A stretch of 64,000 nucleotides of DNA from contig JAJCZH010000005.1 in NCBI GenBank assembly GCA_029262515.1, positions 1 to 64,000 of the forward strand, given 5' to 3'. Origin of the DNA: Deltaproteobacteria bacterium (lineage in GTDB: Bacteria; Desulfobacterota; GWC2-55-46; JADFVP01). Below, piece after piece: positions 1-64,000 of this stretch; the stretch's first letter is position 1; each line of letters begins with the position of its first letter. The notes below the pieces were generated by a model, which saw only the letters and a program-made list of their open reading frames with translations, did no database searches and had not been told where the DNA came from. The translations under genes were made by a program, and so were the position numbers.

Positions 1-1125
1 GGTATCGAAGCCGAAGCCGGTATCGAGAAGGAAATCGAGTCTGCTGTAGAGCAAGTCTCTGAACTTGAGTCGGAGATTGAGCCGGAAATATTACCGGAGG
101 TTTCGGAAGTTGAACCTGAAGCCGCTGAAACGGAACCGGAAACCGAGGATGAGTTTGAGCTTGCCCCGGCACCTGATGAAGACGTTGGGCTTGATGAAGA
201 GGTAGAGCTGCCCGAAGCGGCCGAAGTTATAGAGGGTGAAACAGGCGAGGCGCTTGAGCCCGAAATAGAGGTCCAAAGTACAGAGGAACCTGTAACTGAG
301 GCGTTGGAAGAGATCACCGGCCTTGAGTCCGTAGATGACGAGGTTCCCGATGAAGTCGAGTTTGTGGTCGATGATGAAATTGAGATGGAAGCAGGAGCCG
401 TTGAAGAGTTTGATGAGCCGCTGGAGACCGATGACCTTGCGGAGTTGGCTATCAGCGAAGCCATCGATGAGTTGATGGATAAGATAGATTCCGGGTCTAC
501 GCTGGATGACGGTATAGGGGTCACTGACGGAAAGGTAGCCGATGATACCGTTGATGAAAGGTCGGAGGAGTATGTAGATCTTTCTGAAGAGCTTGGGATG
601 AACGAGGCAAAGGAGGCCCCTCCTGTAGCACAAGTTTCGACCTCTACGCGCGCCAACGATACATTTGACGAATTCAGGGCCGGCCTTGAAGACCAGCTAA
701 GGCGCGAGGATACTGAGACGCACTACAACCTCGGCATAGCGTACATGGAGATGGAGCTGTATAAAGAGGCTTCCAAGGAGTTTAAGGTTGCGCTCAAGGA
801 CCCAAACCTGGAACTCGATTGCTACAGCAGGCTCGGCATGTCTGCAATGGCGGAGTCGAACGCGGAAGAGGCTATACCGTACTTCCAGAAGGCGCTCAAG
901 ATAGGCGAGAGTTGGAGCGAGGGGGAGCGCAAGGGCTGCATGTATGAGCTCGCGTTGGCTCATGAGGCTGCCAGCAACAGGGGCGAGGCCGCGTTGCTTT
1001 TTACGGAAGTAAGTGAGCTCGATCCGGGTTACAGAGAGGTTGCGGCAAAGGTATCGGCGTATGGCATCGTTAAACCTTCCGCCATTCCCGTGGATGACGG
1101 TTTAATAGAGGTCGAGCTGTTGTAA
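1..1125 (+). CDS. TPR protein with long acidic region, 5' end outside window
   Basis: The frame is open from base 1, so the true start lies to the left and 374 C-terminal residues are visible. Roughly the first 210 visible residues are Glu/Asp/Pro/Val-rich with irregular repeats and are probably disordered. From about residue 239 there are tetratricopeptide repeats (THYNLGIAYMEMELYKEA, then a second unit with AIPYFQKALKIGE). TPR domains bind protein partners; proteins with a long acidic stretch before C-terminal TPRs are common in Deltaproteobacteria, but I cannot assign a partner. A hairpin terminator follows at 1151, so this ends its transcript. Partial; function unknown. Confidence 0.8.
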   Translation, partial: GIEAEAGIEKEIESAVEQVSELESEIEPEILPEVSEVEPEAAETEPETEDEFELAPAPDEDVGLDEEVELPEAAEVIEGETGEALEPEIEVQSTEEPVTEALEEITGLESVDDEVPDEVEFVVDDEIEMEAGAVEEFDEPLETDDLAELAISEAIDELMDKIDSGSTLDDGIGVTDGKVADDTVDERSEEYVDLSEELGMNEAKEAPPVAQVSTSTRANDTFDEFRAGLEDQLRREDTETHYNLGIAYMEMELYKEASKEFKVALKDPNLELDCYSRLGMSAMAESNAEEAIPYFQKALKIGESWSEGERKGCMYELALAHEAASNRGEAALLFTEVSELDPGYREVAAKVSAYGIVKPSAIPVDDGLIEVELL

Positions 1126-1150
1126 GCTTGGTTGATTGAGCGGCTTGTCG

Positions 1151-1177
1151 GGCCCGGCTACCGTCCGGGCCTTTTTT
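1151..1177 (+). terminator. Intrinsic terminator after the TPR gene
   Basis: Perfect 7-bp stem GGCCCGG (1151-1157) and CCGGGCC (1165-1171), 7-base loop, followed by six T. It lies 26 bases after the stop codon of the TPR gene. Confidence 0.85.
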
Positions 1178-1394
1178 CATACTGTAATTCAACCCTTATT
1201 CCTTGAAACAGTTCTGCGTATTATTGTATTTCAGGCCGGGAGCCTGGTGTCTCTGTTTGTCCGTGCCGTATTTCGTTGACAGCCGTACCCTGTTGACCCA
1301 GCGGCGAGCACGTATTTGCGGTTGACTTTTTTACTGTTGCGTGTCAATTTAGATAGCCGTATATAAAAGCAGGCGACTTAGACGGATAAGGGGA

Positions 1395-2021
1395 ATGATG
1401 AATAAATTCAGAGCACTTATTTTGACGGCACTTATAACAGCAGCCATCTCAGTGGCCGGCTGTTCCAGCAAGGATACAGGAGGTAGTAACGTGGCAGAGA
1501 CAGGAATAGATGCAGCCAGGCTCGCGGCTCTCAAGACTACAGGGGCCGTTATTGAGACCAAGTACGGCGATATAGAGTTGGAGTTCTATCCGGATGAGGC
1601 TCCTTTGCATGTCGATAACTTTGTTAAGCTCGCTTCGGAAGGTTTTTACGACGGTACTATCTTTCATCGCGTTATACCCGGGTTTATGATTCAGGGCGGA
1701 GACCCGAACACAAAGGGGCAGGAGCGGCATACGTACGGTCAGGGCGGTCCGGGATATAGTGTTAATGCTGAGTTCAACAAAATCGGTCACGACAGAGGGA
1801 TACTCTCTGCGGCGCGTTCCGCAGATCCCAATAGCGCAGGCTCCCAGTTCTTTGTTGTTGTGCAGAGAGCGCCGCACCTAGACGGCCAGTACACAGTCTT
1901 CGGCAGAGTAACAAAGGGTATGGACGTAGCGGATCAGATAGTTAATTCTCCGCGCGACCAGAGAGATCTTCCCGACGAGAGGATCGAGATAAAAGTACGC
2001 GTAATCGAGAAGAACGATTGA
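1395..2021 (+). CDS. Lipoprotein cyclophilin-type peptidyl-prolyl cis-trans isomerase
   Basis: Predicted to catalyse proline cis-trans isomerisation during folding of exported proteins. The N-terminus is a lipoprotein signal (hydrophobic stretch ending VAGC, Cys at residue 23 from the first ATG). From about residue 52 a cyclophilin domain follows with the family motifs FHRVIPGFMIQGGDP, GSQFFVVVQRAPHLDGQYTVFG. Length 208 aa fits a secreted single-domain cyclophilin. Two ATGs are adjacent at 1395 and 1398; the AAGGGG at 1388-1393 is better spaced for the second. It is a monocistronic unit between two terminators. Acting at the inner face of the outer membrane or in the periplasm is inferred from the lipobox. 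Confidence 0.93.
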   Translation: MMNKFRALILTALITAAISVAGCSSKDTGGSNVAETGIDAARLAALKTTGAVIETKYGDIELEFYPDEAPLHVDNFVKLASEGFYDGTIFHRVIPGFMIQGGDPNTKGQERHTYGQGGPGYSVNAEFNKIGHDRGILSAARSADPNSAGSQFFVVVQRAPHLDGQYTVFGRVTKGMDVADQIVNSPRDQRDLPDERIEIKVRVIEKND

Positions 2022-2057
2022 TAAAGATAGTAGAGATTGAACTTTCGATCTTTTAAC

Positions 2058-2090
2058 AAAGGGGCCCCCTGAGTTTTCAGGAGCCCCTTT
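2058..2090 (+). terminator. Intrinsic terminator after the cyclophilin gene
   Basis: Outer stem AAAGGGGC (2058-2065) with GCCCCTTT (2083-2090) and an inner stem CCTGA/TCAGG. Only a short T run follows. Confidence 0.75.
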
Positions 2091-2300
2091 CGTTGTTCGG
2101 TAACGTTGCTCTGTTTTATTTATGTTACGTCGTGTTGTTGAGTTGCACTATAGCGCACCGTAATTCCGACGACCGGACCGGTTGACAGAGCGGGTATGGC
2201 AGGCCTTGTAGTAGAAAATTTTCTTCTGTAAACGGTATTTTACGCTTGCAATGGAAATATTACTGTGCTAAATTTATTTTATCGATGCAGTTGATCGAGA

Positions 2301-2325
2301 AAAGTGGGCTTGCGCCCACTTTTTT
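2301..2325 (+). terminator. Leader terminator (possible attenuator) upstream of the rimP-nusA-infB operon
   Basis: Perfect 9-bp stem AAAGTGGGC (2301-2309) and GCCCACTTT (2314-2322) with a TTGC loop and a run of six T (2320-2325). There is no gene between the preceding terminator at 2090 and this one, so it seems to terminate a leader transcript rather than a gene. It sits 360 bases before rimP. A hairpin here could place the operon under control of its own product NusA; this is inference. The rest of 2091-2684 shows no convincing gene, only short open frames without ribosome sites. Confidence 0.75.
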
Positions 2326-2684
2326 GTTATCCGAGTTCCAGCGTTATTTTCTTTTGCGTTCGAACTTCCGGCGTTTATCTCCGCGTTGTTTTTTGTGCCT
2401 CGGCGACACTGCGTCATTCTGTGTTGGGATTTCCGGTACCGGTTTTGCGTACTCTTTTAAGACCTATTACCAAACCAGAACTCGTGACGGATTTTGTTGC
2501 TAGACGCATTGCGTATTGACACCCGGCGCACTATTTGAGTCTCACCACGGTTTTTTACGTGTCTCGACTTTAGGCGCCTCTTTTATCAAACCCGTCACCG
2601 ATGAGGCCGTTACCTGTTGTAACGTGTGGAATTTTCTTTATACCCGGAGCAGTGTTCTCAACCTTTACCAAGAGTATCTGTTAC

Positions 2685-3149
2685 TTGAAGACGACCGACC
2701 TATTAGACCGAATAACTGAAATAGCCGAACCAGTTGTAGATGGAGTTGGTCTCGAACTTGTTGACGTCCAGTTTACGGCAGAACACGGTCGAAAGGTCCT
2801 GCGTATCTTTATCGATAAACCGGGCGGCGTGACGATAGACGACTGCGGTTCCATTAGCAGGGAACTCAGCCTTGCGTTCGACGTTGACGATTTTATCCCT
2901 GGCCGTTACTCTCTGGAGGTGTCGAGTCCCGGACTCGAAAGGGCGCTAAAGAAGGTTGCCGACTTCGAAAGGTTTACAGGCAGCAAGGTGCGCCTGAGAG
3001 TGGTTCAGCCGATAGAGGAGCGAAGAAATTTTAGGGCGGTTATAAAGGCGGTTGAAGGAGACTCCGTCAGTATCGAAGATTCAGCCGGCAGGGTATGGAA
3101 GATTGAGATTGGTATGATCGAAAGCGCAAACCTTATTGTTGAATTTTGA
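2685..3149 (+). CDS. rimP: Ribosome maturation factor RimP
   Basis: RimP helps assemble the 30S subunit. The protein reads LLDRITEIAEPVVDGVGLEL near the N-terminus, then the family motif EVSSPGLERALKK and a C-terminal SH3-like part. I chose the TTG at 2685 (154 aa), the usual RimP length, with AAGAG at 2669-2673 as a weak ribosome site. The frame is also open from an ATG at 2601, but this adds 28 residues with no resemblance to RimP and no ribosome site. It is the first gene of the nusA/infB operon and lies 33 bases before nusA. Confidence 0.93.
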   Translation: MKTTDLLDRITEIAEPVVDGVGLELVDVQFTAEHGRKVLRIFIDKPGGVTIDDCGSISRELSLAFDVDDFIPGRYSLEVSSPGLERALKKVADFERFTGSKVRLRVVQPIEERRNFRAVIKAVEGDSVSIEDSAGRVWKIEIGMIESANLIVEF

Positions 3150-3182
3150 TCGTGTAGTAATTTATTATATGGAGAAGCAGTG

Positions 3183-4517
3183 ATGGGACTAAACCTGAGC
3201 AATTTGATAGAGCAGGTAGGCAAGGACAAGGGAATTGCCAAGGATGTTCTTATTGACGCGCTTGAGACCGCTCTGTTGAAAGCGGCCGAGAAGCGTTTTG
3301 GGGCCGGCAAAGAAATTGAAGCGCACTATATGGAAGAGTCCGGCGAGATAGAACTCTTTCTTTTCAAGACCGTCGTCAAAGAGGTGGATGACGATGACCT
3401 CGAAATCACACTGGAGGATGCGGTAGAACTCGATCCCGAGGCCGTGCTTGACGATGTTATAGGCGTAAAGCTCGACTCCAACAAGTTTGGCCGCATAGAT
3501 GCGCAGACCGCCAAGCAGATTATTATCCAGAAGGTGAGAGACGCCGAGCGCGATATCGTCTTTTCGGAGTATACTGATAAAAAGGGCGAGATCATAACCG
3601 GTATAGTCCACAGGTTCGAGCGCGGAGATATAATAATCGACCTCGGAAGGGCCGAAGCGATCTTGCCGAAGAAGGAGCAGGTTCGGCGTGAAGGTTACAG
3701 GCAGGGCGAGCGCGTAAGGGGTATGGTCGTTGACGTGTTGAGCGAGTCGAGAGGCCCGCAGGTCGTTCTGTCGCGTACCCATCCCGGCTTTTTGATGAAA
3801 CTCTTTCAGATGGAGGTCCCTGAGGTCTATGAGGGTATCGTTGAAATCAAGGGCGCTGCCAGGGAACCCGGTGACAGGGCGAAGATCGCCGTCGTTTCCA
3901 ATAACTACGATGTCGATCCTGTCGGAGCGTGCGTCGGGGTAAAGGGCTCAAGGGTACAGGCCGTGGTGCAGGAGCTTAAGGGCGAGAAGATCGATATAAT
4001 TCACTGGTCCGAAGACCCGGCCATATATGTTAAGAATACTCTGTCTCCTGCCGTTATCTCCAAGGTCATAACCGACACGGAAGAGCATGCTATGGAGGTT
4101 GTTGTGCCTGATGATCAACTTTCGCTGGCAATCGGCAAGAAGGGGCAGAACGTAAGGCTTGCCGCAAAACTTACGGGCTGGAAGATAGATATAAGGACCG
4201 AGGCCGACGGCACGGGCGAGACACTCTCGCCGGAAGAGGCGCTGCGCAAAGAGATTGAGGCGTCGGATGCCAAGGGTGAGACTGATACTAACGATAGCAG
4301 CAAAGACGAGAGTAGTAGAGACGCAATAAATAACGCTCTGCTCGATGCTCTTAAGAGTGATGTGGAGGAAGCGGAAGAAGCAGAAGAAGAGCAGAGTGCT
4401 GCAGAAGATACGGCTGCAGAGGAGACGGCGGATGAAGCACCCGAAGCGCAGGATGATTCGCAAGAGTCGGCTGAAGAGGGTGAGGAAGAAGCTCTTGAGG
4501 AAGAGCCTGTCGGTTGA
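3183..4517 (+). CDS. nusA: Transcription termination/antitermination protein NusA
   Basis: NusA binds RNA polymerase and nascent RNA and tunes pausing, intrinsic termination and antitermination. Visible in order: N-terminal polymerase-binding domain (about 1-125), S1 domain ([20 protein letters not shown]), and two KH domains ([37 protein letters not shown]). The last 90 or so residues are a low-complexity Glu/Asp/Ala tail instead of the helical repeats of E. coli NusA. The ATG at 3183 has GGAG at 3171-3174 at good distance; a GTG at 3180 is too close. The stop overlaps the ylxR start by four bases, so translation is probably coupled. Confidence 0.97.
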
Positions 4518-4810
4518 GTTCCGTGCGTCGAGCTCGTAATCCGATAAGAACTTGCGTCGGGTGCAGGAACAGAAGAGAGAAGAGTGAAATGGTCAGGATA
4601 GTCTCTGTAGAGGGCAGTCCTGTTATAGATGAAAAGGGTAATATGAGCGGCAGAGGGGCGTATGTCTGCCGGTCTGAAAGTTGCTTGGAGACGGTGATGA
4701 CAGATAGAGGCCGTCTATCGAGGGCATTTAAGGAAGAGACTGAAGCGCCGGATTCGGACCAGTTCCGTAACAGGCTTGGGTTGTTTAAGACAGATTCTAA
4801 TCAGAGTTGA
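4514..4810 (+). CDS. ylxR: YlxR family RNA-binding protein (DUF448)
   Basis: Small basic protein of the YlxR/DUF448 family, regularly found between nusA and infB. The signature [18 protein letters not shown] is at the N-terminus and [14 protein letters not shown] in the middle; together they form the family's Cys-containing fold. The TTG at 4514 overlaps the nusA stop and has GAGGAAGAG upstream; a GTG at 4523 is the alternative. Length 98 aa is usual. Its role is nucleic-acid binding in the transcription/translation operon, with no agreed precise job. Confidence 0.92.
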
Positions 4811-4811
4811 G

Positions 4812-7244
4812 ATGCCGATAGAAGATAAAGAAAAAGAGCAGGGCGAAGTAGTTGAGAAGCGCGTTAAGGCGACGGTAATAAGGCGCAGGTCTGCAAGCTC
4901 GGCCGCAAAGGTGGCCAAGAAGAAGGCCGAAATCTCTGAGGCTGAAAGCAAAGAGAATGCTGCTTCAGCTGCCCCGGTTGTTGAGGAGAAGCCTGAGAAG
5001 ACGGCTGCCAAGAAGGAAGCGCCGAAGAAGGCCGCTGCCGGGAAAGTTGCCGAAGCCGAGCCTGAAAAGCCGGAGAAGGTAGTAACCGAAGAGGCGCCGA
5101 ATAAGACGGCAAAGCAGGCTGCCCAAAAGAAGAGCGCCGCCCCTGAGAAAGTTGAAGCCGAGGGTGAAGAGGCTGCTCCGGAGGTTGTGGCAAAAGCGCC
5201 GAAGAAGGCAGCCAAAAAGGGCGCGCCTAAGAAGGCGGAGGTCAAGCCGCAAGAGCCTGCTGCGAAAGCCGGAGGAAAAGTGGAGGTAAAGGCCGAAACG
5301 AAACCGCCGCATGCCGCTAAAGAGGTGAAGGTCTTCGGCAAAGAGCCTGCCCCCAGCAAGTTCTTCCCGCAGAGGCCTCAGGGCAAGAAGGGCCGCCGTT
5401 TCCAGAACAGGGGACCGCAGCGCCGCAGAAATCAGGTGGTGCAGAACCGGGCGCTCAAGAGCACGGAGATTACGGTTCCGACGGGTGCTTCCCGCGTCGT
5501 GCGTATCATGGACGCCATAAGTATTGCAGAGTTCTCTCAGAGGCTCGGAGTCAAGGCCGGAGAGATAATAAAGAAGTTGATGGCGCTCGGTATAATGGCC
5601 ACGGTTAACCAGTTTATCGACGTGGACGCGGCGACCCTCATAGCCCAGGAGTACGATTTTGAGGTCGAAAACGCCGCCGTGGATGAAGTAACGCTTCTGG
5701 AGAGTACCACCGGCGAGGAAGTAAGCGCAGAGGTTGTTACGCGAGCTCCTGTTGTAACCGTTATGGGCCATGTCGACCACGGTAAGACCTCTTTACTCGA
5801 CGCCATACGCGAGACGAATGTCGCAACAGGAGAGGCCGGAGGAATAACCCAGCACATAGGCGCCTATCATGTTCATCTCGAAAAGGGCGACGTCACCTTC
5901 CTGGACACGCCGGGGCATGAGGCCTTTACCTCTATGCGGTCGCGCGGGGCAAAGGTTACAGACCTTGTAATCCTGGTCGTCGCTGCCGATGACGGCGTAA
6001 TGCCGCAGACGGTCGAAGCGGTAAACCATGCCAAGGCGGCTGAGGTTCCGATAATAGTCGCTATCAACAAAATGGACCTTCCTGATGCTGATTCGAGCAG
6101 GGTCAGGAACGAGCTCTCGGGTTACGATCTGATCTCCGAAGAGTGGGGTGGCGATACCATCTTCATGGAGGTATCGGCCAAACAGAGGACAAACGTAAAA
6201 GAGCTGCTAGAGATGATACTCTTGCAGGCCGAGATACTCGAACTCAAGGCTACTGTCGATACGCCCGCAAACGGAATTATCGTAGAGGCCCAGCTCGACA
6301 AGGGACGCGGCCCGGTTGCTACCGTTCTGATTCAGAGCGGTACGGTCAAGGTCGGTGACGCTTTTGTCTCGGGCATTCATCATGGCCGAGTGAGGGCTAT
6401 GGTCAGTGATCGCGGCCTGAGGATCGAGAGCGCAGGGCCGTCTATGCCGATAGAGGTGCTCGGGCTCTCCGGAGTACCCGAAGCCGGAGATACCTTCCAT
6501 GTCGTTAAGGACGAGTCGACCGCCCGCCAGATAGCCTCCTTAAGGGTGCAGAAGATAGCCGACAAGGATCTTGCACAGACCGCCAAGATCAGCCTCGAAG
6601 ACCTATACGAGCAGATAAGCAAGGGCGACGTAAAGGAACTCAACCTGATAATCAAGGCCGATGTCCACGGTTCGATCGAGGCCGTAAAGGACTCTTTGAA
6701 CAAGCTCTCGACAGAGGCGGTAAAGATAAAATTCATACATAGCGCGGTCGGAGGAATCAACGAGGGCGACGTAATGCTCGCAAGCGCCTCGAACGCCATT
6801 ATAATAGGCTTTAACGTAAGGCCGGAGACCAAGGCGTATGTTCTGGCAGAAAAGGACTCGGTAGACCTCAAACTCTATAACGTTATCTACAACCTTGTAG
6901 ATGACGTGCGCAACGCGATGGAAGGCATGCTGGAGCCGATAATAAGGGAAGAGGTTCTCGGAAGAGCTGAGGTAAGAGATATTTTCCGCGTGACCAAGGT
7001 CGGAACGGTAGCCGGTTGTTACATTGTCGACGGCAAGGCGAGCAGGAATGCGAAGGTCAGGCTGGTGCGTGACAACGTAGTTATCTACGAAGGTACTCTT
7101 TCGTCGCTTAAACGCTTCAAAGAGGATGTCAAAGAGGTGCAGACCGGTTACGAGTGCGGTATGGCGATAGAGGGTTACAACGACCTCAAGGTGGGCGACG
7201 TCATCGAGCTCTATATAGAGAAAGAGGAGATGGCCAAGCTGTAG
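4812..7244 (+). CDS. infB: Translation initiation factor IF-2
   Basis: GTPase that brings initiator fMet-tRNA to the 30S subunit and promotes subunit joining. The ATG at 4812 follows the ylxR stop by one base (810 aa). Residues to about 200 form a Lys/Ala/Glu-rich linker, preceded by the short [12 protein letters not shown] segment typical of IF-2 N-termini. A second IF2-N domain is near [20 protein letters not shown]. The G domain begins with GHVDHGKT at residue 319, then DTPGHEAF and NKMD, followed by domains II-IV. A longer frame from 4776 lies inside ylxR and is not likely used. Confidence 0.97.
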
Positions 7245-7478
7245 TCCCTGTTTCCGGGCCGGTTTTATTTAAAGCGGGCCGTGCCGGTTTAAAAGATAGG
7301 AGCGGTCCTTCTATTAAAGTTGCCGGAGTTATAGTGACCGGGGCGATTTGTATGCTAAACGGGCCGGACGAGTTTAACAGATAATGCAAGCGGCTGTAAC
7401 AGGTCGGACCGGTCTCTTTAAAGAACTGCCTGAGTAAATGGCAGGTCAGACATGTCGTCCATGGCGGGTGAGAAGAGC

Positions 7479-7766
7479 ATGGTCGTAGGGGTCTGTTGCA
7501 TACGGTTGGTACTTCACGGCAACCGTTCCCTTAAGGGGAAGCGCAAGGTCGTTAAGAGCCTGATAGAGAAGGTCAAGCACCGTTACAATGTCTCTATTGC
7601 CGAGGTCGGTTCCAACGACGACCTTGTAAGGGCTGAGATAGGGTTTGCAACGGTCGGTAATGACAGGCAGTTTATCAATTCGGTAGCTGACAAGGTTATC
7701 GAGTTTATCTACTCTCTCGGAACCGCTGAAGTGACCGACCATACTCTCGAACTGATAAACGTCTGA
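7479..7766 (+). CDS. DUF503 (YlxP-like) family protein
   Basis: A 95-residue protein with the family core HGNRSLKGKRKVVKSL followed by VGSNDDLVRAEIGFATVG. DUF503/YlxP proteins occur between infB and rbfA in many bacteria and are thought to act with ribosome assembly; the molecular role is not settled. I prefer the ATG at 7479 because GGTG precedes it by eight bases and the family usually starts with MVVG; ATGs at 7452 and 7461 are in frame. The 234 bases between infB and this gene hold nothing else I can support. Confidence 0.9.
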   Translation: MVVGVCCIRLVLHGNRSLKGKRKVVKSLIEKVKHRYNVSIAEVGSNDDLVRAEIGFATVGNDRQFINSVADKVIEFIYSLGTAEVTDHTLELINV

Positions 7767-7838
7767 GGAGCGAACACTTTAGACCGTAAGCTCTGTTTTT
7801 TTATTAATATATAAACGTAAGTTAAGACTGAACCTCAG

Positions 7839-8210
7839 ATGGTACATACATATAAACGCTCCGATAGAGTCGGAGATCTCATAATGCAGGAGGTAGCCTC
7901 CATACTGTTACATGGTGAGCTGAAGGATCCGAGAGTCGGTTTCGTTACCATTACGCATGTGAAGATGACTCCCGATCTCAGGGATGCGAAGATCTACTTT
8001 AGCCAGATCGGTACAGAGAAGGAGAAGAAGGAGAGCTGCGAGGGGCTAAACAGCGCAAGTGGTTATATAAGGCGCGTACTTGCCAAGCAGCTCAGGCTCA
8101 GGAGTATCCCTAAGGTGACTTTCTTCTACGATGAAACTCTTGAGTACTCCGATCATATCGGGCAGGTTCTGCACGGTATAAAGGATGATGATACGGACGG
8201 AGAAGAGTAG
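7839..8210 (+). CDS. rbfA: Ribosome-binding factor A
   Basis: RbfA binds the 30S subunit during late 16S maturation. The 123-aa protein shows the KH-like RbfA fold with RSDRVGDLIMQEVASIL, DPRVGFVTITHVKMTPDLRD and RSIPKVTFFYDETLEYSDHI. The length and the acidic C-terminal tail are normal for the family. It follows the DUF503 gene by 72 bases and continues the rimP-pnp block. Confidence 0.95.
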   Translation: MVHTYKRSDRVGDLIMQEVASILLHGELKDPRVGFVTITHVKMTPDLRDAKIYFSQIGTEKEKKESCEGLNSASGYIRRVLAKQLRLRSIPKVTFFYDETLEYSDHIGQVLHGIKDDDTDGEE

Positions 8211-8379
8211 AGCTGGGTTTCTTATAACCGTTTTCAGGCTACGTTCGGTTAAGCGGTAATTGAGTGTTAAATAGATAGAACGGCAGATAGAAAGGCCGCC
8301 TCGTTGGCGGCATGCCATACTAAAAGCTTTTGCAAGCGGTGGCACTAAATATTTCATTGATGTTAGATCGGAAAAATAT

Positions 8380-9360
8380 ATGAGTGACTATTTTGGCGCG
8401 GTTATAGAGCGCATGAGGCAGGGCGAGAGGTTTCTGGTCGTCTCGCACGTCAACCCCGAAGGAGATGCCATAGGGTCGCTGCTCGGCCTTGCGCTTGCGC
8501 TTCGCTCTCTCGGTAAGGATGCCGTTGCGTACCTCGAAGACCCGCTTCCGGGTATATTCGAGTTTCTGCCAGGTTCCGAGACTATAGTCCATACTCTCGA
8601 CGGCGAGGCCCCTTTCGACGCCACCTTTGCGGTGGATTGCGGCCAGATGGACCGGCTCGGCAAGAACTTCAACAAGTTCGAAGGCATGGGGCCCGTGTTG
8701 AACCTTGATCATCATACCACCAACGACAACTTCGGTGAGTTGAATGTCGTCTTCCCGGATGCAAGTTCCACCGGAGAGGTGATCTTCGACTTCTGTAAAG
8801 AGGCATCCATAGAGATAACCACTGATATTGCGATCAACCTCTATGTAGCCATCCATACCGATACCGGCTCTTTTCGTTACTCCTGCACCAGTGAGGCGGC
8901 GCTTAAGAAGGCCGGAGAGCTTGTTGGCAGAGGCGCGGACCCGTGGATGATATCGACCCAGGTTTATGAAAATCACCCTGCAAGCAAGTACAAGCTTCTT
9001 GCAAGGGTACTTTCGACCCTTAATATTATAGAGATGGAGGACGCTAAGCACTTAATAGCGACCCTCTATGTTACTGATGAGATGTTCGAGAGCACGGGGG
9101 CGGACAAAGGCCATGCAGACGGTTTTGTCAACTATGCAAGAGGTATAGAGGGTGTCGAGGCCGGGGTTCTCTTTAGAGAGACCGGTCCTGATGAGTATAA
9201 GGTAAGTTTCAGGTCGAAGGGTGACGTGGACGTGGCAGATGTCGCGCTCGGTTTTGGCGGCGGCGGACACAGCCATGCTGCCGGCTGCTCTGTAACCGGA
9301 GAGCTTAAAGCGGTAATGGAGAGAGTTGTCGGGGCCCTAAAGGCATCTCTGGCCGGGTAG
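8380..9360 (+). CDS. nrnA: DHH/DHHA1 phosphoesterase, NrnA-type oligoribonuclease / pAp phosphatase
   Basis: Predicted to hydrolyse very short oligonucleotides and probably 3'-phosphoadenosine 5'-phosphate, finishing RNA decay. Motifs in order: HVNPEGDAIGS (residues 24-34), AVDCGQMDRLG, LDHHTTND (the DHH motif), and GGGGHSHAAGCSV in the DHHA1 domain at the C-terminus. Length 326 aa is standard. It ends six bases before truB and is probably co-transcribed. The position between rbfA and truB is the standard one for nrnA in Deltaproteobacteria and Firmicutes. Confidence 0.94.
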   Translation: MSDYFGAVIERMRQGERFLVVSHVNPEGDAIGSLLGLALALRSLGKDAVAYLEDPLPGIFEFLPGSETIVHTLDGEAPFDATFAVDCGQMDRLGKNFNKFEGMGPVLNLDHHTTNDNFGELNVVFPDASSTGEVIFDFCKEASIEITTDIAINLYVAIHTDTGSFRYSCTSEAALKKAGELVGRGADPWMISTQVYENHPASKYKLLARVLSTLNIIEMEDAKHLIATLYVTDEMFESTGADKGHADGFVNYARGIEGVEAGVLFRETGPDEYKVSFRSKGDVDVADVALGFGGGGHSHAAGCSVTGELKAVMERVVGALKASLAG

Positions 9361-9366
9361 GATTTA

Positions 9367-10311
9367 ATGGACGGCATTATTGTAGTTGATAAACCCTCGG
9401 ACTGGACTTCGCACGATGTAGTTGCAAAGGTTAAGCGCAGCCTGAAGGCCCGCAAGGTGGGGCATCTCGGTACTCTTGATCCCGCCGCAACAGGGGTTCT
9501 GCCGCTGGTCGTAAACGGCGCCACAAAGTATGCTCGTTTCTTAGATGTCGGAGGCAAGGGTTACGAGGCAATACTTAAGCTAGGCGAGACGACCGATACG
9601 CAGGACGGCGAAGGCAGTGTTGTGGAGCGCGCTGATGTCGGCGATATAGACGGGGCCGATATAAAAGAAGTCCTTAAGACTTTTGTCGGTAAGATAGAGC
9701 AGGTTCCGCCTATGTACTCTTCGGTCAAACAGGGCGGAGTGCCTCTTTATAAGCTTGCCAGAAAGGGTGTCACCGTAGAGCGTCCGGCAAAAGAGGTCGA
9801 GATCTACTCTATTGAACTTAAGAGTATAGAACTGCCGTATGTCGATTTTTCCGTTGAGTGCTCACGAGGTACCTATATAAGAACCCTTTCTGCCGATGTG
9901 GGGCAGAGCCTCGGTTGCGGGGCGCACCTTCACAGGCTTAGAAGAACCCGTAGCGGTAGCTTTACCGAAGAGGAGGCAGTAGATCCGACTTCGGGTAAAG
10001 AGGAGCTCGAAGCTGCGTTGATTCCCCTTGAAGCCGCTCTGGGCCGTTCGACTACCCTGATGAGCGGCGTCGATCTGGATGATACCACAGCCTCAAGGGT
10101 GAAGTGCGGACCGTTATGGGTAAAACTCGTTTGTACTTTCAAGGTGGGCGAGGTAGTAAGGCTTATGCATAACTCAGTGGTGCTCGGTTTTGCGGAGTTT
10201 GTCGGCAGAGACGAAGCGACTGAGAAATCTCAGTTTAATGTAGTAAAGGTGCTTTTCGGAGGTGTGGTACGCTCTTCGAGTTTGAAGCCGGACAAGGTGT
10301 CCGGGGCTTGA
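9367..10311 (+). CDS. truB: tRNA pseudouridine(55) synthase TruB
   Basis: Makes pseudouridine at position 55 of the tRNA T loop. The N-terminus IIVVDKPSDWTSHDVV, the catalytic motif GHLGTLDPAATG (Asp38), and VPPMYSSVKQGGVPLY and SRGTYIRTLSADVG are diagnostic of the TruB family. The C-terminal 70 residues form the PUA-like part. Length 314 aa fits. It starts six bases after nrnA. Confidence 0.96.
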   Translation: MDGIIVVDKPSDWTSHDVVAKVKRSLKARKVGHLGTLDPAATGVLPLVVNGATKYARFLDVGGKGYEAILKLGETTDTQDGEGSVVERADVGDIDGADIKEVLKTFVGKIEQVPPMYSSVKQGGVPLYKLARKGVTVERPAKEVEIYSIELKSIELPYVDFSVECSRGTYIRTLSADVGQSLGCGAHLHRLRRTRSGSFTEEEAVDPTSGKEELEAALIPLEAALGRSTTLMSGVDLDDTTASRVKCGPLWVKLVCTFKVGEVVRLMHNSVVLGFAEFVGRDEATEKSQFNVVKVLFGGVVRSSSLKPDKVSGA

Positions 10312-10346
10312 AGTGCCTTTTGTATAGTGTTGCTTTAAAAGATAGC

Positions 10347-10374
10347 TTGAAATAATATTTAAAATGGATAAAAT
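10347..10374 (+). promoter_or_regulatory. Putative sigma70 promoter for rpsO-pnp
   Basis: TTGAAA (10347-10352), 16-base spacer, TAAAAT (10369-10374). The start site would fall near 10381, about 43 bases before rpsO. An own promoter for rpsO-pnp is usual in bacteria. Confidence 0.5.
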
Positions 10375-10423
10375 TCTTGTGTGTAGGGCATAAGGCCCTT
10401 GTGTCTAAACGGAGGTAAGAAGA

Positions 10424-10690
10424 ATGCTGGCGGCTGAAAAGAAGAAAGAAATCATAGAGAACTACAAAACTCATGAAGGTGATACCGGTTCGCCCGAGGT
10501 ACAGGTTGCGCTTTTGAGCGAGCGGATAAACGGCTTGAGCGATCATTTTAAGGTCAATAAGGGCGACCATCACTCGCGCAGAGGGCTTCTAAAGATGGTT
10601 GGCCGCCGCAGGCGTCTGCTCGAGTACGTTAAGAAGCAGGATGTCGAACGGTACAAGACCCTTATCAAGAGGCTCGGTCTCAGGCGTTAA
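10424..10690 (+). CDS. rpsO: Small ribosomal subunit protein S15
   Basis: S15 binds 16S rRNA and the central domain of the 30S subunit. At 88 aa it has the full family pattern: [39 protein letters not shown] and a basic C-terminus ending IKRLGLRR. A strong ribosome site GGAGGTAAG lies just upstream. It is followed after 162 bases by pnp, the conserved neighbour. Confidence 0.98.
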
Positions 10691-10852
10691 CCCGTCTGGA
10701 GAACCGGGACGGTCCTGTGAGCCGTATCAGGCGGTATGGGCCGCGCGTGCCGGCATAAATGTAAGACAGTGTTCGTCAGGGGGCGTGCGCTGGAGCAAGG
10801 AAATTAAACGGAATATAAAAGTTAGAAATAAGGTTAGGAGAGTTTTAGATAG

Positions 10853-12940
10853 ATGGTAAAAAAATATGAAGTAGAGTTCGGTGGCAGAAGTATAGAGGTA
10901 GAGACAGGCCGTATGGCCAAGCAGGCGCACGGCTCTTGCACGGTAAGGTACGGTGATACTGTTGTGCTCGTTACTGCATGCCGTACCGACAAGCCGTCGA
11001 CCAATGTCGATTTTCTACCGCTTACGGTTAATTATCAGGAAATGACTTATGCTGCGGGCAAGATTCCCGGCGGTTTCTTCAAGCGTGAAGGAAGGCCCGG
11101 CGAGAAAGAGACCCTGACATCAAGACTGATAGACAGGCCGCTCAGGCCCCTCTTCCCCGACGGTTACTTTAACGAGACTCAGGTCATAGCGACCGTGCTC
11201 TCGGTAGATAAAGAAAATGACCCGGAACTGGTCGCAATGCTCGGCGCCTCGATCTCGCTCTGCATTTCCGACATTCCGTACACCAGCGCGATAGCTGCCG
11301 TAAGGGTAGGTTCAATAGACGGAAAGTTTATCTGCAACCCGACTATGGCCGAGAAAGAGGAATCGGAACTCGATCTCATAGTCGCCGGTACCGAAGATTC
11401 TATACTGATGGTAGAAGGCGGGGCAAAAGGCGCAAGCGAAGACTTTATGCTCGAGGCCCTCGCATTCGCGCAGGAAAATATCAGGGTGGCGACCGACCTT
11501 CAGAAAAGGATAGTTGAGGAGGCCGCTCCCCAGAAGTTTGACGTACCTCCTGTAGAGGTCGATACGGCGCTTACAGCTCGTGTGGCCGAGGTAGTGGAAG
11601 AGGACTTGAGGGGCGCGCTCAATATCGCTACCAAGATAGAGCGTTACGCCCGCTTCTCAGAGATAAAGACGAATACCAAGGCAGCGTTTGCTGAAGAGTT
11701 CGAGGGCAGAGAGTCCGAGATCAGCGCAGCCTTCGGGGACCTCAAGTACCGCATCATGCGCGAAACAGTAACTCGTGAGAAGCGCAGGGTTGACGGGCGC
11801 GGTCCGACGGAGGTAAGGGATATTACCTGCGACGTAGGCCTTCTGCCCCGTACCCACGGTTCGGCCCTCTTTACCAGAGGCGAGACCCAGGCGCTTGTCG
11901 TAACCACGCTCGGCACCTCTGATGACGAGCAGAGAATAGACGCGCTTACGGGCTGGGAGTACAAGAGGTTCATGCTCCACTACAACTTCCCTCCGTTCTG
12001 CGTCGGTGAGGTCAAGTTTATGAGAAGTCCGGGCCGCAGGGAAATAGGACATGGCGCACTTGCAGAACGTGCCGTAGTCAGCACTATGCCTTTCGAGAAT
12101 CCTGACTTCCCGTACACGGTTCGTGCGGTCTCCGATGTTCTTGAGTCGAACGGTTCCTCTTCCATGGCTACGGTCTGCGGAACGTCTCTTGCCCTTATGG
12201 ATGCAGGCGTACCGACTTCCGGCCACGTCGCGGGAATAGCGATGGGATTGATCAAAGAGGGCGACGATATGGTTATCCTCTCCGATATCCTCGGAGACGA
12301 AGACCACCTCGGAGATATGGACTTCAAGGTTGCCGGAACAAGGGAGGGTATTACCGCCCTTCAGATGGATATAAAGATTGCCGGGCTCTCTACGGAGATT
12401 ATGAAAAAGGCGCTTTACCAGGCCCGCGAAGGCAGGTTGCATATACTCGGCATTATGGAGAGCGCAATCGATACGCCTCGCTCCGAGTACTCCGAGTACG
12501 CTCCTCGCATCATAACCATTACCGTCAAGCAGGAGCGGATCAAGGACGTTATCGGCCCCGGAGGCAAGAACATCAAATCGATCGTAGCCGAGTGCGGAGT
12601 CAAGGTAGACATAGACGACTCGGGCAAGGTCAATATCGCTTCGAGCGATGACGAGGCCGCGCAGAAAGCTATTGCGATGGTCAAGGCGCTTACCCAGGAC
12701 GCTGAGATCGGCAAAATCTATATGGGCAAGGTCAAGAAGATCGTCGATTTCGGAGCCTTTGTCGAGATCTTCCCGGGCACCGAGGGGCTTGTTCACATCT
12801 CCCAGCTCGAAGAGGGCAGGGTAGCCAACGTACGTGATGTTATAAACGACGGCGATGAGTTCCCGGTAAAGGTTCTCGATATCGACAGGCAGGGCAAGAT
12901 CCGCCTTTCGAGAAAAGAGGCCATCGGCGAGACAGTATAA
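10853..12940 (+). CDS. pnp: Polyribonucleotide nucleotidyltransferase (PNPase)
   Basis: Phosphorolytic 3'-5' exoribonuclease of mRNA decay. Visible in order: first RNase PH domain (FGGRSIEVETGRMAKQAHGS; FKREGRPGEKETLTSRLIDR), helical linker, second RNase PH domain (HYNFPPFCVGEV, SGHVAGIAMGLI, and the catalytic-region motif ALQMDIKIAGLS), KH domain (IGPGGKNIKSIVAECGVKVD) and S1 domain (GAFVEIFPGTEGLVHISQL). Length 695 aa is standard. AGGAG at 10836-10840 precedes the start. Confidence 0.98.
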   Translation: MVKKYEVEFGGRSIEVETGRMAKQAHGSCTVRYGDTVVLVTACRTDKPSTNVDFLPLTVNYQEMTYAAGKIPGGFFKREGRPGEKETLTSRLIDRPLRPLFPDGYFNETQVIATVLSVDKENDPELVAMLGASISLCISDIPYTSAIAAVRVGSIDGKFICNPTMAEKEESELDLIVAGTEDSILMVEGGAKGASEDFMLEALAFAQENIRVATDLQKRIVEEAAPQKFDVPPVEVDTALTARVAEVVEEDLRGALNIATKIERYARFSEIKTNTKAAFAEEFEGRESEISAAFGDLKYRIMRETVTREKRRVDGRGPTEVRDITCDVGLLPRTHGSALFTRGETQALVVTTLGTSDDEQRIDALTGWEYKRFMLHYNFPPFCVGEVKFMRSPGRREIGHGALAERAVVSTMPFENPDFPYTVRAVSDVLESNGSSSMATVCGTSLALMDAGVPTSGHVAGIAMGLIKEGDDMVILSDILGDEDHLGDMDFKVAGTREGITALQMDIKIAGLSTEIMKKALYQAREGRLHILGIMESAIDTPRSEYSEYAPRIITITVKQERIKDVIGPGGKNIKSIVAECGVKVDIDDSGKVNIASSDDEAAQKAIAMVKALTQDAEIGKIYMGKVKKIVDFGAFVEIFPGTEGLVHISQLEEGRVANVRDVINDGDEFPVKVLDIDRQGKIRLSRKEAIGETV

Positions 12941-13110
12941 GCCCTTTTGGCTGTATGCAGGCGGGCCGGTTCTTTAGAGAAATGATTCTTTACGTTCTGT
13001 GTCCGCTTGTCTGCTCAGCCCGTTACTCTTTCGGTAACCGTTTATCCGGAGGCAGGTTTCAGATCTGCTATCCGGTAGACGGCAGCCGTAAATAATAAAG
13101 AAAAGGGTAT

Positions 13111-14412
13111 ATGTCTAGAATAAGTAAGAGCACCCTCGATAGCGGCATAAACGTTATTACCGAAGAGATGCCGGACGCGGAGTCCGCAACACTCGGCATC
13201 TGGGTCAGAACAGGCTCCAGGAACGAAAGCCGTGGACTCAACGGTATATCCCATTTTATTGAGCACCTCCTCTTCAAGGGAACCCCGAAGAGGAACGCGC
13301 TCGAAATCTCGCGCGAGATAGAGTCGGTCGGCGGTGTTCTCAACGCATTCACCAGCCGCGAGTATACCTGCTTCTACGCTAAAGTACTCAACAAGGATAT
13401 AGCTCGCGCAGCAGACCTCCTCTCTGATATATTTATCAACCCTAACTTCGATTCCGTCGAGATGGACAAGGAGCGCAGCGTCGTGCTTCAGGAAATCAAG
13501 ATGGTCGAGGATACCCCGGACGACATTATCCACGATATCTACGCAGGTGAGTTCTGGAAGGGACATCCGCTCTCGTACCCGATACTCGGGCCGGACAAGA
13601 ATATCGAGTCGCTTATAAGGGAAGATATCGTAGAGTACTACAACATCCATTACCGTTCCCGTAACGTCTTTATCGTTGCGGCCGGAGGCGTAAAACACGC
13701 CTCAATCCTCAAATTGATGAATAAGGGTTTCGGGCGGTTGAAACTTACCGAATCGCCGGAGAATATCCCCGACCCCGTAACCCACCCGGGTACCCGCCTG
13801 GTGCAGAAGGATCTTGAGCAGGTTCATATGTGCCTAGGCGTTCCGGCTCTTGCACAACCTGATCCGAACCGGTATAAGCTCTACCTCTTGAATACGATCT
13901 TAGGCTCCGGCATGAGTTCGCGCCTCTTTCAGGAGGTGAGGGAAAAACGGGGCCTCGCCTATTCGGTCTTCTCATACCTCAACCTCTATAAAGACTCCGG
14001 TTCGCTGGTCGTTTATTCAGGAACAACAAAGGAGAACTTTTCCGAGCTGCTGTCTATTGTATTACGGGAGTTTGCCAGGATGAGGCGCGGGGTGACGAAG
14101 ATAGAGCTTAAGGAGGCGAAGAGCCAGTTGAAGGGCGGCATGCTTCTCGGGCTCGAAAGCTCGGAGAACAGGATGACGAAGCTTGCAAGGGACGAGATAT
14201 ACTTCGGCGCTCCGGTCGATATAAAGAAGATAGTAGCCTCCATCGATCACGTGCGCACCGATTCTTTAGAGAAGTTGGCCTCTGAAATCTTGAGGCCGTC
14301 TAAGGCGATGCTGGCGGCAATCGGCAAGGTGCGGGGCGCCGAACTTCCTAAGGGATTAAAAAAAGCGTCTGTTAAGAAACCTGCACTGAAGGCTCGCAAG
14401 AAACCGGCTTGA
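13111..14412 (+). CDS. M16 family zinc metallopeptidase (insulinase-like)
   Basis: The inverted zinc motif HFIEH is at residues 48-52 (His48, Glu51, His52) and the downstream acidic zinc ligand lies in VVLQEIKMVEDTPDD, so the catalytic half is intact. The second half has LGSGMSSRLFQEVREKRGLAYSV, typical of the C-terminal M16 domain. No signal peptide is seen, so it is probably cytoplasmic. In this lineage and in Firmicutes such genes follow pnp. The basic Lys/Ala-rich C-terminal tail (last 25 residues) is unusual for the fold. Substrate unknown; overall family assignment is firm. Confidence 0.93.
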   Translation: MSRISKSTLDSGINVITEEMPDAESATLGIWVRTGSRNESRGLNGISHFIEHLLFKGTPKRNALEISREIESVGGVLNAFTSREYTCFYAKVLNKDIARAADLLSDIFINPNFDSVEMDKERSVVLQEIKMVEDTPDDIIHDIYAGEFWKGHPLSYPILGPDKNIESLIREDIVEYYNIHYRSRNVFIVAAGGVKHASILKLMNKGFGRLKLTESPENIPDPVTHPGTRLVQKDLEQVHMCLGVPALAQPDPNRYKLYLLNTILGSGMSSRLFQEVREKRGLAYSVFSYLNLYKDSGSLVVYSGTTKENFSELLSIVLREFARMRRGVTKIELKEAKSQLKGGMLLGLESSENRMTKLARDEIYFGAPVDIKKIVASIDHVRTDSLEKLASEILRPSKAMLAAIGKVRGAELPKGLKKASVKKPALKARKKPA

Positions 14413-14472
14413 TCTTTATTATAGAATATAATAGAGAGACGGTTTCATTAACCCGAATCCGAGGGTAAAGAT

Positions 14473-15147
14473 ATGAGGGTACTGGTAATAGAGGATGAGA
14501 AGAAGGTAGCCTCGTTTGTTAAGCGCGGGCTTGAGCAGGAGAGTTACGCCGTGGACGTCGCCCACGACGGCATAGACGGTCAGCATTACGCCGAGGTGAA
14601 TGAGTACGACGTAATTATTCTCGACATTATGCTGCCCGGAAAGAGCGGACTCGATGTACTTAAGGAAATAAAGGAAAAGGGTGTTGAGGCCCCTGTGCTT
14701 CTGTTAACCGCACGCGACTCGGTGGAGGACAGGGTAAAGGGGTTGGATGTCGGCGCCGACGACTACCTGACCAAGCCGTTCGCTTTTGAAGAGCTTCTCG
14801 CGCGCCTCCGGGTCTTGATGCGCCGCGGCGGTTACGGCTCTCCGGTCCTCAAGTTCGCAGATCTCTCACTCGACCCGGCGACCCGCAAGGCGAAGCGCGG
14901 GGATAAAGAGGTTGATCTTACCGTCAAGGAGTACGCGCTTCTGGAGTACCTGTTGAGAAACCCAGACCGTGTGCTTACGCGTACGCTTATCTCCGAGCAT
15001 GTCTGGGACCAGGCCTTCGATTCCGAGACCAATGTGGTTGACGTCTATATCAACCATCTGAGGGCCAAGGTGGATAAGGATCCGTCGTGCCGGCTGATCC
15101 ATACGGTACGAGGCGTCGGGTACGTGCTTAAGGATGAGAAAGAGTAG
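14473..15147 (+). CDS. OmpR/PhoB-family response regulator
   Basis: DNA-binding response regulator of 224 aa. The receiver domain has the acidic pair in VIEDEKK, phospho-acceptor Asp51 in IILDIMLPG, Thr in LLTARD and Lys in LTKPF. The C-terminal winged-helix domain has LTVKEYALLEYLLRNP and ETNVVDVYINHLRAKVD. It resembles the QseB/CusR type. No histidine kinase gene is next to it, so its partner must be elsewhere or it is an orphan. It is followed by a hairpin at 15288. Confidence 0.94.
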   Translation: MRVLVIEDEKKVASFVKRGLEQESYAVDVAHDGIDGQHYAEVNEYDVIILDIMLPGKSGLDVLKEIKEKGVEAPVLLLTARDSVEDRVKGLDVGADDYLTKPFAFEELLARLRVLMRRGGYGSPVLKFADLSLDPATRKAKRGDKEVDLTVKEYALLEYLLRNPDRVLTRTLISEHVWDQAFDSETNVVDVYINHLRAKVDKDPSCRLIHTVRGVGYVLKDEKE

Positions 15148-15287
15148 GTTTTTGCCGGCTTCCGGGCCGGGTTGCTTCGGTTCGACTCTTTTGCGTCTGT
15201 CTCAAAGGCATGGGGCAGAGCGGAACTTTTCTTTCCGTTTACGTTGTGCCATATGGTGTCGGTCTTCTGTAATTCCTGTTATCCAAT

Positions 15288-15311
15288 AAAGAGAAGGCCG
15301 ACCTTTTCTTT
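15288..15311 (+). terminator. Putative terminator between the response regulator and glcD
   Basis: Stem AAGAGAAGG (15289-15297) with CCTTTTCTT (15302-15310), one G-T pair, loop CCGA, then TTATA. The 340 bases from 15148 to 15485 hold no gene I can support. Confidence 0.55.
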
Positions 15312-15485
15312 TATACAGCTACCAGTAACCCCCGTTCTTTGACCCCTGCTCCATAAGCTCCGCATCGATAGACTTTACCCTGTTTTTCTGGTACTCTTAA
15401 AGGTAGGAGTCCAGTTTTTCTGCGCTCGTATGGTTTAATGATTTCACGGGGTTGCGCCCATTTGACACCACTATTCGGGAGAATC

Positions 15486-16898
15486 ATGCTTCCAGAGAGA
15501 GTCTATGCCGCGCTAGAGGATGTTGTCGGCAAAGAGAACATAACGGCCTCAAAAGAGGATCTGCTCTGCTACTCTTACGACGCTACCAATACTACCTTCA
15601 TGCCGGACGCCGTGCTCTTTCCGGCAACCGCAGTTGAGGTTTCGCGAGTTGTTGAAATAGCCAATACGGAAAAATTCGGACTGATTCCTCGCGGGGCCGG
15701 AACCGGATTTACCGGAGGCTCGCTCGCCGTGTTTGGCGGCGTTGTGCTCTCTACCGAGCGTATGAAGTCCGTCATAGAAATCGATGAAGAGAATCTTACC
15801 GCTGTAGTTGAGCCGGGTGTCATCACCTGGGAGTTTCAGCAGGACGTAGAGGCAGTTGGCCTATTCTACCCTCCGGACCCGACTTCTAAGAAGACATCCA
15901 CCATAGGCGGCAATATCGCCGAGTGCGCAGGCGGCCCGAGGGCCGTAAAGTACGGAGTAACGCGCGACTATATCCTCGGGCTTGAAGTCGTGCTGCCGAC
16001 CGGAGAGATCATTAGTACCGGAACCTCTACTATGAAAGGGGTTGTCGGTTACGATCTCACGCGCCTTATGGCCGGTTCCGAGGGTACGCTCGGCATAATC
16101 ACAAAGGCCACGCTCAGGCTCATTCCGAAACCTGAGAAGGTAATCACCATGCTCGTCTCTTTTTTAGACGTTGCTGCTGCGGCTGCTGCGGTCTCAGATA
16201 TAATCGCTGCGCGTATCATGCCTTCGACACTTGAGCTTATCGATGCCTTCTCGATAAAGTGTATAGAGGAGTACGACCCCGAGCGCCTGAAGAATGTCGG
16301 AGCGCTTCTGATTATCGAAGTTGACGGCATTTCGGAAGCTGCCGACAAGGCGGCAGAGCGCGTTGAAGAGGTCTGCGGGTCAGCCGGGGCTACCGGTTTT
16401 GAAACCGCGACCGACAAGCACGATGTCAAGAACCTCTGGAAGGCGCGCCGCTCTATCTCTCCTGCGCTTTTTAAACTCAAACCGAACAAGATAAATGAGG
16501 ATGTGGTTGTTCCGAGATCGAGGATAATGGAACTGATGACAGGGCTTGAGAGAATCGGTACGGAACGCCGCCTTATCATAGCCTGCTTCGGTCACGCAGG
16601 AGACGGTAACATCCATATGAATATAATGTATGACAGAAATAATATTGATGAAGCGACAAATGCAGATATGGCCGTTAAAGAGGCCTTTGAGCTGACGCTC
16701 TCTCTCGGCGGTACGATCTCGGGTGAGCATGGCGTTGGTACGACGAAGGCCAAGTACCTCGATATGGAACTCGGTCCTGTTGAGGTTGCCTTGATGCAGA
16801 GGCTAAAGAGCATGTTCGACCCGAATAACATTCTCAACCCGGGAAAGATCTTCTCCGGCAGCGCCTCTGACAAAAAAGTGCCGGCCCCTGCGTTTTAA
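15486..16898 (+). CDS. glcD: FAD-linked oxidase, GlcD-type glycolate/lactate dehydrogenase subunit
   Basis: FAD-binding 2-hydroxyacid dehydrogenase. The PP-loop FAD-binding region contains LIPRGAGTGFTGGSLAVFGG, PDPTSKKTSTIGGNIAECAG and GYDLTRLMAGSEGTLGIITK; the C-terminal half has CFGHAGDGNIHMNI and SGEHGVGTTKAKYL, both diagnostic for GlcD/D-lactate dehydrogenase family proteins. The ATG at 15486 follows GGGAGA and gives 470 aa, the family length; an upstream ATG at 15438 adds 16 residues without support. The next gene encodes the Fe-S partner, so the two likely form a membrane-associated complex passing electrons to quinone. Whether the substrate is glycolate or lactate cannot be told here. 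Confidence 0.93.
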   Translation: MLPERVYAALEDVVGKENITASKEDLLCYSYDATNTTFMPDAVLFPATAVEVSRVVEIANTEKFGLIPRGAGTGFTGGSLAVFGGVVLSTERMKSVIEIDEENLTAVVEPGVITWEFQQDVEAVGLFYPPDPTSKKTSTIGGNIAECAGGPRAVKYGVTRDYILGLEVVLPTGEIISTGTSTMKGVVGYDLTRLMAGSEGTLGIITKATLRLIPKPEKVITMLVSFLDVAAAAAAVSDIIAARIMPSTLELIDAFSIKCIEEYDPERLKNVGALLIIEVDGISEAADKAAERVEEVCGSAGATGFETATDKHDVKNLWKARRSISPALFKLKPNKINEDVVVPRSRIMELMTGLERIGTERRLIIACFGHAGDGNIHMNIMYDRNNIDEATNADMAVKEAFELTLSLGGTISGEHGVGTTKAKYLDMELGPVEVALMQRLKSMFDPNNILNPGKIFSGSASDKKVPAPAF

Positions 16899-16929
16899 GC
16901 GGATAAAGGTCTTTTAGACAGGTTACAGT

Positions 16930-18231
16930 ATGAGCGAATTAGAGAGTTTTAGAGCTGAAATAGATAAGTGCGTCAAGTGCGGCACCTGCCGCTCGATCTG
17001 TCCTACTACGCGCGTGCTCGGCAGAGAGAGTGCGTGCGCGCGCGGTAAGCTGACCCTTATCAAGGCGTACCTCGATGGCGAGATCGAGATGAGCGAGACC
17101 TTTATGCGCCACATAAAGGAGTGCGCCATGTGCGGCGGCTGTAGAGACGTCTGCCCGGCGGGCGTAAAGACCACGGACGTCTACCTTGCGGCCCGCGCCG
17201 AATTTGTTGAGAAAAAGGGGCTGCCTTTCTTGGCTTCTCTGATCTTCAAGAACCTCGATTCGAGCCGCCTGATGCCGTTTGCCCTGAAGCTCGGTACTCG
17301 TTTCAAGGGACTGTTCTTTAAGGGAGCCGAGACCGATACCGGGCTCGTCTCCCGTTTTTCGCTGCCGCTTGTCGGCGGAGGCAGGCTCATGCCCGAAGTT
17401 GCCGGAACATTCTTTCTAGATAGGAAAGAGGTGCGAAAGCTCGGAAAGAGGCAGAAAAAGGGTGGCGATCAGATGGGGTCTTCTTCGGCCAATATCGCCT
17501 TCTTTGCCGGTTGCGGCGTCAATTATCTTATGCCGGACGTCGGCAGCGCGTCTCTTAAATGCATAGAGCGGACCGGTTCTACGGTTTCGGTCCCCAAGGG
17601 GCAGGTCTGCTGCGGCATGCCTGCTTACTATACCGGGGATATGGAGACCGCAAGAAGGCTCGCGAAGAAGAATATAGAGGTCTTTGAGTCGTACGACTAC
17701 GATTACGTTGCGACCTCGTGCGCCACGTGCAGCCACGGGCTCAAGACCGTCTTTAAGAATCTCTTCAAAGATGACGATGAGATGAGAGAGAGGGCCGGGG
17801 CCTTTGCAGAGAAGGTACGCGATATTACGGAGCTTCTGGCTCGCGACCTCGGACCGATGGAGGCCGCCTCTACCGGTAGCGAAGAAACCGGCAGTTCCGA
17901 TAGGCCGGTCAGCGTTACGTACCACGATCCCTGCCACCTAAACAGAAATCAGGGGATCAAGGCCGAGCCGCGCGCACTGCTCGAAGGTACAGATGGCATT
18001 GAGTTCAAGAACATGAAGTTCGCCTGTAGCTGCTGCGGCCTCGGCGGCGGGCTCAGCATGACCAACTACGACCTCAGTATAGCTATTTCCAAGCGCAAGG
18101 CCGACGGTGCGCTCGCTTCCGGCGCGGATGTCGTTGCAACGGCCTGCCCGGGCTGCATAGTTCAGTTGAGGGACGCTATGCACAGGTACGGGGTCGACAA
18201 AAAGGTCGTTCATGTGGTGGAGCTTCTGTAA
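16930..18231 (+). CDS. glcF: GlcF-like (Fe-S)-binding oxidase subunit
   Basis: Partner of the preceding FAD subunit. Two 4Fe-4S ferredoxin motifs are at the N-terminus (CVKCGTCRSICP and CAMCGGCRDVCP), followed by two cysteine-rich CCG domains: QVCCGMPAYYTGD with CATC, and FACSCCGLGGG with CPGC. This is the standard GlcF/HdrD-like arrangement. It starts 31 bases after glcD and is surely in the same operon. Length 433 aa is normal. Electrons from the FAD subunit would pass through its clusters towards the membrane. Confidence 0.94.
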   Translation: MSELESFRAEIDKCVKCGTCRSICPTTRVLGRESACARGKLTLIKAYLDGEIEMSETFMRHIKECAMCGGCRDVCPAGVKTTDVYLAARAEFVEKKGLPFLASLIFKNLDSSRLMPFALKLGTRFKGLFFKGAETDTGLVSRFSLPLVGGGRLMPEVAGTFFLDRKEVRKLGKRQKKGGDQMGSSSANIAFFAGCGVNYLMPDVGSASLKCIERTGSTVSVPKGQVCCGMPAYYTGDMETARRLAKKNIEVFESYDYDYVATSCATCSHGLKTVFKNLFKDDDEMRERAGAFAEKVRDITELLARDLGPMEAASTGSEETGSSDRPVSVTYHDPCHLNRNQGIKAEPRALLEGTDGIEFKNMKFACSCCGLGGGLSMTNYDLSIAISKRKADGALASGADVVATACPGCIVQLRDAMHRYGVDKKVVHVVELL

Positions 18232-18351
18232 AGTATTGAAGGCTTGCCTCGCGTGATACATCTTGATAGAGTATTAAAATAGTAGACAATTTTATAAGAT
18301 TTTTTTTATAGAACCTTCATTGTAGAACCTTCAAAAGGAGTGCCATCTTTA

Positions 18352-20487
18352 ATGGTCTACCTCTCGCTCTGCATACATAACCACCAGCCTGCCGGAAACT
18401 TCGATTTTGTACTAAAAGACGCATATAAACAGTCGTACTGGCCTTTTTTAAAGATCCTTTCTAGGTACCCGTCCATCAAGTTGACGCTCCATAACTCCGG
18501 ATACCTGCTCGACTGGATAGCAAAGAACAGGCCCGAGTACATAGAGCTGCTCGGTAAGATGGTGGCGCGCGGGCAGGTCGAGGTCTTAGGGGGCGGTTTC
18601 TACGAACCTATTCTGCCGGTAATACCGGATGAGGACAGGCTTGGGCAGATCGGTCTTATGTCGGAGCGGATAGAGCTGATGCTCGGCAAGAAACCGAGGG
18701 GCATGTGGCTGGCCGAGAGGGTCTGGGAGCCGACGCTGCCGACTACGCTCAAGGCCGCAGGCATAGAGTATATAATTGTAGACGACCACCACTTTATAAA
18801 GTCCGGCGTAAGCCCGGAAAAGCTCTGCGGTTACTACCTGACCGAAGACCGGGGCAACGTCGTAAAGGTCTTTCCCGGAAGCGAGCTTCTCAGGTACCTG
18901 ATACCCTTCAGGACCGTAGACGAGTTTGAGGGTGAGCTGAAAAAGATCAGCGATAACGACGATGTTTCGGGCATAATCTACGGCGATGACGGAGAGAAGT
19001 TCGGCGTATGGCCCGGCACCTACAAGTTGGTCTTCGAGGACGGCTGGCTGGAGTCCTTCTTTGAGCGGATAAGCTCCCTCGACTGGATAAAGACGCTCAC
19101 GCTCTCTGAGTACGTCGAGGCCGAGGAGCCGCAGGGCAGGGTCTACCTGCCGACCACTTCTTATATGGAGATGGGTGAGTGGAGCCTGCCGCGCGAGGCC
19201 TCTGAGGCGTATTCGGAACTCAATAAGGCGATGGAGAACGAAGAGGGCGGCGAGCTAGTCAGGCGCTTTCTTCAGGGGGGGACCTGGCGTAACTTCTTCT
19301 CTAAATACTCGGAGTCTAACTGGATGCACAAACGCATGCTTCAGGTCAGCTCGCGAATAAGCGCACTTAGGGCCAAAGCCACGGCAGTTGAAAATCTTGC
19401 CGAGGCCGAAGAGGCCCTCTACAGGTCGCAGGCCAACGACGCCTACTGGCACGGCGTCTTCGGCGGCCTTTACCTGCCGCACCTTAGAACCGAGGTTTAC
19501 AGGAGTATTATCGAGGCTGAGACCCTTATCGGGACTCAACCGTTGGGTTCTGCTATCAAGATTGAAGAGGCCGATCTCGATGCGGACGGTTACGACGAGG
19601 TGGTTCTCAGGAGCGCGGAGCTGTCGCTCTTTGTCAGCCCCCGGAACGGTGGCGGCCTCTTCGAACTCGATTACCTTCCGGCTGGCCTTAACCTCTGTAA
19701 TACTCTTACGCGCTGGGAGGAGGCGTACCACTCCAGGGTGGAGGAGCTCTGTAAAGAGGGTACCGACGACGGCGACGGCACAAAGAGCATCCACGATCTT
19801 GTTTCCGCAAAGGAGGAAGGGCTCGAAGAGCACCTTATTGTCGATTCCTGTAGAAGAGCCGCATTTAAAGATCATTTTCTCTCTATTAATGAAAATCTCG
19901 ATGATTTCTCCCGTAACGTCCATTCGACCCTGTCGGATTTTCACACCAGCCCGTATAACGTTGAGAAGGCAAAGAAAGGGCTTCTGCTCGAAAGAGAGGG
20001 CAGCGTGGCCGGGGCTGCCGTAAAGGTGGCAAAGAGTATAGAGGGGGTCGGCGGGCATAGCTTTAAGGTCGATTATGCTGTAGAGTGTTCCGGTGGTTCC
20101 AAAGAGCAGGAAGCGCCGGGCAGTGTGCTCTTCGGCATTGAGATGAACCTTATACTGCCGTGTTGCGACGGGCCGGCCTGCTTCTATAATATAGAGCCGA
20201 CGGAACTGGGCTCTCTGGAGGTCGGCCTCGGCAGTAAGGGCGCGATCGACGGGGTTGAGAGGGTCAGGCTCGTGGACGAGCATACCGGAATAGTTATTAG
20301 CATTGATCTCGACCGGGCGGTAAGTCTCTGGCGGTATCCCATCTACACGGTCTCGCTTTCAGAGTCCGGTTTCGAGAAGATTTACCAGGGTTCGTGTCTG
20401 CTATTCCTCTTTCCTTTTGAGCTTAAAAGCGCAGTAAAGGAAGAGTTGTCGATGCTGGTGAGGGTTGAGAAGTTTGAAGGGGAGTAA
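18352..20487 (+). CDS. GH57 4-alpha-glucanotransferase / alpha-amylase with DUF1925/DUF1926-type C-terminus
   Basis: Glycoside hydrolase family 57 enzyme acting on alpha-1,4-glucans such as glycogen. Family motifs are IHNHQP (residues 8-13), a catalytic Glu at residue 122 in WLAERVWEP, and a catalytic Asp at residue 213 in YGDDGEKFG. These positions match those of the Thermococcus litoralis glucanotransferase (Glu123, Asp214) within one residue. The C-terminal half has LFVSPRNGGGLFELDY, the beta-sandwich part of this subfamily. The ATG at 18352 follows AAGGAG at 18334-18339; a GTG at 18340 directly abuts that site and is unlikely. It is probably cytoplasmic, with a role in storage glucan turnover. 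The 120 bases before it hold nothing else. Confidence 0.92.
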   Translation: MVYLSLCIHNHQPAGNFDFVLKDAYKQSYWPFLKILSRYPSIKLTLHNSGYLLDWIAKNRPEYIELLGKMVARGQVEVLGGGFYEPILPVIPDEDRLGQIGLMSERIELMLGKKPRGMWLAERVWEPTLPTTLKAAGIEYIIVDDHHFIKSGVSPEKLCGYYLTEDRGNVVKVFPGSELLRYLIPFRTVDEFEGELKKISDNDDVSGIIYGDDGEKFGVWPGTYKLVFEDGWLESFFERISSLDWIKTLTLSEYVEAEEPQGRVYLPTTSYMEMGEWSLPREASEAYSELNKAMENEEGGELVRRFLQGGTWRNFFSKYSESNWMHKRMLQVSSRISALRAKATAVENLAEAEEALYRSQANDAYWHGVFGGLYLPHLRTEVYRSIIEAETLIGTQPLGSAIKIEEADLDADGYDEVVLRSAELSLFVSPRNGGGLFELDYLPAGLNLCNTLTRWEEAYHSRVEELCKEGTDDGDGTKSIHDLVSAKEEGLEEHLIVDSCRRAAFKDHFLSINENLDDFSRNVHSTLSDFHTSPYNVEKAKKGLLLEREGSVAGAAVKVAKSIEGVGGHSFKVDYAVECSGGSKEQEAPGSVLFGIEMNLILPCCDGPACFYNIEPTELGSLEVGLGSKGAIDGVERVRLVDEHTGIVISIDLDRAVSLWRYPIYTVSLSESGFEKIYQGSCLLFLFPFELKSAVKEELSMLVRVEKFEGE

Positions 20488-20529
20488 AGTTACCGGGATA
20501 TTTAATCTTTTACCTTGCTGAGAGGATCC

Positions 20530-21069
20530 GTGGCTTCTGTACTAAGTGACAATCTGAGTGAAAAGGCTAAGCGCGTAAAGCTCCTGATACTCGACGTGGA
20601 CGGGGTGATGACTGACGGCTCCATAATCTACAGCAGCAACGGTCTCGAAACGAAGGCCTTCAACGTAAAGGACGGTCACGGGATAAAGCTCTTTATGAAA
20701 GCCGGTCTCGAAGTAGCGATAATAACCGCCCGAAACTCTAAAATCGTCTCCCGCAGGGCCTCTGACCTAGGTGTGGAGCTGCTCTACCAGGGGGCGACAG
20801 ACAAGCTGAAGGCCTTTGATGAGATTTTAGAGCTTAAGTCTATCGAGCCGGATGAAACGGCCTACTTGGGAGACGATGTTATAGACCTGCCTGTACTGAA
20901 AAGGGTCGGTTTTTCTGCCACCGTGGCCGACGGAGTTGATGAGGTCGTCTCAAAGGCGGACTACGTAACGGCTCTTCCCGGCGGGCGCGGCGCGGTCAGG
21001 GAACTGGTGGAGGTTATACTTAAGGCGCAGGGTTTGTGGGACGGCCTGATGATGCGCTACAGAAGGTAG
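20530..21069 (+). CDS. kdsC: 3-deoxy-D-manno-octulosonate 8-phosphate phosphatase KdsC
   Basis: HAD-family phosphatase that makes free KDO for lipopolysaccharide. HAD motif I is LLILDVDGVMTDGS with KDO-specific LETKAFNVKDGHGIKL, motif II is in AIITARNS, and motif IV is AYLGDDVIDLPVL. The protein is short (about 179 aa), as for KdsC proteins without a cap domain. GTG 20530 is preceded by AGAGGA; TTG 20515 is in frame but has no ribosome site. It opens the lptC-lptA-lptB-rpoN gene series. The 230 bases before lptC hold no clear feature. Confidence 0.94.
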   Translation: MASVLSDNLSEKAKRVKLLILDVDGVMTDGSIIYSSNGLETKAFNVKDGHGIKLFMKAGLEVAIITARNSKIVSRRASDLGVELLYQGATDKLKAFDEILELKSIEPDETAYLGDDVIDLPVLKRVGFSATVADGVDEVVSKADYVTALPGGRGAVRELVEVILKAQGLWDGLMMRYRR

Positions 21070-21299
21070 CGAAGCCGATTGCAGGGTATTTTTTTTCAAA
21101 CCCCGCCGTTCTATCCCGTTACTCGGTCTTTTTGTTGCTTCCGGGTCAGTCCTGTCTTGAGTAATGGCTTTACAGAGTCTGGTGCCGATGGTATAATTCT
21201 TGCAGATATCGCCACGGACAAAACTTTTATTTATTCTGAAACTATCCGTTTTTTTAAGCTTTTTTGCCCTGACGGCACTCTTTTACTGCATGAGTCGGT

Positions 21300-21881
21300 A
21301 TGAAACGTAAGGTAAAGGCCGCATCAGGCCTTTTTATATTTGTTTGCGTACTCGGGTTGGTAGTGCTTGTTGCTATCCATTATATAAACAGCAAGGGGCT
21401 CGAGGTTGTCGTGGCTGAGGACAAGTCGGTAGGGGTGAAGATGAGCGGTATTCATTACTCCTCCACAAGAGACGGAAAGGTTGAGTGGGTTCTCGACGCC
21501 GATAGCGCCACCACGTTTAAGGGTGGCGAGAAGACCGAGTTCGATTCCGTAAAGCTCACCTTTTACGCCTCTGACGCCACTACGTATCGGTTGACGGCAA
21601 ATGAAGGAAGAGTGGATCAGGGTAGTGGCGAGGTTGTTACCGAGGGAGACGTACATGTGGAGTCTCTGGACGGCAGGTACTCTTTGAAGACCGATCTGCT
21701 CAGCTACTCGTCTGAAAAGAAGCGCTTTACGACCGAAGATGCCGTAGAGATACTAGCCTCCGGCTCCGATGTTGCAAGCAACAGGCTTACTGTTACTGGC
21801 ACCGGGCTTATGATAGATATTGAGTCCGGCAGGCTCAATATACACGAAGGCGTCAGGGCGGTGTTCAATGGTGTTATGTAG
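21300..21881 (+). CDS. lptC: LPS export protein LptC
   Basis: Bitopic inner-membrane protein that hands LPS from LptB2FG to LptA. It has one N-terminal membrane segment (about residues 8-27) and a periplasmic beta-jellyroll with ITYTxxG-like motifs such as VKMSGIHYSSTRDGKVEW and LTANEGRVDQGSGEVVTEGD. Length 193 aa is typical. Its last 14 bases overlap the chosen lptA start, so the two are translationally coupled. Confidence 0.9.
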   Translation: MKRKVKAASGLFIFVCVLGLVVLVAIHYINSKGLEVVVAEDKSVGVKMSGIHYSSTRDGKVEWVLDADSATTFKGGEKTEFDSVKLTFYASDATTYRLTANEGRVDQGSGEVVTEGDVHVESLDGRYSLKTDLLSYSSEKKRFTTEDAVEILASGSDVASNRLTVTGTGLMIDIESGRLNIHEGVRAVFNGVM

Positions 21882-22599
21882 CAATACAGGAGCCGAGGTG
21901 CGGCCACGGCGCTCAGTAGGGTATGCGCTTAAAGCGCTCTGCCTTTTGGCCTTTCTTCTCTGCATCTTTTTGCCGGCTCAGGCAGGCGCTGAAAAGCCTG
22001 AGCTGAAAGGGGTCGAGTCGACGAGTAAAGAGACTGGAAAAGCCGCACGCAAGGTTCCACTCGTTATTACGTCTGATTCGCTGGAGGCGGATAACAAGAA
22101 GGGCATTGTGATCTTCAGGGGTAACGTTATTGCAGAGGAAGAGTTCCTGGTCTGCTCCGATAAGTTGACTCTGGGGTTAGGGGCTGCAGAGCAGGTTGAT
22201 AAGATAGTCGCTCTCGGTGATGTACGGATACTTTATGATAATAAGGTGGCTGGAGCCGAACGCGCGGAGTACGTTAGTGAGTCGCGTAAGCTGGTACTTA
22301 CCGGTTCAGCGGTCGTTGTCGAGTGCGAAGACAGAATTCAGGGAGAACGTATAGAGGTTTTCCTGGATGAGGACAGGGCCGTTGTAGACGGGGGCGATAG
22401 CAGCGCCGGGGGCAGGGTCAGCGCCTTCATCATGCCTCAAAAGAAGTGTTCTGAACATGACATCTCTGCCGGTACTTCGGAAGAAGCCGCAAAAGAGGCG
22501 ACCGGTGTTGCAGGAGAAAGAGAGAGCGGGAATGGAAGCGACGGGAACGGAACTGACGGAGAGTCTCGTTGTAGATGGGCTCGCCAAGTCTTACGGTAA
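21868..22599 (+). CDS. lptA: LPS transport periplasmic protein LptA (OstA domain)
   Basis: Periplasmic bridge protein carrying LPS to the outer membrane. From the ATG at 21868 there is a signal peptide (hydrophobic core LCLLAFLLCIFLP, cleavage near AGA), then the OstA domain with ITSDSLEADNKKGIVIFRGN and GDVRILYDNKVAGAERAEY. AGGGCGG at 21854-21860 supports this start. After the domain ends near GGRVSAFIMPQKK there is an unusual tail of about 55 polar residues whose coding part overlaps lptB by 68 bases in another frame. Confidence 0.9.
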   Translation: MVLCSNTGAEVRPRRSVGYALKALCLLAFLLCIFLPAQAGAEKPELKGVESTSKETGKAARKVPLVITSDSLEADNKKGIVIFRGNVIAEEEFLVCSDKLTLGLGAAEQVDKIVALGDVRILYDNKVAGAERAEYVSESRKLVLTGSAVVVECEDRIQGERIEVFLDEDRAVVDGGDSSAGGRVSAFIMPQKKCSEHDISAGTSEEAAKEATGVAGERESGNGSDGNGTDGESRCRWARQVLR

Positions 22600-23278
22600 A
22601 CGCACGGTCGTAGATTCCGTGTCGATATCTGTTCGGCCGGGCCAGATAGTCGGGCTTCTGGGTCCCAACGGCGCCGGCAAGACGACTACTTTTTATATGA
22701 TAGTCGGCCTGATCGCAGCCGATGCAGGAACCGTAAAACTTGGAGATACCGACATAAGCAGGGCAGCTATGTACGAGCGAGCCCGCCTCGGTTTAGGTTA
22801 TCTGGCGCAAGAGCCGTCGGTCTTCAGGAAACTTACGGTCGAAGAGAATGTAAGAGCGATACTTGAGTTTATTGACATTCCACCCGAAGAGTTAGATAGG
22901 CGGCTCTACGACCTGCTAGAAGAGCTCGGGATACGCCACCTTGCCGGAACAGAGGCGATGAGGCTCTCCGGAGGAGAGAGGCGAAGGGTTGAAATAGCCC
23001 GCTCCCTTGTGAACTCGCCCGGTTTTTTACTGCTCGACGAGCCTTTTTCTGGCATAGACCCTATAGCCGTAGGCGAGATTCAGGATATTATGCTTGAATT
23101 GAAGGAGAAGGGAATCGGTATACTGGTTACGGACCATAACGTTGGCGCGACGCTCGGAATATGCGACCACGCCTATATTATAGATAACGGAAAGTTGCTC
23201 AAGTCGGGTACTCCGGCCGAGATCATAGACTCCAGACGCGTTAGAGAGGTCTACCTCGGTGACAGGTTCAAGCTCTAA
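22532..23278 (+). CDS. lptB: LPS export ABC transporter ATP-binding protein LptB
   Basis: ATPase that powers LPS extraction through LptFG. Walker A is GLLGPNGAGKTTTFYMI, Q-loop LGYLAQEPSVF, signature MRLSGGERRRVEIARSL, Walker B FLLLDEPFSGIDPIAV and H-loop TDHNVG; PSVFRKLTVEENV is typical of LptB. The ATG at 22532 follows a GAGAGCGGGA stretch and gives 248 aa, the usual length; the frame is open further upstream inside lptA. LptF and LptG are not in this window. Confidence 0.96.
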   Translation: MEATGTELTESLVVDGLAKSYGKRTVVDSVSISVRPGQIVGLLGPNGAGKTTTFYMIVGLIAADAGTVKLGDTDISRAAMYERARLGLGYLAQEPSVFRKLTVEENVRAILEFIDIPPEELDRRLYDLLEELGIRHLAGTEAMRLSGGERRRVEIARSLVNSPGFLLLDEPFSGIDPIAVGEIQDIMLELKEKGIGILVTDHNVGATLGICDHAYIIDNGKLLKSGTPAEIIDSRRVREVYLGDRFKL

Positions 23279-23298
23279 TCAGGTATAACGGAACTTTT

Positions 23299-24744
23299 AT
23301 GGCATTAGAATTAAAACAGCAGTTAAAGCTAACCCAGAGTCTTGTTATGACGCCGCAGCTACAGCTAGCCATAAAGCTGCTGCAGCTCTCAAGGCTCGAA
23401 CTCGTCGACATGGTGCGCGAGGAGATAGAGATCAACCCCGTGCTCGACGATACGGTTGTGGCCGGCACCAACGAGGGGGTCAGGACCGAAGAGGAGGCGC
23501 CGAAACCGGTTGCCGAAATCGACTGGCAGGCCTACCTTGAAGAGCAGAGCGATTACGGCGCAAAGCGTACCAACTTCGCCGACCGCGCTGATGACAGCGA
23601 TTACCTAGATAACCTGCTCGATGCGCACGAGGGCCTCGGCGAGTACCTTCTCTGGCAACTGAGCCTGAGCGGGCTTGGCGAGGAGGAGGCCAAGTTAGGA
23701 GAATTTATTATAGGCAACCTCGGAGAGGGGGGGTACCTGAGGCTGCTCGACAGGGGCAAGATGGCGGACGCCGAGTTCGAGGCTGCGGTTATGGATGAGA
23801 TCGTAAGCCTTACCGGCGTAAGTGTCGATACCGCTTTCAAGGTTCTTGGCGTTGTTCAGAATCTCGACCCCGTAGGAGTCGGTGCGCGTACGGTGCGCGA
23901 ATGTCTCTTGACGCAGGCGGTATTGTGGCCTATAAGAGATACCGTGGTCGAAGCGATAATTTCCGGACACCTGGAAAAGCTCGCGTCGAGAAATTACAAA
24001 GGTATAGCGAGAGCGCTCGGCGTGACCTTTAAAGAGGTCTGCAACGCTGCGGAAGCGATAAACCAAGGGCTCAACCCGACACCGGGAGCCGGGTACGGTA
24101 TAAACTCGGCGCGCGCCGTTATACCCGATATCTTCGTAAACAAGGTCGGCGACGAGTACGTGATTACGCTCAACGAAGATGGCATGCCGAAGTTGAAGCT
24201 CAACAGCTTCTATCGCAAGATGCTTAACTCGGACGGTACGTGCTCTGAGAGCGCCAAGGAGTACCTGCAAGAGAGGTTGAAGAGCGCCCTGTGGCTGATC
24301 AAGAGCGTTCATCAGCGCCAGAGAACTATTTACAAGGTTATGGAGTCTATTGTAGGGTTTCAGAAGGAGTTTCTCGACAAGGGTCTGAAGTACTTGAAAC
24401 CGCTGATACTGAAGGATGTGGCAGAGGTTGTAGGCGTTCACGAATCGACGGTCTCAAGAGTCACTACTAATAAGTACGTCCAGACCCCCCGCGGCATCTT
24501 CGAACTCAAGTACTTCTTCTCCAACGCCATTGCCAACGACGAAGGGTCGGACGTGACCGCGGAGTATATCAGGGATAGGGTTAAGGATATAATAGAGGGA
24601 GAGAATTCGAAGAAGCCGTTTAGCGATCAGCAGATAGTGGAGTTGTTAAAGAAGTCGGGCGTGGTGCTGGCCAGAAGAACTGCCACCAAGTACAGAGAGG
24701 CGCTGGGGTACCAGTCGTCGAGTAGAAGAAAGGCGATATACTGA
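23299..24744 (+). CDS. rpoN: RNA polymerase sigma-54 factor RpoN
   Basis: Alternative sigma factor for promoters with -24/-12 elements, activated by AAA+ enhancer-binding proteins. Region I has QSLVMTPQLQLAIKLLQLS, the core-binding part follows, and the C-terminus has the helix-turn-helix ESTVSRVTTNKYVQTPRGIF and the RpoN box ARRTATKYREALG. Length 481 aa is standard. It starts 21 bases after lptB. An activator that could work with it is encoded at 61689. Confidence 0.97.
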   Translation: MALELKQQLKLTQSLVMTPQLQLAIKLLQLSRLELVDMVREEIEINPVLDDTVVAGTNEGVRTEEEAPKPVAEIDWQAYLEEQSDYGAKRTNFADRADDSDYLDNLLDAHEGLGEYLLWQLSLSGLGEEEAKLGEFIIGNLGEGGYLRLLDRGKMADAEFEAAVMDEIVSLTGVSVDTAFKVLGVVQNLDPVGVGARTVRECLLTQAVLWPIRDTVVEAIISGHLEKLASRNYKGIARALGVTFKEVCNAAEAINQGLNPTPGAGYGINSARAVIPDIFVNKVGDEYVITLNEDGMPKLKLNSFYRKMLNSDGTCSESAKEYLQERLKSALWLIKSVHQRQRTIYKVMESIVGFQKEFLDKGLKYLKPLILKDVAEVVGVHESTVSRVTTNKYVQTPRGIFELKYFFSNAIANDEGSDVTAEYIRDRVKDIIEGENSKKPFSDQQIVELLKKSGVVLARRTATKYREALGYQSSSRRKAIY

Positions 24745-24847
24745 GTAACCTGTCAGGGTTATAGCTCAAATATGCCACTATAGCGCCGGGCATACGAAAT
24801 AGCGAAAAGTGTTGTGAAAATATAGAATAAGACTGGAGGAATAGTAA

Positions 24848-25210
24848 ATGCATATCACAGTAACATTTAGACACCTCGATGCATCTGATGCATTGAAAGA
24901 GCATACAGAAGAGAAGTCGGAGAGGCTTAGAAAGTATCTTGTAGAGCCGATAGAGATCCACTGGGTTCTGTCGGTTGAGAAGTTCCGGCACATTGCCGAT
25001 GTGACCATCGTCGCCGGCGGAGTCTCGTTGAAGGCGCAGGAGGAGACTGAGGATATGTACTCAGCAATAGACCTTGCGTCGTCGAAGATAGAGAAGCAGG
25101 TACGTAAGTACAAAGAGAGGCGCAAAGATCACAAGAGCCATGAAAATGCCTCGTCTATCAGGTATGAATCCCCAGAAGAGTTAGTCATTGAGGAGTCGGA
25201 CGCGGAATAG
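24848..25210 (+). CDS. hpf: Ribosome hibernation promoting factor, short form
   Basis: Ribosome-associated inhibitor of the HPF/YfiA family that helps dormant ribosomes pair. It has HITVTFRHLDASDALKEHTE, the basic patch in IEKQVRKYKERRKDH, and an acidic C-terminal end. At 120 aa it lacks the long-form dimerisation domain. CTGGAGGA at 24833-24840 is a strong ribosome site. Its place after rpoN and before ptsN is the usual one. A 13-bp hairpin follows directly. Confidence 0.94.
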   Translation: MHITVTFRHLDASDALKEHTEEKSERLRKYLVEPIEIHWVLSVEKFRHIADVTIVAGGVSLKAQEETEDMYSAIDLASSKIEKQVRKYKERRKDHKSHENASSIRYESPEELVIEESDAE

Positions 25211-25220
25211 TGTTGATTAT

Positions 25221-25249
25221 ATGCGTGGCGCCGCTCCGGCGCCACGCAT
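25221..25249 (+). other. Strong intercistronic hairpin between hpf and ptsN
   Basis: ATGCGTGGCGCCG (25221-25233) is the exact reverse complement of 25237-25249, giving 13 perfect base pairs and a 3-base loop. No T run follows, so it is not a standard terminator. It starts 10 bases after the hpf stop codon and lies 32 bases before ptsN. Confidence 0.8.
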
Positions 25250-25281
25250 GAAGTAACGGTATCTTTTTTCAGGTGATAAAA

Positions 25282-25752
25282 ATGAGGCTTGCCGACGTAC
25301 TTAGGAAAGAGTACATAATGCTCGACCTGAAGTCTACAAAGAAGAATGAGCTCCTGGACGAGATGATAACGCACCTCTGTAACGAGGTAGACGATCTCGA
25401 CAAAGACGCGGCGTATGCCGCCCTTTTAAAGCGTGAAGGGTTAGGTACTACGGGTATAGGGCATGGCGTTGCGATTCCGCACGGCAAGCTCAAGGGGGTA
25501 GACAAGATAATGGTCTGCTTTGGCAGGTCTTTTGGTGGGGTGGAGTACGACTCCATGGACAACAAACTTGTCCACCTCTTCTTTCTTATCATGGCGCCGG
25601 AGCATTCGGCCGCTGCGCACCTGAAACTGCTTGCAAGCATCTCGCGTCTCCTCAAGAGCAACGAATTTAGAACCAAGCTGATGTCGCTCGAAAAACCGGC
25701 CGATATCTTCAGGTTGATAATGGAGTCTGATCTTCCGTGCGGTTATCATTAA
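25282..25752 (+). CDS. ptsN: PTS IIA-like nitrogen regulatory protein PtsN (EIIA-Ntr)
   Basis: Phosphoryl acceptor of the regulatory PTS branch. The domain is EIIA of the fructose/mannitol class, with active-site His67 in GVAIPHGKL. Total length is 156 aa. AGGTG at 25271-25275 supports the ATG at 25282 over the GTG at 25273. It lies between hpf and hprK. Targets such as potassium transport or sensor kinases are known from other proteobacteria but cannot be inferred here. Confidence 0.94.
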   Translation: MRLADVLRKEYIMLDLKSTKKNELLDEMITHLCNEVDDLDKDAAYAALLKREGLGTTGIGHGVAIPHGKLKGVDKIMVCFGRSFGGVEYDSMDNKLVHLFFLIMAPEHSAAAHLKLLASISRLLKSNEFRTKLMSLEKPADIFRLIMESDLPCGYH

Positions 25753-25812
25753 AGCGTCTGCTGCGGTAAAAGCACCGTAGGAGACGCGCAAGAGACAAAG
25801 AGACGGCTCTTT

Positions 25813-26760
25813 ATGGAGATAATCTTAGAAAAAGTCTTTACGCCCGAGCAGTGTGAAAGGTTCAACCTTGAGCTGCTCGTAGGCGAGGCGGGTCTCAAGC
25901 GCAAGCTGAGCACGGCGCATATACAGAAGCCGGGACTGCTGCTTACCGGGCTTCTCGATGAATTACACTCCGACAGGATACAGATCTTCGGCAACGCCGA
26001 GATAGGGTACCTCTTCAACCTTACTCCGGAGCGGCTCGAAGCGGCGATGACGCTGCTTACCGAGACCCGTTATCCGGCCATAATAGTGACGCGTGGTCTT
26101 GATGTTCCCCCACCTCTTCTCGATTTTTGCGATACGCGTGAGATACCGCTATATGTAACGGCCCTGACTACGTCTGTACTGATAGAGGGGTTTACAACAT
26201 ACTTAAACGATATACTCGCCCCTACTGTGACCGTACATGGTGTGCTGGTAGATGTGCTAAGTGTCGGTGTGTTGATTGTCGGCGGTTCCGGCATAGGCAA
26301 GAGCGAGTGCGCGTTAGACCTCGTGGCTTCCGGTTACCGTCTCGTCTCTGACGATGCCGTTATTATTAAGAGGCTGCCGCCAAAGACGCTCTTCGGAATG
26401 TCGTCAGATGTCGTGAAGTACCATATGGAGATACGCGGCTTAGGCATAGTAAACATAAAGGATCTTTACGGCATTACCGCGATAAGAGAACGCAAGCAGA
26501 TGGATATAGTCGTAGAGCTTGTGGAGTGGAAGTCGGACGAGGAGTACGAGAGGCTCGGTTTTGAACAGAACACATACGATATTCTTGGCGTGGACCTGCC
26601 TTACCTGAAGATACCGGTTAGTCCGGGAAGAAGCGTGGCAACGATAGTAGAGGTGGCCGCGAGGAACCAGATACTCAAAATAATGGGTGCCCAGCAGGGC
26701 ACAGAGCTTCTGCGTAATATCAATGCCGCTATGGACGCAAACCGGAAGACGCAATCATGA
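25813..26760 (+). CDS. hprK: HPr kinase/phosphorylase
   Basis: Bifunctional enzyme that phosphorylates and dephosphorylates HPr on its regulatory Ser. The N-terminal DRTGG-like domain is followed by a P-loop GGSGIGKS at residues 157-164 and the family signature EIRGLGIVNIKDLYG. At 315 aa it is the long form with the N-terminal domain. The stop overlaps the rapZ start by four bases (ATGA). The HPr at 28649 carries a Ser in the expected site, so a working target is present. Confidence 0.96.
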   Translation: MEIILEKVFTPEQCERFNLELLVGEAGLKRKLSTAHIQKPGLLLTGLLDELHSDRIQIFGNAEIGYLFNLTPERLEAAMTLLTETRYPAIIVTRGLDVPPPLLDFCDTREIPLYVTALTTSVLIEGFTTYLNDILAPTVTVHGVLVDVLSVGVLIVGGSGIGKSECALDLVASGYRLVSDDAVIIKRLPPKTLFGMSSDVVKYHMEIRGLGIVNIKDLYGITAIRERKQMDIVVELVEWKSDEEYERLGFEQNTYDILGVDLPYLKIPVSPGRSVATIVEVAARNQILKIMGAQQGTELLRNINAAMDANRKTQS

Positions 26761-27617
26761 AGCAGATGGAGCTGGTCATAATAAGCGGCCCATCGGGAAG
26801 CGGCAAGAGCACTGCGGTAAAGGCCCTTGAGGATATCGGTTTCTATTGCGTGGACAACCTTCCGGTCTCTCTGCTTGAGTCTCTGCTTAAGTCTATCGAC
26901 GGCACAATGGAGTCTACGCGCGTATGCGTTGTGATAGATGCGAGGGAAAGCAAATTTCTAAAAGAGTTTGATGCCGTCTTTCAAGCGCTGAAGAAGGCCG
27001 GTCATAAGGTAGAGATGCTCTTTTTAGAGGCGGCCGACGAAACCCTGATAAGAAGGTTCTCCGAAACTCGCCGGCGCCATCCGCTTGCGCACTCGGACAA
27101 CGTGCTTGAGGGAATCATAGAAGAGCGGCAGCTTCTCTCTACGATACTTTCGTATGCCGACAGGACGGTCGATACAACCGGCTTCAACGTGCACGAGTTG
27201 AGAGAGTACATTCAATCGCACTTTTCAAATATGGCTGAACCGGGCAAGATGAATGTCAATGTGATCTCTTTCGGTTTTCGCCACGGCGTGCCGGCAGATG
27301 CTGACCTGCTGTTCGATGTTCGCTTTCTGACAAACCCGTACTTTGTAAGTGAACTTAAGGAGCTTAAGGGAACTGATCAGGGAGTAGTAGATTTTGTTCT
27401 CGGGCTTCCGGAGAGCGCCGAGCTGATTACCAGACTGACAGACCTTTTGGATTATCTGATACCGCTATACACACGCGAAGGTAAGTCGTATCTTACTATA
27501 GCTATCGGATGCACCGGAGGCAGGCATCGCAGTGTTGTGCTTGCAGACAAGATATCTCGCGACCTGGCGAGCCGATCGATCTATGCCAAAGGCCTGCACA
27601 GGGATATAAACAGGTAG
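26757..27617 (+). CDS. rapZ: RapZ family P-loop protein
   Basis: RapZ in E. coli is an RNA-binding adaptor that sends the GlmZ small RNA for cleavage; in other groups the role is open. The N-terminal P-loop is IISGPSGSGKSTAVKALED, followed by DIGFYCVDNLP, and the C-terminal RNA-binding domain shows SFGFRHGVPADADLLFDVRF and IAIGCTGGRHRSV. Length 286 aa is standard. It overlaps hprK by four bases and is followed by the EIIA-Man gene, a fixed arrangement in Deltaproteobacteria. Confidence 0.96.
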   Translation: MKQMELVIISGPSGSGKSTAVKALEDIGFYCVDNLPVSLLESLLKSIDGTMESTRVCVVIDARESKFLKEFDAVFQALKKAGHKVEMLFLEAADETLIRRFSETRRRHPLAHSDNVLEGIIEERQLLSTILSYADRTVDTTGFNVHELREYIQSHFSNMAEPGKMNVNVISFGFRHGVPADADLLFDVRFLTNPYFVSELKELKGTDQGVVDFVLGLPESAELITRLTDLLDYLIPLYTREGKSYLTIAIGCTGGRHRSVVLADKISRDLASRSIYAKGLHRDINR

Positions 27618-27644
27618 ATAAGTTACCGGGAGAAGGATAATATT

Positions 27645-28067
27645 ATGACTGGGGCGGTAATAATCACTCACGGCGAACTCGCCGATGCACTATTGAAGGT
27701 TGCCGAGTCTATCACTGGCCGTACCGAAGGCGTGAAGATATTGCCGGTGGAGAATACCGACAATACCGAAGAGATAAGAGAGGAACTCAGTGCTGCCATT
27801 GAAGAAGTGGATACCGGGCAAGGCGTTATCATCTTTACCGATATGTTCGGCGGCACGCCCTCTAATATAGCTCTTTCTATGCTCAATAGCGGCGGTGTGG
27901 AGGTGATAACCGGTGTGAACCTGCCGGTTTTGATGAAATTTTTCGGTAACAGAACCGATAGGCCCCTTGGCGAGCTGGCCAATGCTCTTATAGAGTACGG
28001 TCGTGACAGTATAGTTCTTGCCGGCGACATACTCAAAGAGAAGTGTGAAGATGGTAAGTGCCAGTAA
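27645..28067 (+). CDS. PTS mannose-family EIIA component
   Basis: Single-domain EIIA of the mannose class with active-site His9 in VIITHGELA and the loop FTDMFGGTPSN. Length 140 aa. Its stop codon shares bases with the next start (TAATG), so translation is coupled with the EIIB gene. No EIIC or EIID sugar-transport gene is seen nearby, so it more likely relays phosphate for regulation than for uptake. Confidence 0.93.
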   Translation: MTGAVIITHGELADALLKVAESITGRTEGVKILPVENTDNTEEIREELSAAIEEVDTGQGVIIFTDMFGGTPSNIALSMLNSGGVEVITGVNLPVLMKFFGNRTDRPLGELANALIEYGRDSIVLAGDILKEKCEDGKCQ

Positions 28068-28570
28068 TGGCTGTTATTAACCTGAAGAATATGGGTAGTA
28101 CGATGATCAACTTCGTAAGAGTAGATGACAGGCTTTTGCATGGCCAGATAATATGTGCCTGGGCGCCGTTCTACAATGCTGAAATGCTTGTCGTCGCCTC
28201 TGATAATGCAGCCTCGGATGAACTGCTCAAAGGTATTCTTCTTTCATGCGCCAGTGAAGGGTTTGGTGTTGAGGTGGTTGAGGTAGGGGCTGCGGCAAAG
28301 ATGCTGCTCAACGGAACCTATCTCGATAAGCGTTTGATCCTCGTGGTGGGGAATCTGGAAGATGCACTCAGGCTCTTTGACGAGGGTGTACACTTCAGAT
28401 CCCTGAACCTGGGTAATCTTCATCATGAAGACGGAGGACGCACTCTTTCGGCTTCGGTAACTATCGATGCGGAGGATGAATCGGTTCTGACAAAGCTGGT
28501 CGCCAGGGGAGTCTCAGTGGAGGTTCGCGACGTACCTACATCACAGGCCATCCCTTATAGCCCGGCATAA
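28067..28570 (+). CDS. PTS mannose/sorbose-family EIIB component
   Basis: EIIB domain with active-site His25 in VRVDDRLLHGQI and the downstream LNLGNLHHEDGGR. I chose the ATG at 28067 because it overlaps the preceding stop as TAATG; ATGs at 28091 and 28103 would also keep the domain. Length 167 aa. Together with the EIIA before it and HPr/EI after it, this makes a soluble relay lacking a membrane permease in this window. Confidence 0.92.
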   Translation: MAVINLKNMGSTMINFVRVDDRLLHGQIICAWAPFYNAEMLVVASDNAASDELLKGILLSCASEGFGVEVVEVGAAAKMLLNGTYLDKRLILVVGNLEDALRLFDEGVHFRSLNLGNLHHEDGGRTLSASVTIDAEDESVLTKLVARGVSVEVRDVPTSQAIPYSPA

Positions 28571-28648
28571 GAGTACCGGGCTCTTCGAGGCACCTGACGG
28601 CGGTGATACTATTATTGTTTAGTGCAGTATGAAATATAGGATTTTAAA

Positions 28649-28927
28649 ATGGCCGAGTTGATAGAAAAGAGATTCCAGATACAGAACAAGCTTGGGCTCC
28701 ATGCCCGGGCAGCCTCGCTCTTTGTGCAGCTTGCTGGCAAGTTCGATGCCGACATTACCGTAAGCAAAGACGAGCAGGAGGTCAACGGCAAGAGCATAAT
28801 GGGTATTTTGATCCTCGCGGCCCCCAAGGGCTCCGAGATCGTGCTCAAGGCCTCCGGCCCGCAGGCCACCGAAGCGGTAGAATCTCTGGGCGTATTGATA
28901 AACGACAAGTTCGAAGAGGATGAGTAG
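28649..28927 (+). CDS. ptsH: Phosphocarrier protein HPr
   Basis: HPr accepts phosphate from EI on His18 (NKLGLHARAAS) and passes it to EIIA proteins. Ser49 in NGKSIMGIL is the site for HPr kinase, which is encoded 2 kb upstream. Length 92 aa is usual. It ends two bases before ptsI starts. Confidence 0.97.
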   Translation: MAELIEKRFQIQNKLGLHARAASLFVQLAGKFDADITVSKDEQEVNGKSIMGILILAAPKGSEIVLKASGPQATEAVESLGVLINDKFEEDE

Positions 28928-28929
28928 TA

Positions 28930-30702
28930 ATGGGTGAGATCAAGAAGCATGTAGCGCTTATGAAGGGCATCGGAGTCTCCGCCGGTGTCACGATCGGGCG
29001 CGCCTTTGTTATTAAGGGAAGAGGGCTTGATCTCGCCCATCACGACCATATTGAAGGCCCCGAGGTTGAGGCCGAGGTGGCCCGTTTCGAAAACGCAATC
29101 AACATGTCGTCCGATGAGCTTACCAGCGTAAGAAAGAAGATGGAGTCCGACGGCAGAGGCCAGGAGCATATCAGCATTATCGATGCCCACCTGCTGATAC
29201 TCAAAGACCATATGATTACCGGCGATACCATCGAGAAGATACGTAAAGAGCGCGTTAATGCCGAGTGGGCGCTCAAGAAGGTTACTGAAGGGCTGCTCGA
29301 CTTTTTCAACAATATCGAAGACGAGTACCTGATGCAGCGCGGCTCGGATATAGAGCACCTGGCCAATATGGTGCTCATAAATCTTTCGGGCCGCAAGAGA
29401 GAGTCGTTGTCGGACCTAAAGAGCCCGGCAGTCGTTGTCGCTCACGACCTTTCTCCGGCCGAGACTGCGCTGATGGTCAAAGGCACGGTTCTCGGCTTCT
29501 TAACCGATGCGGGGGCCAAGACGTCGCATACGGCGATCATGGCGCGTGCGCTCGAGATACCGGCCGTGGTCGGCCTTGAGACCATTACCCATAATGTAGA
29601 TACCGGAGACATGGTAATTATCGACGGTACTACCGGTACGGTTATCATCAACCCGTCGAAGTCCGTGGTAAACGTCTACAAGAAGCGCAAGGAACGGTAC
29701 GAGAATTACGGTCGGTCGCTCTTCCACTATAAAGACCTGCCGAGCGAGACCACCGACGGCCAGAAGGTAAGCCTTATGGGCAACATGGAGATCGTAGAGG
29801 AGATAGACTCTCTTTTAAAGAACGGAGCCGAGGGGATAGGTCTTTACAGGACCGAGTTTCTCTACCTCAACAGAAAGGATCTTCCGACTGAGGAGGAGCA
29901 TCTAGCGGCGTATGAGACCATCATCCGGCGCATGAACCCGCGGCCGGTCGTTATTCGTACGCTCGACGTGGGCGGGGACAAGCTGCTGCCGGATATGGCG
30001 ACCTCTGATGAGATAAACCCCGCGCTGGGGCTGAGGGCGATCCGTTTCTGCCTCAAGAACAAGGACATCTTCAAGGTTCAACTTCGCGGGATACTGCGGG
30101 CGAGCGCAAAGGGCCCTGTGCAGATACTCTTACCGATGATTTCGGGTGTAGAGGAGATACGCCACGCCAAGAGGGTTATAGAGGAGTGCAAGGCCGAGCT
30201 TACCGATGAGGGCAAGGATTTTGACCATAAGGTAGAGATTGGCGCGATGATAGAGATACCTTCTGCTGCGGTTATCACCGACTTGATTGCCCGAGAGGTA
30301 GACTTTGTCTCCATAGGCACCAACGACCTCCTTCAGTACTCACTGGCCATAGACCGTGTCAACGAGCACGTTGCGTACCTATATGAACCGTTCCACCCTG
30401 CGGTATTGAGGATCATCAAAACCGTGGCAGAGGCGGCGAATAAGGCCGGAATCAGCGTCGGGGTCTGCGGAGAGATGGCAGGAGAGCCCGAGTACGCGAT
30501 AATTCTGCTCGGTTTCGGAATAGACAAGTTGTCTATGAGCGCGTACTCGCTTCTAAGGGTAAAGCGTCTAGTGCGCTCTATAAGCATAAAACAGGCAAAA
30601 GAGCTCTGCTCAAAGATTATGGAATTTTCCACCGCAAGCGAGGTTGAGCAGTACATAAACGCCAAGATTCCCGACCTCTACAAAGAGGAGTTCTGGAGCT
30701 AA
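28930..30702 (+). CDS. ptsI: Phosphoenolpyruvate-protein phosphotransferase (EI)
   Basis: First enzyme of the PTS: takes phosphate from PEP and gives it to HPr. The N-terminal HPr-binding region is followed by the active-site His in DAGAKTSHTAIMARALEIPA, the PEP-binding TIM barrel with GIGLYRTEFLYL, and the C-terminal signature DFVSIGTNDLLQYSLAIDR and VGVCGEMAG. Length 590 aa is standard. It closes the rpoN-to-ptsI series. Confidence 0.98.
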   Translation: MGEIKKHVALMKGIGVSAGVTIGRAFVIKGRGLDLAHHDHIEGPEVEAEVARFENAINMSSDELTSVRKKMESDGRGQEHISIIDAHLLILKDHMITGDTIEKIRKERVNAEWALKKVTEGLLDFFNNIEDEYLMQRGSDIEHLANMVLINLSGRKRESLSDLKSPAVVVAHDLSPAETALMVKGTVLGFLTDAGAKTSHTAIMARALEIPAVVGLETITHNVDTGDMVIIDGTTGTVIINPSKSVVNVYKKRKERYENYGRSLFHYKDLPSETTDGQKVSLMGNMEIVEEIDSLLKNGAEGIGLYRTEFLYLNRKDLPTEEEHLAAYETIIRRMNPRPVVIRTLDVGGDKLLPDMATSDEINPALGLRAIRFCLKNKDIFKVQLRGILRASAKGPVQILLPMISGVEEIRHAKRVIEECKAELTDEGKDFDHKVEIGAMIEIPSAAVITDLIAREVDFVSIGTNDLLQYSLAIDRVNEHVAYLYEPFHPAVLRIIKTVAEAANKAGISVGVCGEMAGEPEYAIILLGFGIDKLSMSAYSLLRVKRLVRSISIKQAKELCSKIMEFSTASEVEQYINAKIPDLYKEEFWS

Positions 30703-30817
30703 CGGTTACTGTGCCGATCCGGTTATTATAGGAATCAAAGACTAATATAACAGGGCAATAGATGGAAGTAGAATTAACAGATTGCCTCATTCGCCGCCAC
30801 AAGAAGCGGGAGGCAGG

Positions 30818-31075
30818 ATGACCGCCACGAATTCACCACAGAAACGTCAACTACATCCGATGCCGAGCTTCGTTAAGCGAGCACTTGAAGAGCGTAACCT
30901 GGTGGATGAATACAACCGGCGTCCGGCATACCAGCAGAATGATTACATCGGCTGGATAGATCGGGCAAAACATGCGGAGACGAAAGAGAAGAGGCTTAAT
31001 CAGATGCTCGAAGAGCTTGATAGAGGCGGCATCTACATGAACATGTTGCACTCCCCTTCAAAGAAAAAGAGGTAA
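30818..31075 (+). CDS. YdeI/OmdA-like small protein
   Basis: An 85-aa protein resembling the C-terminal domain of the YdeI/OmpD-associated family (pattern RRPAYQQNDYIGWIDRAKHA, then ETKEKRLNQMLEELDRG). The biochemical role is not known. The ATG at 30818 has GGGAGG a few bases upstream; an in-frame TTG at 30782 lacks such a site. It stands alone between ptsI and metK. Confidence 0.72.
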   Translation: MTATNSPQKRQLHPMPSFVKRALEERNLVDEYNRRPAYQQNDYIGWIDRAKHAETKEKRLNQMLEELDRGGIYMNMLHSPSKKKR

Positions 31076-31150
31076 GGGGTGGAGGTGCAAAGAGTATCGA
31101 AGACGTAAACCCGGATAACTTGCGTGAAAAGCCAGCTTTACAGAAATAGA

Positions 31151-31179
31151 TTGACAATACTGAGTAAAAACCAGATAAT
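31151..31179 (+). promoter_or_regulatory. Sigma70-type promoter for metK
   Basis: TTGACA (31151-31156), exactly 17 bases, GATAAT (31174-31179). The start site would be near 31186, leaving a leader of about 85 bases. A second TATAAT at 31209-31214 has a poor -35. The leader shows no structure typical of a SAM riboswitch. Confidence 0.72.
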
Positions 31180-31270
31180 CAGTACTTATGTCCAGTGTAA
31201 AATACCTCTATAATGTTAAATAATAGTCAGTTTTTTTGATTGAGAAGTAATCTTGAAAGGAGATTTATTG

Positions 31271-32440
31271 ATGGGAAAGAGGGAGTATCTTTTTACATCC
31301 GAGTCAGTAACCGAAGGGCATCCCGATAAGGTCTCGGATCAGATTTCCGATGCTGTATTAGATGCCATGCTGGCCCAGGATCCTAACAGCAGGGTAGCCT
31401 GCGAGACTCTTGTTACTACAGGGCTTGCGCTTATCGCCGGAGAGGTCACGAGCAAGGCTAATGTCAATTTTCAGGATGTTGTTCGCGGTACTATAAAAGA
31501 GATAGGTTATACCGACGCAGATATGGGTTTCGATTACCGTACATGCGCGGTCATGGTCTCACTCGATGCGCAGAGCCCGGATATTGCGATGGGTGTAGAC
31601 AGCTCGTCCTCGCATGAGCAGGGCGCCGGTGACCAGGGTCTTATGTTCGGATACGCCTGTAACCATACCGCAGAGTTTATGCCGTTGCCGATTACGCTTG
31701 CGCACAATGCGGCGATGAAGCTCTCTGAAGTGAGAAAGAATTCGACTCTTCCGTATTTGCGTCCGGACGGCAAGACTCAGGTTACGCTAAGATATATAGA
31801 CGGCAAACCTACCACGGTCGATACCGTAGTAGTCTCGTCTCAGCATTCTCCCGACGTAACGCAGGCCCACCTCAAAGAGGGTATAATCGAAGAGGTAGTG
31901 AAGAAGGTTATCCCGGCGGAGCTTATAACCGCCGATACCAAGTACCACATAAACCCGACCGGGCAGTTTATCGTCGGCGGCCCGCACGGCGATTGCGGCC
32001 TTACCGGACGCAAGATAATAGTCGATACCTACGGTGGGCACGGCAGCCACGGAGGCGGAGCATTCTCCGGTAAAGATCCTTCCAAGGTCGACCGTTCCGC
32101 GTCGTATCTCGCAAGGTATATGGCAAAGAATATCATAGCCGCAGGTCTGGCCGAAGAGGTCGAAGTACAGCTCGCCTATGCGATTGGTGTTGCTGATCCT
32201 GTTTCCGTTATGGTAGATACCTTCGGTACCGGCCTGATTGATGATGAAAAGATCGAAGCGCTTCTGAAGGTTAACTTCCGGATGAAACCGCACGATCTTA
32301 TCGAAGATCTAGACCTCTTGAGGCCTATCTACAGAAACACGGCTGCATACGGCCACTTCGGCAGGGCTTGTTCCGACTTCAAGTGGGAGTTGACCGACAA
32401 GGCCGAGGCGCTTAGAGAAGGCGCGGGCTTGAAGGCCTGA
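31271..32440 (+). CDS. metK: S-adenosylmethionine synthase
   Basis: Makes SAM from methionine and ATP. Family motifs are [32 protein letters not shown], and the P-loop-like [17 protein letters not shown]. The ATG at 31271 has AAAGGAG at 31256-31262; an in-frame TTG at 31253 is too early. Length 389 aa is standard. The next gene, ahcY, removes the by-product S-adenosylhomocysteine, so the pair runs the methylation cycle. Confidence 0.98.
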
Positions 32441-32461
32441 GTCTAGAGCAAGAACTATTGA

Positions 32462-33808
<1,347 letters not shown>

Positions 33809-33849
33809 TGTCATTGTTCTACTGGTTAGTTCTGGAAAGTTGATAACCG

Positions 33850-33892
33850 TTTAGGGTGTCCGGATGCTTTTCCGGACACCCTAAATTTATTT
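33850..33892 (+). terminator. Terminator after ahcY
   Basis: Perfect 15-bp stem 33850-33864 and 33871-33885 (core GGGTGTCCGGA), 6-base loop, then TTTATTT. Confidence 0.9.
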
Positions 33893-34307
33893 CAACGCAT
33901 CCGTAGTTCAAGGCTCCTTCCTGTACGCCGCAATCCTTCAATACTCAAACAAGGTGTCCATTACTTCTGTAAACACTTAATCTACTTGACTCTAATAATC
34001 TGTTGATGTAATTTGCTTTGGACTCCATGTGTGCAGCTCAGTTGATTAATTATGGGTTGATAGCAGAGGTTCGCCGATTCATATAAGACGCCATGATAAA
34101 TACCCTAAGAAGTGCAAGTCGATAGTTTATAGTATTTTATCGCCTCAATCATCGTTGCACAAAAGGCATCTTATACGGACAGAATCTCTTGTTTCCGCGT
34201 CTTATGCGGATCCATATAAATATTGTTAGCTTCATGAAAGGCTTGATGATGTTACTGAAGCTGTGAGTTTTTTCAATTTTATTAGGCAGTTAACCGTTGG
34301 AGTCTGA
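33893..34307. other. AT-rich intergenic stretch at the left edge of the accessory region
   Basis: I see no gene or RNA gene here. It contains a 9-bp inverted pair ATAAGACGC (34083-34091) and GCGTCTTAT (about 34197-34205), a GTTAGCT heptamer at 34225-34231 and a GTTGGAG heptamer just before the next gene; the last two look like single integron core sites but no full attC surrounds them. Confidence 0.5.
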
Positions 34308-34973
34308 ATGCGACAACTGTTGATACATCGACGATTGACCTTTGTTCTCCAAGCAATATTGGTTGTGGAGGTCGTGGTTGCTACCTGGAATCAGCAGTGG
34401 CTTGCAGCTGTGGTCACATTTGGGATCATTGTAGTAACACTTTTCCCCCTCTTTCTGGGAAAGTTCTTTCGTGTCTTTATTCCTCCTGAGTTTGTATTAC
34501 TTGCGATTGCATTCATCTTTGCATCGCTATTCCTTGGTGAAATCCGTGGATACTACACCCGTTTCTGGTGGTGGGACATAGCCCTTCACTCCTGCTCTGG
34601 ATTTTTACTCGGGATTATTGGCTTCCTATTGGTGCATGTATTAAACGAAACAGAAGACATTGACGTACATATGAAATCTGGCTTTGTTGCCTTTTTTGCC
34701 TTCTTGTTCGCAGTTGGGCTAGGTGCTCTCTGGGAAATTTTTGAATTTAGTATGGATAGTTTTTTCAGCATGAACATGCAAAAAGAAATGTTCGGTGATC
34801 CTTCCGGGTTGACCGACACAATGTGGGATCTAATAGTCGATACTTTGGGAGCGTTGGTAATCACTGTGCTCGGCTACGGCTACGTCAAAACTGCCAGAAA
34901 CGAATCATTTTTGGAACGGTTGATTCAAACATTCATTAAGAGCAATCCACGGCTTTTTAATCGTCACCAATAG
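34308..34973 (+). CDS. DUF2238 (YjdF-like) membrane protein, cassette-borne
   Basis: A 221-aa integral membrane protein with about six hydrophobic segments. It carries the DUF2238-type signatures WWWDIALHSCSGFLLGIIGF, GLGALWEIFEFSMD and DTMWDLIVDTLGAL. Function of the family is unknown. The stop at 34973 is followed 31 bases later by an attC-like site, so it is the first cassette gene. Codon choice is more AT-rich than in the metK/ahcY block, which fits lateral gain. Confidence 0.82.
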   Translation: MRQLLIHRRLTFVLQAILVVEVVVATWNQQWLAAVVTFGIIVVTLFPLFLGKFFRVFIPPEFVLLAIAFIFASLFLGEIRGYYTRFWWWDIALHSCSGFLLGIIGFLLVHVLNETEDIDVHMKSGFVAFFAFLFAVGLGALWEIFEFSMDSFFSMNMQKEMFGDPSGLTDTMWDLIVDTLGALVITVLGYGYVKTARNESFLERLIQTFIKSNPRLFNRHQ

Positions 34974-35004
34974 ATTTTGCAAAGTTGATGGAACAAATTC
35001 ACCG

Positions 35005-35064
35005 AGCTAACAAGGCTAATTCAACCGACGCAAAAAGCTGCGCGTCTGATTAGCAACGTTAGCT
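35005..35064 (+). other. attC: attC recombination site 1
   Basis: AGCTAAC (35005-35011) and its exact complement GTTAGCT (35058-35064) form the outer core pair. Inside, GCTAAT (35015-35020) pairs with ATTAGC (35049-35054), and GACGC (35027-35031) with GCGTC (35042-35046). This is the R''-L''-L'-R' plan of integron attC sites; 60 bp is close to the shortest known class. Confidence 0.8.
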
Positions 35065-35075
35065 CTGGGAACAAT

Positions 35076-35405
35076 ATGTCAAAATGCACATACAACCTGA
35101 CCTTTGAGGTTTACGGTTACTCGAAAGAGCTGTCGGACCTCACAACATTGATCAAGAAAGCACTGTCAAAGTATTTGTCTCGCTGCTTAATTATCGTTAA
35201 GAAGACTTTTAAAGAATGGCGCAAGTGTCACATTTCTGGGTCGATAGAAGATGTGGATGCATGCCATATGCTATTCAACAAGGATTGCTTGCCACATCTC
35301 CACGTTGTACGCAGTCTCGACGAAGCAGGAGACAATATCTGTTCTCGAGCCTACCCCATCTTGTCACGAGCTGAACAACTGCTTCGAGGGTTCATAAATG
35401 GGTGA
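35076..35405 (+). CDS. Hypothetical cassette protein (109 aa)
   Basis: I do not recognise this protein. It begins 12 bases after the attC core, as cassette genes do, and encodes a soluble 109-aa protein with a basic, Leu-rich N-terminal half (LTTLIKKALSKYLSRCLIIV) and three His/Cys-containing stretches. No signal peptide or membrane span. No attC lies between it and the following broken gene, so both appear to share one cassette. Between the two genes, at 35422-35445, is a short hairpin (GGCCAACT with AGTTGGTC). Confidence 0.55.
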   Translation: MSKCTYNLTFEVYGYSKELSDLTTLIKKALSKYLSRCLIIVKKTFKEWRKCHISGSIEDVDACHMLFNKDCLPHLHVVRSLDEAGDNICSRAYPILSRAEQLLRGFING

Positions 35406-35455
35406 TGACGGATGTAGCGGGGGCCAACTGGTGAGGAAGTTGGTCGCCTTCTAAC

Positions 35456-36112
35456 GTGGATGAAAAGGCAACTGTGCGCAAATCGTCGTGCGCGAATGAC
35501 CACCAGATTGAGTTAGTAGACTTCACTGATCTTATGACTCTGTTATTTGCAGAGATTCAAGACTGGCTCGGCGATCATATCCTGTCTGCAAAAGATCTTG
35601 CAGATATTCTTTGTGGGACAGACGACCTTGGCGCGTGCAGGGCTCAAGTTGCCAAATGACTCACAAAACGGTCGGCGTGGAATGACACCTTCTTGCCGTA
35701 TATTATGGATGCCGATGCATGGGGCAAGCTGAAGAATGAGCTTGTCGCCATCATAATACCGATCCGACGCAGAGTAATGCACCATCGACCAGTACACCTC
35801 TATCACCTTGCGAAGGTGATAGGACACACCTGTAGTTTGCGCGAGTACCTCGGACATAGCCGACAGGCTATTGATGAGAAACAGCGCAACGAACTCCAAG
35901 ATATAAACAAGGAGATTACGCAGGCTCTACAAAGCTCAGTACCGAGACTTTATAGTGACCTCTTCGGTTCAACCGAGTGGGTGCAATCTCTGGCTAAGCA
36001 ACAAGAGGCTTTCCGAAAGAGCATTTCACCGTTTGCTGAGATACAGAAGGAATGGAAGAAGCAAATGAACCCTTGGCTCGAAATGGAGGAGCAGATGCGA
36101 AAGCAAACGTAA
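35456..36112 (+). pseudogene. Cassette gene interrupted by an in-frame TGA
   Basis: One continuous frame from GTG 35456 to the stop at 36112 is broken only by TGA at 35657-35659 (codon 68). Upstream are 67 residues (LSAKDLADILCGTDDLGACR near the break); downstream the frame stays open for 150 codons, with an ATG at 35705 (PYIMDADAWGKLKNELVAII) as a possible restart. The downstream part is amphipathic and charged, ending in a Gln/Lys/Glu-rich coil. I do not recognise the family. It may be a nonsense mutant, two separate proteins, or a sequencing error; recoding is least likely. Confidence 0.6.
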
Positions 36113-36155
36113 CCATTCAGACGTCTTCAGGCCCAATGGAAGAAGGATGTTGAGA

Positions 36156-36229
36156 AGCTAACAAAATGATTGAGATGGTTGCCTTATGGCGCTCCGCGCC
36201 AGCGACAACACCTCATCCAATCGTTACAG
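36156..36229 (+). other. attC: attC recombination site 2
   Basis: The left core AGCTAAC (36156-36162) is identical to that of site 1; the right core is GTTACAG (36223-36229). GATTGAGATG (36168-36177) pairs with CATCCAATC (36214-36222) leaving one unpaired base, GTTG (36178-36181) with CAAC (36206-36209), and the tip is GGCGC-TCC-GCGCC (36188-36200). The differing last bases are expected where a cassette joins chromosomal DNA, because recombination cuts inside the right core. Confidence 0.75.
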
Positions 36230-36367
36230 CCTTTCCACCAATAATTCTCGTGTTCCACCCCACTAAAGGTTGCGGCTTTGTAGGTGAAGTACGTACCATA
36301 TCAGCACGAAAGATTGGCCTGTTTTTAAGGTGCGGGTAGTTGCGGTAAAGGGGCGGCGGTGAGTTCC

Positions 36368-36949
36368 TCAGGCCGTCTTTGCCGCTTTTTCGGGCTGCTC
36401 CGTTTTGATCCGCCTGGAAAGAGCGTCGGCGCCGCCTACGTACTCGCCGTCCACCCATATCTGCGGCACGGTAACAGGGGTCTTGGCATCGATTAACGGT
36501 TTTACGCGAGCCATCATTTCGTAGAGCGCTCTCGGACTGCTGATTATATTGTGGTACCGGTACTCTATTTCAGCCTCTTGCAGTAACTCCTTGGCGCGCT
36601 TGCAGTGAGGGCAGCCCTCTTTACCGAACAGGTGCGTTCCGGTTACTCTGGAAGTTACGCAGTGACTCTTTATGACGGCCTCGGTAAAAACCCCTCGGTT
36701 TAACGCTACACCCTGAGAGAGCACGGAGCCGTCGACCATTACAATAGGGGCGTGCCAGCCCCCTTTTATAAGAGGTTTCCACCACTCGCTGAGCCACTCT
36801 CGCACCTCAAATTCGACAGGCACACCGGCAAGTTCGCTCTTCAGGGTATCTTGAATAACATCCTTTGTAATCGTGCACTCGCCGCACGGGATCTTTATCT
36901 TGAAAGGCCCCCACGAACCGGCCCACTTAAAAAGCGTTATCTTTACCAT
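36368..36949 (-). CDS. Two-domain glutaredoxin-like protein
   Basis: A 193-aa protein. The C-terminal half (about residues 103-180) is a glutaredoxin domain with redox motif CPHC in LFGKEGCPHCKRAKELL and the glutathione-binding pattern TVPQIWVDGEYVGGADAL. The N-terminal half starts with a beta strand and a CGEC motif (KIPCGECTITKDVI) and reads on with APIVMVDGSVLSQGVALNRG, which also looks like a thioredoxin-fold domain. No signal peptide. It is oriented against the neighbouring cassette cluster. Role as a thiol-disulfide reductase is inferred; the reason for the tandem is unknown. Confidence 0.8.
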   Translation of the reverse strand: MVKITLFKWAGSWGPFKIKIPCGECTITKDVIQDTLKSELAGVPVEFEVREWLSEWWKPLIKGGWHAPIVMVDGSVLSQGVALNRGVFTEAVIKSHCVTSRVTGTHLFGKEGCPHCKRAKELLQEAEIEYRYHNIISSPRALYEMMARVKPLIDAKTPVTVPQIWVDGEYVGGADALSRRIKTEQPEKAAKTA

Positions 36950-37126
36950 CGGTCTGACCTTTGTCCATGCCCATGTTTTTATACCGGGCAGGTGACTTGA
37001 GCTTATATAAAAGAACCTGCCTGAACAGAGGAGTATCTCTTTGTTAAGTATACTTCTCTAACCGGTTTCCGTCAAGTGGATGGCCCGCTATACGGGTTGC
37101 GTGCGCGGGTATAAGTTACTACATAA

Positions 37127-37160
37127 GGCCGGTATATAAAAAAGGCTGGTATATAAAAAT
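37127..37160 (+). repeat. Tandem 17-bp duplication
   Basis: Two adjacent copies, GGCCGGTATATAAAAAA (37127-37143) and GGCTGGTATATAAAAAT (37144-37160), differing at two bases. They lie just before the kinase relic. Confidence 0.7.
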
Positions 37161-37208
37161 CTCTATGGACGACAAGGAAAAATGGATTCCCGAGAAGCTT
37201 ATCACGTA

Positions 37209-37356
37209 GAATTCGACCCGCGCTTTACAACCAAGCCGAAGGGTAGCGGCCCTATGTCTTGCCAGCTCATACTCGATTGCCAAGAAGCACGGAGGTTACA
37301 TCGATGTAACCTCAAAGGTTGGCGTTGGAACTACATTCACGACATACTCAATGGGT
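37209..37356 (+). pseudogene. Relic of a histidine-kinase ATPase domain
   Basis: The frame at 37209 reads EFDPRFTTKPKGSG, the F and G2 boxes of a HATPase_c domain. One extra base at about 37249 shifts the frame; continuing in the next frame gives ASSYSIAKKHGGYIDVTSKV then GVGTTFTTYSMG, the normal end of such a domain. A stop codon lies just upstream and no kinase N-terminus is found. It resembles the ATPase end of the hybrid kinase at 51086. A decayed fragment, not expressed as an enzyme. Confidence 0.8.
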
Positions 37357-37440
37357 AAGGTACCGTGCCACGGTTCTCCATACCTGCGCGCCAAGCGCTC
37401 TGTAACCACACCCCTATGCAGAAGATCCCGGCAGAAATAA

Positions 37441-37477
37441 GCTGAAGCCCACAGGAATTATACCTGTGGGCTTCAGC
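37441..37477. terminator. Bidirectional terminator-like hairpin
   Basis: Perfect 15-bp stem 37441-37455 and 37463-37477 (core GAAGCCCACAGG), 7-base loop. On the minus strand it follows the PEP-CTERM relic and is trailed by TTATTT; on the plus strand by a short T run. Confidence 0.85.
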
Positions 37478-37497
37478 AGTTTTAAGGTTCGGGGCTC

Positions 37498-37690
37498 TTA
37501 CCTCTTGAGTTTTCTTCTCACATAACCAAGCCCTGCCTGCCCGCTTCCTATAAGCAGGAGAATGGAGGATTCGGGAACCGGGTTGGTAGGCGCGATACGG
37601 ATCAGCGCCAGTGCCGGCGCTGATAGCTCCCTCGAACGTGTAGTGCAACGGAGCTGCCAATGCGCCACTCGACATGATAAAAATTACCAT
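37498..37690 (-). pseudogene. Collapsed PEP-CTERM protein gene
   Basis: Read on the minus strand, the ATG at 37690 opens a short signal-like start (MVIFIMSSGALAAPLHYTFE). In a different frame the stretch ends with VPESSILLLIGSGQAGLGY and then VRRKLKR and a stop at 37498-37500, which is the PEP-CTERM sorting tail (Pro-Glu motif, hydrophobic span, basic end). Only about 60 codons separate start and tail, so the body has been deleted and the frame shifted. Two intact relatives lie at 44359 and 45045. Confidence 0.7.
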
Positions 37691-38247
37691 TTAAACAATG
37701 GATACCGTCCTTTTTTATATTAATACTAGAAGTAACAATGATGTTGTGTAGTTATACGTACAATAATTACGCCAAACATGTATCAGAGCCGTAACTAGCC
37801 GATTTATTTAGATAAAATGGCTGCCTGCCAAAACAGGAGACAGCAGGATAGCTTAGAAAGTGTAAAAAAAGATCGATATATAGTGTGTTATAGTCCGAAT
37901 TAAGTGTATTGGTCTCAATGTGTTGTAGGTGATGGTCAGTGTATGGATTCTTTACAGCATTTAATACTTTGCCACTTAAAGGAGCTGATTAAAGATACTC
38001 TTTTCTTACTTAAAACTCGTCTGCTCATATAAAATTTATTGTGTGCAGTTATTTTGCCGGATATATTGTTTATCATTAAATCGTATTCAACGCTCTTCTT
38101 GACACCTTCTGCCTACGGGTGTAAATTTAACGTATGGCAACAGGTGTGGTTATCGGATCAAAATAGTCACTTGTATGGTTTAGTGCTATAGCAGAGTTCT
38201 ATTCAGGAGTAACCTGTTTTATTATAACCGGAAAAGGAGGTGCCGCT
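37691..38247. other. AT-rich intergenic region
   Basis: I see no gene in this stretch. Its right part contains the promoter candidate at 38099-38127 and the leader of the amidotransferase gene. Confidence 0.5.
38099..38127 (+). promoter_or_regulatory. Sigma70-type promoter for the glutamine amidotransferase gene
   Basis: TTGACA (38099-38104), 17 bases, TAAATT (38122-38127). The start site would be near 38134, giving a leader of about 115 bases. Confidence 0.55.
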
Positions 38248-39117
38248 ATCTGCCGTTTTGTGCTCTACCTCGGAACCGAGATAACAATCAGCTCTCTGGT
38301 GACGGAACCGACCCATTCTATAATTCACCAGTCTTATAACAGCAAAGAGGGTGAGGAGCCGCTAAACGGCGATGGTTTCGGCCTTGCGTGGTATGCTCCC
38401 CATCTGCCGGAAGAGCCGGCTCTTTTCAAGGCCGTTACTCCCGCATGGAACAACATGAACCTCTTAAGCCTCGCTCGCGTAACAAAGAGCAGCTGCATAC
38501 TGGCGCATGTTCGCGCCGCGACTCCGGGGCTTCCCGTAATTCAGCTCAACTGTCACCCGTTTGTTCGCGGTTCAATTTCGTTTATGCATAACGGCAAGGT
38601 GGGAGGTTTTGCGAAGATACGCAGACGTATTATAGAGCGCCTCTCGGACGCGGCATTCGAGTCGATCGAGGGCTCTACGGACTCCGAGTATGTCTTTGCG
38701 TTATTTCTCGACCAGTACTCGGCTCAGGACCAGGGACTTGCCAAGAGTGAGAGACTTGCCCGGGCCTTGGGCGCGACTATAAAAGAGGTGAACTCCATAG
38801 TAGACGAGGCCGGAATAGAGGATGCGTCGTTTCTGAACCTTGCGGTCGCCGACGGCACTTCGGCAGTCGTCTGCCGCTACGTAAGTTGCGGGTCCAAGAG
38901 GGCAAATACCCTCTATATCCATACCGGTTCGAGTTTCTCCTGTGTAGACGGTCTCTACACAATGGCGGAGCCGGACAAGGGTACCCACGCCGTTGTGGTG
39001 GCCTCTGAGCCGCTGGGAAGCAATTCGGAATGGACGGTCGTTCCGGAGAGCAGCATGGTCGTGATAGAATCTGGCACAGGTGTCGTGATGCGCCCTATTC
39101 AGGCCCCGCCAGCCTAA
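38248..39117 (+). CDS. Class II glutamine amidotransferase (YafJ/EgtC-like) with apparent ATC start
   Basis: Class II glutamine amidotransferases use the N-terminal Cys, residue 2 before Met removal, as nucleophile. Here the frame upstream of the first usual start (GTG 38260) reads ATC-TGC-CGT-TTT, i.e. (start)-Cys-Arg-Phe-Val-Leu-Tyr-Leu-Gly, matching the MCRF N-terminus I expect for this family. A perfect AGGAGGTG (38235-38242) precedes the ATC by five bases. Starting at the GTG would delete the catalytic Cys. Further motifs are NGDGFGLAWYAP, ILAHVRAATPG and FMHNGKVGGF. Length from the ATC is 289 aa. The amide acceptor is unknown. The alternative is an ATG-to-ATC mutation or base-call error. 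Confidence 0.88.
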   Translation: MCRFVLYLGTEITISSLVTEPTHSIIHQSYNSKEGEEPLNGDGFGLAWYAPHLPEEPALFKAVTPAWNNMNLLSLARVTKSSCILAHVRAATPGLPVIQLNCHPFVRGSISFMHNGKVGGFAKIRRRIIERLSDAAFESIEGSTDSEYVFALFLDQYSAQDQGLAKSERLARALGATIKEVNSIVDEAGIEDASFLNLAVADGTSAVVCRYVSCGSKRANTLYIHTGSSFSCVDGLYTMAEPDKGTHAVVVASEPLGSNSEWTVVPESSMVVIESGTGVVMRPIQAPPA

Positions 39118-39144
39118 GCTCTTCTGTCTATTCAGTTTTTTTTG

Positions 39145-39173
39145 TTGCACGTGATTATTAAAATCTGTAGAAT
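39145..39173 (+). promoter_or_regulatory. Putative promoter for the rubredoxin gene
   Basis: TTGCAC (39145-39150), 17 bases, TAGAAT (39168-39173). The -10 is good, the -35 weak. The start site would be near 39180, 37 bases before the gene. Confidence 0.4.
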
Positions 39174-39216
39174 AATAACTTAACCCCGGTAGAGAACCGT
39201 ATAGCAAAGAGGAAAT

Positions 39217-39351
39217 ATGGAAGAGAATAACAAGAAGCGCTGGCAGTGCATTGAGTGCGGTTATATTCATGAAGGCCCGGAGCCTCCGGATCCCTGTCCC
39301 GAGTGTTATGCTCCGAAGGACGCCTTCTTCGAAGTCGGTGCCGGGCAGTAG
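39217..39351 (+). CDS. Rubredoxin-like small protein (44 aa)
   Basis: Short ORF with the four-Cys iron site of rubredoxin: CIECGY near the N-terminus and CPECYAPKDAFFEV near the C-terminus. It has the size of the rubredoxin domain of rubrerythrin and not of a full 52-aa rubredoxin. AGAGGA at 39208-39213 is a good ribosome site. A rubrerythrin-like protein lacking this domain is encoded at 40951, so the two may work together in peroxide reduction (inference). Confidence 0.88.
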   Translation: MEENNKKRWQCIECGYIHEGPEPPDPCPECYAPKDAFFEVGAGQ

Positions 39352-39416
39352 GCCGGAGAAACCCGGAAAAATCATGATAAGACTTAGTAACGGCAAGGGA
39401 ATTACGGACGACAATA

Positions 39417-40598
39417 ATGAGTGGTGTCGATAGTCGCAAGAATAGAGGTATCAAAGAGCGGAGCATTGAGACCGAGGCCGGACCCTCTCCGGCAGAGTTG
39501 GAACTGATAGGCCGTATAGAGGCCGCGGGGCCTGTAAGCTTCGCTGATTTTATGGAGACCGCTCTTTACGCTGAGTCAGGCGGGTACTATAGCTCCAAGG
39601 AGGGGCGCTGGGGCAAAGAGGCCGACTACGTAACGTCTATAGATATAAGTCCCGCCTTCGCCAGAACGTTTGCGAAGCAGGTTTATGAGATGTGGCAGTT
39701 GATGCGCTGTCCGGGTACCTTCGGTCTGATAGAGGCGGGTGCGGGCAGGGGGTGGCTCGGTACCGGAATTCTGGATACTGTCGAGCAACTCTATCCGGAT
39801 CTCTTTAAGGTTCTCGATCTTACGCTCGTTGACAGGAGTCTGGCAGAGCTTTCCGGGAGTACGGAAGACGGACGGGTACGGCGCCTTAGCGGGCTTGAAG
39901 AGTTAGAGCCCGTACCCTTCGGCGTTATAATATCGAATGAGCTTATAGACAGCTTTCCGGTCCACAGGCTGCTCTTTGAAGATGGCGGGTTTAAAGAGGT
40001 CTTTGTCGATTACACGGATGGGGCCTTCAAGGAGGTTCTTAAAGAGCCCTCTGACGAGAGGCTGGTCGAGTACCTGAAACCTTTTGAGTTGATTGAGAGC
40101 CAGAGGGTCGAGGTGAACCTCGAGGCGGCAAAGTGGCTTGAGAGAGCGGTCACTTGCATAGAGGCCGGTTTCGTAATAACAATCGATTACGGGCTTCCCG
40201 CCTCCGAGCTCTATGCCCCGGGCAGGCCCTCTACGCTTATGTGTCACAAACGCCATACGCTCAACGATAACCCGTATACGAATGTAGGGTTGCAGGATAT
40301 TACGACTCATGTAGATTTTACCGGTATGGTCGAGGCCGGGCGCGGTCTGGGTCTTGAGTTGACCGGTTTTACCACGCAGAAGAACTTTCTCATAGGCGCC
40401 GGGGTGCTCGAAGAGTTGAGGCAGGTTACCGGCCTTGAGTCCGATGAGGTCGATAAAGTAAAGCACAACCGCTCGATTCAAGAGTTGATAATGCCGGGAG
40501 GCATGGGTGATACATTCAAGGTGCTGGTTCAGCACAAGGGGCTGGAGCGCCCGGAGCTAAAAGGCTTTGAGTTCAAGGAGATGAGCAAGTACCTCTGA
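39417..40598 (+). CDS. MidA/NDUFAF7-family SAM-dependent methyltransferase (DUF185)
   Basis: A 393-aa protein of the COG1565 family; the mitochondrial member NDUFAF7 methylates an arginine of a complex I subunit. Signatures are FMETALYAESGGYYSS, the SAM-binding stretch GLIEAGAGRGWLGTGIL, IISNELIDSFPVHRL, and DYGLPASELYAPGRPSTLMC. No strong ribosome site is seen at the ATG at 39417. The bacterial substrate is not known. Confidence 0.9.
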   Translation: MSGVDSRKNRGIKERSIETEAGPSPAELELIGRIEAAGPVSFADFMETALYAESGGYYSSKEGRWGKEADYVTSIDISPAFARTFAKQVYEMWQLMRCPGTFGLIEAGAGRGWLGTGILDTVEQLYPDLFKVLDLTLVDRSLAELSGSTEDGRVRRLSGLEELEPVPFGVIISNELIDSFPVHRLLFEDGGFKEVFVDYTDGAFKEVLKEPSDERLVEYLKPFELIESQRVEVNLEAAKWLERAVTCIEAGFVITIDYGLPASELYAPGRPSTLMCHKRHTLNDNPYTNVGLQDITTHVDFTGMVEAGRGLGLELTGFTTQKNFLIGAGVLEELRQVTGLESDEVDKVKHNRSIQELIMPGGMGDTFKVLVQHKGLERPELKGFEFKEMSKYL

Positions 40599-40706
40599 AG
40601 CGGCCCGTGTCGTTAGCACGGCCCGAAGCGTTTCCGGGCCCGTATTTGAGAGTTGTGTGGCGTAATAACGCCTGAAGAGCATGCGGAAAGTTCTAATGGA
40701 GGCGGT

Positions 40707-40892
40707 ATGACTAAAGAGAATGAAGATAAGAAGCAAGTTGGTAAGAGCGAAGAGGGTAAAGAGAAGCCGCACGTCTGTTCTGTCTGCGCCCGTCCGTCTG
40801 AGACCGTGATCTGTCTCCATTGCGAGACAAAGATACGCGCTGAGGCTTATGAGCACAAGCATGATGTAGAGAAAGCCGGTAAAATCGATTGA
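40707..40892 (+). CDS. Small zinc-ribbon protein (61 aa)
   Basis: The C-terminal half carries CSVCARPSETVICLHCETKI, two CxxC knuckles that should bind zinc; the N-terminal half is Lys/Glu-rich. GGAGGCGG lies directly before the ATG at 40707. Similar short proteins are found in Deltaproteobacteria without known role. It is followed after 58 bases by the rubrerythrin-like gene. Confidence 0.75.
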   Translation: MTKENEDKKQVGKSEEGKEKPHVCSVCARPSETVICLHCETKIRAEAYEHKHDVEKAGKID

Positions 40893-40950
40893 CCGGGTAG
40901 GAAGTAAGACGTTTTAGGTGCTTTGAACCTCTATTGAAAGGTGGTTTATC

Positions 40951-41490
40951 ATGGTTGAAAATTCTAGTCGTATACTGGTAGAGCTTGAGACAGCTAGAAA
41001 GACAGAGATGACCGGTTACTTCTTCTACATGGTGGCGGCTGAGATGATTGAAGACAATAAAGGGCGTACGGTATTCGAGAGCCTCGCAGCAGATGAGCTT
41101 CAACATATGGATGTTATCGCTACTATAGTCGACTCCGTCAAGGACGGTCTCGGCTGGATGACGTACGAAGAGGCTCTGGAGAAGAGCGATGGCAAGGCCG
41201 AGCCGCTTGCGATATTCAAGGACGAGAACGAGATGATAGACCGGCTCAACGAGAACCAGACCGACCTCAATGCCATTCATATCGGTATTGAGTCGGAAGA
41301 GGCGGCGATAAAATCGTATACCGCGCTGCTCAAAGAGGCCGAGACACCTGCTGAGAGGGTGGTTCTGACCAGTCTGCTGGAGATGGAGAAGCATCATCTG
41401 AAGCTCTTGCGCTGGGAGGGCGAGTCTATAGCCAAAGACGGCTTCTGGTGCGGCAATATGGAGTTCAGTGTTGAACAGGAAAGGGATTGA
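40951..41490 (+). CDS. Rubrerythrin-like ferritin-family diiron protein
   Basis: A 179-aa four-helix protein. Diiron ligands are suggested by LETARKTEMTGYFFYMVAAE, ADELQHMDVI, ESEEAAIKSY and LLEMEKHHLKLL (ExxH patterns). It lacks the C-terminal rubredoxin domain of classical rubrerythrin; a separate rubredoxin is encoded 1.6 kb upstream. Role in peroxide or oxygen defence is inferred from the family. The 3' end carries one copy of a 16-bp tandem repeat and overlaps the second copy. Confidence 0.86.
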   Translation: MVENSSRILVELETARKTEMTGYFFYMVAAEMIEDNKGRTVFESLAADELQHMDVIATIVDSVKDGLGWMTYEEALEKSDGKAEPLAIFKDENEMIDRLNENQTDLNAIHIGIESEEAAIKSYTALLKEAETPAERVVLTSLLEMEKHHLKLLRWEGESIAKDGFWCGNMEFSVEQERD

Positions 41491-41502
41491 ACAGGAAAGG
41501 GA
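41471..41502 (+). repeat. Perfect 16-bp tandem duplication at a gene junction
   Basis: TTGAACAGGAAAGGGA occurs at 41471-41486 and again at 41487-41502. The first copy codes the end of the rubrerythrin-like protein; the second contains its stop codon and provides the AAAGGGA ribosome site of the next gene. Confidence 0.95.
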
Positions 41503-41507
41503 TCGAG

Positions 41508-42689
41508 ATGTATTCAGCTATAGTGATAGGGCTCGGCCCGGCCGGCTCAACTGCGGCGCATACACTTGCTAACGCCGGTTTAAAAGTAATAGCCTTCGAG
41601 AAGGAGACCTTCCCGAGGTATAAGTCGTGCGGCGGCTGCATCTCCACAAAGGTGGAGGGACTTTTTGATTTCGATATATCGGGTGTCGTGGAAAAGACGA
41701 TCAAGGGTGGCCAGTTTACCTATAAGTCGGCGCGCCCAATGGATATCATTTCCGAGCGCACGGTCGGTTACAATGTTATGCGCGACAGGTTCGACCATCT
41801 TTTAGTAGAAGAGGCCGCCAGAGCCGGGGCCGAGATCGTAGAAGGGTGCAAGGTCAAGGCGGTAGCAGACAGGGGTACCCATGTTGAGGTGACGGTGGAT
41901 TCCGGTGAAACCTATTCGGCAAGTTTTGTTATCGGCGCCGACGGCGCCTCCGGTTTTACCGGCAGGGAGGTCTTCGGGCTCAACCCCAAAGAGTCGGCGG
42001 TCTCTATAACCGCCGAGGTGGAGTATGACGCTTCCGCTATAGTGGAGAATGTCGAGGAGAAGCTCTTTATCGATTTCGGAACGGTGCCATGGGGCTATGG
42101 CTGGGTCTTTCCGAAGGACAGGTACCTCTCCGTGGGAATGGCTGGGGAGATAAGGCATATGGGTTCGACCATCAAGCGGCACTTCGAAGAGTTTGTTACC
42201 TCGCACCCGCTTCTGAAGAGTTTTGAGATCACGGAGCGCGTCGGCTGGACGGTCCCGATCTTCTACGACGAGAAGAAGGAACTCTTTAAGGGAAGGGTGC
42301 TGCTTGCAGGCGATACCGGCCACCTGGTCGATCCCTTTTTAGGCGAGGGCATCTACTACGCGGTGCTTACGGGCAGGGCTGCGGCAAGGTCGGTGGCGGA
42401 GTGCATTGGCGCGGGGCATTCGGATCTCTCCGGATACCAGCGCTGGCTCAATACGGAACTGCTTCCAGAGTTCGTCTCAGCAGAGAAGATCGCTAATCTT
42501 ATCTACAGGTACCCGCGCCTCTGGTTCTCTATACTTGAGAAGGATACCGATATAATGATGAGGTATTATGACGTCATACGGGGCGAAGAGTCGGCGGAGG
42601 TCTTCTATAACTGGGTATTCTCTAAAGTGAAGTCCAAGCCGTGGAAGATGTTAAAGAGGTGGGTGGACTCGAGGCTTATGCCTGCCTGA
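41508..42689 (+). CDS. Geranylgeranyl reductase family FAD oxidoreductase
   Basis: A 393-aa flavoprotein. The N-terminal FAD-binding motif is AIVIGLGPAGSTAAHTLANA, followed by FPRYKSCGGCIS, the middle motif VIGADGASG, and VLLAGDTGHLVDPFLGEGIY, all typical of the geranylgeranyl reductase subfamily. Such enzymes reduce isoprenoid double bonds (lipids, quinones, chlorophyll side chains); the substrate here is unknown. The ATG at 41508 has AAAGGGA upstream; TTG 41487 is in frame and lies within the tandem repeat. Confidence 0.9.
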   Translation: MYSAIVIGLGPAGSTAAHTLANAGLKVIAFEKETFPRYKSCGGCISTKVEGLFDFDISGVVEKTIKGGQFTYKSARPMDIISERTVGYNVMRDRFDHLLVEEAARAGAEIVEGCKVKAVADRGTHVEVTVDSGETYSASFVIGADGASGFTGREVFGLNPKESAVSITAEVEYDASAIVENVEEKLFIDFGTVPWGYGWVFPKDRYLSVGMAGEIRHMGSTIKRHFEEFVTSHPLLKSFEITERVGWTVPIFYDEKKELFKGRVLLAGDTGHLVDPFLGEGIYYAVLTGRAAARSVAECIGAGHSDLSGYQRWLNTELLPEFVSAEKIANLIYRYPRLWFSILEKDTDIMMRYYDVIRGEESAEVFYNWVFSKVKSKPWKMLKRWVDSRLMPA

Positions 42690-42693
42690 ATAT

Positions 42694-42720
42694 TTGTGAC
42701 CTTTATCTGTTTTTTATAAT
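42694..42720 (+). promoter_or_regulatory. Putative promoter for the PDZ gene
   Basis: Perfect TATAAT at 42715-42720 with TTGTGA at 42694-42699, spacing 15 (short). The start site would be about 45 bases before the PDZ gene. Confidence 0.35.
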
Positions 42721-42771
42721 TTTTTTGTCCGGTTGTCTCCAGTTATTTATAAACGGTGTTCGGGTACTGAT

Positions 42772-43653
42772 ATGTCCCTACTTTTTAACAGGCGTTCTTC
42801 AAGGGCTCTGCTCTACCCTCTTTTATGCCTATTTCTGCTATCTCCTCTTTTTTCTGCTACCCTGTATGCAGAGGTAGAGGGCGCGGAGGTGATAAGCACG
42901 GGTTCTGAGAGGTCGTGGTTAGGGCTTACGACCAGAGAACTCGATGAGTATACCGCCCGTATGCTTGCGATAGATCCGGGCGAGTTCAAGGGGCTTGTGG
43001 TGATAGACGTTATCAGGGGCGGCCCGGCGGACGAGTCCGGTATCGCCAGGGGCGACGTAATACTGAGCATAGACGATAAAGAGATACCGGGTTATGAAGA
43101 CTTTAAGGTCTGGCTCAATGAACTCGATATAGGTTCGACGCTGAAGCTGCTTGTCGACAAAGGCGGCACCGTAAAGGATATTCTTGTAACACTCGGAAGC
43201 ATGCCTGCATGGCCTGAAGGGGCTGACTCCTTTGCTGTTGGAATGAAGGGTAATGGCACGTACTCCGATGAACTCCACGCCTACTACTGGATGGGTGAGG
43301 CGCAGCAGTACGACTATTTCTACTCGGTCGCCATGGGCGGACTCGACCTTACCCCGAAGCAGCGAAGAGAGGCTCGCAGTATCATGAGCTCTTATGAAAA
43401 GAAGATGCTCAGGTACTCGGCCGACATCAATGTAGCCGAGGTGGAACTGAGAGAGAGACTCGAAGACGAACCGGTCAGACTTAAAGAGGTTCGTGAAAAG
43501 ATCTCAGACATCGCCCGGAAAAGAACGGAGCTCAGGTACCTGAGGGTAAAGACACATGTCAGTTTTAAAAAACTTTTAACCGGCAAACAGCAGAGGCTTG
43601 TCGACGAGTTCATCTCCGTAAGGGGTGGTCGCAGGTACTCCATAAGCGATTGA
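42772..43653 (+). CDS. Exported PDZ protein with Spy/CpxP-like C-terminal region
   Basis: From the ATG at 42772 a signal peptide (LLYPLLCLFLLSPLFSATLYA) leads to a PDZ domain at about residues 35-130 with GLVVIDVIRGGPADESGIAR and GDVILSIDDKEIPGYEDF. The last 110 residues are a helical region with LTPKQRREARSIMSSYEKKM and LRERLEDEPV, ending LTGKQQRLVDEFI, the LTxxQ-type pattern of periplasmic Spy/CpxP/heavy-metal-sensing proteins. Length 293 aa. A PDZ module that binds protein ends plus a Spy-like chaperone module suggests a periplasmic stress or folding role (inference). The extra upstream residues of the longer frame (TTG 42733) are unlikely. Confidence 0.8.
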   Translation: MSLLFNRRSSRALLYPLLCLFLLSPLFSATLYAEVEGAEVISTGSERSWLGLTTRELDEYTARMLAIDPGEFKGLVVIDVIRGGPADESGIARGDVILSIDDKEIPGYEDFKVWLNELDIGSTLKLLVDKGGTVKDILVTLGSMPAWPEGADSFAVGMKGNGTYSDELHAYYWMGEAQQYDYFYSVAMGGLDLTPKQRREARSIMSSYEKKMLRYSADINVAEVELRERLEDEPVRLKEVREKISDIARKRTELRYLRVKTHVSFKKLLTGKQQRLVDEFISVRGGRRYSISD

Positions 43654-43737
43654 GCCTGTCTCGATTTATTATAATTTCTAATGTTGTCCGCCCTTGTTGT
43701 ACTTATACGGCTTAAGAGCGGAATAAGGAGTTGTTAT

Positions 43738-44148
43738 ATGGCAATAGAGTGGAGTCCAAAGATATCTACCGGAATTGACTGGCAGGACCGGCAGCACAAA
43801 GAGCTGTTCCACAGGATCAACAGCCTTCTGGACGCCATGACCGTAGGGCTCGGCAAGGAAGAGGTGCAGAGGCTCTTCTCCTTCCTCGACGAATATATAG
43901 TTATCCATTTCGATGCCGAGGAGCAAGCGATGCATAAGTACGATTATCCAGATATGCTCTCGCACCTTGAGGAGCATACGCACTTTATTGATGACGTTGC
44001 CACGCTGAAAGAGGAGGCGAGGGAAGATTCGGTAACAACAACGCATATTATAAAGGTGCAGAGCCGCGTTGTGGACTGGTTGATGAACCACATATGTACC
44101 GTGGACAAGAAGCTCGGAAAGTTCATCAAGGATCCTCAAAAGGTCTAG
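43738..44148 (+). CDS. Bacteriohemerythrin
   Basis: Non-haem diiron oxygen-binding protein. The ligand set is visible: His in DRQHKELFHRIN, HFDAEEQAMH (HxxxE), HLEEHTHF and HICTVDKKLG (HxxxxD). The ATG at 43738 has TAAGGAG upstream and gives 136 aa, the standard length; an upstream start at 43681 is not needed. A terminator follows. It probably stores or senses oxygen in a mostly anaerobic or microaerophilic cell. Confidence 0.94.
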   Translation: MAIEWSPKISTGIDWQDRQHKELFHRINSLLDAMTVGLGKEEVQRLFSFLDEYIVIHFDAEEQAMHKYDYPDMLSHLEEHTHFIDDVATLKEEAREDSVTTTHIIKVQSRVVDWLMNHICTVDKKLGKFIKDPQKV

Positions 44149-44221
44149 GTTCGCGTAGCTTTTTCCAATGCTTATTACCCGGTAGTATCTCTACTGCTAT
44201 ATTTTTATACAGATTGTTTTT

Positions 44222-44256
44222 GGGGGGCTTGCAGACTGCAAGTCCCCTCTTTTTTT
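44222..44256 (+). terminator. Terminator after hemerythrin
   Basis: Stem GGGGGCTTGCAG (44223-44234) with CTGCAAGTCCCC (44236-44247), one G-T pair, then a run of T from 44250. It shares the GGGGCTTG core with terminators at 50841, 54331 and 54787. Confidence 0.85.
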
Positions 44257-44290
44257 TGCCCGACAGACCGATGCTTCCGTCCTGAACGAA

Positions 44291-44332
44291 CAGAGACCCC
44301 GCAGGCCATACTTCTTGCCTGCGGGGTCTCTG
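44291..44332 (-). terminator. Terminator after the PEP-CTERM gene at 44359
   Basis: Perfect 16-bp stem 44291-44306 and 44317-44332 (core GACCCCGCAGGC) with a 10-base loop; on the minus strand it is followed by TTCGTT. Confidence 0.8.
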
Positions 44333-44358
44333 TCTAGCTCGGTTGTACAGAAGTGTTG

Positions 44359-44955
44359 TTACACGTTAAACCTTCTCCTCACAAACCCGAGGCCCCCTAA
44401 CCCGACGAGACCGCTTCCGAGAAGCAGAAGCACTCCGGGTTCCGGTATCGGGGCGACTCCGTCGTTGCCGTTGGTGTCGTTCAGTGCCAGAGAGTTTGTG
44501 TTGAGAGTGTCGGGCAGAAACCACGTGATATTCACATTGTAGTAGTACGGTGAAGTCCAGTCCGCCGGCTGTTGAGGCGTACCCGTGGTAACCTCATTGG
44601 CGAATGTCATCTCTACGCTATATGTGTTATCAGCAGCATCTCCGGATAACGTATACTCCCTTGTGCCGTCGTTCAATACAAAGTCTATTATATCACCGCC
44701 CTGGAAATTCGTAAGACTGGAACTTCCAAGCGAGTAGACTGTTGTACCTCCATTTAAATAGTAACCGTAGGTATAACCAGTGGTGTAAGCGACGCTCATA
44801 ATGTTTACGTCTACCCCACCATCGGCGTCGCCGTCGATAGCTATTATTGAATCTCCACCCAGAGTAAGCGCCCCGGCCATTGCCGGCATCATTAACAATG
44901 CGACAAAGAGCAGACAGCTTACTGTCAGAATGGATATTTTCCTCAGTTCGTACAT
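44359..44955 (-). CDS. PEP-CTERM sorting-domain exported protein
   Basis: A 198-aa exported protein: signal peptide with core LLFVALLMMPAMAGA, a Gly/Asp/Thr/Tyr-rich beta-type body, and a C-terminal PEP-CTERM tail (PIPEPGVLLLLGSGLVGLGG then a basic FVRRRFNV end). PEP-CTERM proteins are processed by exosortase (EpsH) and usually end up in the extracellular matrix; no exosortase gene lies in this window. The body shows no further domain I can name. It lies 89 bases downstream of a second PEP-CTERM gene in the same direction. Confidence 0.88.
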   Translation of the reverse strand: MYELRKISILTVSCLLFVALLMMPAMAGALTLGGDSIIAIDGDADGGVDVNIMSVAYTTGYTYGYYLNGGTTVYSLGSSSLTNFQGGDIIDFVLNDGTREYTLSGDAADNTYSVEMTFANEVTTGTPQQPADWTSPYYYNVNITWFLPDTLNTNSLALNDTNGNDGVAPIPEPGVLLLLGSGLVGLGGLGFVRRRFNV

Positions 44956-44979
44956 TCCTTTTTATCCTGTCTTACGGTA

Positions 44980-45026
44980 GTAAGTAAGCACTCTAGTGTT
45001 ACATACCGGTTGAGGTTCTTACTTAC
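44980..45026. promoter_or_regulatory. Inverted repeat between the two PEP-CTERM genes
   Basis: GTAAGTAAG (44980-44988) and CTTACTTAC (45018-45026) are exact complements 29 bases apart, in the leader of the 44359 gene. It could be an operator or an RNA structure; I cannot tell which. Confidence 0.4.
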
Positions 45027-45044
45027 GGTTTAACTCCAGATACG

Positions 45045-45611
45045 CTACTTCTTGATCTTTCTTCTTATGAACCCTAGCCCTGCAAGACCGCTTCCGAGAA
45101 GAAGCAGAGTGGAAGGTTCCGGCACGGCAGAGACTCCATCGAGTTCAACGCCTGGGGTGCCTGTGGGTGGTCCGCCCAGTGAACTGGTAAGAACCATATT
45201 GTCCAGAAGTCTTACGTTTACCGTATTACGCGCCACGTTGTCGGTGAACCTGAAACGCATCAGCCAGTCATCGTTGTCGAGGCTGATCGGGTCTACCACG
45301 TGCCTTACCGCAGTGTCAAATATAGCATTATCAACGGTAAAGGTAAAGCTCGCATACGGGTCTGGTGTAGCCTGGTCGAAACTGAGACCGATCCAGAAGT
45401 GCGTAGTCGAAGCACCAATGTTAAATGACCAGTCATTTGCGCCAAGGCTGCCAGGTGTTGCGCTTTCCGGGTGAATCTGTGTAGGTGAGCCCTGCGCCAA
45501 ATTGTCGGCCTCGAGCTGGCCAAGGCTGTAGGTCAGCGCGTGTACATTCGGTACGAGCGCAAACAACATAAACAGAACTACAGCTGACACTCCAGTCTTT
45601 GTTTTTGCCAT
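45045..45611 (-). CDS. PEP-CTERM sorting-domain exported protein
   Basis: The ATG at 45611 has AAAGGAGGAG right before it and gives 188 aa; the frame continues upstream to 45740 without support. A signal peptide (VSAVVLFMLFALVPNVHA) is followed by a beta-rich body with alternating Thr/Asp/Asn/Phe residues and a PEP-CTERM tail: VPEPSTLLLLGSGLAGLGF and then IRRKIKK. Probably cell-surface or matrix located. Likely co-transcribed with the next PEP-CTERM gene. Confidence 0.88.
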   Translation of the reverse strand: MAKTKTGVSAVVLFMLFALVPNVHALTYSLGQLEADNLAQGSPTQIHPESATPGSLGANDWSFNIGASTTHFWIGLSFDQATPDPYASFTFTVDNAIFDTAVRHVVDPISLDNDDWLMRFRFTDNVARNTVNVRLLDNMVLTSSLGGPPTGTPGVELDGVSAVPEPSTLLLLGSGLAGLGFIRRKIKK

Positions 45612-46191
45612 ATCTCCTCCTTTTACTCCTCCCTGATTGTTAGTGTTGCACACGTTAGTACCGGGTGGATGGTTAAAACAACAGTACCGGTACCGTAAAA
45701 AAACTTTAAATATGCTCTTGATCCTGCTTGGCAGGATCAAAGGGGCAAAATATTAAAATTTCTTAATGCACAGAGTATTAATGCACAAAGCATGCCATTA
45801 CTACGTATGCGCCTTAAAGGTCTGTTTTGTCTTGCAAAAACATACAACACCTTGAGAAGTTTTATTTACATATATGTGAGAAGTGTAAAAAATATAACTA
45901 CATGCAGTGCTATAAAGGATGCTATGCTTCACGAAAAGCTTTTAGATTCAGTGTGTTACGGGGAATATTGAGATGTGTAAAAAAACTCAACACCACTTTA
46001 TAGATAGGTCACTAAAAAATCAAAACCGTTTTAATGCCTATCTCTGTAGGTTGTGTGAGAAAAGAGGTTACTTGTTATCGCCGTTATATATTTAATTTGA
46101 GACTTCGAGTACTCTGTTTTTGAGTGTTATTATAGGTAGGCCCGATACCCTGGAGTTTGGTAATGATAGAAGAAAGGGAGGTACCACGTGA
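45612..46191. other. AT-rich divergent intergenic region
   Basis: About 580 bases between the divergent PEP-CTERM and peroxiredoxin-like genes. It includes a palindrome GATCCTGC-CAAG-type hairpin near 45720-45740 (TTGATCCTGC / GCAGGATCAA). I see no gene or convincing -24/-12 promoter. Confidence 0.5.
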
Positions 46192-46782
46192 ATGAGAGCA
46201 GTTGAGAAGGCGCCCTGAATTGAGTTGAGAGCAGTAGAGGCTGCAAGCTTTGATACAGCGACTCTGAAAGGAAGAGCGTATATGCTCTCTTTTTTCCGTT
46301 TTGCGGCCTGTCCGTTCTGTAACCTGCGTATACACGAACTCGTCAGCCGATATTCGGAGCTTGGCAGCGGTTTTACCGTAGTAGCGGTCTTCGACTCTCC
46401 GCTGGACAACCTTATAAGCCGTACAAAAAGGCATAAGGCGCCATGCCCTATATTCGCCGATGAAAACAACAGGTATTACAATGAGTACGGTATAGAGCAT
46501 TCGTTTTACGGCGTACTCAAAGGCATGTTGCGACGCATGCCTGCGCTCGTTAAAGGAATACTAAAGGGCTATGTGCCTATAACAATTAAAGGCAGTTTGA
46601 CCACCATGCCGGCAGATTTTTTTATAAATTGGAACGGTACAATAGAGATAGCGCACTACGGTATTGACGATGGAGACCATCTGTTGTTTGAAGAGGTAAA
46701 GGCCTTCTCTTTAAAGTCGCAGTCAGAAGAGCTGGGCCGGCATCAAAGTCCGGGCACGAGGGTGCTGAGAGTGTTTAGCTGA
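46192..46782 (+). pseudogene. Peroxiredoxin-like protein gene with an early in-frame TGA
   Basis: An AAGGGAGGT ribosome site (46174-46182) precedes ATG 46192, which reads Met-Arg-Ala-Val-Glu-Lys-Ala-Pro and then TGA (46216-46218) followed by Ile-Glu-Leu in the same frame. Thiol peroxidases have an APDF-x-L motif exactly here, so the TGA seems to have replaced a sense codon. The frame then stays open to 46782 with FFRFAACPFCNLRIHELVS, the redox-active CxxC segment of AhpC/TSA-like proteins, and TTMPADFFINWNGTIE. A TTG at 46225 could restart translation and make a 185-aa protein missing nine residues. I call it a pseudogene or a gene expressed by restart. Confidence 0.65.
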
Positions 46783-46880
46783 GGTACGTCAGCTCATGAA
46801 TGCTTAGGTGACGCATTTGGTCTTTTTTTTATCTCTAAAAAAGTAGAACCTGATAATCCGTTTTATGTGAGGCAGGGTGA

Positions 46881-46909
46881 TTGACACCCGGCCTATTCAG
46901 AAGTAAGAT
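46881..46909 (+). promoter_or_regulatory. Sigma70-type promoter for the cytochrome b561-yceI operon
   Basis: TTGACA (46881-46886), 17 bases, TAAGAT (46904-46909). The start site would be near 46916, about 117 bases before the gene. Confidence 0.55.
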
Positions 46910-47032
46910 TTAATATATACTCTTAGTAATAGCCTGTAGTGATCTACCTAGGCAGAGGCGATATTGTGAGGTTTTGATTTTTCTTTATCATCGGTAGTCC
47001 AATTACAGTGGTTGTCCAATTAGAGTTACCAA

Positions 47033-47602
47033 ATGGCGTTTGGCCTTAGAAATAGTAGACAAGAGTACGGCCTGGTCGCTATTGCGCTGCACTGGGTTGT
47101 CGCTCTTATGGTTTTCGGGCTCTTTGGACTCGGGTTCTACATGACCGGGCTTGAGTATACGGATAGCTGGTACCGTAGAGCGCCGTGGCTCCACAAGAGT
47201 TTCGGACTTCTGACCTTCGCTCTTGTCTCTTTTCGTCTTGTCTGGAGGCTTACGGGCGAGAAGCCTGTAATGGTGCCGATGCCTGGCTGGGAGCGGGTAG
47301 CTGCGTTGCTCGCCCACAGGGTATTATACCTGCTGCTCTTCTTGGTGCCAGTAAGCGGTTATCTTATCTCAACCGCCGACGGCAGGGGCATCGATTTTTT
47401 TAACTGGTTCGAGGTGCCGGCGCTCCTGTCCGGTTATGATCGTCAGGAGGATATGGCCGGTGCAGTCCATCTTTTTCTTGCTCTGGCTATTATCGGCATG
47501 ACCGGGCTTCATACTGCGGCTGCCCTGAAACATCACTTTATTGACAAGGACTCGACCCTGCTAAAGATATTCGGAGCAGGGAGAGGAGAGTCTGAAAATT
47601 AA
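47033..47602 (+). CDS. Cytochrome b561 family membrane protein
   Basis: A 189-aa four-helix membrane protein with haem-ligand His residues in IALHWVVALMVFGLFGLGFY, PWLHKSFGLLTFALVSFRLV, HRVLYLLLFLVPVSGYL and HLFLALAIIGMTGLH. It matches E. coli YceJ/CybB-type cytochromes, which pass electrons between quinol and periplasmic acceptors. The following gene is yceI, the same pair as in E. coli (yceJ-yceI), 45 bases apart. Confidence 0.92.
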   Translation: MAFGLRNSRQEYGLVAIALHWVVALMVFGLFGLGFYMTGLEYTDSWYRRAPWLHKSFGLLTFALVSFRLVWRLTGEKPVMVPMPGWERVAALLAHRVLYLLLFLVPVSGYLISTADGRGIDFFNWFEVPALLSGYDRQEDMAGAVHLFLALAIIGMTGLHTAAALKHHFIDKDSTLLKIFGAGRGESEN

Positions 47603-47647
47603 TTTGGAAAGCATCTCAATCATTTTTCTATTTCTAAAGGAGGCACG

Positions 47648-48232
47648 ATGAAAAAGTTTCTGATACTTGTACTGCTGCTTACCGCTTTTGTCTCTGTGAT
47701 GCCGAGTGGAGTTCGGGCCGAGCAGTATACGATAGATACAAAGAAGGCCCACGCCTTTATTCAGTTCAAGATTTCTCACCTCGGTTACTCCTGGCTGCTC
47801 GGGCGCTTCAACGACTTTGAGGGCACCTTCAGTTTTAATGAGGCGAGACCCGAGGCTTCGAAGGTGAAGGTCTCTGTAGACGTTGCCAGCGTCGATACCA
47901 ACCATGCCGAGCGTGACAAGCATTTGAGGAGTAAGGACTTCTTCGAGGTTAAGAAGTACCCGGAGGCGACCTTCATATCCAGATCCTTTAAGGTCACGGG
48001 CAAGGGGGCGGCTGTAATGAAGGGGGATTTTACACTGCACGGAGTAACTAAAGAGATTGAGATAGAGGTGAAAGAGGTCGGCGCGGGCAAGGACCCGTGG
48101 GGCGGATTCCGTCGCGGTTTCGAGGGCACCACTACCCTTGCGCTTAAAGATTATAATATTACCAAGAACCTCGGGCCTGCCTCGGCTACGGTTGATCTGT
48201 ACCTCTCTATAGAGGGAATAAGGAATAAGTAA
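47648..48232 (+). CDS. yceI: YceI family periplasmic lipid-binding-like protein
   Basis: A 194-aa protein: signal peptide (KKFLILVLLLTAFVSVMPSG, cleavage after VRA), then the lipocalin-like YceI barrel with YTIDTKKAHAFIQFKISHLG, AERDKHLRSKDFFEVKKYPE and GDFTLHGVTKEIEIEVK. YceI proteins bind isoprenoid chains such as quinone precursors. TAAAGGAGGCACG gives a strong ribosome site. It pairs with the cytochrome b561 upstream. Confidence 0.94.
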   Translation: MKKFLILVLLLTAFVSVMPSGVRAEQYTIDTKKAHAFIQFKISHLGYSWLLGRFNDFEGTFSFNEARPEASKVKVSVDVASVDTNHAERDKHLRSKDFFEVKKYPEATFISRSFKVTGKGAAVMKGDFTLHGVTKEIEIEVKEVGAGKDPWGGFRRGFEGTTTLALKDYNITKNLGPASATVDLYLSIEGIRNK

Positions 48233-48362
48233 CTGACAGGGCAGGGTTGAGCCGGGCGGTATTAACCGTATAGGCTTCGGTTTACGGGCTGAGCGTTTTG
48301 CGACTAAATCCTTGCGGGCTTGTTGTGCCGTGCAGAGTTCGGGTTCAGATAAGGAGGCAGTT

Positions 48363-48740
48363 ATGAAGAGACATCTAAATTTACCGGCTGTACTCTTTGC
48401 GCTTATCATTGTGATTGGTTACGGTTTTGCGGGTACGGCCTCAGCCGTAGACAAATCGAGCGTTAAGGCCGCAATGACCGAGTATATAGAGGCCAAGTCA
48501 ATAGGCGGCTTTTATGGAATAGCCGGGGTGGTTGCTACGTTCGATTACATCCACACCGGAGTAGCCGAGAAGGACGGGCTCTACGTATCGTGCGCCGATT
48601 TCAAGGCCGACAAGAATACATACGATATCGACTACTACGTTAAAGAAGAGGGGGGCAAGTACGTGGTAGTCAAGGAGGTCTTCCATAAAAAGGACGGCAA
48701 GAAGGTGAACCGGGTGCTCTGGTCCGAGAAAGAGAAGTAG
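48363..48740 (+). CDS. Exported hypothetical protein (125 aa)
   Basis: From the ATG at 48363 (AAGGAGGCAG upstream) there is a signal peptide ending near GTASA and a small alpha/beta domain with KAAMTEYIEAKSIGGFYGIA and YDIDYYVKEEGGKYVVVKEV. I do not recognise a named family. It follows yceI by 130 bases and precedes a DUF2892 gene; all point the same way. Confidence 0.78.
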   Translation: MKRHLNLPAVLFALIIVIGYGFAGTASAVDKSSVKAAMTEYIEAKSIGGFYGIAGVVATFDYIHTGVAEKDGLYVSCADFKADKNTYDIDYYVKEEGGKYVVVKEVFHKKDGKKVNRVLWSEKEK

Positions 48741-48763
48741 GGTATCTGCACAAACAGGAGGTT

Positions 48764-48964
48764 ATGATGAATAGAAACGTCGGTACCGTTGACAAGGCGG
48801 TACGTTTAATACTCGCTTTGATACTCTTCAGCCTCTACTTTATCCTCGCAGGAAATATCCGTTTTATTGCCGTTATTGGGTTTGTTCCTCTGCTTACGGC
48901 CCTTATCTCATGGTGCCCGATCTACCGTCTTATTGGCATTAAGTCCTGCAAGAGTTGCGATTGA
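48764..48964 (+). CDS. DUF2892 (YgaP-like) inner-membrane protein
   Basis: A 66-aa protein with the DUF2892 pattern: NRNVGTVDKAVRLILALILF, two membrane segments, and CPIYRLIGIKSCK with three Cys at the C-terminal end. CAGGAGG precedes tandem ATGs at 48764/48767. In other bacteria the domain occurs fused to rhodanese (YgaP); here it stands alone. Confidence 0.88.
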   Translation: MMNRNVGTVDKAVRLILALILFSLYFILAGNIRFIAVIGFVPLLTALISWCPIYRLIGIKSCKSCD

Positions 48965-49256
48965 AACACGGCTGGCTGCGTATAACCTGTGATATCGGAC
49001 CGCAGCAGGCTTTTGCTAAAGCATGATTAATCTCGCACTCCTTGTTAATACCTGCTATAATCTATACTTTAAAACTGGCCGGAATGGCAGTTTTGACAAG
49101 TTAATAAAGATAGAAGGCAGAGGTTGATGGCGGTCTTTGCACTCTTATATTGGTGACGGAGCCTCAAATGGTGTAGTTTATCCTGTTTGGGGTTTTTTTC
49201 CCGGTCGTCTCAAAATATTGTCACTATCTATTCTGCTTGAAAGGTACAAAGGCGGT

Positions 49257-50630
49257 ATGAAGAACTGTATTGGTCAAACAAAGACCGTTGTTTTAATCAT
49301 GCTCTTGACGATCTCGTTAACTGCCTGCGGTTCCGGTGGTGGCACTGCCGGCAGAGCTGGAAGCAACTCACCCGGCAGTCCCGCAACCGCCGCTTTTCAG
49401 CAAGCGGTAGCCACATTCGATGCAGGAGATTATACAACTGCAATAGCCGAGTTCAACTCCGTACTGAACAGTTATCCCGGAGACGCCTTATCCGATAATG
49501 CGCAGCTCTATATAGGCATGTCGTATCACATGATGGAAGATTACCCGAATGCCCGCATAGAGTTGCAGAAGGTTATAGACTATTACCCCGATGGCAGCAA
49601 AGCGGACAATGCCCGGTTCTGGATAGGAGTGACGTACTACGATAACAAAGAGTACGCTGCTGCCCTTACGGAGTTTAACAGAGTTCTGAGCGACTACCTC
49701 TTTGCAAGCAAAGCCTCGGATGCACAGCTTTACATAGGTAGAACATACCTGCAACTCGGTGATTATACAAGGGCGCGAACAGAGCTGCAGGTAGTTCTTA
49801 CGGACTATGCACTTTCAAATGATGTGGATTCCGCACAGTTTTATATCGGCCAGAGTTATCATTCAGAGGCGAACAGCGCCGCAGTGCCGGATACCGCACT
49901 TATGCAGACGGCGCGTATCGCTTATCAGTCGGTTGTAGACAACTATCCTGCAAGCTCAATGATCGACAATGCTCTCTTTGCAATAGGTGAAACTTATTAT
50001 GATGAAGGCAACTACAGTGCGGCTCAGGCCTCTTTTAATGTCGTATTGGCATTTTATCCGCTCTCCGGCAGTGCCGACTCCGCCCAGTACTACATCGGCA
50101 AGACCTACCAGCGTCAGGCGAACAGTACCGCAGTGCCGGATGCCGCGCTCATGCAGGTGGCCCGCGACGCATACCAGCTGACGATAGATACCTATCAGAC
50201 AAGCACCTTGGCGGATAACGCCGCTCACAGGATCGGCCTTACGTACTACGAAGAGGGCAACTATACTGCGGCCCATCCAGCCTTCAGCGCTGTTGTGGCC
50301 ACGTACCCGTTGTCCAACAGGGCCGACTCGGCCCAGTACTACACCGGCAAGACCTACCATAAACAGGCGAACAGCACAGCAGTGCCGGACGCCGCGCTCA
50401 TGCAGCTGGCCCGCGACGCATATCAGCTTACGATAGATACCTATCAGACAAGCACCTTGGCTGACAATGCTATGTACCGGATAGCCGAGACCTTCCATGA
50501 TGAAGGCGATTACGCCACCGAGCTTGCGGCCATGACAGCTATGGTTGCCGCATATCCGTTAAGCACATGGGCTCCTGTTGCCCAGATTCATATAGACGAC
50601 CTCAATGGCTTGAGGATAGACCACCAATAG
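49257..50630 (+). CDS. TPR lipoprotein with near-identical internal repeats
   Basis: The ATG at 49257 (AAGGCGG upstream) begins a lipoprotein signal with lipobox LTAC at about residues 20-23. The 457-aa protein then carries about nine TPR units of the outer-membrane BamD/YbgF type (for example LYIGMSYHMMEDYPNARIEL). Three longer units contain an inserted NSTAVPDAALMQ-type helix; the last two share IDTYQTSTLADNA and lie about 243 bases apart with very similar DNA. It is probably an outer-membrane anchored scaffold. A longer frame from 49137 adds residues without a ribosome site. The region 48965-49256 shows no other gene. Confidence 0.85.
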   Translation: MKNCIGQTKTVVLIMLLTISLTACGSGGGTAGRAGSNSPGSPATAAFQQAVATFDAGDYTTAIAEFNSVLNSYPGDALSDNAQLYIGMSYHMMEDYPNARIELQKVIDYYPDGSKADNARFWIGVTYYDNKEYAAALTEFNRVLSDYLFASKASDAQLYIGRTYLQLGDYTRARTELQVVLTDYALSNDVDSAQFYIGQSYHSEANSAAVPDTALMQTARIAYQSVVDNYPASSMIDNALFAIGETYYDEGNYSAAQASFNVVLAFYPLSGSADSAQYYIGKTYQRQANSTAVPDAALMQVARDAYQLTIDTYQTSTLADNAAHRIGLTYYEEGNYTAAHPAFSAVVATYPLSNRADSAQYYTGKTYHKQANSTAVPDAALMQLARDAYQLTIDTYQTSTLADNAMYRIAETFHDEGDYATELAAMTAMVAAYPLSTWAPVAQIHIDDLNGLRIDHQ

Positions 50631-50840
50631 TAACCGGGGCTGGCGGGTTGTGTGTTGTACTTCTGACAGGTTGTTTTTTGTGTTCCATGTCACCGCATGA
50701 TGTCTACTCTGACAGCTACTACTCTAAAAGTTTTTTCCTCTTCTACATGTGCTTTGCTCCTGTTGTTCGCTTACCTGCTTGTTGGTACATAGAACCTGTA
50801 GAGTTGTGATTGAAGCGTTGATGCGGGAGAGATATGGTTT

Positions 50841-50874
50841 AGGGGCTTGCACTTTGCAAGCCCCTGTTTTTTTT
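50841..50874 (+). terminator. Terminator after the TPR lipoprotein gene
   Basis: Perfect 11-bp stem AGGGGCTTGCA (50841-50851) and TGCAAGCCCCT (50855-50865), 3-base loop, then G and eight T. The rest of 50631-51085 holds no gene that I can support. Confidence 0.9.
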
Positions 50875-51085
50875 AGAGTAATTTTCAGGGCAGGACCTTT
50901 CGTGACTGAACTTAAACGTGAGCTCGAACTTAAATAAAGAGTGCTTGCCTTACTCATTGGTGCAATTTTTAGTAAAAAAAAATACTTTTCTGCCGATAAA
51001 CTATGTATATCAGAAGTCCATGGGTCGTTATGCTTTGAATACAGGACACGTTTATAATTGTGCGGAGAGGTAAGAGAGCAGATTG

Positions 51086-53299
51086 ATGAAGAACAAAATA
51101 GAAACGAACAGAGGGCGTAACAGAAACCCGCTATACTTCTTCATAATCGCAGTGGTTCTGATCTTTACGGCAGAGGCTCTCGATATGCTCTTCCTGCATA
51201 GCTTCTTGAAGCATGGCAGCCTGCTGCTAGAAATACTGATAGACTCTTCGATACTGAGCATCATTACCATACCGATGCTCTACCTGTTGCTGGTCCGCCC
51301 GATGTTACTCTATATAAAGGAGCGTGACATAGCGGAGCAGGCGTTACAGGAGGCCCATGAAGTACTCGAAGCGCGGGTAGAGGAGAGGACCAGAGAACTG
51401 AGTCTGGAGGTAACCGAGCGCAAGCAGGCGGAGAGGGCGCTTAAGAAGAGCGAGTTAAACCTGACGAAGGCGCAGGAAGTTGCTCATATCGGGTCCTGGC
51501 ACCTCGACTTACTTAATAATGAACTTTTCTGGACCGATGAAAATTACAGAATATTCGGAATCCCCATGGGTACTCCGATGACGTATGAAAAGTTTCTCGA
51601 AGTGGTTCACCCTGAAGACAGGCAGTATGTCGATAAAAAATGGAGCGCTGCAATAGGTGGCGAGCCGTACGATATAGAGCACAGGCTCCTGATTGACAAT
51701 AAAGTGAAGTGGGTGAGGGAGCAGGCGGAACTCACTTTTGACAACGAGGGAAATCCAACCGGTGGAGTCGGGATTACCAATGACATAAACGAGCTTAAAT
51801 TCGCCGAGAGGGCGCTCAATGCCGAGAGGACGCGGTTATACAGCATTCTCGATCTCTTTCCTGGATTCGTCTGCCTTCAGGCTCAGGATTATACTATCCG
51901 CTTTGCCAACCGCCGTTTCATAGAGGAGTACGGCGATCCTATGGGGAGAGCGTGCTACAAGCACATACGGGGCTGTGATGACCCGTGCGAGCAGTGTCCG
52001 ACTTCCATTGTTTTCGACACAAAGAAATCACATGTATGGATCTCTGATTATTCATCTCGCGACCGCGTGTACCAGGTATATGGTGAGCCGTTTATCGACA
52101 GCGACGGCTCGATGCTGGTTCTCGAGTTCAGTATAGACATTACTGCCCAGAAGATAGCGGAACAGGAGCTGCTCAAGGCCCAGAAACTTGAGTCTTTAGG
52201 CGTGCTGGCCGGCGGCATAGCCCACGACTTTAATAACCTCTTGACCGGCATTATCGGTAATACATCCCTGCTGGTTCATAAAGTGGAAAAAGACGGAGTT
52301 ATATCCAAGAGGCTCGGCGAGGTGGAGAAGGCGGCGATGCATGCGCAAGAACTGACACAGCAGCTCCTTACTTTTGCCAAGGGCGGAGAGCCGGTTAAGG
52401 AAGCGAGCCAGCTAGAGGAGATAATAGAGGAGTCGTGCAAGTTTTGTCTTTACGGCTCTAATGTTAAGTTCGACATTACTGTTGCCGAAGACCTGTTGCC
52501 AGTGGAGGTCGACAGGGGGCAGATAAACCAGGTTATGAACAACATAATCATAAATGCCAAGCAGGCCATGCCCGACGGTGGTGTAATAGAGGTCTCTATA
52601 AGTAATTGTACTGTCTCGGCAGATGATGATACGGCTTTGAAGACAGGCAAGTACGTCTCTGTGTTGATAAACGATCATGGTGTAGGCATTGACAAGGAGA
52701 ACCTGCAGAAGGTCTTCGATCCGTACTTTACGACAAAGAAATCCGGCAGCGGTTTGGGCCTTGCCAGCGCATACTCCGTTATTCAGAAACACGAGGGGCA
52801 TATAGAAGTAACCTCCGAGCCCGGTGTCGGGACTACATTTAAAATGTTTATGCCTGTTTCGGAAAAGGGCGCTGTCATTCGTAAGGAAGCGCATCCCGAG
52901 CTGCAAAGGCGCGCCGGGGGCAGGGTGCTTGTCATGGACGACGAAGAGATTATAAGGGATGTTACTACCGAGATACTGACAACTATCGGGTACGACGTAG
53001 TCTCTACTACCGATGGCAAGCAGGCGGTAGCGGTCTATAAAGAGGCTAAAGAGGGCGGCAAGCCTTTTGATGCCGTAATAATGGACCTTACTATTCCCGG
53101 CGGCATGGGAGGCAAGGAGGTTATCAAAATCCTTCAGGAGTACGATCCTGAGGTTAAGGCGATAGTCTCAAGCGGGTACTCAAGCGATACTGTAATGGCG
53201 GAATACGGCAAGTTCGGTTTTAGCGGAGTAATTACAAAACCGTATAAGGCGTCGGAGCTTGCGGCAAAGGTGCAAGACGTGATCGCGGCTGAGTTATAA
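51086..53299 (+). CDS. Hybrid sensor histidine kinase with PAS domains and receiver
   Basis: Order of parts in 737 aa: two membrane segments (about 15-70), coiled coil (to 130), PAS/PAC (IGSWHLDLLNNELFWTDENY), a second PAS with a Cys cluster (CYKHIRGCDDPCEQCP), HisKA with phospho-acceptor His380 (AGGIAHDFNNLL), HATPase_c (NAKQAMPDGG, DHGVGI, FDPYFTTKKSGSGLGLASAY) and a C-terminal receiver domain with Asp667 (AVIMDLTIPGGMGG). Such hybrid kinases phosphorylate their own receiver and often a further regulator. No output regulator lies next to it. A terminator shared with the convergent cold-shock gene follows. Confidence 0.94.
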   Translation: MKNKIETNRGRNRNPLYFFIIAVVLIFTAEALDMLFLHSFLKHGSLLLEILIDSSILSIITIPMLYLLLVRPMLLYIKERDIAEQALQEAHEVLEARVEERTRELSLEVTERKQAERALKKSELNLTKAQEVAHIGSWHLDLLNNELFWTDENYRIFGIPMGTPMTYEKFLEVVHPEDRQYVDKKWSAAIGGEPYDIEHRLLIDNKVKWVREQAELTFDNEGNPTGGVGITNDINELKFAERALNAERTRLYSILDLFPGFVCLQAQDYTIRFANRRFIEEYGDPMGRACYKHIRGCDDPCEQCPTSIVFDTKKSHVWISDYSSRDRVYQVYGEPFIDSDGSMLVLEFSIDITAQKIAEQELLKAQKLESLGVLAGGIAHDFNNLLTGIIGNTSLLVHKVEKDGVISKRLGEVEKAAMHAQELTQQLLTFAKGGEPVKEASQLEEIIEESCKFCLYGSNVKFDITVAEDLLPVEVDRGQINQVMNNIIINAKQAMPDGGVIEVSISNCTVSADDDTALKTGKYVSVLINDHGVGIDKENLQKVFDPYFTTKKSGSGLGLASAYSVIQKHEGHIEVTSEPGVGTTFKMFMPVSEKGAVIRKEAHPELQRRAGGRVLVMDDEEIIRDVTTEILTTIGYDVVSTTDGKQAVAVYKEAKEGGKPFDAVIMDLTIPGGMGGKEVIKILQEYDPEVKAIVSSGYSSDTVMAEYGKFGFSGVITKPYKASELAAKVQDVIAAEL

Positions 53300-53330
53300 C
53301 CATTATTCCCGGCTTGCGTTAGGCGCGGAC

Positions 53331-53368
53331 AAAAAAAACCCCCTGTCTTTTAAAGACAGGGGGTTTTT
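53331..53368. terminator. Bidirectional terminator between the hybrid kinase and csp
   Basis: A-run, then CCCCCTGTCTTT (53339-53350) pairing with AAAGACAGGGGG (53352-53363), then a T-run. Works for both convergent genes. Confidence 0.95.
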
Positions 53369-53376
53369 AGTTCTGT

Positions 53377-53577
53377 TTACTTAGGTTGTACGTGTGAATC
53401 CTGAGCGCCCTTGGGGCCCTGAGTTACTTCGAACTCTACAGTCTGGCCTTCGGCAAGAGTCTTGAAGCCGTCACCCTGAATCTCCGAGAAATGGACAAAA
53501 ACATCATCGCCTGAATCGCGCTCAATAAAACCGAAACCCTTCGACTCGTTGAACCATTTTACTTTTCCTGTTTCCAT
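53377..53577 (-). CDS. Cold-shock domain protein (CspA family)
   Basis: A 66-aa single-stranded nucleic-acid binding protein with RNP1 (KGFGFIERD) and RNP2 (DVFVHFSEI). The ATG at 53577 follows AGGAGG at a distance of ten bases on the minus strand. The N-terminus [14 protein letters not shown] is standard. About 270 bases upstream (53578-53850) hold no gene. Confidence 0.97.
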
Positions 53578-53961
53578 AACACATAACCTCCTATTGAGAG
53601 TTTTACTGGTCCGAGAGGTTTTGTGCAAATTGTGGCAAAATTGACCCAAATGTACAAATAGTACTCTCTTCTTATTAATACTGGAATATTACGCTAACTT
53701 ACAAGGCTGGTCAACATTTTTTTTCATATAATCGATAAGTTTTCGGTATACGTGATTAGCCCGGTTATACCGGGCTGTGGTAAGGGCAGCACAGAGCTTG
53801 CGGTTTACAAGCCTTTTTTGTAGAGCTAGAGGGTGATTAGTTGAAATGCCTGGTTGTGGTTTAGCCTCAAGTGTTGTATGTTTTTACTGTCTATTTGCGG
53901 TCAGGCAGGTTTAAGTACCCGGCAAAAAATATCCGTGCGCATACACATGGGGGGGGGAAGC

Positions 53962-54303
53962 ATGAAGTTACCTTCAGAAGCGGAGGTATTACGTATTTTT
54001 ATAGGCGAGAGCGACAGGTACGACGGCAAGCTGCTTTACGAGGCGATAGTAACCGAGGCCCGCAAACGCGACATGGCCGGGGCAACGGTCTTTAAGGGGG
54101 CGCTCGGTTTCGGGGTCCATTCAAGAATCCATACCGCAAATATATTCGCACTCTCTGAAGACCTGCCGGTGGTTGTAGAGATAGTGGACAACCCGGAGTC
54201 CATAGAGGCCTTTCTGCCGGACCTTGACAAGATGGTAGGCGAGGGGCTTATTACTATTGAGAAGGTGCGCGTGATCGCCTACAGGCACTCCGACGAGGGG
54301 TAA
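53962..54303 (+). CDS. DUF190 family protein
   Basis: A 113-aa protein with the DUF190 pattern RIFIGESDRYDGKLLYEAIV, GATVFKGALGFGVHSRIHTA and SEDLPVVVEIVDNPESIEAF; the fold is PII-like. DUF190 genes are often beside crcB (fluoride channel), but none is seen here. The ATG at 53962 is preceded by a run of nine G (53949-53957) that also supplies the ribosome site; the frame continues upstream, including an ATG at 53947. Confidence 0.9.
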   Translation: MKLPSEAEVLRIFIGESDRYDGKLLYEAIVTEARKRDMAGATVFKGALGFGVHSRIHTANIFALSEDLPVVVEIVDNPESIEAFLPDLDKMVGEGLITIEKVRVIAYRHSDEG

Positions 54304-54330
54304 GGGGTGGTGTGATATAATAGGCAGTAG

Positions 54331-54362
54331 ACGGGGCTTGGCTATTTGCCAAGTCTTTTTTT
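54331..54362 (+). terminator. Terminator after the DUF190 gene
   Basis: Stem GGGCTTGGC (54334-54342) with GCCAAGTCT (54348-54356), loop TATTT, then a T run to 54362. Confidence 0.85.
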
Positions 54363-54517
54363 GTGTCGGTAGGCAGTGGGTGCTTTAATTCACGGTTGTT
54401 AACACTTTTTAAAAAGTTTTATATTGATGGTGTTAATAGAGCTTGGTAGACTTGCGGCCTTCGGCCTCAGGTAGAAGAGCGTAGCACAGCCAAAACTAGC
54501 GAATATATAAAGTGTAT

Positions 54518-54727
54518 ATGAAAAGCATCTTGAAAGTATCATTAGGTTGTACCCTTCTACTGTTTTTAGCCTTTATGTCGGGCTGCTCGAGTAGGGCATG
54601 GTATGAAGGAATCCTGAATTATGAAAGAAGCAAATGCTTCGACCCTGCGACCTCTCAGCAGGCAGAATGTCTTGGCCAAACAGACATGAATTATGACGAA
54701 TATGAGATGGAAAGGAGAAAGCCTTAA
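54518..54727 (+). CDS. Small lipoprotein (69 aa)
   Basis: The ATG at 54518 begins a lipoprotein signal (LGCTLLLFLAFMSGC, lipobox MSGC). The mature part of about 46 residues reads WYEGILNYERSKCFDP with Cys residues and a charged end. I do not recognise a named family, although short lipoproteins with a similar W-YEG start are known in proteobacteria. A GGGGCTTGG-type terminator follows at 54787. The start has only a weak ribosome site. Confidence 0.65.
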   Translation: MKSILKVSLGCTLLLFLAFMSGCSSRAWYEGILNYERSKCFDPATSQQAECLGQTDMNYDEYEMERRKP

Positions 54728-54786
54728 CAGGTTTAAGAGTTTCTTCGGCGGGGGAGAGGAATAACCGAGCCGGTTGACAGGTTAAT

Positions 54787-54821
54787 AAAGCGGGGCTTGG
54801 CAAACTGCCAAGCCCCGCTTT
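54787..54821 (+). terminator. Terminator after the small lipoprotein gene
   Basis: Perfect 16-bp stem AAAGCGGGGCTTGGCA (54787-54802) with 54806-54821, loop AAC. The remaining stretch to 55131 holds no gene I can support. Confidence 0.9.
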
Positions 54822-55131
54822 ATCTTTGGTGGCAGGAAGGTGGTAGATTTTCTGCGGTAAGCTAACTACAAGTTCAAGAGTACTTCCAGTAATCAACGGT
54901 TTTCGACCTGATATCCACATACGATATTTATACCTGAAATAAACAAAAAAACACTGGTTATAAACCTGTAACCAATCACCCGCGTCTATAAAAAGTTGAA
55001 TTAATGTTGGATTGCTAATACTATTTATTCAGGATAAATGGAGATACTCCGATATAATTATATAAACCGATAGATAGATGCATCTATGGTGGTGTGCATA
55101 GGTAGACTGTAGGAAAGGTCCAAAGTGTGCT

Positions 55132-56799
55132 TTGAGTTGCATTAATATTAAAAAAAGTCTCAGGGTGAAACTTACCCTGTTCTTTCTGCTCGGTGGTCTT
55201 GCGCCTATCATCATCGGAAGTACCTTCTTGTATCACACCACAAAGAAAGCCCTCTTCGAGAATGTCTTCAATGAACTCCAGTGGACGACAGACAAGTTAG
55301 GGGCCGCTGTCGAAGCTGGTATCAACGAGGCCCGTGCAGACCTCCTCTTAGCCTCTACCAACCCTGCCTTCAGGCTCTACTACAGTCAACCTGATAGAAG
55401 AGATTACTGGCTTAATGAACAACATAAGGTAATTCGGCACATAAGAAAGCTCTATATATACCTCGATGAAAGTTGCTTTATCGAAAAATCCGGCAAAGAG
55501 GTCTGCCGTATAGTCTATGATGAACTGGCAAACGAAGACGAACTCGACCTTGACGAATCCGGACGCACCTTCTTTGATAAGACCTTCGCGCTTGAAGAGG
55601 GGGAAGTCTTCACGGGAAGACCGGAGGTGTCCGGAGATACCGACAAATGGGTTCTGCCCTATGCTACTCCGATAACGGTTAACGGCAGCCATGTTGCTCT
55701 CTTGCACTTTGAGCTTACACTTAACTATTTACAAGATACTTTGAAAGAGCTTGTAGACCCCGAGAGACTTACAGTCTTTATCATTAACGAAGACGGAGAG
55801 TACCTGGCTCATACGGGTATGGAGGTCAGTATTACCGAGCCGCTGCCGAAGGCGATAACAGCTCAGACGTCATCCTCTTTCAAGGAAATTGTTGATAATA
55901 TGGTCTCACGGGGCAGCAGCGGGCTGAATGACTTCAGCCAGGACGGAGAGCTGTATTATATTCATCACCGTCCCGTGGTTTTCGATGGAGAAAATAATGA
56001 AAACAGATGGACTATAGGCGTTGTAATTTCCGCGCAGAAGGTTTACGTAGAGGCAAGGTCTTTAAGGTATATGGGCCTCGTGATCGGTTTTGTCGTACTG
56101 GTCGTTATTTTGTTTGCCTACCTGATAGGCAAGTGGGTAACCTACCCGATTACGTCTCTGGTATCTGTCGTAAGGAGTATCGCCTCCGGGAGTTTTTCCG
56201 GAGATGTCGCAGTTACTACTAATGATGAAATCGGAGAATTGGCAAGTTCCTTCAACATGATGGTAGGAGCAGTAAAGGAGCGGAACGCAAAGTTAAAGGA
56301 ACTTGCAACGACCGACGGACTAACCGGACTTTACAATCACAGCCACTTCAAAGAAGAGCTGAAGAGGGAACTGCAACGGGCTAACCGTTATGATCACCAC
56401 CTCTCCCTGATCATGACCGATATTGATTATTTTAAGAATTACAATGATACCCACGGACACCCTGGAGGAGATGAGGTATTGAAGGTGTTTTCAGAGTTAT
56501 TCAGTAAAGATATAAGGGAGACGGATATAGCGGCACGTTACGGCGGAGAGGAGTTTATCATAATCCTTCCCGAAACTGATGCCGCGAGTGCCTCTGTAAT
56601 TGCCGAGAGGATACGCAGGGATATAGAAGAGCATCCATTTCCACAACAGGAGACCCAGCCGGGAGGAAACCTTACCGCAAGCTTTGGCGTCTCCACCTTT
56701 CCCGAAGACGGTAGTACCCAGGCATCTCTTCTGGCTACTGTAGACAAGCGGCTATATAGGGCGAAAGCAGAGGGGAAGAACAGAGTCTGCAAGAGATAG
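55132..56799 (+). CDS. Membrane-bound diguanylate cyclase (Cache-HAMP-GGDEF)
   Basis: Makes c-di-GMP from two GTP. Order of parts in 555 aa: membrane helix (about 13-34), periplasmic Cache-type sensor (35-315), second membrane helix (LVIGFVVLVVILFAYLIG), HAMP (about 340-390), GGDEF domain. The catalytic motif is GGEEF at residues 471-475 and the inhibitory I-site RETD lies five residues before it, so the enzyme should be active and product-inhibited. The start is uncertain: TTG 55132 keeps the N-terminal basic segment, GTG 55165 is possible; no clear ribosome site. Confidence 0.93.
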   Translation: MSCINIKKSLRVKLTLFFLLGGLAPIIIGSTFLYHTTKKALFENVFNELQWTTDKLGAAVEAGINEARADLLLASTNPAFRLYYSQPDRRDYWLNEQHKVIRHIRKLYIYLDESCFIEKSGKEVCRIVYDELANEDELDLDESGRTFFDKTFALEEGEVFTGRPEVSGDTDKWVLPYATPITVNGSHVALLHFELTLNYLQDTLKELVDPERLTVFIINEDGEYLAHTGMEVSITEPLPKAITAQTSSSFKEIVDNMVSRGSSGLNDFSQDGELYYIHHRPVVFDGENNENRWTIGVVISAQKVYVEARSLRYMGLVIGFVVLVVILFAYLIGKWVTYPITSLVSVVRSIASGSFSGDVAVTTNDEIGELASSFNMMVGAVKERNAKLKELATTDGLTGLYNHSHFKEELKRELQRANRYDHHLSLIMTDIDYFKNYNDTHGHPGGDEVLKVFSELFSKDIRETDIAARYGGEEFIIILPETDAASASVIAERIRRDIEEHPFPQQETQPGGNLTASFGVSTFPEDGSTQASLLATVDKRLYRAKAEGKNRVCKR

Positions 56800-56856
56800 T
56801 ACCGTCTGTTGGGTTTAAGATATCGGACTGATTAGTACCAACAGTAATAGCCGTGT

Positions 56857-56892
56857 AGGTTGGGTTTTGCGAAGCAAAACCCAACCTGTTTT
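56857..56892. repeat. TTGGGT/ACCCAA palindromic element, terminator-like
   Basis: Perfect 14-bp stem AGGTTGGGTTTTGC (56857-56870) and GCAAAACCCAACCT (56874-56887) with a GAA loop and then GTTTTT. It is 57 bases after the diguanylate cyclase gene. Similar half sites occur at about 56960 and 57525-57547. Confidence 0.8.
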
Positions 56893-57061
56893 TAGGTATG
56901 CAACCTGTTGACTACATGTTTTTACTCTTCAACCCAATAAATACTGTTGGATTTCGTACCTCTACCCAACCTACAAAAACTGTATTCTAAAATTCAAGAG
57001 GGCGTGTTTGTAATTAAGGCGAATAGCGATATAGTAACGTTATTCTTATTAAAGGAGCAAA

Positions 57062-57514
57062 ATGAAGGGTACTATTTTCTCCATATTATCGGCATTATTA
57101 ATTGCAATTCCGGCTGTGGCAGCAGACGGGGTGGTTAATGTCCAAAGTAACTTTAATGTAGAAGAAACCGCTGATCGAATGGAGAGTATATTGAATGAAA
57201 AAGGAATGACGGTATTCAAACGAATAAAGCATTCCGAGGGTGCTGGCAAGGTCGGTATCGAACTCCGAGAGACAGAACTGATAATATTTGGTAATCCAAA
57301 AGTTGGAAGCCCCCTTATGAAATGTCAGCAAACTGTCGCTATTGATTTACCTCAAAAAGCATTAATTTGGGAAGATGATAAGGCTAAGGTCTGGATATCA
57401 TATAATGATCCTAGGTATTTAGAACAAAGGCATAATATCTCCGGTTGTGAAGAAGTTGTATTGAAGATAGAAAAGGCACTGTCTGCCATAACAAAATCAG
57501 CAACAGCGAAGTAA
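57062..57514 (+). CDS. DUF302 family exported protein
   Basis: A 150-aa protein: signal peptide (IFSILSALLIAIPAVAA) followed by a DUF302 domain with VEETADRMESILNEKGMTVF, ELIIFGNPKVGSPLM and TVAIDLPQKALIWEDD. AAAGGAG precedes the ATG. The gene is more AT-rich than its neighbours and lies between palindromic TTGGGT elements, which may point to lateral movement. Function of the family is unknown. Confidence 0.88.
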   Translation: MKGTIFSILSALLIAIPAVAADGVVNVQSNFNVEETADRMESILNEKGMTVFKRIKHSEGAGKVGIELRETELIIFGNPKVGSPLMKCQQTVAIDLPQKALIWEDDKAKVWISYNDPRYLEQRHNISGCEEVVLKIEKALSAITKSATAK

Positions 57515-57517
57515 GGT

Positions 57518-57550
57518 GGTTAGGTTGGGTAGCGCAGCATAACCCAACAG
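57518..57550. repeat. Second TTGGGT/ACCCAA palindrome
   Basis: GTTGGGT (57524-57530) and AACCCAAC (57541-57548) flank AGCGCAGCAT; the element starts four bases after the DUF302 stop codon. Confidence 0.7.
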
Positions 57551-57555
57551 CCTTC

Positions 57556-57669
57556 TGTCATGCTGAACTTGATTCAGCATCTGGTTTTGAAAAGAATAGA
57601 CCCTGAATCGAGTTCAGGGTGACATAGTAGTTAAGTAAGGCCAGACCCTGAATCGAGCTCAGGGTGACA
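57556..57669. repeat. Three copies of a short CCCTGAA..TTCAGGG palindromic repeat
   Basis: Units at 57556-57580 (TGCTGAA..TTCAGCA), 57598-57624 and 57643-57669. The last two differ at one base only and start 45 bases apart. Similar repeats are dispersed in many bacterial genomes. Confidence 0.85.
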
Positions 57670-57676
57670 AGCAAAC

Positions 57677-57744
57677 CGTCTTTGCGAGCAGAGCGAAGCA
57701 ATCTAATAAAAGATTGCTTTGTCACTTCGTTCCCCGCAATGACG
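57677..57744. repeat. Long imperfect palindrome CGTC..GACG
   Basis: The 68-bp unit runs from CGTCTTTGCG to CGCAATGACG; inside, AAGCAATCT pairs with AGATTGCTT. It is a typical dispersed palindromic repeat lying just behind the 3' end of the EamA gene on the minus strand. Confidence 0.85.
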
Positions 57745-57754
57745 CGTACCCCTC

Positions 57755-58738
57755 TCACCCCTTCTCCTTACTCCTCGTAATAAGATAGACGCCGAGTATC
57801 AGTATGACCATGCCGACTAGTTTGGCGGTGCCGAGTTCTTCCCCTAAAAATATACGGGCTATTATCGCGGTCGAGACCGGCCCGATGAAGCTGATCATTG
57901 CGGTGCGTGACGCGCCTATTCTTTTTATCGCCAGAACTATCGTTAGTATCGGCACGAAGGTTGCGAACGTACCGATCAGTATCAGCAGCGCCCACGCCTC
58001 TGCGCTACTCGGCAGGCTTTGACTTAAGCTGCCCTCTGCGCTCTTTATAAAGAACGTCGTTATAAAGGCGGCTGCGGCTGCCGTGGTGGTGAGGGCCGAT
58101 ATCTTTACGGAGCTGACCCGCTTGCCGAGCGACTCGGTAATGACAAGCGAGAGAGCGAAGAGCAGGGCCGCGATAAGGACAAGAACCGTGCCTAGCCCTG
58201 TTGACCCGCCGAGGCCCCCGCTAAAGGCCTCTAGCGCGATTGCAAGGCCCGTGTAGGTGATGACAAGGGGCACGATTATGGAGCGCGAGAGGCGGTGTTT
58301 AAAGAAGAGGCTAGAGAGCAGCAGCACGATTACCGGGTAGGTGTATACGATGAGCCGCTCCAGTGAGGCCTCTAGGTACATGAGGCCGTAGAAGTCTGCA
58401 TAACCGGCTAGGTAGATACCCAAGAGGCCGCTGAGCGCGAGGATTAAGATATCATGTGCTCGGACCCTCTCTGACGGGAAGATAAAGAGCATGGCTATAA
58501 AGAAGGGCGTGGCTATCGCGTACCTGAGGGCGAGCAGGCCCACGGGCTCCATGCCGTGGGCGTAGAGCAGCTTTGCTATCACCCCCTTGGTAGAGAAGGA
58601 GAGGGCGGAGATAATCGAGAGGGTATAACCCCAGATGTAGGCGCTTCTTCTGTTCATTACAGTATCTTTTATTAGTACTTCGAGTTTGTTTCGGAGTTGC
58701 AAGAGGTTGCTGTGCGCAGGTACGTACAGTCCGTTCAT
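57755..58738 (-). CDS. EamA/DMT-family transporter
   Basis: A 327-aa integral membrane protein with ten predicted hydrophobic segments in two EamA repeats (GYTLSIISALSFSTKGVIAK; GTVLVLIAALLFALSLVITE; FIGPVSTAIIARIFLGEEL). Substrate unknown; the family exports metabolites or amino acids. The ATG at 58738 overlaps the stop of a seven-codon leader ORF (ATGA), which supports this start; an internal ATG at 58657 would give 300 aa. Confidence 0.9.
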   Translation of the reverse strand: MNGLYVPAHSNLLQLRNKLEVLIKDTVMNRRSAYIWGYTLSIISALSFSTKGVIAKLLYAHGMEPVGLLALRYAIATPFFIAMLFIFPSERVRAHDILILALSGLLGIYLAGYADFYGLMYLEASLERLIVYTYPVIVLLLSSLFFKHRLSRSIIVPLVITYTGLAIALEAFSGGLGGSTGLGTVLVLIAALLFALSLVITESLGKRVSSVKISALTTTAAAAAFITTFFIKSAEGSLSQSLPSSAEAWALLILIGTFATFVPILTIVLAIKRIGASRTAMISFIGPVSTAIIARIFLGEELGTAKLVGMVILILGVYLITRSKEKG

Positions 58739-58758
58739 TGTGCGTGTAAGTGTACCAT
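58735..58758 (-). CDS. Seven-residue upstream ORF coupled to the EamA gene
   Basis: On the minus strand GAGAGG (58770-58765) is followed after six bases by ATG 58758, coding MVHLHAQ and ending at TGA 58737-58735, which overlaps the EamA ATG by three bases. Good ribosome site and overlap suggest coupling; it may be chance. Confidence 0.4.
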   Translation of the reverse strand: MVHLHAQ

Positions 58759-58770
58759 GTCAGACCTCTC

Positions 58771-59347
58771 AATTTTTATATATCTTTATAAAACCGGAAG
58801 CCGAATAGAAACAAAGAGTAAATAATGAACTCTAATCTTCCTTTAATAGTTTATCTGTATAATAGAAACTGTAAAAAGTATAAAAGACCTCCCCTGCTTT
58901 GGGATTGTATAGAGCAGTTGTAACACTCCCCACAAGAGGTGGCGTCCAGCCACTGTATCAAAGTAGTAAAATCAACAAATCTACAATATGTACTCTAAGC
59001 AGTATCCTGCCGTAAGCGGAGGGGCCAAAAGCCCCTCCGTCCTCCTATTTCCCTCTTCTGTTTTTGACTTCGTTTTTTGTTCTAAATACTTCCTCGAAAT
59101 GTCTCTCGTACTCTTTAATCGGCGCGGTTAATCGTTCTGATTCGTCGTAATTCGTCAATTTCCGGGGCTGTTTTGGGGGCTGAAAAGGCTCCGAAGGCGG
59201 TGCGGCTCTCTCTTCTTGACATATATTAGTGTTTGTAATATTCTAATTTATATGGCTTTTTTGCCATTTAGCACGTATGACCGTTGCTATGAAAGATTCA
59301 AGCGGCACGGCCATTCCCTTGAAACAGTATATAAAACAAGGACTTAG
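58771..59347. other. Intergenic region with a hairpin; possible small RNA
   Basis: No protein gene is supported. A perfect 9-bp hairpin CGGAGGGGC (59017-59025) / GCCCCTCCG (59031-59039) lies far from any plus-strand gene end; a GTGGC/GCCAC stem occurs near 58939-58953. It could be the end of a small RNA or a relic. The right part holds the kinase promoter. Confidence 0.35.
59216..59244 (+). promoter_or_regulatory. Sigma70-type promoter for the kinase/NtrC regulator operon
   Basis: TTGACA (59216-59221), 17 bases, TATTCT (59239-59244). The start site would be near 59251, about 97 bases before the kinase gene. Confidence 0.5.
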
Positions 59348-61660
59348 ATGAATATCGGCAGAAAACTGATGCTTTCGTTCCTGCTTGTAACCCTTGTTCC
59401 TACAATACTGCTCGCCATTCTAACTACCTATATTATAAGCAAAAATATGAAAGAGGATGCTCAGCTTACGGTGAGTAACAGCCTGAAGGCCGCCAGGGTA
59501 CAGTACTATGCGCGGGCTCACCAGATGAAGTACGGTATGCTTCAAGCATCAACGGAATCGTATATAAAACAGGCTATTAGCTCGAGCGATACGGTTTTTT
59601 TACGCGACCTGTTGAAGTCATGGAAGAAGTATCGGCCACATGTTGATCTCTGGAGTATTGTTGATAAAAACGCTATGACTATTGCATCACTCAACTCGCG
59701 TGTTACCGGTGTCAAAGTAACCATAAACGGGTTGGTTGAGCGTGCTCTGGCCGAAGGAAAGCCTCTTATATCGACCGAACTTATCAGTCAGGGCATGATA
59801 GATAAGGAGAGCCTGACCGAGCAGGGAAGAGTTCGTATTGTAAGCACGGGTGAAGAACAAGTACAGCCTGAAAATGGTGTTCTTAGCGGTGGTATGCTGT
59901 TGGTGGTCGTAACTCCGGTAATTGATAGCGACGGAGGGACTCTAGGTGCCATTATCACCGGGGACCTTACAAACAATGACACTTTTGTGCCTGACTCATT
60001 TGCCGAGATTATTCCGGGCTCTCTGGTCTCTATCTCAATGAAGGGAGTTAAAATAGCTACCAATGTAAGGAATGAGGACGGCGAGAGGGCGCTTGGGCAC
60101 CTCTATCCTGCTGAGGTGCTTGATGAAATTCGTTCAAACAAGGGCTTCGGGGGGGAGACCACTGTGGCCGGAAGCGCCTACATGGCGGCGTTCGATCCCA
60201 TTACAAACCATCGTGGGGAAGTAATCGGGTCACTCTTTGTGGGTGTTCCCAAACAGCGTTTCGCCGAACTGCAGAATGAAAACGTCAAGGCTGTTATCGT
60301 CATCTCCACGATTGCGCTCTTTCTTGCCACCGGTGTTGCATCGTTAATAACACTCAGGATCATACGCCCCATAAAGGCGCTCAATACCAAGGCCGAACTT
60401 ATCAGTATGGGGGATTTGAATATAGGGTTCGGTTACCCTACCGATGGTAATGACGAGATTGCCGACCTTGCCAAGACCTTTAAGCAGATGGTCAGGAACT
60501 TGAGAGAGAACGAGGAGCGGATAAGCATAAGTCAGGAGAACCTTAGTCACCAGAAGAACCTTGTGGAATCTATAATTAATTCTCTGCCGTACTGTCTTTA
60601 TGTTATAGAGAAGGACCTGAAGATAGTCGACTGGAACAGGCATGGGCTCGAGTCGTGTCCGGTCTGCAAGTGTGTACCGGGTATGGACTGCTGCGGCAAG
60701 GATTTTGTTGAGCATCTCGGCGACTTTGAGTTGCGCGACGGCTTGAAGGAGGTAATAGAGAGCGTCTTCAAGAGCGGTAAGCCTGTAAGTCTTGAGCGCA
60801 GGGTGTCGCACAAGATGCCCGGGACTAGGGATCTTCGCGTTCAGAGCAGCATATTTCCTATCTACTCTTTAGAACATCCAAGCAGACAGAGTTTGGTTAA
60901 GTATGTTATCTGGATGGCCGAGGATGTGACCGACAGGAGGGAGATGGAGGCACGCGTTACATCGAGTGAGAAGCTCGCGGCAGTCGGGCAGCTTGCCGCA
61001 GGCGTGGCCCACGAGGTCAACAACCCGCTTGGCGGTGTGTTAAACTGCATATACAACTTCAAGAACCGAAACCTTACGGATGAAAGAAAGGCGGAGTACA
61101 TAGGTTTTATAGAGGACGGAATAACCCGGGCTCAGAACATCGTGCGCCAGTTGCTCGACTTCTCTCAGCAGCACGACCCGGAACTCGGGCGTCTCAATAT
61201 AAACTCGCTTGTAGAGTCGGTCTTGCCGTTGATACATCATACTATCAAGGATAGTGACATCAAGATCGTTACGCGTTTCGGTACCGATCTGCCTGATGTG
61301 CTTGCGGACAGGCATCAGATAGAGCAGGTGCTGGTCAACCTGTTGCTCAACGCCGTTCAGTCCGTGGAACAGCAGGGCAGGATAGAGGTGACGACCAGCT
61401 CAATGGGAGGATGGTACTCCATAACCGTAGGGGACGACGGTTGCGGTATTGAGCCTGAAAGCCTTACAAAGATTTTCGACCCGTTCTTTACTACAAAGGG
61501 TGTCGGCAGCGGAACCGGTTTGGGCCTGTCGGTAAGCCGTGGTATAATCGAAAGGCATAAGGGCAGGATAGAGGTTGAGAGCGAGTCGGGTGTCGGCACT
61601 ATTTTTAAATTATATCTGCCTGTTCTGCTTCCGGAACCGGTGAGTGCGGTAAAAGCCTGA
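59348..61660 (+). CDS. Sensor histidine kinase (Cache-HAMP-PAS-HisKA)
   Basis: Order of parts in 770 aa: membrane helix (8-30), large periplasmic double-Cache domain (31-315), membrane helix (IVISTIALFLATGVASLITL), HAMP, PAS with a Cys cluster (CPVCKCVPGMDCCGKDF), HisKA with phospho-acceptor His555 (AAGVAHEVNNPLGGVLN) and HATPase_c (LLLNAVQSVEQQG, DDGCGIEP, FFTTKGVGSGTGLGLSVS). It is the partner of the sigma54-dependent regulator that starts 29 bases downstream. The signal is probably a small extracellular molecule. Confidence 0.95.
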   Translation: MNIGRKLMLSFLLVTLVPTILLAILTTYIISKNMKEDAQLTVSNSLKAARVQYYARAHQMKYGMLQASTESYIKQAISSSDTVFLRDLLKSWKKYRPHVDLWSIVDKNAMTIASLNSRVTGVKVTINGLVERALAEGKPLISTELISQGMIDKESLTEQGRVRIVSTGEEQVQPENGVLSGGMLLVVVTPVIDSDGGTLGAIITGDLTNNDTFVPDSFAEIIPGSLVSISMKGVKIATNVRNEDGERALGHLYPAEVLDEIRSNKGFGGETTVAGSAYMAAFDPITNHRGEVIGSLFVGVPKQRFAELQNENVKAVIVISTIALFLATGVASLITLRIIRPIKALNTKAELISMGDLNIGFGYPTDGNDEIADLAKTFKQMVRNLRENEERISISQENLSHQKNLVESIINSLPYCLYVIEKDLKIVDWNRHGLESCPVCKCVPGMDCCGKDFVEHLGDFELRDGLKEVIESVFKSGKPVSLERRVSHKMPGTRDLRVQSSIFPIYSLEHPSRQSLVKYVIWMAEDVTDRREMEARVTSSEKLAAVGQLAAGVAHEVNNPLGGVLNCIYNFKNRNLTDERKAEYIGFIEDGITRAQNIVRQLLDFSQQHDPELGRLNINSLVESVLPLIHHTIKDSDIKIVTRFGTDLPDVLADRHQIEQVLVNLLLNAVQSVEQQGRIEVTTSSMGGWYSITVGDDGCGIEPESLTKIFDPFFTTKGVGSGTGLGLSVSRGIIERHKGRIEVESESGVGTIFKLYLPVLLPEPVSAVKA

Positions 61661-61688
61661 ACAGCTTAACCAGATAAAGGGGTATTAT

Positions 61689-63053
61689 TTGAAGAAGGTA
61701 CTCATAGTAGATGACGAGCCGTTGATGCGGATATCCATTAGCGATGCGCTTAAGGAGGAGGGTTTTACGGTTGTTGAGACCGGCCTCGGTCTCGAAGGGA
61801 TAAGGCTGATAAAAGAAGGGCTCTTCGACCTCGTGATAACCGACCTCAGGCTGCCGGACAGCGATGGTATAGAGGTGCTTCGCTCCTGCAAGCAATACTC
61901 GCCTGAGTCAAAGGTGATACTGATTACAGCTTACGGTTCGGTAGATACCGCCGTTGAGGCGATGAAGATGGGGGCCTACGATTATATAACAAAACCGTTT
62001 CCGATGGACAAGCTCTTGCTGATGATAGAGCGCGTAATACGGTTCCAGGAACTCGAAGAGGAGAACCTCATACTCAAGGAGCAGGTCGAGGAGAGGTATA
62101 ACTTCGACGGTATGGTCTACAAGAGCGAGTTGATGCGGGAGGTGGTTGAGTCCGTGAAGATAGTCGCTGCTACTGATTCCACCGTTTTGGTGCTCGGCGA
62201 GTCTGGCACCGGCAAAGAACTGATCGCCAATGCGATTCATTATAACAGCCTCCGCAAAGACGGTCCTTTCGTCAAGTTAAGCTCTGCCGCTTTGCCAGAG
62301 ACTCTGCTTGAGGCGGAACTCTTCGGGTACGAAAAGGGCGCATTTACCGGGGCGGTAAAAGCGAAGAAAGGCAAGTTCGAGCTTGCCGACGGCGGTTCGA
62401 TCTTTCTGGATGAAATAGGCGAGTTGACTCCGGCTATTCAGGTCAAGTTGTTGAGAGTCTTGCAGGAGAAGGAGTTCGACAGGCTCGGAGGTACGCAGAC
62501 TATTAGTGTGGATGTGCGGATAATCTGCGCCACGCAGAGGGATCTAAAGGAGGAGGTCGCTAACGGCAACTTTCGTGAGGACCTTTACTACAGGCTCAAT
62601 GTCGTACCGGTTACTCTGCCGCCGCTCAGAGAGCGCAAGAGTGACGTGCTGCTGCTCGCCGACCACTTCTTAAAAAGATTCGCGACCCAGAACGGCAAGA
62701 GCCTGAAGGGATTTACGACAGACGTCCAGGAGGCGCTCTTGAAGTACCACTATCCCGGTAATATCAGGGAGCTTGTGAATATTGTAGAGAGGGCGGTGGT
62801 ACTTGCCAGGGGAGCGGAGATAGAGTGCTGTGATCTTTCCGATGATATCAACCCCGGTGTGGAGCAGCTAATAGGCGTGTCCGGGCCGTGCAGCGGAAAC
62901 CTTTCCAAGGCAGTAAAAGAGTTTGAACGGCAGTTTATCGTAAAGGTTCTTTCAGAAGCCGGCGGAAACAAGAGCCTTGCGGCGAAGCTGCTCGGTATGT
63001 CGAGAAAGACGTTGTGGGAGAAGTGCAAGGCGTTTGAGATAGTAACAACCTGA
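61689..63053 (+). CDS. NtrC/AtoC-family sigma54-dependent response regulator
   Basis: Activates transcription by RpoN polymerase when phosphorylated by the upstream kinase. The receiver domain has Asp52 (VITDLRLPDSDG) and Lys in ITKPF; the AAA+ domain has Walker A LGESGTGKELIA, the sigma54-contact loop GAFTGA in FGYEKGAFTGAVKAKKGKF, and RLNVVPVTLPPLRERKSD; the C-terminus is a Fis-type helix-turn-helix (NKSLAAKLLGMSRKTLWEK). All key parts are intact. The start is TTG 61689 with AAAGGGG upstream. rpoN is in the same window at 23299. Confidence 0.97.
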   Translation: MKKVLIVDDEPLMRISISDALKEEGFTVVETGLGLEGIRLIKEGLFDLVITDLRLPDSDGIEVLRSCKQYSPESKVILITAYGSVDTAVEAMKMGAYDYITKPFPMDKLLLMIERVIRFQELEEENLILKEQVEERYNFDGMVYKSELMREVVESVKIVAATDSTVLVLGESGTGKELIANAIHYNSLRKDGPFVKLSSAALPETLLEAELFGYEKGAFTGAVKAKKGKFELADGGSIFLDEIGELTPAIQVKLLRVLQEKEFDRLGGTQTISVDVRIICATQRDLKEEVANGNFREDLYYRLNVVPVTLPPLRERKSDVLLLADHFLKRFATQNGKSLKGFTTDVQEALLKYHYPGNIRELVNIVERAVVLARGAEIECCDLSDDINPGVEQLIGVSGPCSGNLSKAVKEFERQFIVKVLSEAGGNKSLAAKLLGMSRKTLWEKCKAFEIVTT

Positions 63054-63081
63054 TCTACCTTACGACTTACCCAGCCCCTCC

Positions 63082-63966
63082 TTACCCGGCGATTGCTACG
63101 ACCATCCGTTCTATACCGCTCAAATCCTTCTTTATCGTAAAGTCTGCAAATCGATCTATGCTTTTTAGTAGTGCGGTTACGCTATCAGACTGGTCGTAAC
63201 CTATCTCCATTATCAGCCTACCTCCCGGTTTCAGGTAGCAGGGAGCCTCAGTTATGATCCTTCTGATAAAGTCGAGCCCGTCTGTTCCGCCGTTGAGTGC
63301 GGTTACGGGTTCGTGTTCCACGACTTCATTTTGAAGCCCCGTCAATTCATCCGTAACGATATAGGGAGGGTTCGAGAGTATGAAGTCAAAGCCCTCCGGC
63401 GGACGCTTTTTGCCGAGGGCAGTAAAGAGGTCGCCTCTTAGCAGCTCTATTCTTTTGCTGACGTTATTGCTCTCAGCGTTCTCTTTGGCTACCACCAACG
63501 CTTCTTGTGAGATATCAGTGGCGATAATACGAGAGCCTGGCAGTTGTACGGCTATAGCTACGGCAATACAGCCGCTTCCCGTACATAGATCGAGAATGCA
63601 AGGCCTGTACGGAACGGCATGATGAGACTCCTGTTCGGATATTTTGAGCACCTCTTCTACGATCAACTCCGTCTCTGGCCGGGGGATCAGGGTGGAGGCG
63701 TTTACCTTTATAGGCAGGCCCATAAATTCGGTCATACCGGTTATATACTGGCTCGGCTCTTTTGTCCTGCGCCTGGCGATATGGGACCTGAAGAGCTCAC
63801 TCTGCTCTTCAGTCAGGAGTCTGTCAGGGTTGAGGAAGAGTTCATGCCGTTTTATATCGAGCAGGTAGGTGAGCAGAAACTCGGTTTCCAGCTCCGGTGC
63901 CTCTATTCCGGCCTCTTTAAGGGTCGCTGTTCCACTTATAAGAGTCTCTTTAACAGTTTCGGTCAT
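63082..63966 (-). CDS. prmC: Peptide chain release factor N5-glutamine methyltransferase PrmC
   Basis: Methylates the GGQ glutamine of release factors. The N-terminal helical domain is followed by FMGLPIKVNASTLIPRPETE, the SAM-binding loop ILDLCTGSGCIAVAIA and the catalytic motif FILSNPPYI. Length 294 aa is standard. It is transcribed leftwards; by custom prfA would lie upstream of it, beyond the right edge of the window. Confidence 0.97.
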   Translation of the reverse strand: MTETVKETLISGTATLKEAGIEAPELETEFLLTYLLDIKRHELFLNPDRLLTEEQSELFRSHIARRRTKEPSQYITGMTEFMGLPIKVNASTLIPRPETELIVEEVLKISEQESHHAVPYRPCILDLCTGSGCIAVAIAVQLPGSRIIATDISQEALVVAKENAESNNVSKRIELLRGDLFTALGKKRPPEGFDFILSNPPYIVTDELTGLQNEVVEHEPVTALNGGTDGLDFIRRIITEAPCYLKPGGRLIMEIGYDQSDSVTALLKSIDRFADFTIKKDLSGIERMVVAIAG

Positions 63967-64000
63967 ATTCCTTTTCCGTACTAAGTTCCAATACTCTGTT

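Follow-up and report, generated by a model that had tools for sequence, protein, structure and literature searches.

Our analysis of a 64,000-nucleotide stretch of deltaproteobacterial DNA (the window) points with high confidence to an integron remnant without an integrase, in which a conserved leader, an attI-like site and a cassette stub are followed by one intact and one partly broken gene cassette, both ending in attC sites. The first-pass annotation had described the locus as a cluster of integron cassettes, a CALIN, at 34289-36229. The attC hits and the lack of an IntI hit support that description and the span is correct for the cassettes, but the attI-like site in front of them was missed, and the element begins further upstream, near 33905. 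Because this attI-like site precedes the cassettes, we favor an integrase-less integron that has retained its attI over a plain CALIN. All parts of the remnant described below lie on the + strand.

The remnant is flanked by ordinary housekeeping neighbors, with ahcY on one side and a glutaredoxin gene on the other. In a congener (G002), these two genes are directly adjacent, separated by ~157 bp, whereas the window has 2.56 kb at this position; hence, ~2.5 kb is an insertion. The same comparison disposes of the concern, voiced alongside the earlier cassette reading, that the gene order might be conserved vertically. The GC content of the cassettes is 0.43 and 0.48, compared to 0.53-0.54 in the flanking genes, and their codon usage is a poor fit, unlike that of the neighboring genes. 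The glutaredoxin gene (36368-36949, minus strand) encodes a 193-residue protein with a long N-terminal part; within the order, close relatives were confined to 4 of 39 genomes, those of the genus plus a single further one.

Two attC sites with the identical left core AGCTAAC lie where they had originally been placed. The first, attC1 (35005-35064), combines the R'' core AGCTAAC with the R' core GTTAGCT, which pair at all seven positions, with R'' position 2 deviating from the Y of the consensus RYYYAAC...GTTRRRY. The last site, attC2 (36156-36229), has the same R'' and the R' core GTTACAG; the latter pairs poorly, as expected for the final site of an array, and attC2 is a weak site. The distances of 31 and 43 bases between the stop codons (34973 and 36112) and R'' were given correctly in the first-pass annotation, as was the start of the genes about 12 bases past a core, the start codons at 34308 and 35076 lying 12 and 11 bases after a GTT core. 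The nested L''/L' pairing with unpaired bases was confirmed for attC1, as a bottom-strand fold with extrahelical bases. As single-stranded DNA, attC1 folds far more stably than its shuffles (z = -4.1 and -5.6 for the two strands), and attC2 does so more weakly (z = -3.3 and -2.9).

Scanning with Rfam returned no attC family at the locus, only chance microRNA matches, and we therefore built our own covariance models, excluding the window from both. Model R1 was based on 15 known sites, from plasmid class 1 and class 2 integrons and from integron loci of the phylum; run over the phylum's integron loci, it recovered 60 attC-like sites at E values of up to 1. Model R2 comprised 64 attC sites; it is home-made rather than that of IntegronFinder, and its E-values are rough. 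With R2 and filters off, attC1 (22.5 bits, E 0.0026; 19.3 bits with R1) and attC2 (17.8 bits, E 0.038) rank first and second in 50 kb, followed by a third-best match of 12.9 bits, so a covariance search does score attC. On the scale of the whole genome, neither score is significant alone, with ~0.1 and 2 matches, respectively, expected in 2.5 Mb. A genome scan with R1, in which part of the candidates was scored and the window's sites were not listed again, yielded one chance match of 15 bits (C38:60075), which was rejected since it lies inside coding sequence.

As these scores are only suggestive on a genome-wide scale, comparative evidence was needed. In blastn searches of plasmids, attC1 proved 86% identical to an attC in a class 1 integron of the Escherichia coli plasmid JML285_P1 (NZ_AP024115.1), where the order is intI1, a methyltransferase cassette and qacEdelta1 and the matching site lies right behind the gene of the methyltransferase cassette; this integron differs from the window's in being mobile, in having intI1 and in the gene that the cassette carries. 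At five places on the Desulforapulum autotrophicum plasmid pHRM2a, the identity is 85%. The attC behind the cassette 1 gene of a Desulfobacteraceae locus (L109) differs from attC1 at few positions, and relative to these close copies (JML285_P1, pHRM2a, L109) attC1 lacks two base pairs of the L arm. Marginal single-site scores across the genome would also fit a gene island with chance hairpins and no relation to integrons, but this reading is refuted by the homology of attC1 to attC sites of annotated integrons and by the attC that accompanies the cassette 1 gene in L109. We assign it practically no probability. The case for the attC sites rests on two co-oriented matches at gene ends, the DNA match of attC1 to annotated arrays and the empty site in the congener.

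What is the origin of the cassettes? Cassette 1 (34290-35058) extends from TTAACC... to the G of attC1, and its 5' end, GTTAACCGTTGGARTCTGA, is identical to that of a Desulfuromusa copy (L107), which has an attC-like stretch behind the gene. Its ORF (34308-34973) encodes a 221-residue, all-helical, DUF2238-like membrane protein; of 21 relatives, 20 give weak matches to PF09997, and the AlphaFold model (pLDDT 77.5) is nearly all helix. PDB and Foldseek searches with this protein returned nothing reliable and no solved relative. Relatives with 71-84% identity occur in genomes labelled Thermodesulfovibrionia, Desulfotignum, Delongbacteria, Desulfuromusa, Nitrospirota, Kangiella and others. In L109, the attC lies ~30 bp behind the gene, with more attC sites upstream in an array, and in a further locus (L103), the gene is followed by an attC within an array containing several PIN/VapC-like genes. 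Cassette 1 has thus spread horizontally, and judging from these sequences, it belongs to a mobile cassette lineage shared across phyla. The cassettes, earlier described as being of unknown function, are accordingly not all of unknown origin, cassette 1 being a clear example of a cassette gene that different phyla have in common. Relatives within the window's own phylum with 58-60% identity (L078-L081) were rejected as cassettes, with no attC adjoining. Other relatives of the protein include a diverged chromosomal one (29%) in the same genome (G000:C7:79652-80197) and four in sequences labelled Woesearchaeota or Nanoarchaeota (46-53%; L175, L176, L178 and L180).

Cassette 2 (35059-36223) begins at the GTTAGCTC core and ends with the G of attC2, its initial GTTAGCT being complementary to the R'' AGCTAAC of its own attC2. 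A first ORF of 109 residues (35076-35405) belongs to no family. The second gene (35456-36112, ~218 residues) contains an in-frame TGA at 35657-35659; since a single tblastn alignment, to a hypothetical protein of a Nostoc plasmid (23% identity, E 6e-8), crosses this codon, the region is most likely one broken gene. The gene has no Pfam match; by eye, its RRRVMHHRP motif is reminiscent of HEPN-domain proteins. Between the two ORFs (35422-35445), the paired cores GGCCAAC...GTTGGTC lie only 10 bases apart and could be an attC that collapsed in a cassette fusion. In front of cassette 1, between the GTT cores at 34225 and 34289, there is a 64-bp stub (34226-34289) with a 10-codon ORF and no attC left, probably an eroded first cassette.

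Upstream of the stub, two conserved elements follow each other. The leader (33905-34072) is common to the congener's contig C94 (~79% identity) and to contig C38 of the window's own genome (~69-79%). It contains TTGACT-17-TAATTT, conserved in the three copies, which may be a candidate cassette promoter (Pc) through which the leader would drive cassette expression; a promoter consensus scan found no excess of matches over shuffles. We had also considered the leader as a remnant of IntI and dropped this idea, as no IntI-like reading was seen by eye. The leader is followed by the attI-like site (34073-34230), which has 18-bp palindromic sites of the TTATRCNGATCNGYATAA type at both ends in addition to a half site, with the insertion point G^TT at 34225/34226. 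A profile HMM of seven copies, all from outside the window's genus, matches 34073-34230 at a score of 69.4 bits, with E=1.1e-20 for a search space of 64 kb. The right-end core, GTTAGCTTC, is complementary at 9 of 9 positions to R'' of attC2, GAAGCTAAC, and over 8 to that of attC1.

Elsewhere, the element measures ~150-160 bp, with its palindromic end sites 122-138 bp apart. In an IntI-bearing genome (G340), it is located 19 bp past the intI 3' end and immediately before the first cassette, which has a 22.5-bit attC, and a divergent version occupies the same place between intI and the cassettes in G232; the window's element is thus homologous to an intI-adjacent attI. It also recurs before attC-bearing cassettes without an adjacent integrase in several genomes, with strong attC sites (46-66 bits) 0.5-1.3 kb after the element in three cases (L204/L250, L206/L251 and L200/L252). 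In six of seven tested cases (G340, G232, G385, G166, G002 and the window), the right-end core shows complementarity of 9-10 bases to R'' of an attC behind the element; the core in G255 does not match its attC. No attC was found with the copy in G064. When used as a query, the leader of G002 gave short matches in genera of the phylum beyond its own, and the ~150-bp element surrounds these matches. The C94 locus of this congener has a shorter leader, followed by GTTGGGC, an ORF of ~100 codons and a 29.8-bit attC with the R'' GCCCAAC: a complete single cassette directly after the leader.

The element at 34073-34230 is most simply read as an attI of the co-directional type of integron, in which case the window and the congener loci would be attI sites with cassettes and without intI. 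A miniature inverted-repeat transposon (MITE) that came to lie beside the cassettes by chance would share several properties with the ~150-bp element, namely inverted 16-bp ends that are 81% identical, a spacing of the end sites within the same 122-138 bp in all copies, and absence from the short G002 leader, as for a mobile insert. Against a MITE stand the GTT core at a near-fixed distance past the right end in most copies, the attC whose R'' matches that core in all but one of the tested cases, and the position of two copies directly behind intI (G340 and G232); moreover, most copies elsewhere abut cassette cores, no copy was seen with a transposase, and only two copies were found in the 2.5-Mb genome. 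We regard a MITE, the main alternative for the element, as unlikely. An attI-like pattern match on a viral contig (L257) was rejected because it is coding sequence with no attC, and on plasmids the element was not found.

If the leader were unrelated intergenic DNA and the cassettes had been inserted at a secondary, attG-like site, the locus would be a plain CALIN with no attI. CALINs are known and common, more so than complete integrons (PMC9668308), and families f8 and f9 of the class likewise have dispersed attC sites but no IntI. Against this stands the conservation across genera of an element that abuts the cassette core, its position between intI and the cassettes in G340, and its recurrence before attC-bearing cassettes in other genomes. 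We therefore consider a plain CALIN unlikely and retain the interpretation of an integron remnant with an attI. Weighing against the latter are the weakness of attC2 with its poorly pairing R' core, the incompleteness of the stub as a cassette, the C38 and G064 copies of the element, for which no attC was found, and the mismatched core in G255; the attI is identified by position and sequence only, and the sampling of genomes is limited. As separate observations, six genomes of the same class (G127, G426, G427, G428, G430 and G431) contain 4-25 attC sites each, on many contigs, with no IntI over the cut-off, and their inspected cassette loci are mostly without an attI-like element.

That no intI is present, as initially noted for the locus, holds genome-wide: no protein in the 38 contigs reaches the TIGR02249 cut-off for IntI, the best candidates being XerD, which exceeds XerD's own cut-off, and a XerC-like protein. 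The genome is a draft (98.45% complete), and an intI gene could lie in its unassembled part. None of the 44 sampled genomes of the order has an IntI, while the cut-off is exceeded in 5 of 15 other class members and, across the phylum, 134 of 395 genomes have an IntI. We propose the following model. An IntI, either supplied in trans or formerly linked and since lost, would have joined the attC sites of cassettes, with their bottom strand folded, to G^TT within attI, most likely with 34225/34226 as the point of cassette insertion; such a site presumably is or was competent for recombination, and the unit may have arrived either with or without intI. The array would now be frozen and decaying, given that neither the genome nor the sampled order has an IntI. 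Signs of decay are the stub, the loss of two pairs in attC1, the nonsense codon in cassette 2 and the mismatched core of the last site, although a core of this kind would be expected in the final cassette of any array as well.

How does the locus compare to known systems? Like a CALIN as defined in IntegronFinder (PMC9024848), it has co-oriented, attC-ended cassettes, its two sites being ~1.15-1.2 kb apart where at least two close ones are called for, with no linked integron integrase either nearby or in the genome; the difference is that an attI-like site is kept before the cassettes. Of the features of a complete integron, intI is absent and attI is present by homology and position only. G340 and G232 show the same order of intI, attI and cassettes as the co-directional ("atypical") chromosomal integrons of Treponema, with intI likewise transcribed toward the cassettes, and loss of intI with remnant cassettes has been described in T. 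phagedenis (PMC3607928). The location of attI immediately downstream of intI in archaeal integrons (PMC9668308) is comparable to that in G340 and G232. Unlike in the Treponema and archaeal integrons, attI here is ~160 bp long with paired palindromic sites, and in the window a conserved leader replaces intI. Delta-attI-type cassettes of mobile integrons also feature attI-derived sites away from the platform, but there attI replaces the attC at the cassette end (PMC12901181), whereas here it is found upstream of normal attC cassettes.

New in the present case is a recognizable attI-like family that persists without an integrase, attI sites of this type being poorly described. Outside class 1, IntegronFinder omits the search for attI for that very reason (PMC9024848). 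The family can be recognized by an HMM across genera and is anchored by intI-bearing loci. It flags single cassettes that a search for attC clusters can miss, and opens the landing place of orphan cassettes in integrase-less genomes to a sequence search.

One may speculate, rather tentatively, that the ~160-bp attI sites form a phylum-wide family of solo landing pads with no linked integrase, present in multiple copies per genome and at loci that differ between congeners, each collecting one or a few cassettes through an integrase acting in trans or supplied by a passing element; if so, lineages without any IntI could still gain cassettes and express them at fixed expression sites. The second leader/attI copy in the window's own genome (G000:C38:68016-68246, corresponding to 5502-5830 of L195, minus strand) precedes a sodium:solute symporter gene (SSF, E 5e-48), behind which no attC was found. 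The 3' end of tmRNA is a usual insertion site of islands. ARAGORN called no tmRNA near the two other leader copies of the genus; by eye, L196 4711-4747 and L195 near 6000, at most ~0.6 kb from them, resemble a tmRNA 3' end (GGGGGTTCGACTCCCCC...).
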